Assembly (NCBI GenBank): GCA_025356545.1
Contig: JANXSU010000299.1
Span: forward strand, 1-33,490
DNA length: 33,490 nt
Direction of reading: 5' to 3'
Origin: Comamonadaceae bacterium
Lineage (GTDB): Bacteria; Pseudomonadota; Gammaproteobacteria; Burkholderiales; Burkholderiaceae_C
Shown: positions 1-33,490 of the stretch, in pieces
Layout of the letters: every line of letters starts with the position of its first letter
Numbering within the stretch: the first letter of the stretch is position 1
Notes under the pieces: generated by a model
Told to the model about the DNA's origin: nothing
The model's database searches: none
The model's input: only the letters and a program-made list of their open reading frames with translations
Translations under genes and position numbers: made by a program

Positions 1-305
1 GCTTCAACGGCTTTGGTGAATTCAGCGCTGGTGCCGTTGGCAATGTCATACAGGTGTCGGCTGTAAGCGGCCGTTTTTTCAGCCAGGGGCTGAAACAGAT
101 TCGATTGCAATGTCAGCAGTTCTTGCGCATCTTTGATGCTCAGGGCCGAGGTGGTCTGGTTGGCCGCATCTGACAGGGTCGCGCGTGAGGCGCTCAGGTT
201 CAGTTCAACCAATTTCTCGACGCCTTCAAAGGCGGTGTTGGTTAGACCAAACAGGGTTTCGACATTCGCTTTGTGGGCGGCCATTACTTGCTCAACAGTC
301 AACAT
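1..305 (-). CDS. phasin family protein, 3' end outside window
   Basis: Phasins coat polyhydroxyalkanoate granules and control their size and number. The visible first 101 residues begin [20 protein letters not shown] and continue with an amphipathic helical pattern ([19 protein letters not shown], then [19 protein letters not shown]) typical of the Burkholderiales phasin family (PhaP type). The start is well supported by an AAGGAG ribosome site (plus-strand 312-317) six bases before the ATG. The gene is divergent from the nitroreductase, and its upstream region carries a sigma70-like promoter and two TGC-rich palindromes consistent with PHA-responsive repression. The C-terminus lies beyond base 1. 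Family call is confident; which phasin paralogue it is cannot be said. Confidence 0.88.
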
Positions 306-336
306 TTCAAACTCCTTAGGGGTAGATTAACAATAA

Positions 337-351
337 TGCTGCATCGCAACA
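337..351. promoter_or_regulatory. TGC-rich palindrome, possible PhaR operator (promoter-proximal)
   Basis: The pattern TGCTGC-N3-GCAACA is nearly the same as the second site at 396-410 (TGTTGC-N3-GCAACA). It lies just downstream of the predicted -10 box, over the expected phasin transcription start, where a bound repressor would block RNA polymerase. PhaR, the PHA-responsive repressor of phasin genes, is known to bind TGC-rich DNA in some proteobacteria. Assignment to PhaR is inference from that and from the location. Confidence 0.45.
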
Positions 352-359
352 TAAGCCGC

Positions 360-387
360 ATTGTAAAGACGTTGAGCCAGAGTGCAA
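360..387 (-). promoter_or_regulatory. sigma70-like promoter of the phasin gene
   Basis: Reading the minus strand, TTGCAC (382-387) is followed after 16 bases by TACAAT (360-365), a 5/6 match to the -10 consensus. The -35 match is weak (3/6). Transcription would start near base 353, giving a leader of about 48 bases with the AAGGAG site near its end. Spacing and -10 quality support the call; no experiment does. Confidence 0.5.
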
Positions 388-392
388 GCCAT

Positions 393-413
393 TTTTGTTG
401 CGCTGCAACAAAA
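393..413. promoter_or_regulatory. TGC-rich perfect palindrome, possible PhaR operator (distal)
   Basis: TTTTGTTGC and GCAACAAAA form a perfect 9-bp inverted repeat around a 3-base centre (GCT). It sits just upstream of the predicted phasin -35 box, about 59 bases centre to centre from the related site at 337-351. Two half-similar sites bracketing the promoter suit a dimeric repressor such as PhaR. It could also serve the divergent nitroreductase gene. Confidence 0.45.
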
Positions 414-504
414 TAGGGCGGGCCATCTAAATTTGAGACTGAATCGGGTCGCTCGCATGGACTGGCAAAATCAGGTGCAACAACCCAATCAAATAAACAC
501 CCGC

Positions 505-1203
505 ATGACTACACCTATGTCCGTCGATGAAGCCATCAACTCGCGCACCTCCATCCGTGCCTTCAACCAGCAACCGGTGCCACGTGCACTAATCACCGAG
601 CTGATCCAACTGGCCAGCCGTGCCCCCTCAGGCACCAACACCCAGCCCTGGCAGGTCTATGTCTTGCAAGGAGCCACGCGGGATGCGCTGGTGACCCAAG
701 TCTGCGCCGCCCACGATGCCCTGCGCGCCAACCCAGCCTTGGCCGCTGACTACCGGGAAGAATACGATTACTACCCTCAGAAGTGGGTGAGTCCCTTTAT
801 CGACCGCCGCCGTGAAAACGGCTGGAGCCTGTATGGGCTGCTGGGCATTGAAAAAGGCGAGAAAGAAAAGATGCACGCCCAGCATCAGCGCAACTTTCAG
901 TTATTTGACGCCCCAATCGGGCTCATGTTCACGATAGACCGGGTGATGGGCCGGGGCTCGCTGATGGACTACGGCATGTTCTTGCAAAACCTCATGCTGG
1001 CAGCGCGTGCGCGTGGCTTGCATACCTGCCCGCAAGCGGCTTGGAATGGGTTCTCGAAAATCATTCTGCCGCTGATCGGCGCTGGCCCGGACGAAATGCT
1101 GGTCTGCGGCATGGCTTTGGGCTATGCCGATGAAAGTGCTTTGGTGAACACCTTCTACACACCGCGTGTGCCCGCAGAAGAGTTCACGCACTGGTTGGAA
1201 TAA
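505..1203 (+). CDS. nitroreductase family FMN-dependent oxidoreductase
   Basis: A 232-residue nitroreductase-fold protein, expected to use FMN and NAD(P)H to reduce nitroaromatics, quinones or enones; the true substrate is unknown. The N-terminal RTSIRAF and following RAPSGTNTQPWQVYV match the phosphate/FMN-binding start of the family. The C-terminal half has LMLAARARGLHTCPQ and CGMALGYAD, the usual second flavin-contact region. An open frame extends upstream to a GTG at 382, but that would run through the palindrome at 393-413 and give a non-family leader of 41 residues, so ATG 505 (or ATG 517, MSVDEA) is preferred. It is first in a plus-strand run, 52 bases before the antiporter. Confidence 0.88.
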   Translation: MTTPMSVDEAINSRTSIRAFNQQPVPRALITELIQLASRAPSGTNTQPWQVYVLQGATRDALVTQVCAAHDALRANPALAADYREEYDYYPQKWVSPFIDRRRENGWSLYGLLGIEKGEKEKMHAQHQRNFQLFDAPIGLMFTIDRVMGRGSLMDYGMFLQNLMLAARARGLHTCPQAAWNGFSKIILPLIGAGPDEMLVCGMALGYADESALVNTFYTPRVPAEEFTHWLE

Positions 1204-1255
1204 GAGACCACAACCTTGAGACCTCTGAACCTGCCGCCTTTCGCGTGAACAAGAC

Positions 1256-2590
1256 ATGGCAATGAACTATCTCAAAGTCGGCCTCGTTTTTGGGCTAGCC
1301 TGGCTGTTGAACGCACTGGCACCTCAGCTATTGCCACGCATTGCTGAGCTGGGAGGGGTTGAGTCTGCGATTGCTGCAACCCTGTGGTGCGTGAGTTTGT
1401 TTCTGGGGTTCGGCTGGGCGTGCAGCAAAGCAGCCGAGGGCACGATTTTCCCCAACTTCACGTTGCAATTGTTGGTGGGCATCGTTCTGCACGACGCGCT
1501 CGCCCCCTTGTCGGTTCAGCTCACGCTGGCTGTCGTGGTCTGCACCTTGCTGGCCGCCGTCATCTTGAAATCGGGCGGTGATGAAATCGATCGCCATGCG
1601 TTTTTGAAGATTGCCTATCCGACCGTGATGATCGCGGTGGTGGGCTATCTGATCACTTTCCTTGTGACCTATGTGCTGTTGCTGTGGCTGGGCTTGGATG
1701 GCAAGACGGCGGCCTTGCTGGCGGCCATTCTGGGCTCTACCGACCCCGCCGCCTTGATCCCGACCTTGAAGCAATTGCTCATCAAGCCTGAGTACCGACG
1801 TGTGTCTGATATGGCGGTGGCCGAGAGTGCGCTCAACGATGCCGTGGGTGCCATCTTCACCTCAGCGGTGGCGGCTTTGATTCTGGGCGGGGCCAAACTG
1901 GAGGGCTTGAGTAGGCTGTCCGCAGGCCTGTTCAGCGCGGACAACCTGCTGTTGCTGGGCCAGCAGTTTTTCTTCGGCACCTTGGCGGGTCTGATTGGCT
2001 GCTTGTGCATGGTCCTCTTCGAGCGCTACAAGCGCGCTCACTATAAAAGCGGCGCGGTGGAGCCAATGTATGACTTTGCCATTGCGCTTGGCCTACCGCT
2101 GCTCACTTTTCTATTGGCGCAAATGATTCACGGCAACGGCTTCTTGGCTGCGTTCATTGCTGGTTTGCTGGGTAATCTCAACCGTGGCTCACAAGCATTT
2201 CACGCCTTGATCCACAGCATGGAAACCAAAATAGAGAGCGTGGCCAAGCCCACGATTTTCATGATGGTGGGGCCCTTTGTGGCGGTGCAGGATCTGGGGC
2301 AGACGGCGGTGCTGGGTTTGCTCGCTTCGCTGCTTTTCATTTTCGTGGCGAGGCCGCTGGCTGTTTTCCTCTCCCTGCTGCCCAGTGACATCAGCCTCAA
2401 AGAAAAACTGTTCTTGTGCGCCGTGCGTGAGACGGGGGTGATCCCCGTGGTGCTGGCCGTGATGACGGCCGCTCAGTTTCCCGAGCTGCACCTGCTCATG
2501 CCACTAACGGCCTGGGTGGTCATCTGGACGCTAACGCTGCTGCCCGCCATCACACCGTGGTGGGCCGGAAAACTTAAAATTTTGGATTAA
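1256..2590 (+). CDS. CPA1-type cation:proton (Na+/H+) antiporter
   Basis: A 444-residue inner-membrane protein with about 12 hydrophobic segments and almost no soluble tail. Two family hallmarks are visible: STDPAA (near residue 162) and ESALNDAVG (near residue 190), the unwound-helix and ion-binding motifs of CPA1 exchangers. The ND pair, rather than DD, is associated with electroneutral exchange. A third conserved segment, FLCAVRETGVIPVVLA, lies near the C-terminus. It would exchange cytoplasmic Na+ (or K+/Li+) for protons and help in pH and salt homeostasis. It ends six bases before the next gene. The exact ion cannot be read from sequence. Confidence 0.87.
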   Translation: MAMNYLKVGLVFGLAWLLNALAPQLLPRIAELGGVESAIAATLWCVSLFLGFGWACSKAAEGTIFPNFTLQLLVGIVLHDALAPLSVQLTLAVVVCTLLAAVILKSGGDEIDRHAFLKIAYPTVMIAVVGYLITFLVTYVLLLWLGLDGKTAALLAAILGSTDPAALIPTLKQLLIKPEYRRVSDMAVAESALNDAVGAIFTSAVAALILGGAKLEGLSRLSAGLFSADNLLLLGQQFFFGTLAGLIGCLCMVLFERYKRAHYKSGAVEPMYDFAIALGLPLLTFLLAQMIHGNGFLAAFIAGLLGNLNRGSQAFHALIHSMETKIESVAKPTIFMMVGPFVAVQDLGQTAVLGLLASLLFIFVARPLAVFLSLLPSDISLKEKLFLCAVRETGVIPVVLAVMTAAQFPELHLLMPLTAWVVIWTLTLLPAITPWWAGKLKILD

Positions 2591-2596
2591 CTTGTA

Positions 2597-3577
2597 ATGA
2601 AAGATATCGTCATGAAACCTTCTATCCTTGTGGCGCGAGCCGTCTTCCCTGAAGTGCTGACCAAGTTGGCGCAACATTTTGAGATTGAATCAAACCAGGC
2701 CGATGAAACCTGGTCCAAAGCGCAATTGACCGAAAAATTGCATGGCAAAGTCGGTGCCTTCACCACCGGCACGGACCGCATTGACGCCGAGGTACTGGCC
2801 GCCTGCCCGCAGCTCAAAATCTGCGCCAACATGGCCGTGGGTTACAACAACTTTGACATCGCTGCCATGACGGCTGCGGGCGTGCTGGCCACCAACACGC
2901 CCGACGTGCTGACCGAAACCACCGCCGACTTCGGCTTCGCCCTCATGATGGCCACCGCGCGCCGCATGACCGAGAGCGAGCATTACCTGCGGGCAGGTAA
3001 ATGGACCAAATGGAGCTACGACATGTTTGCAGGCTCCGACATCCACGGTGCAACGCTCGGCATCCTGGGCATGGGCCGCATTGGCCAAGGCATCGCCAAG
3101 CGCGGTGCGCATGGTTTTGGCATGAACGTGATCTACCACAACCGATCACGCCTGGACGCGACGAGCGAGGCGGCTTGCAAAGCCCGCTACGTCAGCAAAG
3201 AAGAGCTGCTTAAAACCGCTGACCACTTGGTACTGGTGTTGCCGTACTCGGCGGCGTCCCACCACGCCATTGGCGCGGCTGAGCTGGCCCAGATGAAACC
3301 CACGGCCACACTGGTCAACATCGCACGCGGCGGCATTGTGGATGACGCCGCCCTGGCCGCCGCTCTGCGCGACAAACGCATTGCCGCCGCGGGCCTGGAC
3401 GTGTTTGAGGGCGAGCCTGCCGTTCACCCGGACCTGCTCACTGTGCCCAATGTGGTGCTGACCCCGCACATCGCCAGTTCCAGCGTGCCCACACGACTAG
3501 CCATGGCGAATTTGGCGGCGGACAACCTGATTGCCTTCTTCACCCAAGGCAAGGCCTTAACACCGCTTAACGCATGA
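2597..3577 (+). CDS. D-2-hydroxyacid dehydrogenase, glyoxylate/hydroxypyruvate reductase type
   Basis: A 326-residue NAD(P)H-dependent 2-hydroxyacid dehydrogenase, most like glyoxylate/hydroxypyruvate reductases (GhrB/GyaR type). The Rossmann glycine motif GMGRIG lies near residue 155. The catalytic residues are visible as R244 (NIARGG), the glutamate region 271-273 (FEGEP) and H291 (TPHIAS). The substrate domain contains the conserved NMAVGYNNFD and TTADFGFALMM. An alternative start is ATG 2612 (MKPSIL), which removes five residues and fits the family N-terminus slightly better. Its stop overlaps the rmuC start by four bases (ATGA), so translation is probably coupled. Substrate preference is inferred from family resemblance only. 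Confidence 0.86.
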   Translation: MKDIVMKPSILVARAVFPEVLTKLAQHFEIESNQADETWSKAQLTEKLHGKVGAFTTGTDRIDAEVLAACPQLKICANMAVGYNNFDIAAMTAAGVLATNTPDVLTETTADFGFALMMATARRMTESEHYLRAGKWTKWSYDMFAGSDIHGATLGILGMGRIGQGIAKRGAHGFGMNVIYHNRSRLDATSEAACKARYVSKEELLKTADHLVLVLPYSAASHHAIGAAELAQMKPTATLVNIARGGIVDDAALAAALRDKRIAAAGLDVFEGEPAVHPDLLTVPNVVLTPHIASSSVPTRLAMANLAADNLIAFFTQGKALTPLNA

Positions 3578-4932
3578 ACGACTGGCCAACTTTGACTCTG
3601 ATCGCGCTCGCCGCCGCCAACCTGTTGCTCTTGCTGTGGCTGCTGCTGCGCAAGCCACAAGTGTCGCCAGACGATGGCAGCCGCGCCGAATTGTTGGGCA
3701 CGGTCAACGCCAACACCGAGCGCCTGGAGCGTGAGCTGCGGCGCGAGATCAGCGAGTCCTCTCGCGGTGGGCGGCAAGAGCTGACGCAGAACTTGGCCAC
3801 CTTTCAGCAGACTTTGGTGCAGCAGGGCGCTGAAGCGACCCGCACTCAAAACACGCAGATCGACGCGTTTGGCCAGCAACTTGCCCTGTTGCAAAAAACG
3901 CTGTCAGACACTTTGACCACGCAACTGCAAGCCGTGAGCGAGGCCAACGCCCGTCGCATGAATGAGGTGCGAGAAACGCTGGACACCCAACTCAAGCAAC
4001 TCCAGTTCAGCAACGCCGCCAAGCTCGATGAAATGCGCGCCACGGTGGACGAGAAGCTGCAAACCACCTTGCAGGCCCGCTTGGGCGAGAGCTTCAAACA
4101 GGTGGCAGACCGGCTGGAGCAGGTGCACAAAGGTCTGGGCGAAATGCAGACCCTGGCGCAGGGCGTGGGCGACCTCAAACACCTGCTCACCAACGTCAAA
4201 ACCCGTGGCATGTTTGGTGAGGCGCAGCTTGCCGCTCTGTTGGAGCAGGTGTTCGTTCCCGACCAATACGCGGTGCAAATTGCGACAAGACCTGGCAGCA
4301 AAAATGTGGTGGACTTCGCCATCAAGCTGCCCGGCAAGTCCGACAACGGCGAGCCGCTATGGTTGCCGATTGATGCCAAGTTCCCCAATGAAGACTACGA
4401 GCGGTTGCTCGACGCGCAAGGCCGCGCTGACGTGGTGGCTGCTGAGGCCGCGGGCAAAGCACTGGAGGCGCGCATTCGGCTAGAGGCCAAGTCGATATCC
4501 GAGAAATACGTGGAGCCCCCCCACACCACGGATTTTGCCATTTTGTTTTTACCGACCGAAGGCCTGTACGCCGAAGTGCTGCGCCGCCCCGGCTTGATGG
4601 AGGTCTTGCAACGCGAGCACCGCATCACCCTCGCAGGCCCCACGACCTTGCTGGCCATGCTCAGCTCTTTGCAGATGGGCTTTCGCACGCTGGCGCTGGA
4701 GAAGCGCTCCAGCGAGGTGTGGCAGGTGTTGGGCGCGGTCAAGACCGAGTTTGGCAAGTTTGGCGACGTGCTGGCCAAGGTTAAATCGCAAACCGAAACC
4801 GTGCTCAACACGCTGAACAGCGCCGAGACCCGCAGCCGTGCCATGGGCCGCGTTTTGCGTCACGTCGAAGCCCTGCCGGACGAGCAATCGCAGGCGCTGC
4901 TGCCGGTGGATAAAGAAGCGGACGAGGGCTGA
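3574..4932 (+). CDS. rmuC: DNA recombination protein RmuC
   Basis: RmuC is a membrane-anchored, nuclease-fold protein linked to limiting inverted-repeat recombination; its biochemical activity is poorly defined. The 452-residue protein has one N-terminal transmembrane segment (about residues 8-26, LIALAAANLLLLLWLLL). A long glutamine/leucine-rich coiled coil follows (about 40-205), then the RmuC core with the family hallmarks TRGMFGEAQL, VVDFAIKLPG, PIDAKFP and DFAILFLPTEGLYAEV. PIDAKFPNEDY holds the conserved Asp/Lys of the PD-(D/E)XK-like fold. It overlaps the genes on both sides by 1-4 bases and is presumably co-expressed with them, though no functional link is obvious. Confidence 0.93.
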   Translation: MNDWPTLTLIALAAANLLLLLWLLLRKPQVSPDDGSRAELLGTVNANTERLERELRREISESSRGGRQELTQNLATFQQTLVQQGAEATRTQNTQIDAFGQQLALLQKTLSDTLTTQLQAVSEANARRMNEVRETLDTQLKQLQFSNAAKLDEMRATVDEKLQTTLQARLGESFKQVADRLEQVHKGLGEMQTLAQGVGDLKHLLTNVKTRGMFGEAQLAALLEQVFVPDQYAVQIATRPGSKNVVDFAIKLPGKSDNGEPLWLPIDAKFPNEDYERLLDAQGRADVVAAEAAGKALEARIRLEAKSISEKYVEPPHTTDFAILFLPTEGLYAEVLRRPGLMEVLQREHRITLAGPTTLLAMLSSLQMGFRTLALEKRSSEVWQVLGAVKTEFGKFGDVLAKVKSQTETVLNTLNSAETRSRAMGRVLRHVEALPDEQSQALLPVDKEADEG

Positions 4933-6131
4933 TGTCCCTGGTGCGCCTGATCGCCGGGCACATCTGCCTGCACGCCTGCATGGCGGGCACGCGCTTGGCC
5001 GCGCCGCTGCTGGCTTTGAATCAGGGCTATAGCCCACTGGCGGTAGGTTTCTTGCTGGCCTTGTTTGCGTTAACCCAAGTTTTTTTGGCTCTGCCCGCGG
5101 GCCGCTATGCGGACCGGCATGGACTCAAACGCCCGGTGCGTTATGCCGTCATCGCATCGACTTTGGGTGCAGGGTTGGCCATGGCTTTCCCCCTCTTTCC
5201 GGTCTTGTGCGTCAGTGCATTGCTGACGGGTGGTGCCACCGGAGCAGCGGCCATTGCGTTGCAGCGCCATGTGGGTCATGCAGCGCGTGACGCTACCGAG
5301 CTCAAGCAGGTGTTCAGCTGGTTGGCCATTGGCCCGGCCGTCTCCAATTTTCTCGGCCCTTTTCTGGCCGGACTGCTTATTGATTTTGGTGGTGAACTCA
5401 TGGGTGGCAAGGCGGGTGAGCTGTCGGGTTACCGAGTGGCCTTCATGGTGATGGCCTTGCTGCCGCTGGCCTCGTGGGCCTTGGTGCGCCGCATGTCGGA
5501 GTTGCCTGTGGTGCCCCGTTCTGCGCAAGAGGGTCCGCGCAATTCCTGGGACTTGCTGCGCGTGCCCATGATGCAGCGCCTGCTGCTGGTGAACTGGTTC
5601 ATGTCCTCGTGCTGGGATGTGCACAGTTTTGTCATCCCAGTGATCGGTCATGAGCGCGGTTTCAGTGCCTCCGTCATTGGTACTTTACTGGGTGCTTTTG
5701 CACTGGCCGCTGCGGCGGTTCGGGTGATTCTGCCTTTGATCGCCGCGCATTTACGCGAGTGGGTGGTGACCACCGTGGCCATGCTGCTCACGGCGTTGCT
5801 GTTTGGTATTTACCCGTTTATGCAATCGCCCTGGACTATGGGCTTGTGCTCGGTCTTGTTGGGTTTGGTGCTGGGTTCGGTGCAGCCCATGATCATGAGC
5901 ACCCTGCACCAGATCACGCCCAAAGATCGCCAGGGCGAGGCCCTGGGCTTGCGGCTCATGTCGCTGAACGGCTCCAGCGTGCTCATGCCCATACTGTTTG
6001 GCACGGTGGGTGCGGTGGTCGGAGTCTCGGTCGTGTTCTGGGCCGTCGGCCTGATGGTGGGTTTGGGCTCGCGCGCGGCTTGGGGTCTCAGGGTCGAGCC
6101 GACGCACCTAGCTGATAAAAATCCCGAATAG
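4932..6131 (+). CDS. MFS transporter
   Basis: A 399-residue polytopic inner-membrane protein with about 12 hydrophobic helices. The MFS motif A is clear in the loop after the second helix (GRYADRHGLKRP, about residues 56-67). The start codon ATG shares its A with the rmuC TGA, so translation is likely coupled. Substrate is unknown; the size and lack of large loops fit drug or small-metabolite exporters. The 3' end overlaps the convergent LOG-family gene by 44 bases (6088-6131), so the last 14 residues are encoded opposite the last residues of that gene. Confidence 0.85.
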   Translation: MSLVRLIAGHICLHACMAGTRLAAPLLALNQGYSPLAVGFLLALFALTQVFLALPAGRYADRHGLKRPVRYAVIASTLGAGLAMAFPLFPVLCVSALLTGGATGAAAIALQRHVGHAARDATELKQVFSWLAIGPAVSNFLGPFLAGLLIDFGGELMGGKAGELSGYRVAFMVMALLPLASWALVRRMSELPVVPRSAQEGPRNSWDLLRVPMMQRLLLVNWFMSSCWDVHSFVIPVIGHERGFSASVIGTLLGAFALAAAAVRVILPLIAAHLREWVVTTVAMLLTALLFGIYPFMQSPWTMGLCSVLLGLVLGSVQPMIMSTLHQITPKDRQGEALGLRLMSLNGSSVLMPILFGTVGAVVGVSVVFWAVGLMVGLGSRAAWGLRVEPTHLADKNPE

Positions 6132-6969
6132 CATCCCACGCGGCCTGAGGTTCGTCGACGAAGACGAACAGCTTAAGGTCCTCGGGCGAGATCACACCTT
6201 CTTCGACCAACACGTCAAAGTTCACCAAGCGTTTCCAGTAGCTGGAGCCGAACAACACGATGGGTACGGCTTCGGACTTGCCGGTCTGTACCAGGGTGAG
6301 AATTTCAAACAACTCATCCAGCGTGCCAAAACCACCGGGGAAGGCCACCAAGGCTTTGGCGCGCATCATGAAGTGCATTTTGCGGATGGCAAAGTAGTGG
6401 AACTTGAAGTTCAACTCCGGCGAGATATAGGGGTTGGCCGATTGCTCGAATGGAAGGGCGATGTTGAGCCCGATGTTGAGCGCGCCGAGGTCATGCGCCC
6501 CTCGGTTGGCGGCTTCCATGATGCCGGGGCCACCACCCGTAGAGATGAACATCTTGTCTTTGTGCGCCAGCTTCTCGCTATGGGTCGCGACCAAGCGGCC
6601 AAATTGGCGGGCCTGCTCGTAGTAGTGGGCATTGCGGACTTCGCGCTCGGCCAGTTTCAGCGCCTGCGCGTCGCCATTCTTTTGTGCCAGCGTCAGTTGT
6701 TTTTGCGCTTCGTCCGGTGGTAAAAAACGGGCACTGCCAAACACCACGATGGTGTTGTCGATGCCCAGGGCCTGCTGGTCCAGCTCGGGCTTGAGCATTT
6801 CAAGTTGCAGGCGAATGGCGCGGGTCTCACGGCGCAGCAAAAACTCGGGGTCGAAGAAGGCCAGGCGATAGGCGTCGCCCTCCAGTTTTAAACCCGCGTC
6901 AGCGTGGGTTTTGAGATCGGCCCAGGCGTTGGCCAGAGTGCGTTCATTGAGGTCGTTTGGGGTTTTCAT
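6088..6969 (-). CDS. LOG-family nucleotide 5'-monophosphate phosphoribohydrolase (TIGR00730-type Rossmann protein)
   Basis: LOG proteins hydrolyse nucleoside 5'-monophosphates (AMP or cytokinin nucleotides) to free base and ribose 5-phosphate. Both hallmark motifs are present: GGGPGIMEAANRGAHDLGA and PGGFGTLDE, the latter holding the catalytic Glu; FGSARFLPP is the nucleotide-fold start. At 293 residues it is longer than the roughly 190-residue plant-type LOG enzymes, with an extra N-terminal helical region (residues 1-70), as in the larger bacterial subgroup. It starts inside the stop codon of the PRPP-synthetase-like gene (ATGA overlap), which supports a shared role in nucleotide/ribose-phosphate turnover. 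The exact substrate is inferred; some members were labelled lysine decarboxylases in error. Confidence 0.87.
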   Translation of the reverse strand: MKTPNDLNERTLANAWADLKTHADAGLKLEGDAYRLAFFDPEFLLRRETRAIRLQLEMLKPELDQQALGIDNTIVVFGSARFLPPDEAQKQLTLAQKNGDAQALKLAEREVRNAHYYEQARQFGRLVATHSEKLAHKDKMFISTGGGPGIMEAANRGAHDLGALNIGLNIALPFEQSANPYISPELNFKFHYFAIRKMHFMMRAKALVAFPGGFGTLDELFEILTLVQTGKSEAVPIVLFGSSYWKRLVNFDVLVEEGVISPEDLKLFVFVDEPQAAWDAIRDFYQLGASARP

Positions 6970-7880
6970 GGTGTGGCTCCCTTTAGTGATTGTTTTAACA
7001 AGGCGGCCGCCATCAGCGGTGCCATCGCAACGGCATTGCTCGGGTGAGGGATGCAGTCGGTGCTCCAGATCTCATGCACGCCCGCTTCCTTGATGAGCGG
7101 CACTGCGCCTTCGGCAAACAAGGCGTGGGTCACGGCCACATCCACCGTGTCCGCACCAGCCTTCAGCAGCGCACGGGCGGCCTGGGCCAGGGTGTGGCCG
7201 CTGCTGGCCACATCGTCCAGCAAAACCACGGCGCGGCCCGTCACGGTCGTGGCGGGGAGTTCAATCACAACGTCCCGATCACCATGGCGCACTTTGCGAC
7301 ACACCGCGTAGTCAAAGCCATGGCGCGCGGCGGCCTGTGCCACCCACTGCGCAGATTCTTCGTCCGGGCCGACCAGCAGGGGCTGCAGGCGGCGCAGGTG
7401 GACGAGGTCGGCCAGCAAGGGTGCGCCGCTGAGCACGATGGCCTCGCTGGTGGGTATTGCCTCACCTAGCGTTGCAACGCGGTGCAGATGCGGGTCCACC
7501 GTGATGACGGCGTCAAACAGATCGGCCAGAAAGCGGCCGATGATGCGCTGGCTGACCGCCTCACCTGGTTGGAAGGCGATGTCCTGGCGCATGTAAGCCA
7601 GGTAAGGGGCGACCAAGGTGAGATGCGTTGCGCCCAGCGTGCGCGCCGTGCGGGCCGCCAGCAGCAGCTGAACCAATTTTTCGTTGGGTTGGTGGAGCGA
7701 GCGCAGCACCACCACTTGGCTGGGCAAGGGCACAGGCAGGCGCAGTTTGATCTCCCCATCCGGGAAATGGTGGCGATGAATGAGGGCCAAGGGCAGAGTC
7801 GCCGCCTGGGCCAGCCGGGCGGCGGCAGCCTGGTCTTCTTCAAAGTAAAGGAGCACGGTGTTGCTCGACATGGGTGTCAT
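6966..7880 (-). CDS. ribose-phosphate pyrophosphokinase-like protein (PRPP synthetase paralogue)
   Basis: A 304-residue member of the PRPP synthetase/phosphoribosyltransferase fold, expected to make PRPP from ribose 5-phosphate and ATP. Visible motifs are FPDGE (near residue 40), APYLAYMRQD (near 92), TVDPHLH (near 128, metal and R5P site) and the PRPP loop VVLLDDVASSGHT (about 218-230). The canonical housekeeping enzyme has VDDMIDTGGT and a KRR flexible loop; here these are LDDVASSGHT and RKVRHGDRD, so this is a divergent paralogue, not the main Prs. ATG 7880 is chosen; TTG 7883 is possible. The start touches the stop of the phosphorylase gene and the end overlaps the LOG gene, so the three are coupled. 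A true PRPP synthase activity is likely but not certain. Confidence 0.83.
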   Translation of the reverse strand: MTPMSSNTVLLYFEEDQAAAARLAQAATLPLALIHRHHFPDGEIKLRLPVPLPSQVVVLRSLHQPNEKLVQLLLAARTARTLGATHLTLVAPYLAYMRQDIAFQPGEAVSQRIIGRFLADLFDAVITVDPHLHRVATLGEAIPTSEAIVLSGAPLLADLVHLRRLQPLLVGPDEESAQWVAQAAARHGFDYAVCRKVRHGDRDVVIELPATTVTGRAVVLLDDVASSGHTLAQAARALLKAGADTVDVAVTHALFAEGAVPLIKEAGVHEIWSTDCIPHPSNAVAMAPLMAAALLKQSLKGATP

Positions 7881-9448
7881 CAAAATTCAACAAAAACATG
7901 GGACACATCTTCTGGGCGGCCCATCACGTAGCCGCAAGATTTTTGGCAGGCTTGGCGGGCATACTCCAGATCAGCGGCAAAGCCCGCGTGCACGCGGTAC
8001 AGCACAGTGCCAGCCACCACCTCATCGCCGAGTTTGCACATCAGGTCAACGCCTGCATTGGGTACCTGGGGCGCACCGGCAAAGCGGGCAATGCGGGCGA
8101 GTTGTAGGTTGTCGATGCTGCAAACCACACCGGCTTGTGGCGCATGAATTTCGAAACTCAGGGCACCAAGGGCTGGGTTTTTGTAGTCGAAGGATTGGCT
8201 GCCCTGCGCGCGGATGATGTCGTTCATCTTGGCCAGGGCCCGGCCCGAGTCAAGGATGTCGCGCGCAATGGGAAACCCGTCGCCGCCGCGCACGTCGGGG
8301 TCGGATTCAATCATGCGACCTGCCAGGCGCAAGGCCTTTTGCCGCAGGTCGTTGGGGGCGAGCGGGTCGTTTTCCAGCACGCGCATCACGTCCCGCGCCT
8401 CCAGCACCGGGCCGATGCCAAAACCAATGGGTTGGCGACCATCCGTGATCACCACGTCCAGCGTCAGCCGCATTCGCTTGGCCACATACTCAAACAGGCG
8501 ACGCAGGCGCTGCGCCTCGGGCATGGAGCGCACCTTGGCACTGGGCCCGATGGGGATGTCCAGCACCAAATGGGTAGAGCCTGCCGCAATTTTTTTAGAC
8601 AAGATAGACGCCACCATCTGCCCTTGCGAGTCCAGCGAGAGCGGGCGCTCCACCGAAATCAGCACGTCATCCGCCGGTGACAAATTGGCCGTACCGCCCC
8701 AGGCCAGACAGCCCCGGTGGGTGCGCACGATGTCTAGCAGTTGCGCCATGGGCAACTCGACATGGGCCAACACCTCCATGGTGTCGGCCGTGCCCGCAGG
8801 CGAGGTGATGGCGCGTGAAGACGTCTTGGGGCACAAAATGCCATGCGCCGCCACGATGGGCACCAGCAACATGGAGGTGCGGTTGCCGGGGATGCCGCCA
8901 ATGCAGTGCTTGTCCACCACCAGCAGCTCTTGCCAGTCCAGCTGCTGCCCGGCATCCACCATGGCTTGGGTCAGGAAGTACACCTCCTCGCGATCCAGCT
9001 CATCGCGGTTGGTGGCCACCACAAAGGCGGTGAGCTCGATCTTGGAGTAATGGTGCTCGGCGATGTCGCGCACGATGGCACGAAAGTCGTTTTGGCCTAG
9101 CCGTTCGCCGTTGATTTTTCGATTCAGCGCACCCATGGACTCGGGCGGCTCGGCCTGCGACACGGTGACCGGGTGGCCGTCTGCCACGTCCATGCGGGCG
9201 AACGCGTCCATGGACAGGCCCAACTCACCACAGGCCACGATGGCCTCGTCTTCCACCACGTTCAGCGTGGCCAGGATGCGCTGCCCATTGGCTTTGACTT
9301 CTATCTTGGAGAGGGCTTTGAAGCCCTCAGCCCGGTACACCTCGCAGTCGCGGTGCATATAGGCCACGTTCTCGTGGTCGGTGTCGATCAGGATGTGGCG
9401 CAAAGTCAGTTGGGCGGCGATGGATGGCGCAGAAGTTTCATTGCTCAT
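7880..9448 (-). CDS. AMP-phosphorylase-like protein (putative thymidine phosphorylase 2 subfamily)
   Basis: A 522-residue member of the DeoA/TrpD superfamily. An extra N-terminal domain of about 90-100 residues precedes the core, as in archaeal AMP phosphorylases, whereas bacterial DeoA is about 440 residues. The phosphate-binding loop reads [11 protein letters not shown] (179-189), which resembles the AMP-phosphorylase form rather than DKHSTGGVGD of classical thymidine phosphorylase; [18 protein letters not shown] (209-226) is the second conserved loop. Predicted reaction: nucleoside (or nucleoside 5'-phosphate) plus phosphate to base plus ribose 1-phosphate (or ribose 1,5-bisphosphate). First gene of a coupled trio with PRPP-synthetase-like and LOG genes. 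Database names usually say thymidine phosphorylase; the neighbourhood argues for a nucleotide substrate. Confidence 0.86.
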
Positions 9449-9480
9449 GGAGATAGCCTACACGGAAATGACGTGAGGCA

Positions 9481-9499
9481 GTGGGTCAAATTGATCCAC
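9481..9499. promoter_or_regulatory. imperfect palindrome upstream of the phosphorylase trio, possible operator
   Basis: GTGGGTCAA, a central A, and TTGATCCAC form a 19-bp inverted repeat with one mismatch. It lies 33 bases upstream of the AMP-phosphorylase-like start and downstream of the efp terminators, where an operator for the trio would be expected. No regulator is identified. Confidence 0.35.
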
Positions 9500-9519
9500 A
9501 AAGTTCACGAAACCGATTC

Positions 9520-9549
9520 GTCAAAAGGCTCCGAAGGGAGTCTTTTGAC
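9520..9549 (-). terminator. second (distal) hairpin of a tandem terminator after efp
   Basis: The arms 9520-9532 and 9537-9549 pair over 13 positions with one G-T pair and a 4-base loop, ending in CTTTTGAC. It is a diverged copy of the hairpin at 9564-9595 and would catch read-through from efp before the phosphorylase trio. Confidence 0.55.
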
Positions 9550-9563
9550 TGGAACAGTCGGCA

Positions 9564-9595
9564 ACAAAAGAGGCTCCCGAAGGAGCCTCTTTTGT
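9564..9595 (-). terminator. intrinsic terminator of efp, UUCG tetraloop
   Basis: ACAAAAGAGGCTCC and GGAGCCTCTTTTGT form a perfect 14-bp stem. Read on the minus strand the loop is TTCG, a very stable tetraloop, and the stem is followed by a T-rich tract (CTTTTGTTG). It starts 43 bases after the efp stop. Because the stem base is A/T-rich on both sides it could also work in the plus direction. Confidence 0.8.
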
Positions 9596-9637
9596 GGAGC
9601 ATAAGAGCTGCTCCGATACGCTGTACCAAGTCAAAAC

Positions 9638-10192
9638 TTAGACACGTTTTCTGTACTCACCGGTTCGAGTGTCGATTTCAACTTTGTCGCCTTGCGCCAC
9701 AAAAATTGGCACGCCGATTTCAAAACCGGTAGCGATCTTGGCGGGCTTGAGCACCTTGCCTGAGGTGTCGCCTTTGACGGCGGGCTCGGTCCAAGTGATC
9801 TCGCGCACCACGCTGGTGGGCAGCTCGACCGAGATGGCCTTGCCGTCGTAGAACACCACTTCGACTTCCATGCCGTCTTCGAGGTAGCTCAGTGCATCGC
9901 CCATGTTTTCGGACTCGACTTCGTACTGGTTGAACTCTTCGTCCATGCAGACGTACATCGGGTCAGCAAAGTAGGAGTAGGTGCAGTCCTTTTTGTCCAG
10001 AATGACCTGGTCGATCTTGTCATCGGCTTTGAAGACGACCTCGGTGCCGAAGTTGGCGATCAGGCTTTTGAGCTTCATGCGCACGGTGGCGGAGTTGCGC
10101 CCACCGCGGCTGTATTCGGTCTTGAGGACGACCATCGGGTCTTTGCCGTGCATGATGACGTTGCCGGCGCGGATTTCTTGAGCGATTTTCAT
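9638..10192 (-). CDS. efp: translation elongation factor P, Arg32 type
   Basis: EF-P binds stalled ribosomes between the P and E sites and promotes peptide-bond formation at polyproline stretches. The 184-residue protein has the KOW-like domain I and two OB domains, ending [11 protein letters not shown]. The tip of the first-domain loop reads YSRGGRNS with arginine at position 32 instead of lysine; Arg32 EF-Ps are activated by rhamnosylation by EarP, whose gene lies just upstream. Start ATG 10192 gives the standard [13 protein letters not shown] beginning; the frame extends to 10270 but adds 26 non-family residues. It lies 138 bases downstream of earP, and two hairpins follow it. Confidence 0.97.
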
Positions 10193-10330
10193 AAGGATAT
10201 TTCCAGTCAGAGGGGGCCGGTCAACGCGCTCAGGCGCGCACTCTGCGGCGGGTCGATGCAGGGTGGACAAAAAATCCTTTTGATTCCCGCAAAGCCTTGA
10301 ATTTTAATGCTTTTTGGCCCGGCCCGTGGA

Positions 10331-11491
10331 TCAGGATCGGCGCGAGGCGACAAATCCCAGCAACTGGCTCACCAGGTCGTCCTGCTGCCACAGGCCTTGG
10401 CGTGCCGCACGCGTAACTTCGCCCCAGAGCGGCAGCGCCAAGGGGCCTAACGGGGCTGCGCTAACAGACGCATCGTTAAGGCCGTTCCAGCGCTGGTGAA
10501 ATTGGCGCATTGATTCGGGTGCGTGCAACCAGTCCAAGAAGCCGTTGAGCTTGTCGTGGTGGGCGTCATCATGCTGGGGGTAGATGTGCCAGACGAAGGG
10601 CTTGCCCGCCCACAGGGCGCGCACCAGCGAGTCTTCACCCCGCACAAAATTCAAATCACAGGCCCATAGCAAGTGGTCAAAATCACCTTGGCTGAGGTAA
10701 GGAAGGTATGAAATTGATAGCTGCTTATGAATATTCCATAAGGGCTGTAGCTTGTTTTTGTTGTCAACTTCGGTTTGCACGGCTGCGCTGGCGCGGCCTG
10801 CGGTGACCAGCAGCTGGGTGGGGGTGTCGTCCTGGGCGAGCTGTGCCAGCAAGTGGGGCAGGGCGCTGGGTTCGTAGCAAAACAGCGAGACCAGGCGCTG
10901 GCGGGGGCGCGGTTCAGCGCGGTTTTCTTCGAGACGAACCAGGCCCATCGTGCGTAGCCAGGCGTCGCGGTCAAAGCGGGCTTGCCGCGCCATCAGATCC
11001 GCCTCGCGCAGCAGCCCGCCGGTGTGGGGGGTGAAGCCGGGGTAGAAGAAGTGTTTGGTCAGGCCCGCGCCAGGGCCGCTCATCAGGGGGGAGGCTAGGC
11101 CGTGGCTGTGCTCGACATAGGCTTGCGCTGACAGGTACTCTAGGTTGATCCAGGTAGGTTTTTGGCCGCTGGAGCTTGCATGGCGTGCATAAGCAGCTAT
11201 AAATTCAGGAGCAACTTCGCAGCCGAAAGCTTCAACCAACACATCGCCCGGCACGAGGCCCCGCACGTCCAGTACGGGCGTCCAGGCCTTGACCTCAACA
11301 CCAGGGCAGCCGTCAGGGGCCATCCAGCTCAGGGCCCTGGCATCGTCCACCCACAGGCGCACGCGCTGGCCCCGCGCGGCCAGTTGGCAGCTCAAGCGCC
11401 AGCACACGCCCAGGTCGCCGTGGTTGTCGATGACTTGGCAGAAGATGTCCCACAGCAGTGCGGGCGTGGCGGGGCGGGTGGACGGGTGCAT
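10331..11491 (-). CDS. earP: EF-P arginine rhamnosyltransferase EarP
   Basis: EarP (formerly DUF2331) transfers rhamnose from dTDP-L-rhamnose to Arg32 of EF-P. The 386-residue protein has the N-terminal hallmark WDIFCQVIDNHGDLGVCWRL, with D22 and D26 matching the two essential aspartates, then WINLEYLSAQ, FFYPGFTPHTGGLLRE and VRGEDS (E286), which binds the nucleotide sugar. ATG 11491 is chosen; an upstream in-frame start at 11542 would cross the palindrome and overlap sbcB. Two copies of a dispersed short repeat lie inside the coding region (about residues 93-110 and 243-260) and keep the frame. Divergent from sbcB by 37 bases. Confidence 0.95.
   Translation of the reverse strand: MHPSTRPATPALLWDIFCQVIDNHGDLGVCWRLSCQLAARGQRVRLWVDDARALSWMAPDGCPGVEVKAWTPVLDVRGLVPGDVLVEAFGCEVAPEFIAAYARHASSSGQKPTWINLEYLSAQAYVEHSHGLASPLMSGPGAGLTKHFFYPGFTPHTGGLLREADLMARQARFDRDAWLRTMGLVRLEENRAEPRPRQRLVSLFCYEPSALPHLLAQLAQDDTPTQLLVTAGRASAAVQTEVDNKNKLQPLWNIHKQLSISYLPYLSQGDFDHLLWACDLNFVRGEDSLVRALWAGKPFVWHIYPQHDDAHHDKLNGFLDWLHAPESMRQFHQRWNGLNDASVSAAPLGPLALPLWGEVTRAARQGLWQQDDLVSQLLGFVASRRS
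10708..10760 (+). repeat. dispersed short repeat copy A, inside earP
   Basis: Contains GATAGCTGCTTATG, a variable centre, then AAGGGCTGTAGC and a T-rich end. It matches the copies at 11161-11210 (inverted), 26951-26997 (inverted) and 32347-32397. It lies antisense to earP and encodes about residues 243-260, probably a surface loop before the LPYLSQGDFDHLLW segment. Confidence 0.6.
11161..11210 (-). repeat. dispersed short repeat copy B, inside earP
   Basis: Inverted copy of the same element: on the minus strand it reads ATAGCTGCTTATGC, a variable centre, GCAAGCTCCAGC and GGCCAAAAA. It encodes about residues 93-110 of EarP (EFIAAYARHASSSGQKPTW) in frame. Confidence 0.6.
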
Positions 11492-11496
11492 GCGTA

Positions 11497-11524
11497 GGAT
11501 TGTGCCCAAGCTTAGGCACAATCC
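11497..11524. promoter_or_regulatory. perfect 10-bp palindrome between earP and sbcB
   Basis: GGATTGTGCC (11497-11506) and GGCACAATCC (11515-11524) are exact inverted repeats with an 8-base spacer. They fill most of the 37-bp gap between the divergent start codons. Each arm contains CACAAT, a plausible -10 box, ending 6-7 bases before the respective ATG. This could be a shared operator, or two mirrored promoters giving near-leaderless mRNAs. No convincing -35 box is seen. Confidence 0.45.
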
Positions 11525-11528
11525 CAGC

Positions 11529-12974
11529 ATGACACCACACACCTTCCTCTGGCACGACTACGAAACCTTTGGCCTCAACACCCGGCGCGACCGACCCGCG
11601 CAGTTTGCCGGCATCCGTACTGACGCAGAGTTGAATGAAATTGGCGAACCGGTGATGATTTATTGCCAGCTCGCCAACGATTATTTGCCCGACCCGACCT
11701 CCTGCCTCATCACCGGCATCACACCCCAGCACTGCTTGGCACACGGCCTGCCCGAGCACGCCTTTGCCGCACGCATCGAGTCACTACTGGCCCAGCCCGG
11801 CACCATCGGCGTGGGCTACAACACCATCCGCTTTGACGATGAGGTCACGCGCTTCATGTTCTGGCGCAACCTGATCGACCCCTATGGGCGCGAGTGGCAA
11901 AACGACTGCGGGCGTTGGGACATCCTCGACGTGGTGCGCATGGCCTACGCGCTGCGGCCTGAGGGCATCCAGTGGCCGCTCAAAGACGACGGCAAACCCA
12001 GCTTCAAGCTCGAAGACCTGGCCCGCGCCAACGGTCTGCTGCACGAGGCCGCGCACGACGCCCTGTCTGACGTGCGCGCCACCATCGCCCTGGCGCGGCT
12101 GATTCGCACCCAACAGCCCAAACTGTTTGACTTTTGCCTGGGCCTGCACAAGAAAGACCGCGTGGCGGCCGAGCTGGGCCTGCCCACCAGTTCGCAGATG
12201 GCGCAACCTTTTTTACACGTTTCGGGTATGTTCCCTGCCGAGCGCGGTTGCCTGGCCCTGATGTGGCCGCTGGCGTCTCACCCCACCAACAAAAACGAGC
12301 TGCTGGCCTGGGACTTGGCCCACGACCCGAGCGAGCTGGCGCTGCTCGACGTGGCCACGCTGCGCCTGCGCCTGTTCAGCAAGTCGGCAGATTTGCCCGA
12401 AGGCGTGACGCGTTTGCCCCTCAAGTCGGTGCACCTGAACAAGTCACCCATGGTGGTGCGCAAGCTCAAAACGCTTACGGATGAGATGGCTGCCAAGTGG
12501 GGTGTGAACCTAGAGGCCGCGATGCTGAACGCCGAGAAAGCGCGCGCACTGCCCGACATGAGCGCCATCTGGCCCGAGGTCTTCAGCCGCCCCCAGGAGG
12601 CTACGCCCGACGTGGACGAAGACCTCTACGGCGGTTTCATCAACAACGCCGACCGCAGACGCCTCAACCAGTTGCGCGCCCTGTCACCCGCAGAGCTGGC
12701 CCACAGCCGTACCGGCTTTGACGATGAGCGCCTGGGCGAGTTGCTGTTTCGCTACCGTGCCCGCAACTTCCCTGACACCCTATCGCCCGAAGATACTGAG
12801 CGCTGGGAATCGCACCGCGTTGCGCGCTTGCTGGAGGGCGAGGGCGGGGCGCGCCATGTCGATGCGCTGCTGGCTGAGTTGGATACCTTGTCTGAGACCG
12901 CTGATGCGCGGGGCGAAGAGATACTGGCCGCGCTGTCAGACTACGCGGAGCTTGTTGCGCCCGAGCTGGGTTGA
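11529..12974 (+). CDS. sbcB: exodeoxyribonuclease I
   Basis: Exonuclease I degrades single-stranded DNA 3' to 5' and takes part in recombination and mismatch repair. At 481 residues it matches the E. coli enzyme (475). The DEDDh exonuclease residues are visible: D10 and E12 in WHDYETFG, the acidic GYNTIRFDDEV segment, and H176/D181 in HDALSDV. The SH3-like and C-terminal helical regions follow, with the conserved LYGGFINNADRRRL. ATG 11529 starts exactly at the family N-terminus; the frame is open to 11289 but that part runs antisense through earP. Only 6 bases separate the start from the right palindrome arm and no ribosome site is visible, which hints at a leaderless transcript. Confidence 0.95.
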   Translation: MTPHTFLWHDYETFGLNTRRDRPAQFAGIRTDAELNEIGEPVMIYCQLANDYLPDPTSCLITGITPQHCLAHGLPEHAFAARIESLLAQPGTIGVGYNTIRFDDEVTRFMFWRNLIDPYGREWQNDCGRWDILDVVRMAYALRPEGIQWPLKDDGKPSFKLEDLARANGLLHEAAHDALSDVRATIALARLIRTQQPKLFDFCLGLHKKDRVAAELGLPTSSQMAQPFLHVSGMFPAERGCLALMWPLASHPTNKNELLAWDLAHDPSELALLDVATLRLRLFSKSADLPEGVTRLPLKSVHLNKSPMVVRKLKTLTDEMAAKWGVNLEAAMLNAEKARALPDMSAIWPEVFSRPQEATPDVDEDLYGGFINNADRRRLNQLRALSPAELAHSRTGFDDERLGELLFRYRARNFPDTLSPEDTERWESHRVARLLEGEGGARHVDALLAELDTLSETADARGEEILAALSDYAELVAPELG

Positions 12975-13013
12975 ACCAAGCTGGCCCCCGCCCGCATCGA
13001 TGGCGTCTGCGGC

Positions 13014-13643
13014 TTAGCGTTTGAAGGCCAGAATTTGCGCTGTCCTTTGTGCACCATCGTGGTAGCGGCCTTCCTTGAGCAGCCGCTCCCCATCGCGCGC
13101 AATCACAAAGTCAAGCCCCTGCAATTCAGCGCACAAGGTGGCAGCGTCGGGGTAACGGCTATCAGCCGAAGCCCCTTCTTGCGTCTTGGTCTCCAGCACG
13201 AAAGCACCGCCGGGGCGTAGGCAGGCGGCGATGCGGGCGTACAGCGCTCGGCGGATTTTGAGTTCGGGTTGGCCGAAGATCATGGTGACCAAGTCCCACT
13301 TGGCAAGGCCTGGGTCAAACCCTTCCAGATCGGCGCGCTGGGTGGGCAGGGTGATGCCGCGTTGCGCGGCCAAGGCGCTTGCCTTGTCCAATGCCACTTG
13401 AGAAAAATCAATTGCCACGGGGCGAAAGCCGCGTTGCGCCAAGAAGGTGGCGTTGCGCCCTTCTCCCTCGCACAGGCACAGCGCGTCGCCCACTGACAGT
13501 TGCGGGGTCACGGACACCAAAAAGTCATTGGGCTCGGTGCCGTAAGCGAAGCCGTCTTCGGCGTAGCGGGCGTCCCAGTAGGCGGGCAGGTGGTTGCTGT
13601 CTTTGCCTGTCATGCGCTCGCTCATGGATGTGCTGGGTTTCAT
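13014..13643 (-). CDS. class I SAM-dependent methyltransferase
   Basis: A 209-residue Rossmann methyltransferase. Motif I is LCLCEGEGRNATFLAQRG (about residues 55-72), with the acidic ribose-binding residue following in VAIDFSQ. The N-terminus PAYWDARYAEDGFAYGTEPND resembles the TehB/small-molecule methyltransferase group, which acts on chalcogens or thiols, but no substrate can be assigned. Last gene of a minus-strand operon, 10 bases after the TctC-type gene; its end faces sbcB across 39 bases with no clear terminator. Confidence 0.8.
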   Translation of the reverse strand: MKPSTSMSERMTGKDSNHLPAYWDARYAEDGFAYGTEPNDFLVSVTPQLSVGDALCLCEGEGRNATFLAQRGFRPVAIDFSQVALDKASALAAQRGITLPTQRADLEGFDPGLAKWDLVTMIFGQPELKIRRALYARIAACLRPGGAFVLETKTQEGASADSRYPDAATLCAELQGLDFVIARDGERLLKEGRYHDGAQRTAQILAFKR

Positions 13644-13653
13644 GGGGCTGGCC

Positions 13654-14634
13654 TTAATCTCGGGTGATGCCGGACTCTTTGACGATTTTGGTCATCAACT
13701 CGCGGTCGGCGAGAAACAGTTTGTTGAAACCGTCCACGCTGAGCTGGGGTGATTCAAGGCCGAGTTGTTGTAGGCGCTCGCGCACGGTTTTGATGGCGAT
13801 GACTTGGTTGACGGCAGCGTTGATCTGTTCCACCACGGCGCTCGGCGTGTTGGCCGGGGCCAGCAGGCCGAACCACGACTCAAAACCATAGCCGGGCAAG
13901 CCCGATTCGTTGAGCGTGGGGATTTTGGGCAGCAGGGCCGAGCGCTTGGCAGCGGTGATACCGATGACGCGCAAGCGCGCGTCTTGCAGGTACACGCTAA
14001 GGCCCGCCGTGGGCACAATGACTGCGTGGCCGCGACCGCCCGCCACGTCATTGGCGGCCTCTTGCGTGCCTTTGTAGGGCACGTGCACCATGTCAATCTG
14101 CGCACGGCGTGCCAGGTAGGCCATGGCCAGGTGGGTGGAGCTGCTGACGCCGGCCGAGTTGTAGTTGAGCACGCCGGGTTTGGCTTTGGCGTATTGAATC
14201 AACTCGCCCACGGTTTTGATGGGCAGCGCAGCGTTGACCATGAGCACATAGCTCTGGTTGCCGATATTGGCCACCGGCACAAAGTCTTTTACCGGTTCGT
14301 AAAACGGCTTGGCTCCCATGGCAGCGGTGGTGAAGTGACTGCTTGCGGCCATGAGCAGCGTTTTGCCATCGGGCGCGGCGTTAGCCACGAAGGAGGTGCC
14401 AATGGCCCCGCCTGCGCCGGGTTTGTTCTCGATGATCCAGTTTTGCCCCAGCTCGCGGCTGAGTTCATGCTGGATGGCTCGGGCAGGCATCTCGCGCGCA
14501 CCACCGGGGGCAAAGGCCACGATGATGCGCGACACCGCTGCGCCGACTTGGGCCCAAGTAGGGTCGCTCAAGGCGATGCTTGCGCCTGCCGTGATGAGCT
14601 GGCGTCGATTGAGTTGATGGCTGAGTTTGTGCAT
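13654..14634 (-). CDS. TctC/Bug-family periplasmic substrate-binding protein
   Basis: A 326-residue binding protein of the tripartite tricarboxylate transporter type (Bug family), very abundant in Burkholderiales. An N-terminal export signal includes a twin-arginine-like NRRQLITAGASIAL, suggesting Tat export. Family motifs are VAFAPGGARE, VENKPGAGG-like IENKPGAGGAIG, VHVPYKGT and LPKIPTLNESG. No TctA/TctB membrane subunits lie nearby, so it is an orphan binding protein. ATG 14634 is chosen; the frame continues upstream to 14694, inside the next gene. Its neighbours suggest that the ligand may be an aromatic or dicarboxylic acid. The ligand is inference; the family is clear. Confidence 0.9.
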   Translation of the reverse strand: MHKLSHQLNRRQLITAGASIALSDPTWAQVGAAVSRIIVAFAPGGAREMPARAIQHELSRELGQNWIIENKPGAGGAIGTSFVANAAPDGKTLLMAASSHFTTAAMGAKPFYEPVKDFVPVANIGNQSYVLMVNAALPIKTVGELIQYAKAKPGVLNYNSAGVSSSTHLAMAYLARRAQIDMVHVPYKGTQEAANDVAGGRGHAVIVPTAGLSVYLQDARLRVIGITAAKRSALLPKIPTLNESGLPGYGFESWFGLLAPANTPSAVVEQINAAVNQVIAIKTVRERLQQLGLESPQLSVDGFNKLFLADRELMTKIVKESGITRD

Positions 14635-14644
14635 GGCTTGGGGG

Positions 14645-15538
14645 TCAAAGAAACCGTGTTGCATCATCAAACAACTCGTCCACCGCATAGGCACGGGGGA
14701 TCAAACCTTGCTGGTACGAATAGCGGATCAAAAGGTCTAACGAGCGGCGGTTGGCCTCAATGCCAAAGGGGGTAAGGTCAGGCTTCTGCGTTTTATCTGG
14801 CGTTGCCAGTTGCTTGCTTTTCAGCAGCAGGTCATAGACCTCTTTCAAAATCTCGGGGTGCGTTTGACACAACTCCAGGTTGACGGCCACCATGTGGTTG
14901 ATGGGCAGCATTTGGTGGCGTTGACTCCAGGCCTGGGCGGCGGTATGGGGGTCGGGGATGACGCTTTGCAGCCGTGGGTCGTCAGGCAGGTCGGTGCCGA
15001 TGATGGCGGCATCCAGCTCACCAGCCAGCAGCATGTCCACCGCCTTGGTGCCTTCGGGCGCACGGATGAATCCGCTTGGATCGGGGAACTCGGCCAGGTG
15101 GCCGTCTTCAAACGTCACCCATTGGATGTCGCTCAGGTTCACGCCGTAGTCATTGGCCAGCACGCCGCGCACCCAGGTCACTGTGGTCTGCGCGTGGGCG
15201 CGAATGCCAATGCGCTTGCCGTGCAGGTCTTGCACGCGTACCGGCGCACGTTCGGCGTTGTACACGAGGCAGTGGTGTTGGAAACGCCCCGCACCGATCA
15301 CGGCGGGCATCAAGGTGAGAGGTTTGCCATAGGCTTTGGCTTGCAAAAAAGTGACCAGGGCCAGCTCCGCCAGATCAAACTCTAGGTCGCGCACCACACG
15401 TTTGAAAGCGCGGTTGGGCACCTTCACGTCGGCAAAATCAAAACTGAAATTGGGAGAGCTCAGGCGACCGTCTCTGAGCGCACGGGTGTTGGCGTAATCG
15501 CCCAACAGGGTTTTGAGTTGCAGCGGTGTCGTGCTCAT
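14645..15538 (-). CDS. 4,5-dihydroxyphthalate decarboxylase-like / PBP-fold protein
   Basis: A 297-residue protein resembling the 4,5-dihydroxyphthalate decarboxylase group, which has a periplasmic-binding-protein (type 2) fold. Segments supporting this are LKTLLGDYANTRALRDGRL at the N-terminus, FDLAELALVTFLQAKAYGKP, LHGKRIGIRAHAQTT, GVNLSDIQWVTFEDGH and INHMVAVNLELCQ. There is no signal peptide, so it is cytoplasmic, which suits an enzyme rather than a transporter component. Its start overlaps the amidohydrolase stop by four bases, so the two are coupled and may act on the same aromatic acid. Many database entries call such proteins ABC substrate-binding proteins; the substrate here is unknown. 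Confidence 0.78.
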   Translation of the reverse strand: MSTTPLQLKTLLGDYANTRALRDGRLSSPNFSFDFADVKVPNRAFKRVVRDLEFDLAELALVTFLQAKAYGKPLTLMPAVIGAGRFQHHCLVYNAERAPVRVQDLHGKRIGIRAHAQTTVTWVRGVLANDYGVNLSDIQWVTFEDGHLAEFPDPSGFIRAPEGTKAVDMLLAGELDAAIIGTDLPDDPRLQSVIPDPHTAAQAWSQRHQMLPINHMVAVNLELCQTHPEILKEVYDLLLKSKQLATPDKTQKPDLTPFGIEANRRSLDLLIRYSYQQGLIPRAYAVDELFDDATRFL

Positions 15539-16419
15539 GCGGTCACCACAGTCGGGTTCCCCAATGCCGGGTACAGCGCGTGTGCTGTGCGTGAAAAAAC
15601 CCAGGCTTGCTCATCTCCGGTGAGGGATTGTGTGGCCTCTTGTGCTTCTTGCAGCAATTGCTTCAAGCTGCCCTTTGAGGCCGGGAAGTTGGAACCCCAA
15701 GCAATGCGATGTGCGCCAAAACAATCGACTACTGCACGGCAGAAGCTGGCTTGGGTCGCCAAGCCCTGGGCCGACTCACGCACGTTGTGGGTGGTGAGCT
15801 TGAAGTGCAAGTTGCGATGCCGCGCCAGAGCAAACAAGGCTTGGGCTTGCGCGTAGGGCGGGCCATCTTCCAGCAGAGGGCGGGCAAAGTGATCGAGCAA
15901 GACGGTGGCTTCGGGAAAGCGGGTCAGCAAGCCGTCCAACTGGGGTAGGCCGTCCGCGCGGATTTGTACGCAGATAGGGATTCGCTGCTCGCTGATGTAA
16001 GCCCAGGCCGGGAAGGCGCGCGGGTCGTCCAGCCGCACGCTGTGGTCAGCGGCGGTGTGCCCCGCGATGAAGACGCGCAGCCCACTCAAGCCCGCATCAC
16101 GCCAATGGCGAATGCGCTCCAGTGCGTTGTCTGCCAGCAAGTCCACCGAGTACACGCCGACAAACTGTTGGGGGTGCGCTCGCACGGCGTCCACCACGTA
16201 GCTGTTGTCATGGCCATAGCAGGTGGAGGCTTGCACAAGCACCGACTTGGCGACACAGGCGTCCCGCATGGCGTCCAGCATGCCTTGCGCATTCACAGGG
16301 CGTTCTTTCGACCAGTCAGATTGTTTCCCGCCCATGGGGGCCAGGGGAAACCGTGCGGCATCGTCCGCGATGATGTGGTTGTGGACGTCGACGGTGGGCA
16401 ATGAGTTAAATAGAGTCAT
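15535..16419 (-). CDS. amidohydrolase_2 family metal-dependent hydrolase
   Basis: A 294-residue TIM-barrel amidohydrolase of the group that includes 2-pyrone-4,6-dicarboxylate hydrolase and aromatic-acid decarboxylases. The metal motif DVHNHI (H13, H15) is at the N-terminus. LLDHFARP (with the third histidine) is in the middle and WGSNFP, variant of the usual GSDxP, is near the C-terminus: the common aspartate ligand is replaced by asparagine. It starts an operon with a dihydroxyphthalate-decarboxylase-like protein, which favours an aromatic or lactone substrate. It is divergent from the propeller lipoprotein across 129 bases. Confidence 0.82.
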   Translation of the reverse strand: MTLFNSLPTVDVHNHIIADDAARFPLAPMGGKQSDWSKERPVNAQGMLDAMRDACVAKSVLVQASTCYGHDNSYVVDAVRAHPQQFVGVYSVDLLADNALERIRHWRDAGLSGLRVFIAGHTAADHSVRLDDPRAFPAWAYISEQRIPICVQIRADGLPQLDGLLTRFPEATVLLDHFARPLLEDGPPYAQAQALFALARHRNLHFKLTTHNVRESAQGLATQASFCRAVVDCFGAHRIAWGSNFPASKGSLKQLLQEAQEATQSLTGDEQAWVFSRTAHALYPALGNPTVVTA

Positions 16420-16548
16420 GTTGCCAACTTTATCACCAGTGTGCGCGCAAGGAAGTCCATGGTGGTGGTGGGAAATGCAGGCACAATCCGAGTCTGTATC
16501 AAGCCAATTCTTGGCAGCCCCATTTTTACAGTTTGATTTTTATAGTTT

Positions 16549-17799
16549 ATGAGCTTCGCCACTTACATGACTTCGACATCCATTCGATTGAAACTCCTTG
16601 CGCTATTTGTAGCCGTAGTCCTAAGCGCTTGCGGCGGAAGTAGTGGTGGCCCAGCTTCATCGCCCGCAGGCGGAATCACCGTGGTGCCCGGCAACGGCCA
16701 AGTTACTGTGAGTTGGACGCCTGATTCTGGTGTTCAGTATTGGTTGTGGTACGCCCCTGGATCGACCGTGACCACTACAACGCCTGGGCATTTGACCAAG
16801 GTAAATGTGAACTCGCCCTATGTTTTGACCGGTCTGACCAACGGAGCCACCTATGCATTCGCCATCAATGGGCGTACGGGTGGCGGTGCGGGGGGGGCAT
16901 TGAGCACCCCCGTGACAGCAGTGCCGCGCACAGCCGGAGCCACATGGACGGCTGGCACAACTATGGGCAGCGCCGAGATGCGTGGAGCGTCTTACGGTAC
17001 AGCTGCTGACGCGTCATTGAATTACTTGGCTGTGGGGGCTAGCGGAAGTGTTTTCAAAGGGAGCGATGGCATTAACTGGACAACCGTCAGCACAGCACCG
17101 GCGGTTAATTTCAATGCGACGCTGTTCACGCTGAGTCAATTTATTGCCTTGGGCGCCACGGGCGGTACCAATAACATTTACCGCACCTCAGATTTTGTGA
17201 CTTGGACAGCGCCGCTCGCCAATCCTGGCGCCGCGCAAAACTTGAATGCACTGGCTTCTAATGGTGCCTTGCTGGTTGCAGTGGGTGATAACGGCACGAT
17301 TCAATCCTCAACTGACGGTATCTCCTGGACAACGGCCACATCTGTGCCAACCACCGATCACCTCTACGGCGTCACTTATGCCGCCAGCGGGCTGTGGCTG
17401 GCCGTGGGGGCCAATGGTGTACTGTTCACCAGTGTGGACGGCAAGAGCTGGACGGCTCGAGCCTCGGGCACAACCAATACATTGCGCAGTGTGGCTGCTA
17501 GCACGTACTTAACAGGCTACCAGTATGTCGCTGTTGGTTTAGGTGGAGTTGTGAGCCGAAGTGTTGATGGCACCAGCTTTGCGGTGCAAACCCTCGGCAC
17601 AACTGATTTTTATGGTGTCAATGCAGATCCGCTTCAGATTCTGGCCGTAGGCTCCGGTGGCACTGCCTATACCAGCTCGGATGCGGTCACTTGGACGAGT
17701 CAAACAACCGGTACCACGAACAAGCTTGCTGGCTTATTCGGCTCACCCACGCAGTACATCGCAGTGGGTGCGGCAGGTACGAATATCTCTTCTCGCTAA
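16549..17799 (+). CDS. lipoprotein with fibronectin-III-like domain and predicted seven-bladed propeller
   Basis: A 416-residue exported lipoprotein. The signal segment ends in the lipobox LSAC with C28 as the lipidated residue, followed by a Gly/Ser linker. Residues about 42-127 look like a fibronectin type III domain (GNGQVTVSWTP to YAFAINGRTGGG). The rest holds seven repeats of the form xxxVAVGxxGxxxxSxDGxxWT, the last cut after NISSR. The lone GATWTAG before the first repeat could supply the missing strand and close the ring. Similar BNR/YCF48-type propellers bind glycans or proteins; no ligand can be assigned. ATG 16567 is an alternative start. Isolated between two minus-strand operons, with somewhat lower GC than its neighbours. 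Confidence 0.78.
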   Translation: MSFATYMTSTSIRLKLLALFVAVVLSACGGSSGGPASSPAGGITVVPGNGQVTVSWTPDSGVQYWLWYAPGSTVTTTTPGHLTKVNVNSPYVLTGLTNGATYAFAINGRTGGGAGGALSTPVTAVPRTAGATWTAGTTMGSAEMRGASYGTAADASLNYLAVGASGSVFKGSDGINWTTVSTAPAVNFNATLFTLSQFIALGATGGTNNIYRTSDFVTWTAPLANPGAAQNLNALASNGALLVAVGDNGTIQSSTDGISWTTATSVPTTDHLYGVTYAASGLWLAVGANGVLFTSVDGKSWTARASGTTNTLRSVAASTYLTGYQYVAVGLGGVVSRSVDGTSFAVQTLGTTDFYGVNADPLQILAVGSGGTAYTSSDAVTWTSQTTGTTNKLAGLFGSPTQYIAVGAAGTNISSR

Positions 17800-17827
17800 G
17801 CCTGTGGGCTGGGTCTGAGCCCAAGGC
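17800..17827. terminator. hairpin between convergent genes, weak terminator candidate
   Basis: GCCT-G-TGGGCT (17800-17810) pairs with AGCCCA-AGGC (17818-17827), ten base pairs with one bulge and a 7-base loop. It fills the 28-bp gap between the convergent lipoprotein and hydrolase stops. There is no T-tract, so it may end transcription poorly or only stabilise the mRNA ends. Confidence 0.35.
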
Positions 17828-18910
17828 TCACTGACCCAGTTTCGGTGCGGTTTGCAGCAAGGTCGCCAAGTGTTGTTTCCAGAATTTGGCTTGCCCCGTG
17901 GTGCCGTGGCCCGCTGTGTTTTCACTGGCGGGAATGATCACGTAGCTGGCATTTTTGATGCGCTTGACTTCGCTTTGCAGCAGGCCCAACTCAGGCGGGT
18001 TACGCTCGTCATCGGCGGCGTTGATGGCCAAGAGCGTGGCCTGAATTTTCTCCAGACCGGGGGAGGGGTTGTAGTCGCGTGAGGAGTCCCATTGGTAGAG
18101 GTGGTCGTTGGCGTCACCGGTGTAGCGTGCTTTCAGGCGGCTGTCCAGAAATTGATCGGCTTTCTCGCGCGTCGGCGCGGCCTTGAACAGGGCCTGGTTG
18201 CCGCCATTGGTGGCCGTGGCATAAAACACCGACGCAAAATGTGCGCTTTTGGGCTGTTCGGTGTAGTTGCCGTTCATCCAGGTCGGGTCATTGCGAATGC
18301 TGTCAATGATGAGGCGGCGCAGCATCCAGTTGCGGCTGGACATCTCGGTGGGTAGCGAGGCCATGGGCACCAGCGTGTCCATGAAGGCGGGGTAGCGCTG
18401 GCCCCAGATCCAGGTTTGCATGCCGCCCATGGAATTGCCAATCACCAGGCGCAGGTGCTTGACGCCGAAGTGCTCGGTGACCAAGCGGTACTGCGCGTCC
18501 ACCATGTCGTTGTAGTTGTATCTAGGGAATTTGGTGCGCAAGCCGTCAGAAGGTTTGCTCGATTTGCCTGTGCCAATCGCGTCGGGCAGGATGACGTAGT
18601 AGCGGCTGGCGTCCAGCGCCTGTCCTGGGCCAAACAATTCACCTGCAAAGGCCGGATTCACCATGCCAGCGCCCGAGCCAGTGGTGCCATGCAAGACCAG
18701 CACCGGCTCCCCCTTGGGGTCGCCCACGGTGGTGTAGTTCAACTTGAGTTCGGGCAGCACTTCGCCGGTGTGGAAGCGGAAGTCTTTGGCGATCCAGTGG
18801 CCTTCTTTAGGGGTGGGCATGTTTTGGGCGTGTGCGGTTGACAGAGTGAAGGCGGTGATGCCCAGCACGAGGGCTGCGGTGCTGTGGATGAACTTGGAGA
18901 GGGGGAGCAT
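17828..18910 (-). CDS. exported alpha/beta hydrolase, MetX (homoserine acetyltransferase)-like
   Basis: A 360-residue alpha/beta hydrolase with an export signal ending AHA-Q near residue 29, so it acts in the periplasm, unlike true MetX enzymes. The catalytic triad can be read: Ser in GNSMGGMQTWIWG, Asp in INAADDERNPPE, His in NTAGHGTT. LVLHGTTGSGAG supplies the oxyanion region. The length and the GNSMGG context resemble the MetX/homoserine O-acetyltransferase group, but export and the neighbours argue for an ester or acyl substrate. ATG 18910 is chosen because it opens the signal peptide; the frame runs on to 19291 inside the next gene. Last gene of a cluster of exported hydrolases. Substrate unknown. 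Confidence 0.83.
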   Translation of the reverse strand: MLPLSKFIHSTAALVLGITAFTLSTAHAQNMPTPKEGHWIAKDFRFHTGEVLPELKLNYTTVGDPKGEPVLVLHGTTGSGAGMVNPAFAGELFGPGQALDASRYYVILPDAIGTGKSSKPSDGLRTKFPRYNYNDMVDAQYRLVTEHFGVKHLRLVIGNSMGGMQTWIWGQRYPAFMDTLVPMASLPTEMSSRNWMLRRLIIDSIRNDPTWMNGNYTEQPKSAHFASVFYATATNGGNQALFKAAPTREKADQFLDSRLKARYTGDANDHLYQWDSSRDYNPSPGLEKIQATLLAINAADDERNPPELGLLQSEVKRIKNASYVIIPASENTAGHGTTGQAKFWKQHLATLLQTAPKLGQ

Positions 18911-18930
18911 GTGTTTCCTTGAGGGCCGGA

Positions 18931-18948
18931 TTCCCGTCTGCGCGGGAA
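18931..18948. repeat. short palindromic intergenic repeat, copy 1
   Basis: TTCCCGT-CTGC-GCGGGAA, flanked by GCCGGA, is the well-known type of short GC-rich palindrome found many times in betaproteobacterial genomes. It lies in the 50-bp gap before the MetX-like hydrolase. A related copy is at 21544-21561. It forms a 6-7 bp hairpin and may modulate mRNA stability within the operon. Confidence 0.5.
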
Positions 18949-18960
18949 AGACAGCGGTGT

Positions 18961-19641
18961 TTATTTGAGTTCCGGCAGCGGCGGCTTGGCCCCGCCCGGC
19001 AGGGGCGTGCGGTCCACGTTCAACACCATGGAGACCAGCACGTAGTAACCGTTCACGGCGATCAGGTCCATCGCGCCCTGCTCTCCAAACTTGTCGACCA
19101 CGGCTTTGAAGGTGGCGTCGCTCACCTGTTTGGTGGTGTGCAACTCTTGCGAAAAGTTGTAGATGGCGGTCTCGTCCGCGTCCATGCTGGTCGGGCGTTT
19201 GCCTTGGGCCAGTTCTTCGGCAATGGCGGGGTTCAAGCCTGCTTTGAGCGCCAGACGGTGGTGGGCGAACCACTCGTACTGCGAGCCCCACTGCCGCGCG
19301 GTGACCAAAATCGCAAACTCATTGAGCTTGAAGGGCAATGAGCTTTTGAAGCGGATGTGCTCGGCCACACGACGCAGTTGCTCGGCCAGCAGGGGGCTGC
19401 GCAGGTACACATTGAAGGGGCTGCCAATGGTGGGCGCACCCGGAACGGCAGCGGCACTGCCGGTGGCCGAGGTGGGGCCGGACAGCACGGCATCGACGTA
19501 TGCTTTTTGATCGGCCGTCATCTCGGTGATGGGGGTCAACTTGAAGCGGCGCTGGTCTTCTTGCGCCATCGCGTGGCCGCTGCCAGATAGGACGCCAGCC
19601 GCCGCACTTGCCATCAACACGCTTGCTTGCCATTTTTTCAT
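18961..19641 (-). CDS. exported carboxymuconolactone-decarboxylase-like protein
   Basis: A 226-residue all-helical protein with an export signal ending AMA-Q near residue 27. The mature part resembles the CMD/AhpD superfamily: LNEFAILVTARQWGSQYEWFAHH and LALKAGLNPAIAEEL are the usual core, with E and H of YEWFAHH in the expected site. It has no cysteine at all, so it cannot be an AhpD-type peroxidase and is more like gamma-carboxymuconolactone decarboxylase, although those are cytoplasmic. ATG 19641 is supported by GGAG nine bases upstream and by the signal peptide. It sits between two exported hydrolase genes. The reaction is unknown. Confidence 0.8.
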   Translation of the reverse strand: MKKWQASVLMASAAAGVLSGSGHAMAQEDQRRFKLTPITEMTADQKAYVDAVLSGPTSATGSAAAVPGAPTIGSPFNVYLRSPLLAEQLRRVAEHIRFKSSLPFKLNEFAILVTARQWGSQYEWFAHHRLALKAGLNPAIAEELAQGKRPTSMDADETAIYNFSQELHTTKQVSDATFKAVVDKFGEQGAMDLIAVNGYYVLVSMVLNVDRTPLPGGAKPPLPELK

Positions 19642-19676
19642 TGCTGCTCCTATGGGGTGATTTGAGATGCCGCCGT

Positions 19677-20735
19677 TCAGCGGCGGATTTGCTCGATATT
19701 GCGGTCGATCCAAGCGTAGAGCCAATCGGCCAGCTCCAGACTGTTTTTGTCCTGCATCAGCATGTGGGAGTTGCCTTTGATGCCCAGCTCGGGCAACACA
19801 ATGTTCTCCACGCGGCCACCGGCTTGGGTGGCGGCAGCGGCAAATTCACGGCAGGCTTTGAGGCGCGGTGCCCAGCGCGGCGCCTGATCCACGTAGTCGC
19901 CCCACAGCACCATCATGGGCACTTTCAGGTAGGGCTTCAAATCACCCGTGGCCGAGGGGCAGGCACCGGGCTCGATGGAGACCACGCCCGCAATGCCGCG
20001 TTCTGACAAGGCCGCCACTTGAAACGGGAAGATGCCCGATTGCGAGTGGCTGATGAGCACCGTGCCGTTCAACTTCGTCGCCAATTCGGAGAGTGCGGAA
20101 ATGGTGGGGTTGGGGGTAGGCAGGGTGAAGAGCCAGTCGGGCACCATTTGCTTCCAAAACTCGCCAATGGCTTCCAGCGGAAAGCGCATGCCGGGAAAGA
20201 CTTGCGGGTAAGTCGCACCAAAGCGGAAGATGGCCCACGCACCCTCTTGCCCGGCCATGAAAACAGGCGGGGTTTCTGCGGCGGGTGTCTTGCCTGCGCG
20301 CACACTGACGACGGGCGTGGCGTTGGCGGCAGAGCGCCCGCGCGCGACTTGGTCAACCACATAGACCGGGTGACCTCGGCGCACAAAATACTCGTCCCAA
20401 CCCATGCGGCCATCAGGCGTAGTCTCCCAGGTTTTACCGGTCAGGCAACAGCCGTGGATGAAGGTCAGCGGCAGGCGTTTGGCATCCACCGGCTGCTGGT
20501 AGCGCACGTACATTTGTTCCACCGCCACCGTGCCGCTGGCGGCGTAGGCAGGCAGGGTGGAGAGCGTGTCGGATTGGATGTTGCGCCCGCCGACAAAGAA
20601 GCTGCCTTGCTTGTCCAGCACCAGCGGGCCGCTTAGAGCGTTGCTGGCGGGTGGGCTGGCGCAGGCGGACAGCAATGCCAAGGTCAGCACCACTAGGGCG
20701 CTACGTGTCGCCAAAAACCAATGCGAATTTTTCAA
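19677..20735 (-). CDS. alpha/beta hydrolase lipoprotein, TTG start
   Basis: A 352-residue exported lipoprotein esterase candidate. The lipobox LLSAC ends at C25. The mature protein has an alpha/beta hydrolase pattern: oxyanion region FIHGCCLTGKTWE, nucleophile elbow SHSQSG (HSxSG instead of GxSxG), acid region VLWGDYVDQ and catalytic His in GNSHMLM. The start codon is TTG at 20735, supported by AGGAG about eight bases upstream; no ATG fits the signal peptide. It lies 15 bases after the SDR gene. Likely acts on an ester at the membrane surface; the substrate is unknown. Confidence 0.8.
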   Translation of the reverse strand: MKNSHWFLATRSALVVLTLALLSACASPPASNALSGPLVLDKQGSFFVGGRNIQSDTLSTLPAYAASGTVAVEQMYVRYQQPVDAKRLPLTFIHGCCLTGKTWETTPDGRMGWDEYFVRRGHPVYVVDQVARGRSAANATPVVSVRAGKTPAAETPPVFMAGQEGAWAIFRFGATYPQVFPGMRFPLEAIGEFWKQMVPDWLFTLPTPNPTISALSELATKLNGTVLISHSQSGIFPFQVAALSERGIAGVVSIEPGACPSATGDLKPYLKVPMMVLWGDYVDQAPRWAPRLKACREFAAAATQAGGRVENIVLPELGIKGNSHMLMQDKNSLELADWLYAWIDRNIEQIRR

Positions 20736-20750
20736 CTTGTTCTCCTCGTT

Positions 20751-21524
20751 TTACAAAACCCCAGACGTACCACCATCCACATTAATACTGGTGCCCGTCA
20801 CATAACTGGCCGCGTCTGAGGCGAGGAAGGTGATGACGTTGGCCACCTCGTCTGCCAAACCCACACGCCCGAGCGGAATGGCCTTGCCCATCTCGTCGTA
20901 CAGGTCTTCCACATCGCGTCCGCTGGAGGCGGCTTTGCTCTCGTGTTGCCCCGCGCGAATCAGGCCGATGCACACCGTGTTGACCAAAATTTTGTCAGCC
21001 GCAAACTCCTTTGACAAAGCCTTGGTCATGGCCTGTCCTGCCGCGCGCGTGACCGATGTAGGCATAGATCCCGCCTGCGGTTGCTTGGCCCCAATGTTGG
21101 TGATGTTGATAATGCGCCCGCCACCGACCCGGCGCATCTCAGGCACAACCAAGCGCGTTAGGCGAATCGCACCGAATAGCTTCAAATCAAAGTCGGCCTG
21201 CCAAGTGGCATCAGTCACCGACTCGAACGCGCCCCGGTTGGACGTACCTGCGTTGTTGACCAGAATATCGACCCGACCAAACGCGGCCAGCGCCTCTTGC
21301 ACCACGCGCGCGCATTCGGTTTCTTGGCCGATATCGGCTTGCACACCCAGCGCTTGACCGCCTGCTGCACGGATGACGGCAATCACGCTGTCAAGCCGCT
21401 CACGCCCGCGTGCGGCGATAACGACCGATGCGCCCTCTGCGGCCAGCATCTGGGCTGTGGCCAAGCCTATGCCTTGAGTCGCGCCGGTGACGATGGCGCA
21501 TTTGTTGTGGAGATTGAGTTTCAT
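20751..21524 (-). CDS. SDR-family protein lacking the canonical catalytic tetrad
   Basis: A 257-residue classical-length short-chain dehydrogenase/reductase. The cofactor motif TGATQGIG (13-20), the NNAG motif (90-93) and the C-terminal ITFLASDAASYVTGTSINVDGG are intact, so NAD(P) binding and fold are expected. The catalytic positions differ: the usual Asn is K115 (DLKLFG), Ser is N143 (ITNIG), Tyr is T156 and Lys is R160 (TSVTRAA, against YSASKAA). Spacing between N143 and T156 is the normal 13. It is the only cytoplasmic protein among five exported ones. It may use other chemistry, or have a binding role. Confidence 0.86.
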   Translation of the reverse strand: MKLNLHNKCAIVTGATQGIGLATAQMLAAEGASVVIAARGRERLDSVIAVIRAAGGQALGVQADIGQETECARVVQEALAAFGRVDILVNNAGTSNRGAFESVTDATWQADFDLKLFGAIRLTRLVVPEMRRVGGGRIINITNIGAKQPQAGSMPTSVTRAAGQAMTKALSKEFAADKILVNTVCIGLIRAGQHESKAASSGRDVEDLYDEMGKAIPLGRVGLADEVANVITFLASDAASYVTGTSINVDGGTSGVL

Positions 21525-21543
21525 AGGGTTTTCATTTTTGTCA

Positions 21544-21561
21544 CTCCCGCCTGCGCGGGAG
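21544..21561. repeat. short palindromic intergenic repeat, copy 2
   Basis: CTCCCGC-CTGC-GCGGGAG is a perfect 7-bp inverted repeat around CTGC, related to the copy at 18931-18948. It lies in the 49-bp gap between the large hydrolase stop and the SDR start. Confidence 0.5.
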
Positions 21562-21573
21562 AGACGGAAGTCA

Positions 21574-23679
21574 TCAGCGCAATACAGCGCTTTTGTCAGC
21601 GGCTGTGATTAGTGCAGCGGCGTCCTCGGGCAGTAAAAAACCCTCAGTCACTGCACGCGCGGCTGCCTTTTTCACCACAGCCACATACCCGTCGTGCGAG
21701 CCATAACGCTCTTCAAGCGAAGGGCGTGGGTCGTTGTTGGCAAGCCGCTGCGCCGCCGTGCGGGCAAACGGAAGCATGCCACCCGCGTAGTTGCAGATTT
21801 GCCCTTTGTGGAAAGGCATGGCCCCATTTAAGGTGACGTTCCAGCCCAGGTAAGTGCCCAGCGGAGCGTCGAGCAGTACCACGGGCACACCACCCACTTC
21901 ATTGCCGTCGGCATCGACCTTGGGTGCCAGCATTTTGAGTGCTTGTTTGATACGTGGCGGCGTGATGGACGGGATGCCAGAGCCATCGAGTGCATTGAAT
22001 TGCGGGCCAAATTCATAGTCCAGCACCGGCATGATGAACTCCGCCTCGGGCAGGCTGGCGCGCAAGCCGGGCAGGGTGGGGAAGCCCAGCGCTGCTTTGT
22101 GCGATTCGGCCAGTTGACCCGCAGCCAGTGTGGGGTAACGGTTGGGTGGCGGGGCGGTGTTGTTCATCACCCAGTTGCGGAAATGCACGCGGATGGCGTT
22201 GACCGTTTGAGTGTGCGGCACCGGGTTGGCGGGTAGCTGGGCCATGCCAAAGTTGTTGCCGGGGCACATCAAGGGCGCGGTGGGTAGGCCCACACCGGGC
22301 AGGCTGCTGTCAAAGCCGCCTGGGCCACCGCCGTGGGCCGTGCTGGCGATGTAGTAGCGGCGCACGTTAGCGGGCAGGGGCAGGTCGGCCTTGGCGTCTG
22401 TGCCCACCCATTCGGGCGTGAGCTTGAGCGCCCAGACCTCGGCTGAACCAAAGTGTTCGATGATTTTGGGGCAGGTTTTAGTGGCGGTACAGCGATCCAA
22501 AATGCCCGCCGCTGGCAGGCCGCGCAGAGCGTCGGGGTGTGATATCCACCACTGCGGCCCCTCGCTGCCCGCCTGGTACAACTCCAGCACACCGTCGGGC
22601 TGGGCCCAGCGGAAGTTCAGGGCAATGCGACGCCCGGCAATGATGGGCCACATGCCGTCATGTACTTGGCTGCCATCCTCGGCCTGGTTAAAACCCAGGT
22701 GCAACCAGCCGCGCAAGAAGTTGCCCGACTGCGACACGCCGCGCGAGATGCTGTGCTTCACCGCTTTGGCAATCGGATTAGCCGTGCCTATGTCGTCTGC
22801 ACTGGATTTTTTGAAGAAGGCAGCCACGTCGCGCCAAGCCGCAAAACCCATGCCCAGCACATAAGGGTCTTGGGCCGTGAACACCACTTGGTACAGGCGC
22901 TTGGCATCAAAGCCGGACTTCAAACAAATATGGGTCGGATCGGGCGTGCCGGGGAAGGGGTTGGCAGCGTCGCACTTGGCCCAAGCCCAATCGCTGGGGG
23001 CAATGGTCACTTCATCAAACACTTCGCCGCGCATGCCCTCGGCTCCGCGTGACACCAGCTTGGCTTGGCGTGTGTCCATGCTCGCAGGCTTGTAGGGCAC
23101 GGGGTTGGTTTGCACGATCAGGCCTTGCGATGCCGGGCCGGATCGGTTAACGATGCGGCCCATGACTTCGCCGGTTACCGCAGTGCCATTGGCACCGCGC
23201 GCCACCGGCAGTTTGAGCCATTGAAAGCCATTGGCCGAGCCCTTGTCCTTCACAGCGGTCTGGCCCGCGTTGTCACCCTGCCAAGCGCTGGCCAACTCGA
23301 TATCGCCCAGCGCAAACTCCTGCGGTGCGACCGGGTACACACGGCCCCGGTTGGGCACGTCATGCCACATCAGGCCACTGGCCTGGCGCATGTCCACCGG
23401 CTTGTAGATGACGAAAGAGGCGACGTAGCGCACCTTGCCATCCGCGTCCTTGGCCAGCTCAATGTCTTGGATGATGGCGTTGCCCGGCAGCTTGGGGTCT
23501 AGCTCACCAAAGGCACGACCTGCAATTTGTTCGTAGGCAATCGCGCGTGCGGCACTGCCCGCAGGGGTCGCCATGGGGATGGTCTCGTCAATGACGATGC
23601 TCGTGACGCGAGCCTGGGCGGGGGCGCACAGGGTGATGGCCAGCACCCCGCAGAAAAGTAGTTGCGGTGTTCTGAACAT
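21574..23679 (-). CDS. large exported alpha/beta hydrolase domain protein (PF20091-like)
   Basis: A 701-residue exported protein with a signal peptide ending AQA-R near residue 23. It resembles the uncharacterised alpha/beta hydrolase domain family found in many proteobacteria. The likely nucleophile elbow is GVSQSGNFLRGWLH (near residue 315), a GxSxSG-like turn. Further conserved-looking segments are WHDVPNRGR, ERLYQVVFTA-like KRLYQVVFTAQDPYVLGMGF, and YYIASTAHGGG. AGGAGA lies six bases before ATG 23679. It starts 14 bases after the solute-binding lipoprotein gene. It could be a periplasmic esterase for a bulky substrate; no characterised homologue comes to mind. Confidence 0.8.
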   Translation of the reverse strand: MFRTPQLLFCGVLAITLCAPAQARVTSIVIDETIPMATPAGSAARAIAYEQIAGRAFGELDPKLPGNAIIQDIELAKDADGKVRYVASFVIYKPVDMRQASGLMWHDVPNRGRVYPVAPQEFALGDIELASAWQGDNAGQTAVKDKGSANGFQWLKLPVARGANGTAVTGEVMGRIVNRSGPASQGLIVQTNPVPYKPASMDTRQAKLVSRGAEGMRGEVFDEVTIAPSDWAWAKCDAANPFPGTPDPTHICLKSGFDAKRLYQVVFTAQDPYVLGMGFAAWRDVAAFFKKSSADDIGTANPIAKAVKHSISRGVSQSGNFLRGWLHLGFNQAEDGSQVHDGMWPIIAGRRIALNFRWAQPDGVLELYQAGSEGPQWWISHPDALRGLPAAGILDRCTATKTCPKIIEHFGSAEVWALKLTPEWVGTDAKADLPLPANVRRYYIASTAHGGGPGGFDSSLPGVGLPTAPLMCPGNNFGMAQLPANPVPHTQTVNAIRVHFRNWVMNNTAPPPNRYPTLAAGQLAESHKAALGFPTLPGLRASLPEAEFIMPVLDYEFGPQFNALDGSGIPSITPPRIKQALKMLAPKVDADGNEVGGVPVVLLDAPLGTYLGWNVTLNGAMPFHKGQICNYAGGMLPFARTAAQRLANNDPRPSLEERYGSHDGYVAVVKKAAARAVTEGFLLPEDAAALITAADKSAVLR

Positions 23680-23693
23680 CGTTGTCTCCTGGT

Positions 23694-24506
23694 TTATTTT
23701 TTAGGGGCCAACTCGGCCACGGCGGCACCTTCAATGCCGTGACGCTTGAGCGCAGCACCCACAAAGCCTGAGGCCTTCATGTCTTCAACAAACTCACGCA
23801 AGTAAGCGATGCTGGCTGTGCGTGCTTTGGGTGTGCCAATGGCTTGGTTGATGACCATGAAGCGTCCATCCAGCAGGCGCAAGCCGGGTGTGCGCTGCGC
23901 GTCCATTTGCAGTTGCTGTTTGACGCCTGCGGCCACATCCAAGTTTTGCGCCATGAACAGATCGGTCACAGCGGGTGAGGTGGGCGCGCGCACCAGCGTG
24001 GCGGCTTTGATTTCACGTTTGAGAAACAAGTCATACGCGCTGCCCAGGCCAACCGCGATGCGAATACCGGGGCGATCCACCTCTTCGTTACGCTGGATGG
24101 GTGAGTTGTTGCGCACCATGTACGCGCCTTCAATCACTACATAGGCGGCGCTGTAGCCGATGTCGGCCCCGCGCACCGGGTCAATGGCGACAAAGGCGAT
24201 ATCGACCTTGGCTTCTTTCACCGCTTCGACCACCTGGCCAGCGGAGGTGAAGGTGATCAGCTCCAGCTTCACGCCCAAGCGCTGCGCCAGTTCACGGGAC
24301 AAGTCCACCGACACGCCGCGTGCCTGGCCGGTGGCCGGGTCACGGGTGGCCAAAATCGGATTGCCCAAATTGATGGCGGCCCGCAAAGTGCCCCCTGGGG
24401 CCAGCTCTGAAACAGTGGCTGCGGGGACTTTGGGGTTTGAGGAGCAAGCGCTCAACACGCTGGCCAAGGCGAGTGCAAGGGCGGTAAAAATAGAGGTGAT
24501 CTTCAT
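23694..24506 (-). CDS. solute-binding lipoprotein, amino-acid ABC transporter type
   Basis: A 270-residue type 2 periplasmic binding protein. The signal ends in lipobox LSAC followed by SSNPKVP. Family signs are GTLRAAINLGNP at the start of the mature domain, GVSVDLSRELAQRLGVKLELI, VDIAFVAIDPVRGADIGYS and IRIAVGLGSAYDLFL. No permease or ATPase genes are adjacent, so it is an orphan binder and may share a transporter encoded elsewhere. ATG 24506 is preferred to TTG 24512. It probably opens the operon of exported hydrolases and may bind the product they release; this link is inference. Confidence 0.83.
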   Translation of the reverse strand: MKITSIFTALALALASVLSACSSNPKVPAATVSELAPGGTLRAAINLGNPILATRDPATGQARGVSVDLSRELAQRLGVKLELITFTSAGQVVEAVKEAKVDIAFVAIDPVRGADIGYSAAYVVIEGAYMVRNNSPIQRNEEVDRPGIRIAVGLGSAYDLFLKREIKAATLVRAPTSPAVTDLFMAQNLDVAAGVKQQLQMDAQRTPGLRLLDGRFMVINQAIGTPKARTASIAYLREFVEDMKASGFVGAALKRHGIEGAAVAELAPKK

Positions 24507-24528
24507 GGACAAGGACTCTCGTTGTCAG

Positions 24529-24580
24529 TCCGTTCACCCTGAGCTTGTCTAAGGGCTTCGACAAGCTCAGCTCGAACGGA
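24529..24580. repeat. long palindromic repeat downstream of the parvulin gene
   Basis: TCCGTTC and CTGAGCTTGTC (left arm 24529-24549) pair with GACAAGCTCAG and GAACGGA (right arm 24560-24580) around a 10-base loop. This is a member of a widespread dispersed family (core GAGCTTGTCGAAG). A second member lies at 25405-25463, so the parvulin gene has one on each side. This copy sits right after the parvulin stop and may act as a terminator or 3' stabiliser. Confidence 0.65.
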
Positions 24581-24585
24581 ATTTC

Positions 24586-25371
24586 TTATTCGATCTTGGC
24601 TTTGGCGCGCAACTCATCCTGGTATTTGACGAGTTTTTGCTGGTTCAGCTGCTGGGCGATTTGCGGCTTGACGTCTTCCAGTTTGGGGGCTTGGGCTTCA
24701 CGCACGTCGTCCAAGCGGATGATGTGGTAGCCGAACTGTGATTTCACGGGGGTCTCGGTCATCTTGCCCTTGGCCAGGCCAGCCATGGCGTCAGAAAACT
24801 CTTTCACGAACGAGCCCGCATTGGCCCAATCGAGGTCGCCGCCATTGGCGCCAGAGCCTGGGTCTTTGGATTGCTTTTTGGCGATATCTTCAAACTTCGC
24901 GCCTTTTTTGATCGAGGCAATGATGGCCTTGGCCTGGTCTTCCTTTTCCACCAGGATGTGGCGGGCGCGGTATTCCTTGCCACTGTTGGCGGCGGCCAGC
25001 TTGTCGTATTCGGCCTTGATGTCAGCGTCGGTCACGGCATTGGTTTTTTGGTAGTTGGCAAACAGTTCGCGGATCAGGATGGTCTGGCGAGTGAGTTCCA
25101 TTTGAACCTTGAACTCTTCGCTGCTGTCCAGGCCTTGTTTTTGGGCTTCTTGCACAAACAACTCGCGGGCAATGACTTCGTCTTTGAGTTGACCCATCAT
25201 CTCGGGGGTGACAGGGCGGCCTGCGCGGGCGAGCTGCTGTGCCAGCGCTTCCACGCGTGACGTGGGGACGGGCTTGCCATTGACAATGGCAACATTTTGA
25301 GCGGCGGCGGGGATGGCTAGCGTGCCGACAAGGGTGGCGGCGGCAAGGGCCGTGTAAAACTGCTTCTTCAT
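24586..25371 (-). CDS. periplasmic parvulin-type peptidyl-prolyl cis-trans isomerase
   Basis: A 261-residue PPIase/chaperone of the PrsA/SurA-like kind, helping outer-membrane or periplasmic proteins fold. A signal peptide ends AAA-Q near residue 25. An N-terminal helical chaperone region follows (about 30-125), then one parvulin domain (about 128-225) with RARHILVE, KDPGSGANGGDLDW and VKSQFGYHIIRLDD. ATG 25371 is chosen over the adjacent ATG 25374 because AGGA is then six bases away. Downstream of bolA and upstream of the exported-hydrolase cluster, whose products may be its clients. Burkholderiales often carry this gene next to bolA. Confidence 0.9.
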   Translation of the reverse strand: MKKQFYTALAAATLVGTLAIPAAAQNVAIVNGKPVPTSRVEALAQQLARAGRPVTPEMMGQLKDEVIARELFVQEAQKQGLDSSEEFKVQMELTRQTILIRELFANYQKTNAVTDADIKAEYDKLAAANSGKEYRARHILVEKEDQAKAIIASIKKGAKFEDIAKKQSKDPGSGANGGDLDWANAGSFVKEFSDAMAGLAKGKMTETPVKSQFGYHIIRLDDVREAQAPKLEDVKPQIAQQLNQQKLVKYQDELRAKAKIE

Positions 25372-25404
25372 CATGGGTCCTAAGATAAGTACAGAAAACA
25401 AAGT

Positions 25405-25463
25405 CCGTTCGCCCTGAGCTTGTCGAAGGACTGGTAAGGCTTCGACAAGCTCAGCCCGAACGG
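25405..25463. repeat. long palindromic repeat upstream of the parvulin gene
   Basis: The 23-base arms 25405-25427 and 25441-25463 (CCGTTCG to TCGAA and its complement) pair with two mismatches around a 13-base loop. It is the same family as 24529-24580. It lies in the 117-bp gap between the bolA stop and the parvulin start. Confidence 0.65.
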
Positions 25464-25488
25464 TGTATGCGATTAATGGCTAAGTTTT

Positions 25489-25758
25489 TTAAACGGTTTC
25501 AATGGCCAGCGCATGTACGCCTTGGTCAATGAAATCCTGCAGCGCATCATACACAAGCCGGTGACGTGCCACGCGCGTCTTGCCTGTAAAAAAGGGTGAC
25601 GTAATTCGCACCCGAAAGTGTGTGCCGTAACCTTGCTCGTTGGCTCCCGCATGGCCGGCGTGTTGGGCGCTTTCGTCAATGACTTCTAGCAGTGTGGGTT
25701 GTAGCCGCTCATGCAGGCGCTGCGTCATTTGGCTGACAAGTTGGGTCAGATCGTTCAT
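25489..25758 (-). CDS. BolA family protein
   Basis: An 89-residue BolA-fold protein. BolA proteins work with monothiol glutaredoxins in Fe-S/iron handling and affect morphology and stress responses. The class II KH-like core shows in [29 protein letters not shown], where the HRLVYDAL helix with invariant His is the family signature. The start overlaps the yciB stop by four bases, so the two are translationally coupled. Confidence 0.93.
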
Positions 25759-26297
25759 TTGCTTTGCGACTCGTCAGTTTTGATGTAACGCGCAATGTAG
25801 AGCCCCTGCGCCACGATAAAGGTCAGCGGGAAGGCATAGCCCCAGAGCTTGAAATTGACCCAGACTTCGGTGCTGTAAAAAGCCGCGACATAGGCGTTGG
25901 TGGCGGCCATGAAGGTGCAGTAAACAATCCAGGCCAGGTTCAGGCGCATCCAGACCGCGTCGGGCAGCTCCAACTGGTTGCCGAGCAGCAGTTTGAGGAT
26001 GTTTTTGCGCATACCCCACAGCGCTACCGCCAGTGCGATGGCCATGCTGGCGTAAAGCACGGTGGGCTTCCACTTGATGAAGCGCTCGTCATGCAGGCCC
26101 AAGGTCAGGGCACCGAAGCCCAGGATCAGCACCAGGGTGATCTTGTGCATGAGTTGGAGCTTGCGGTCGATCAGGTAGATCAAGCCCATTTGCAGCACGG
26201 TGGCGGCCATTAACACGCCGGTGGCGGTGTAGATGTCTGCGAACTTGTAGGCCCCGAAGAACAGCAGGATGGGGAAGAAATCGATCAGTATTTTCAT
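25755..26297 (-). CDS. yciB: inner-membrane septation protein A
   Basis: A 180-residue YciB/IspZ protein with five or six transmembrane helices. It is thought to link cell-envelope synthesis, division and membrane potential. The hallmark start is [18 protein letters not shown], and the family motifs [11 protein letters not shown] and [14 protein letters not shown] are present. The length equals the family norm. Followed by the overlapping bolA gene and preceded by msrB after 22 bases, a common Burkholderiales order. Confidence 0.96.
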
Positions 26298-26319
26298 GCG
26301 GTGATTATCAATGGGCGGG

Positions 26320-26718
26320 TCAGGGTTTGAAATCCAGCGAGGCCGAATTCATGCAGTAGCGCAGGCCAGTGGGGGCCGGGCCGTCATCAAACACATGGCC
26401 CAGGTGGGCACCGCACTGCGCGCACAAGGTTTCGGTGCGGCGCATGCCGTGGGCGCGATCCACCACTTCGGTGATGGCATCGGGTGCCGCGGCTTGGGAG
26501 AAGCTGGGCCAGCCGCAGCCCGCATCGAACTTGGTGTCAGAGTCAAACAGCTTGGCGCCGCAGCAGATGCAGGCGTAGCTGCCGCTTGCCCAGTGTTTTT
26601 CGTACTTGCCTGTGTAGGGGCGCTCGGTAGCTGCGTGGCGGGTGACATTAAAGGCCACAGGCTCAGCCCCTTTTTCGGCCAGCAGGGTTTTCCATTCGGC
26701 GTCGGTTTTTTGGATCAT
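26320..26718 (-). CDS. msrB: peptide-methionine (R)-S-oxide reductase
   Basis: MsrB reduces methionine-R-sulfoxide in proteins with thioredoxin as donor. The 132-residue protein has all hallmarks: zinc cysteines C50, C53, C99 and C102, the GCGWPSF motif with a possible resolving C68, and catalytic C122 in RYCMNSASL. There is no signal peptide, so it is cytoplasmic. It lies between selO and yciB on the same strand; selO is also linked to redox control, so a joint oxidative-stress role is plausible. Confidence 0.97.
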
Positions 26719-26746
26719 GATGGGTTTTGAAAATAGGTTTTAAATT

Positions 26747-28240
26747 TTAAGAAGAGCAACTGATTTCAATCGAAGAAGCCCAGTCGGGCGGAAAGTCGGC
26801 ATAGCTCTCGAACCCCGGATGCTCGGCAAACGGGTCTTCCAGCAAAGCCAGCAGGGTATGGACACCAGAAAAGTCTTTTAGTTTCGCAGCGCGGATGGCT
26901 TGCTCGCCCAAATGGTTGCGGAGCACGAATTTGGGATTGGTTTTTAACATTAAATCGAACGCTAGCCCTTTATTTACATGCGTAAGCAGCTCTGAATACT
27001 GTAGCAACCAGGCATCCAAACCGGGTCGATTCAAAAACAGATCACGCACCGGCTCGGTCTGGCCGTCAGCCACCCAGTGGCTCAGGCGACGCCAAAAGAT
27101 GGTGTAGTCCACTTTGTCTTGCGCCAGCAGTTTCAAGACGGCCTCAATCAAAGCCAGGTCGCCCGGCACGGCTTCTTTCAGCCCCAGCTTGGCGCGCATA
27201 CGGTCTTGTAACGCGGCGGGGAAGGCCGTTTTATAGGACTCCAGCGCGGCCAGCGCCAGTTCTTGCTCTTCAATCAAAGGCAGCAGCGCCTGACCCAGGC
27301 AAAACAGGTTCCAGTACGCGATATTGGGCTGCTGCTGGTAGGCGTAGCGGCCCTGCGTGTCGGAGTGGTTGCAGATGTGGGCCGGATCGAACCCGTCTAA
27401 AAACTGGAACGGGCCGTAGTCAATCGTCAGACCCAAAATGCTCATGTTGTCGGTGTTCATCACGCCGTGGCAAAAGCCCACCGCCTGCCAGTGCGCCACC
27501 ATCTTGGCCGTGCGCTCACTCACCGCCTGGAGCAGGGCGGCGTAGGGGTTGCCGTTGAACTGATCTGTGGTGCGGCAGGCTGGGTAGTAGCGGTCAATCA
27601 CGTAGTCGGCCAGTTGCTGGAGTTGCGGTAACTGGTTGCGGTAGGCAAAGTGCTCAAAATGACCAAAGCGGATGAAGCTCGGGGCTACCCGGGTCACCAC
27701 CGCCGCCGTTTCAGCCTCTTCCCGGTATATGGGCGCGTCAGAGCCGGTCACGCACAGTGCGCGTGAAGTGGGCACGCCCAAGCCGTGCATGGCCTCGCTG
27801 CACAAAAATTCGCGGATGCTGGAGCGCAGCACGGCGCGGCCATCCCCCCCGCGCGAGTAGGGCGTGCGCCCCGCGCCTTTGAGTTGCACCTCCAGCCCGC
27901 CTGCCGTCTCGCCCAGCAGTAGCGCGCGGCCATCGCCCAGTTGCCCTGCCCACACGCCAAACTGGTGGCCGCTATAGACCGAAGCCAGCGGCTGAGTGCC
28001 CGCCAGCGCCCGGTTGCCGCTGAGGGCGTTGAGCAGTTCATCGGATGCCATCCAAGCCGCGTCCAGCCCCAACTCGCGCGCCACGGCGGCGCTGCGCCCC
28101 ACCCAATAGGGCGCGGGCAGCGGCTGGGGCGGCAGCGCGGTCAAGAAGTCGGGGCCGAGTTGCGCGAAGCGGTTGTGCCAGCTCAGGCCGATAGCGAGAG
28201 GCTCGTTCAGGTGAACATTCAAAGCGGTATCAGGGTTCAT
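26747..28240 (-). CDS. selO: protein adenylyltransferase SelO (YdiU)
   Basis: SelO is a pseudokinase-fold enzyme that transfers AMP from ATP to Ser/Thr/Tyr of target proteins and protects against oxidative stress. The 497-residue protein has the family motifs [68 protein letters not shown] and [11 protein letters not shown]. The C-terminus is SCSS, with an ordinary TGC cysteine where vertebrate SelO has selenocysteine. ATG 28240 is chosen; ATG 28258 would add six residues. A dispersed short repeat lies inside the gene at about residues 414-430, in frame. Divergent from the helicase operon by 58 bases. Confidence 0.95.
26951..26997 (-). repeat. dispersed short repeat copy D, inside selO
   Basis: On the minus strand: ATTCAGAGCTGCTTACGC, a variable centre, then AAAGGGCTAGCG and a T-rich end. 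It is the same element as in earP and at 32347-32397, in the coding orientation of selO. It encodes about [17 protein letters not shown]. Confidence 0.6.
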
Positions 28241-28298
28241 CCCTTGATTGTCGGGCAACTATTTGCGTGATACTTGGATGCGAGGGAAATAGTAAAGA

Positions 28299-31200
28299 AT
28301 GAAACTCATCGACAACATCAACGACCTGCTGGGCGAAGACATCAAGCAGTCCGTCCAGCCAGGTGCGCGGCTCAAAATCGCCGCGTCGTGCTTCTCCATC
28401 TACGCCTACGAGGCCTTGAAGCGCGAGTTGGAATCGGTGGAGTCATTCGAGTTCATCTTCACGTCCCCCACGTTCATGCCCGACGAGGTAACCGATGTCG
28501 CCAAGAAGGAGCGGCGCGAGTTCCATATCCCCAAGTCACCCTCCGAGACCCAAACCGAGCGTAGCTTCTATGGCACCGAGTTCGAGGTGCAGCTCAAAAA
28601 CAAGCTGACCCAGCGCGCCATTGCGCGCGAGTGTGCCGACTGGATGCGCCGCAAAGCCAAATTCCGCTCCAACAGTGGCGTGGCCCCCATGCAGCAGTTT
28701 GCAGCGGTGCAGACCGCTGCACCCGCCGCGCCCAATTCGGTTTACATGCCGCTGCACGGCTTCACTGCCGTCGATTTGGGCTACCAGCGCGGTAACGCTG
28801 TGTCCAACATCGTCAACAAGTTTGACGAGCCAGCCAACACCAGCGTGTTCCTGAGCCTGTTCGATCAAATATGGGCCGATCCCGACAAGCTAACGGACGT
28901 GACCACCTTGGTGTGCGAGCACATTGCGTCGGTGTACCAAGAGAATTCGCCCGAGCGCATCTACTTCCTGATGCTCTACAACATCTTCAACGAGTTTCTG
29001 GAAGACCTCAATGAAGACGTGCTGCCCAACGACCGCACAGGCTACCTCGACACCCTGGTGTGGCAAAAGCTGTTCAACTTCCAGCGCGATGCTGCCACCG
29101 GCATCATCAACAAGCTGGAAACCTACAACGGCTGCATCCTGGCCGACAGCGTGGGCCTGGGCAAAACCTTCACCGCGCTGGCCGTCATCAAGTATTACGA
29201 GCTGCGTAACCGCTCTGTCTTGGTGTTATGCCCCAAGAAGCTGGCCGATAACTGGCTCACCTACAACCGCAACCTTAAAACCAACATCTTCGCCAAAGAC
29301 CGGTTCAACTATGAGGTGCTGTGCCATACCGACTTGCAGCGCACCAGCGGCGAATCCTTTGGCACGCCGCTCAACCGGGTCAACTGGGGCAATTACGACC
29401 TAGTCGTAATTGACGAGTCCCACAACTTCCGCAACAACGATGTCTACAAGGACAAGGAGACGCGCTACCAAAAGCTGATGAACACGGTCATCAAGCAGGG
29501 CGTCAAAACCAAGGTGCTGATGTTGTCTGCCACCCCGGTTAACAACCGGTTTAACGATCTGCGCAACCAACTGGCTTTGGCGTATGAAGGTAATGCCGGG
29601 TTGCTGGGCGACAAACTGCGCACCGAGAAGGACATTGACGAGATATTCCGCCGCGCGCAAACCGCGTTCAATATGTGGACCAAGCTACCGCCGGAAGAGC
29701 GTACCGCCAGTGCCATCCTGGCCGCGCTGGACTTTGATTTTTTCGAGCTGCTGGATAGTGTGACCATTGCCCGGTCGCGCAAGCACATCGAGACGTTCTA
29801 CGACACCAAGGACATTGGCACGTTCCCCGAGCGCCTCAAACCCCTGTCATTCCATTGCCCGCTGACCCAGCGCACCGATGTCATTGGCTTCAACGACATC
29901 TTCAACCAGCTCAGCCTGCTGAAACTGGCCGTGTATGCGCCCGTGGGCTACATCCTGCCCAGCCGCATCAAGAAGTACGAAGACATGTACGACACCGAGG
30001 TGGCCAGCGGCGGAGGCAAGTTCAAACAGGCCGACCGCGAAAAGAGCCTGCAAGCGCTGATGACGGTCAACCTGCTCAAACGGCTGGAAAGTTCGGTCGC
30101 ATCGTTCCGCCTGACATTGCAGAGCCTGCAAAGCAACCACCAGAAGGCGCTGGCCAAGATCACGGCGTTCAAAAAGTCAGGCAAGGCCGCCAAGTTCACC
30201 GACCATACGCCCGACTTTGAGGATGCCGACTTTGACGACGAGCTGTTGCCGGACCTGGATGATGACCAGAGCAGCGAAAGCAATTCAACTGGTGGCAAGG
30301 TGCAAATCGACCTGGGTGACATGGACTTGCCGTCTTGGGAACATGACCTTAATGGTGACCTGGCCGTCATCGATGGGCTTTTGGCTGAAATGGCCAAAAT
30401 CACCCCGGCGGACGATGCCAAGCTCCAACACCTGAAAGCGCAGATCGAGCAGAAGCTAGCGCACCCCTTTAACCCCGGCAACCGCAAGCTGCTCATATTC
30501 ACCGCGTTCGCAGACACCGCCAATTACCTGTACGACAACCTGGCACCGGGCCTGTTCCAGAAGCATGGCATCCATACCGGCAAGGTCACCGGCTCCACCG
30601 AGCCGAAAACCACACTCCGGTTGGCTGCCAACCCGCGCCAAGGTATCGACTTTCAGACCATGCTCACGCTGTTTGCGCCGCGCGCCAAAGAAAAGGCGCT
30701 GACCATGCCCCATGAGCCGGGTGAAATCGACGTGATGATCGGCACCGACTGCATCTCCGAAGGCCAGAACTTGCAGGATTGCGACACCGTCATCAACTAC
30801 GACATCCACTGGAACCCGGTGCGCATCATCCAGCGCTTTGGTCGGGTGGACCGTATTGGCTCTCCCAATGCGCGCATCCAGTTGGTCAACTACTGGCCCG
30901 ATATCAGCTTGGACGAGTACATCCGCCTCAAAGAGCGGGTGGAAAGCCGCATGATGATTGCCGACGTGACCGCCACGGGCGATGACAACGTGCTGTCCGC
31001 CCAGTCCAATGACGTGGCCTACCGCAAGGAGCAATTGCGCCGCCTGCAAGAAGAAGTCATCGAAATGGAAGACCTCAAAACCGGGGTCTCCATTACCGAT
31101 CTGGGCCTGAACGACTTCCGCATGGACTTGCTGAACTACGTCAAAGCCCATGGCGACCTGGCCCGCTTGCCCAATGGTTTGCATGCCGTGGTGCACGCCA

Positions 31201-31637
31201 ACCCCGACAAAGGCTTGCAGCCCGGCGTCATTTTCACGCTGCGCAACCGCCTGTTGAGTGGCACTGGCGGTGCAGTTGTGCAGCAAAAGAACCGGCTGCA
31301 CCCGTACTACTTGGTTTACATCGGCATGGACGGCAGCATCATTGCCGACCATATGGAAGTCAAGGCACTGCTGGACCTGGCCCGCAATGCCTGCAAAGGC
31401 CGCAGCGAACCAGTACCTGCCGCTTTTGAGCCATTCAATACGGCGACCGACGATGGTCGCAACATGCGCACGTTCTCTAACCTGCTAGACCAAGCCATTC
31501 ACTCCATGATTGAGCGCCAGCAGGAGCAGGATGTGGACAGCCTGTTTTCGCCCGGCAAAACCAGCGCCTTGGTGGGAGAGATTGCCGGGCTCGAAGACTT
31601 CGAGTTGATCAGCTTCTTGGTGATTCAGGCCCAATGA
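28299..31637 (+). CDS. SNF2-type superfamily 2 helicase with degenerate PLD-like N-terminus
   Basis: A 1112-residue DNA translocase candidate. Residues about 1-200 resemble the phospholipase-D-like module found at the front of related helicases (LKIAASCFSIYAYEALKREL, FIFTSPTF, then GFTAVDLGY), but no HxK catalytic motif is seen. The motor has Walker A in ADSVGLGKT (about 280-288), DESH (about 370), LSATPVNNR (about 409), and in the second lobe LLIFTAFADTANYLYDNL (about 730), GTDCISEGQNLQDCD and QRFGRVDRIG (arginine fingers, about 850). An acidic linker (about 637-665) separates the lobes. The stop overlaps the DUF4391 start (ATGA). The methyltransferase downstream places it in a defence or restriction operon. 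No nuclease domain is visible. Confidence 0.87.
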   Translation: MKLIDNINDLLGEDIKQSVQPGARLKIAASCFSIYAYEALKRELESVESFEFIFTSPTFMPDEVTDVAKKERREFHIPKSPSETQTERSFYGTEFEVQLKNKLTQRAIARECADWMRRKAKFRSNSGVAPMQQFAAVQTAAPAAPNSVYMPLHGFTAVDLGYQRGNAVSNIVNKFDEPANTSVFLSLFDQIWADPDKLTDVTTLVCEHIASVYQENSPERIYFLMLYNIFNEFLEDLNEDVLPNDRTGYLDTLVWQKLFNFQRDAATGIINKLETYNGCILADSVGLGKTFTALAVIKYYELRNRSVLVLCPKKLADNWLTYNRNLKTNIFAKDRFNYEVLCHTDLQRTSGESFGTPLNRVNWGNYDLVVIDESHNFRNNDVYKDKETRYQKLMNTVIKQGVKTKVLMLSATPVNNRFNDLRNQLALAYEGNAGLLGDKLRTEKDIDEIFRRAQTAFNMWTKLPPEERTASAILAALDFDFFELLDSVTIARSRKHIETFYDTKDIGTFPERLKPLSFHCPLTQRTDVIGFNDIFNQLSLLKLAVYAPVGYILPSRIKKYEDMYDTEVASGGGKFKQADREKSLQALMTVNLLKRLESSVASFRLTLQSLQSNHQKALAKITAFKKSGKAAKFTDHTPDFEDADFDDELLPDLDDDQSSESNSTGGKVQIDLGDMDLPSWEHDLNGDLAVIDGLLAEMAKITPADDAKLQHLKAQIEQKLAHPFNPGNRKLLIFTAFADTANYLYDNLAPGLFQKHGIHTGKVTGSTEPKTTLRLAANPRQGIDFQTMLTLFAPRAKEKALTMPHEPGEIDVMIGTDCISEGQNLQDCDTVINYDIHWNPVRIIQRFGRVDRIGSPNARIQLVNYWPDISLDEYIRLKERVESRMMIADVTATGDDNVLSAQSNDVAYRKEQLRRLQEEVIEMEDLKTGVSITDLGLNDFRMDLLNYVKAHGDLARLPNGLHAVVHANPDKGLQPGVIFTLRNRLLSGTGGAVVQQKNRLHPYYLVYIGMDGSIIADHMEVKALLDLARNACKGRSEPVPAAFEPFNTATDDGRNMRTFSNLLDQAIHSMIERQQEQDVDSLFSPGKTSALVGEIAGLEDFELISFLVIQAQ

Positions 31638-32320
31638 CTAGCCAAGCACTTTTCACCTGGCCGTCGCAGGCGGCAGTAGGTAGCCCGGTCGCCAAGTCGA
31701 AAATCTACGCCCATGCCAAGCCCACTTCCGTCTTGCGAGCGCTGTTTGTGCAGCAGGTGGAAAGCATCACCTGGGCCTACAAGCTCTCGCCAGAGACCAT
31801 CAATCTGCCCGCCAAACCGGCGGTGCCGGAGATTGAAGTGTTTGAAGTCGCTTTGAAGCTGCCTGATGTCAGCCATTCGGTACTGCGCTGCATCGACAAG
31901 GCCATGCCGCGCCCCATCCTGTTCAACCTGCGGTTTGACGGGAAAACCCAGCCGATTGCCGCCTATAAGCGGCCCAGCGATGCCGCCCACCACCAAGGGG
32001 GTCAACCAGCCAGCCAGTGGGTGCTGGGGGACTACCATGCTGCGCCTTGGCAGCCGGACGGTGAAGCCCGGCCTGCATTGCCCTTGGCGCTGGATTTGCA
32101 GGGCCTGTACGAGCAGATATTGCGACAGCATTTGACCATTCCAGCCCGCGCAGGCGAGTCTTTGCGTGACCAGTTGGACCGCCTGGCCGCACTGGCAGCC
32201 AAACAAGCGGCAGTGGCCAAGCTGGAAGCCCGCCTTAGTGCTGAAAAACAGTTCAACCGCAAGGTCGAGATCAACGCCCAGTTGCGTACCATTCGCACTG
32301 AGCTGGAAGCGCTGACATGA
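31634..32320 (+). CDS. DUF4391 domain-containing protein
   Basis: A 228-residue protein whose ITWAYKLSPETINLPAKP and IEVFEVALK segments match the DUF4391 family, which is found beside helicase and type III Mod/Res genes but has no known function. The C-terminal 60 residues (about 165-226) are a likely coiled coil rich in Ala, Leu, Lys and Glu, suited to protein contacts. The first 20 residues (FTWPSQAAVGSPVAKSKIYA) suit a DNA- or partner-binding segment. Coupled to the helicase by a 4-base overlap, so the two probably form a complex. Family assignment is by recall of the motif pattern. Confidence 0.75.
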   Translation: MTSQALFTWPSQAAVGSPVAKSKIYAHAKPTSVLRALFVQQVESITWAYKLSPETINLPAKPAVPEIEVFEVALKLPDVSHSVLRCIDKAMPRPILFNLRFDGKTQPIAAYKRPSDAAHHQGGQPASQWVLGDYHAAPWQPDGEARPALPLALDLQGLYEQILRQHLTIPARAGESLRDQLDRLAALAAKQAAVAKLEARLSAEKQFNRKVEINAQLRTIRTELEALT

Positions 32321-32346
32321 CCGGTGGCCAAAGCACCCAATTTGCT

Positions 32347-32397
32347 ATTTATTTAGTAGCTTCTCCCGCATATTGCATGGGGGCTAGAAGCCAAAAA
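32347..32397 (+). repeat. dispersed short repeat copy C, intergenic
   Basis: Reads TTTAGTAGCTTCTCCCGC, a variable centre, GGGGGCTAGAAGCCAAAAA. Same family as the copies inside earP and selO. It lies between the DUF4391 gene and the mod remnant at 32402, at the apparent recombination junction. Confidence 0.6.
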
Positions 32398-32401
32398 GAC
32401 C

Positions 32402-32464
32402 ATGAATAAACTGAAAATGCACAGCCCTGACTTGACCCTGGCCACCCGCACTCCAAAGAACTGA
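32402..32464 (+). pseudogene. remnant of the 5' end of the mod methyltransferase gene
   Basis: Bases 32401-32444 repeat bases 33329-33372, the start of the mod gene, with 41 of 44 positions identical. The copy begins with the same ATG and encodes MNKLKMHSPDLT, then diverges and meets a stop after 20 codons. It shows that mod once began here, directly after DUF4391, or that this segment was duplicated when dinD entered. The ATG could still be translated as a 20-residue peptide, but function is unlikely. Confidence 0.8.
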
Positions 32465-32467
32465 CCC

Positions 32468-33337
32468 ATGAGCATCCAAACCCTGGCACACCTTAAAACC
32501 CGCTTTGACGCAATGAGTCACCGAATGGATGACGAGAACATCGAGTTCTGGTTTGCCCGCGAGCTGATGGAACCCTTGGATTACAGCCGCTGGGAGAATT
32601 TTCAAACCGCCATCCAGAGGGCCATAGAGTCTTGCAAATCAACGGGTTACAACGAATCTGATCATTTTCGTGGCGTCACGAAAATGATCGAAATTGGCAA
32701 GGGTGGGCAACGCGAAGTGGACGACTTCATGCTTACCCGCTACGCCTGCTACCTCATCGCCCAAAACGGCGATCCACGCAAAGAGGCCATCGCCTTTGCC
32801 CAGAGCTACTTCGCCATCCAGACCCGCAAGCAAGAGCTGATTGAAGACCGCATGCGCTTGCAAACCCGGCTTGATGCACGCGAGAGGCTGCGCGAGTCTG
32901 AAAAAACCTTGTCCCAAAACATCTTTGAGCGTGGCGTTGACGACGCAGGCTTTGGCCGCATCCGCTCCCAAGGCGATGCCGCCCTGTTTGGCGGCCACAA
33001 CACCCAAGCCATGAAAGCCAAATACGGCATCACGCACACCCGCCCACTGGCAGATTTTTTGCCCACGTTGACCATTGCAGCTAAGAATTTGGCCACGGAA
33101 ATGACCAACCATAACGTGCAGCAAGACGATTTGCAGGGCGAACCATCCATTACCCGCGAGCACGTCCACAACAACGACAGCGTCAGAACTATGCTTGGAC
33201 AACGCGGCATTCAACCCGAACGCCTGCCTGCCGAAGAAGACATTAAAAAGCTGGAGCGCCGCGTCAAAAGCGACGACAAGAAGCTGGAAAAGCAGTCGGG
33301 CAAGCTACCCAAACCAGGCGATGAACAACATGAATAA
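32468..33337 (+). CDS. dinD: DNA damage-inducible protein D homologue
   Basis: A 289-residue DinD-family protein (E. coli DinD 274 residues), reported to restrain RecA filaments and strand exchange. Supporting segments are NIEFWFARELMEPLDYSRWE, GGQREVDDFMLTRYACYLIA and FAQSYFAIQTRKQE, the BRO/KilA-like start of the family. AALFGGHNTQAMKAKYGI and LADFLPTLTIAAKNLATE belong to the family C-terminal part. The charged tail (about 255-289) is Lys/Glu rich. It lies between DUF4391 and mod, and its end overlaps the mod start. No SOS (LexA) box is visible upstream, unlike in E. coli. A perfect 13-bp palindrome lies in the coding sequence (32660-32689). Its position next to a mod remnant suggests that it was inserted. 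Confidence 0.85.
   Translation: MSIQTLAHLKTRFDAMSHRMDDENIEFWFARELMEPLDYSRWENFQTAIQRAIESCKSTGYNESDHFRGVTKMIEIGKGGQREVDDFMLTRYACYLIAQNGDPRKEAIAFAQSYFAIQTRKQELIEDRMRLQTRLDARERLRESEKTLSQNIFERGVDDAGFGRIRSQGDAALFGGHNTQAMKAKYGITHTRPLADFLPTLTIAAKNLATEMTNHNVQQDDLQGEPSITREHVHNNDSVRTMLGQRGIQPERLPAEEDIKKLERRVKSDDKKLEKQSGKLPKPGDEQHE
32660..32689. repeat. perfect 13-bp inverted repeat inside dinD
   Basis: GATCATTTTCGTG (32660-32672) and CACGAAAATGATC (32677-32689) pair perfectly around GCGT. The stem begins and ends with GATC. It encodes DHFRGVTKMI in frame, a conserved part of the protein, so it is not an insertion of foreign codons. It could form a hairpin in the mRNA or in single-stranded DNA. Confidence 0.7.
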
Positions 33338-33490
33338 ACTGAAAATGCACAGCCCGGACCTGACCCAGGCCAATATCGACAAGCTGGTAGAGCTGTTCCC
33401 CAATTGCATGGTGGAGTCGCGTGATGCCAAAGGGGTGGTCACCCGCAGCATTGACTTTGACCAGTTGCGTCAGGAGCTGACTGGCAGCAT
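33330..33490 (+). CDS. site-specific DNA-methyltransferase (type III Mod-like), 3' end outside window
   Basis: Only the first 53 codons are present, beginning MNKLKMHSPDLTQANIDKL and continuing ELFPNCMVESRD and SIDFDQLRQELTG. This N-terminus matches the adenine-specific DNA methyltransferases of type III restriction systems (Mod), which normally begin KLKMHSP(N/D)LT and DFDQLRQEL; the catalytic DPPY and SAM motifs lie outside the window. ATG 33330 is chosen because the upstream duplicate begins at the same codon; ATG 33321 is in frame. It overlaps the dinD end by eight bases. A Res gene may follow outside the window. Confidence 0.78.
   Translation, partial: MNKLKMHSPDLTQANIDKLVELFPNCMVESRDAKGVVTRSIDFDQLRQELTGS

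Follow-up and report, generated by a model that had tools for sequence, protein, structure and literature searches.

Genes at the end of the contig

The window, the whole stretch of 33,490 nucleotides that was analysed, spans the entire contig C269 of a Comamonadaceae genome. At its end one strand holds the genes for a helicase (HEL) and a DUF4391 protein, followed by dinD and the start of mod. All four frames (4/4) were recovered where the first-pass annotation had put them, exactly or to within a few bases, and each has family matches. The features are:

28299..31637, + strand: SNF2-type helicase (HEL), 1112 aa; Pfam and PADLOC C3a139 matches
31634..32320, + strand: DUF4391 protein, 228 aa; PF14335, 1.1e-50
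32402..32444, + strand: mod 5'-end remnant or duplicate upstream of dinD; 40/43 bases equal to 33330-33372
32468..33337, + strand: dinD (Bro-N domain), putative embedded cargo, 289 aa; NF008573, PADLOC candidate PDC-S13
32660..32689, no strand: 30-bp palindrome inside dinD; 13-bp arms, 4-nt loop; nucleotide conservation among dinD genes
33330..33490, + strand: type III mod 5' end, cut by the contig end; MTase_III 7.7e-11, 96% identity to the Mod of contig C21

The 1112-residue SNF2-type helicase described earlier is confirmed by its frame and by the Pfam matches SNF2-rel_dom (6.6e-12) and Helicase_C (1.2e-14). The DUF4391 start overlaps the helicase stop (ATGA), i.e. the pair is real and coupled, as had been claimed. 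The mod start likewise overlaps the dinD stop. The window contains 53 codons of mod only (33330-33488); the PADLOC MTase_III match and the identity to a complete Mod on contig C21 agree with its description as the start of a type III-like Mod. The downstream part is absent due to the end of the assembly, as the window covers the entire contig.

Mod, Res and cargo in the same genome and in relatives

Contig C21 of the same genome encodes a full 616-aa Mod, to whose start the 53 residues in the window are 96% identical. This near copy of the cut mod matches PF01555 (1.2e-30) and has DPPY at 127 and FAG at 407; in beta-class adenine methyltransferases motif IV (DPPY) precedes motif I (FxG). A Res is encoded on contig C135, with ResIII (1.8e-10) and RE_endonuc (5e-34) domains and the motifs GTGKT, DEPQ, NPDW and ETKG. 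A profile from seven Res sequences, including this one, matches the EcoP15I Res (4zcf) at 4.6e-112.

Type III systems are understood as Mod plus Res; they require two unmodified sites in inverse orientation and, in an ATP-dependent manner, cleave about 25-27 bp away from one of the two. The genes found here resemble EcoP15I and EcoP1I in the N6_N4_Mtase-family Mod with DPPY before FAG, in the Res, which has ResIII and RE_endonuc domains and whose profile matches that of EcoP15I, and in that Mod and Res of the relatives are adjacent or separated by cargo. In contrast to EcoP15I and EcoP1I, two extra genes, the 1112-aa SNF2-type helicase and DUF4391, precede mod here, and there are two cargo slots.

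C21 overlaps C269 at 93% and C135 at 91.5% identity and is a variant copy. It was considered as the continuation of the window and rejected, as it is only 93% identical over 162 bp; for the same reason we regard it as a second copy or a strain variant. The Res, the full Mod and HEL of this genome sit on three separate contigs, in an assembly with 5.27% contamination. We infer from the overlaps with C21 that C269 continues toward C135, in which case the genome's own operon would run into mod and res. The search for res beyond position 33490 stops with the contig in the window itself; a res was found in the relatives and, in this genome, on the separate contig C135.

For the relatives we used 80 loci anchored on DUF4391, where HEL, Mod or Res were counted only when on the same strand and in the order HEL-DUF4391-Mod-Res. 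In the testable loci HEL was found in 79/79, Mod in 75/75 and Res in 65/67. A second set of 35 loci with Pfam PF14335 matches, overlapping partly with the first (e.g. L043 and L113, whose contigs have the same length, 87724), gave 29/29 for HEL, 30/32 for Mod and 26/28 for Res among its testable loci. This set includes a lone partial DUF4391 (L038) and a fragment (L096), neither of which is recognised by the DUF4391 profile, while three PF14335 matches below the cut-off (L049-L051) were excluded from the tally. The expectation that the helicase-DUF4391 pair is conserved with mod across genomes is therefore borne out, a type III-like Mod adjoining it in many lineages, and the opposite case, pairs occurring mostly without mod, did not come true.

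This gene order recurs in annotated records from plasmids and E. coli, some with insertion sequences within; for two of those from E. coli, the NCBI annotation of the last gene is 'type III restriction-modification system endonuclease'. On the Methylotuvimicrobium alcaliphilum plasmid MEALZ_p (L027) the genes read HEL-DUF4391-Mod-Res. Among 5426 complete E. coli genomes, 87 contain helicase-DUF4391-like DNA, 54 of them covering at least 80% of the query. In a reverse test on 200 genomes, HEL was found in 14, of which 13 also have DUF4391 matches. A Res match is present in 27/200, and 13 of these 27 carry HEL. As HEL was hardly ever found away from DUF4391, Mod and Res, it seems that in a sizeable branch of type III systems two further parts join Mod and Res.

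The first-pass annotation had seen no obvious nuclease in the visible part and suggested a modification-based system where helicase and DUF4391 stand in for Res or supplement it. The window itself contains no Res, and no Res was found in L119 (10 kb downstream) or L171. However, Res follows Mod in nearly all testable loci and is present, with its RE_endonuc domain, on C135 of the same genome, so we reject a replacement of Res as highly improbable.

Another proposal is that HEL and DUF4391 are an independent defence system which is simply carried along with type III genes. A PADLOC model exists for the helicase (C3a139), and a helicase relative (G369) is found in a different setting, with no match to the DUF4391, Mod and Res profiles in the surrounding 20-kb stretch. 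In L039 the pair is present with no Mod match in the 4.7 kb to the contig end. Against this stand the Mod and Res counts above, the start/stop overlap of the pair, the short spacing to Mod (below 150 bases in 51/75 loci, measured between open-frame ends) and the fact that HEL-DUF4391 contains no recognisable nuclease, and we consider an independent system improbable. HEL, DUF4391 and Res diverge together, Mod less so: in 48 complete loci, with the species tree uncontrolled, the Mantel correlation (rho) is 0.80 for HEL-DUF4391, 0.66 for HEL-Res and 0.60 for DUF4391-Res, and weaker, 0.31-0.37, for Mod with the others.

In L081, DUF4391 has no Mod in the 9 kb downstream. Conversely, three loci contain Mod and Res but not the pair: L384, of a close subfamily, where the search covered about 11 kb upstream; L390, where it covered 4 kb; and L383, whose Mod match has no more than 40 bits. 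A type III operon can thus do without the pair, which is an accessory of some type III restriction-modification systems. Taken together, we estimate a probability of roughly 70% that the genes in the window are the first (5') half of a type III restriction-modification operon with an enlarged layout, HEL-DUF4391-[cargo]-Mod-[cargo]-Res.

The DinD of the window matches NCBIfam NF008573 over residues 4-280 with 381 bits (cut-off 242), and PADLOC PDC-S13 at 1.4e-118. The PDC names in PADLOC stem from gene embedding. As for PDC-S13, the window DinD lies inside a restriction-modification operon, here a type III one with HEL-DUF4391. At 32402, before dinD, 43 bp of the mod start are present as a copy, i.e. 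the mod start is partly duplicated around dinD, and in the relative L102 a closely similar spacer leads directly into mod without dinD.

DinD had been proposed as a partner in a four-part system with HEL, DUF4391 and Mod. It does recur in such loci, and in the window it overlaps, at its stop, with the start of mod. However, a dinD match is present in 8/80 loci, three of them short, at two alternative slots, while the other 72 have none (some are cut by contig ends), L102 lacks it at the same junction, and the same slots are also occupied by Fic, AlbA_2, UvrD, YhcG, PemK and other cargo. The cargo was typed by Pfam on 28/29 first-slot and 26/38 second-slot frames plus one from C21, omitting reverse-strand frames and some short ones. 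A working role of DinD in the core is accordingly very improbable; judged by its sequence context it is optional, swappable embedded cargo, which would have been acquired here along with the partial duplication of the mod start.

The helicase-DUF4391 pair

HEL consists of a degenerate PLD-like domain (about 1-210), an SF2 motor (about 255-880, with Walker A residue K289) and a C-terminal region. The PLD-like domain is an addition to the earlier description; the PADLOC model C3a139, 'HKD+Snf2', matches HEL at 2.8e-125 from residue 188 onward. A sequence search of solved structures gave no meaningful match for the N-terminus. Its structural model has low confidence (pLDDT 53) and no Foldseek match reaches E 0.001; the top match is SauUSI (probability 0.99, E 0.016), to which VIA aligns 132 residues (Z 9.0, rmsd 3.7). 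The first five Foldseek rows and the first VIA rows are proteins that we take to belong to the PLD superfamily.

The HKD motif, HxK(x)4D(x)nGSxN, is absent from HEL. From position 8 onward the HEL profile aligns to the helicase of G369, and where this relative has a canonical motif (HGK...GSSN), its LLHGKL aligns with APMQQF in HEL. M131, Q132 and F134 of HEL are invariant in an alignment of 60 sequences, and the L032, L037 and L339 helicases likewise have no HxK at the aligned position. H153, with Lys replaced by Phe, was considered as the catalytic histidine and rejected, as the G369 alignment places this stretch at GSSN and the whole HxK is missing. By these alignments the PLD-like domain would have lost its nuclease function.

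For DUF4391 the predicted structure (pLDDT 91.5) contains an alpha/beta domain and two long C-terminal helices (177-227). A sequence search of solved structures found no meaningful match, and neither Foldseek and VIA against the PDB nor Foldseek against a viral library gave a match below E 0.001; the VIA rows mostly cover the C-terminal helices (172-228), i.e. the alpha/beta domain is barely tested.

HEL resembles SauUSI and the NgoAVII/CglI family in having a PLD-like N-terminal domain fused to an SF2 motor, but it differs in the missing HKD motif and in that the nuclease is a separate Res. Against NF042964, a PLD-like anti-phage protein, it scores 109.7 bits (cut-off 1100). With DISARM it shares an SNF2-like helicase adjoining a DNA methyltransferase; its similarity to DISARM DrmD is weak and far below the cut-off (NF038317, 135 bits against 610), NF038318 also scores below its own (97.9 against 950), and no gene named DrmA or DrmB is found among the annotated neighbours in the records of the relatives.

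PMC12839542 describes BREX-related type 2 systems in which an HKD domain lies N-terminal to a Swi2/Snf2 helicase that acts with an N6 adenine methyltransferase. In contrast to these systems, the HKD motif is absent here, Mod belongs to type III and there is a Res; the term DUF4391 does not appear in that paper. A literature search, with subscription journals and bioRxiv mostly outside it, found no description of a type III operon with HEL-DUF4391, in agreement with the suggestion of a little-described system. The sole mention of 'DUF4391' that it returned is in a TM7x host-range table.

By analogy within their families, Mod would methylate an asymmetric site and mark self, and Res with Mod would cut unmodified DNA after ATP-driven communication, as EcoP15I does. 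HEL and DUF4391 would be an accessory module on this type III core, with HEL as a DNA motor carrying a PLD-like domain that is probably nuclease-dead, and DUF4391, with its long C-terminal helices, as a putative small adaptor. Of the possible roles we favour, tentatively and at less than even odds, a DNA translocase that serves Mod-Res by working on DNA, e.g. by clearing bound proteins or by moving the complex to productive encounters. We infer that HEL and DUF4391 may form a physical complex, translocate and have such a role.

A regulatory or self-protecting role ranks next, and is rather unlikely. Here, HEL-DUF4391 would not aid the attack but limit Res on host DNA, e.g. after damage or in newly arrived operons. 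The missing HKD motif leaves the module without a visible effector, Mod-Res operons exist without the pair, and DinD, which in E. coli belongs to the damage response, has LexA-controlled expression and acts on RecA filaments, recurs as cargo. However, an 1112-aa motor is costly for such a task, HEL co-diverges with Res, and DinD is rare and swappable.

The palindrome in dinD

The dinD palindrome is conserved at the nucleotide level, with compensatory codon changes (R..T, A..G, V..N, P..G), and provides a sequence handle on a widespread and poorly understood cargo gene. The same palindrome is found outside dinD in many phage contigs. Ten phage frames near it comprise terminase (2), portal, repressor, integrase, serine recombinase (2) and three with no family; the end of an IS21-type transposon was rejected as its origin, as 0/10 of these frames is a transposase.

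The use of CAT, TTT, AAA, CGT and ACG at the palindrome is far above that in the rest of the same genes (36 of the 40 aligned rows, leaving out the duplicates L304 and L325 and the poorly aligned L090 and L324). Five of the 36 rows (L183, L188, L207, L208, L233) were fetched via the palindrome itself. For the 21 rows that came from protein search only (L325, the other half of L316, is not counted), the numbers are 21/21 for CAT, 19/21 for TTT and 20/21 for AAA. The arm pairs also co-vary in 24 distinct sequences, four of which (L188, L207, L208, L233) were fetched via the palindrome. Given the site-specific codon excess and the covariation of the pairs, a pure by-product of codon needs was rejected.

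The palindrome might be a DNA site, or an RNA hairpin, recognised by DinD-type Bro-N proteins or by a recombinase, a speculative and unlikely reading. If true, the DinD cargo would bring its own target site into the operon, and the phage palindromes would be what DinD senses, or points of exchange for dinD and other DNA.

Gene order and association with Mod and Res

The window is all of contig C269, in an assembly of 299 contigs. The four genes claimed at its end in the first-pass annotation are present as described, with frames and positions confirmed:

28299-31637, helicase (HEL), open frame
31634-32320, DUF4391, ATGA overlap with the helicase gene
32468-33337, dinD
from 33330, mod, first 53 codons only

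To the left of the helicase lie a selO/ydiU gene in divergent orientation and, further left, a gene for septation protein A. The nearest relatives of DUF4391 come mostly from Comamonadaceae and other Burkholderiales genomes, with 73-87% identity over the best segment.

The comparison was anchored on DUF4391 so as not to select for the other genes. The main set consists of the best 80 of 324 confirmed DUF4391 loci, sorted with profiles made from annotated plasmid operons. A locus was testable when it had enough DNA, i.e. 600 bases for HEL, 1000 for Mod and 4500 for Res. All 79 loci testable for HEL have it upstream, on the same strand, while Mod lies downstream in 75 of 75 and Res in 65 of 67; the profile search did not find Res in L119 (10 kb downstream) or L171 (4.8 kb downstream). 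Going by their record titles, the loci are spread over Proteobacteria, Verrucomicrobia, Planctomycetes, Chlorobi, Acidobacteria, Nitrospirae and others. In a second set of 35 loci, anchored on Pfam PF14335, the testable counts are 29/29 for HEL, 30/32 for Mod and 26/28 for Res. The exceptions here are L039, described below, and L081, which has DUF4391 at the contig start and neither Mod nor Res within 9 kb. The association of the pair with mod, proposed earlier, is real, as are the genes; the boundary of the proposed system was wrongly drawn. The locus is best read as part of a type III restriction-modification system with a two-gene accessory module, HEL-DUF4391. Type III restriction-modification is known; of the pair attached to it, no description was found in the literature searched.

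In the reverse test the helicase was found in 14 of 200 genomes, 13 of which have DUF4391 matches. In the remaining one, G369, the helicase is more distant, and no DUF4391, Mod or Res match lies in the 20 kb examined. This related helicase in another setting, and locus L039, where the pair is present and Mod and Res were not found within 4.7 kb, would suit a pair working as an independent system, a reading we consider improbable against the Mod and Res counts of the main set.

Annotated plasmid records from Raoultella, Methylotuvimicrobium, Aeromonas, E. coli, Acinetobacter, Mycolicibacterium, Phaeobacter and Sphingobium show the same order, the Acinetobacter and Sphingobium operons being broken by insertion sequences. 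Plasmids of Listeria and Leuconostoc (L032 and L339 among the compared loci) also keep the order, with a shorter protein of 185 aa in the DUF4391 place, which NCBI calls DUF4391 in Leuconostoc and a hypothetical protein in Listeria; it is likely a diverged form of the DUF4391 subunit. DNA similar to the helicase-DUF4391 stretch occurs in 87 of 5426 complete E. coli genomes, and in 54 of these it covers at least 80% of the stretch. In three loci (L136, L175, L386) Res is preceded by two successive Mod-like genes, which may be an operon form with two methyltransferases. A lone partial DUF4391 (L038; genome G260, contig C25, 3641-4051; profile positions 101-232) has no partner genes on its 10.6-kb contig.

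Res in the same genome and apparent direction of dependence

The suggestion that the pair takes the place of Res, no obvious nuclease being visible in the window, is not supported: a Res is present elsewhere in the genome and probably follows past the end of C269. A search of this genome with the Res of a plasmid relative gave a 973-codon open frame with 59% identity on contig C135 and a Res start on contig C21. The C135 protein has ResIII (1.8e-10) and RE_endonuc (5e-34) domains and the motifs GTGKT, DEPQ, NPDW and ETKG. The 4284 bp of C21 begin with the end of a gene, presumably for an HTH antitoxin, and a fragment of dinD. A complete mod (616 aa) comes next, followed by an AlbA_2/RecG-like gene (591 aa) and the beginning of res. 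C21 overlaps the end of C269 on its left, at 93% over 162 bp, and the end of C135 on its right, at 91.5% over 247 bp. On the simplest reading of these overlaps, C269 and C135 would carry the left and right parts of a single operon, with C21 as a variant version of its middle part. Assembly contamination of 5.27% is a possible alternative source of the arrangement. With C21 (L007) beside C135 (L101), the assembly holds the mod-AlbA_2-res part in a second, variant version, owing to a strain mixture or a second locus.

HEL-DUF4391 looks like an accessory that depends on Mod-Res, and not the reverse, because Mod-Res loci without the pair exist and genomes with a Res profile match outnumber those with the helicase (27 against 14 of 200). 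Eight further Res stretches were examined: three had enough upstream DNA, four were cut by contig ends, and one (L388) belongs to genome G300, where HEL is on another contig. Res and Mod occur without HEL or DUF4391 in L384 (close subfamily, 1564 bits, 11 kb upstream searched), L390 (4 kb upstream searched) and L383, with a Mod match of only 40 bits. Distance correlations over 48 complete loci, with no species-tree control, are 0.80 (rho) for HEL-DUF4391, 0.66 for HEL-Res and 0.60 for DUF4391-Res, and lower with Mod (0.31-0.37). This would fit a stable HEL-DUF4391-Res unit in which Mod is exchanged or changes fast.

Helicase and DUF4391 proteins

The SF2 motifs of HEL are complete in the window (ADSVGLGKT, DESH, SATPVNN, QRFGRVDR) and kept in the consensus of both clades. 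PADLOC assigns HEL to the family 'HKD+Snf2', with a match from residue 188 on. The model of the N-terminal 262 residues is of low confidence (pLDDT 53.4). Its top five Foldseek hits, none under E 0.001, comprise two to SauUSI, two to phosphatidylserine synthase and one to the NgoAVII R protein; we take all of these to be of the PLD (phospholipase-D-like) superfamily. The VIA list is headed by TrmBL2, FAM83B, SauUSI and Zucchini (Z about 9, 121-132 residues). The HEL profile matches the helicase of G369 from position 8 on, and that helicase has the canonical LLHGKLIHID...GSSNFT. The window HEL has APMQQF at LLHGKL and PLHGFT at GSSNFT, and none of the 60 aligned relatives departs from its M131, Q132 and F134. 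Because the HKD motif is missing where this relative has it, we conclude that the N-terminal PLD-like domain is a putative pseudo-nuclease. In G369 (L354, 6930-10202) the helicase is followed by frames of 367 and 1077 codons, which match none of the six profiles used; this is possibly another defence system.

The DUF4391 model, of high confidence (pLDDT 91.5), shows an alpha/beta domain with two long helices after it. No recognisable structural relative was found by Foldseek (PDB and viral library) or VIA, whose matches cover mostly the C-terminal helices only.

Judging by their families, Mod would methylate DNA and Res would cleave together with Mod. HEL-DUF4391 may then be a DNA motor with an adaptor, helping Mod-Res to reach or act on sites, a tentative reading to which we give about one chance in three; a regulatory role of the pair is less likely.

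Cargo slots, dinD and its palindrome

An extra frame of at least 110 codons is found between DUF4391 and Mod (first slot) in 22 of 75 loci and between Mod and Res (second slot) in 31 of 65, with either strand counted and some frames spurious. Pfam assigns 28 first-slot proteins to UvrD helicases (6), DUF2130 (4), OLD-like TOPRIM (3), HerA (2), PemK (2), Bro-N (2), PIN (1), AlbA_2 (1) and others, and 27 second-slot proteins, one from C21, to Fic (9), AlbA_2 (7), Bro-N (4), YhcG (3) and RhuM (1). Matches to dinD occur in 8 of 80 loci, four per slot, and three are short (L131, L145, L175). In the window, dinD is preceded by an 81-base spacer and then the first 43 bases of mod, which begins again at 33330:

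32402-32444 and 33330-33372, two copies of the mod start on either side of dinD, 40 of 43 bases equal
32660-32689, palindrome of 30 bp (arms of 13 bp) within the part of dinD that encodes Bro-N

In L102 a closely similar spacer runs straight into mod. The duplicated mod start would be a footprint of cargo acquisition, and the arrangement would fit a dinD-mod segment acquired by recombination at the mod start.

In dinD of many lineages, down to ~30% amino-acid identity, base pairing over the HF(R/A/V/P)x(V/I)(T/G/N)KM stretch is kept through paired codon changes (CGT..ACG, GCC..GGC, GTT..AAC, CCC..GGG); a few rows have mismatches, e.g. L311, L320 and L321. Among 24 distinct palindrome sequences 95.8% of cells pair, with two-sided changes in 6 of 13 pairs, and the covariation is 0.319 against 0.106 (sd 0.017) in shuffles, 0/500 of which reach it, and no more than 0.118 on sliding. 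In 36 dinD rows, five of them retrieved via the palindrome, codon use at the site differs from that elsewhere in the same genes: CAT 36/36 vs 45%, TTT 34/35 vs 48%, AAA 35/35 vs 52%, CGT 22/22 vs 20% and ACG 22/24 vs 19%. From these alignments, the palindrome is evidently under nucleotide-level constraint. No paper with both half-sites together was found in the literature searched.

The exact pattern occurs at seven places in 150 genomes (reversed control 0): four in dinD genes, two in fragments of dinD (C21, G425) and one (L334) without a dinD-like frame. Several dinD genes or fragments are cut or joined to other sequence soon after the palindrome (L131:12949, L145:12842, L175:5191, L274, L286, L007:140-169), as if it were a preferred breakpoint.

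A scan of phage contigs gave at least 120 stretches with the palindrome (L184-L303). Among the 120 listed, 14 are in a DinD-like frame and 106 are not; 89 of these 106 lie outside every long frame listed (150 codons or more). Ten neighbouring frames comprise seven ordinary phage genes, e.g. terminase, portal, repressor and integrase, and three without family. Two CATTTT...AAAATG palindromes with different inner arms, 30-39 bases apart, are present in L218:12226-12279, L231:3822-3884 and L273:7852-7907, and L222, related to L273, has only one of the two.
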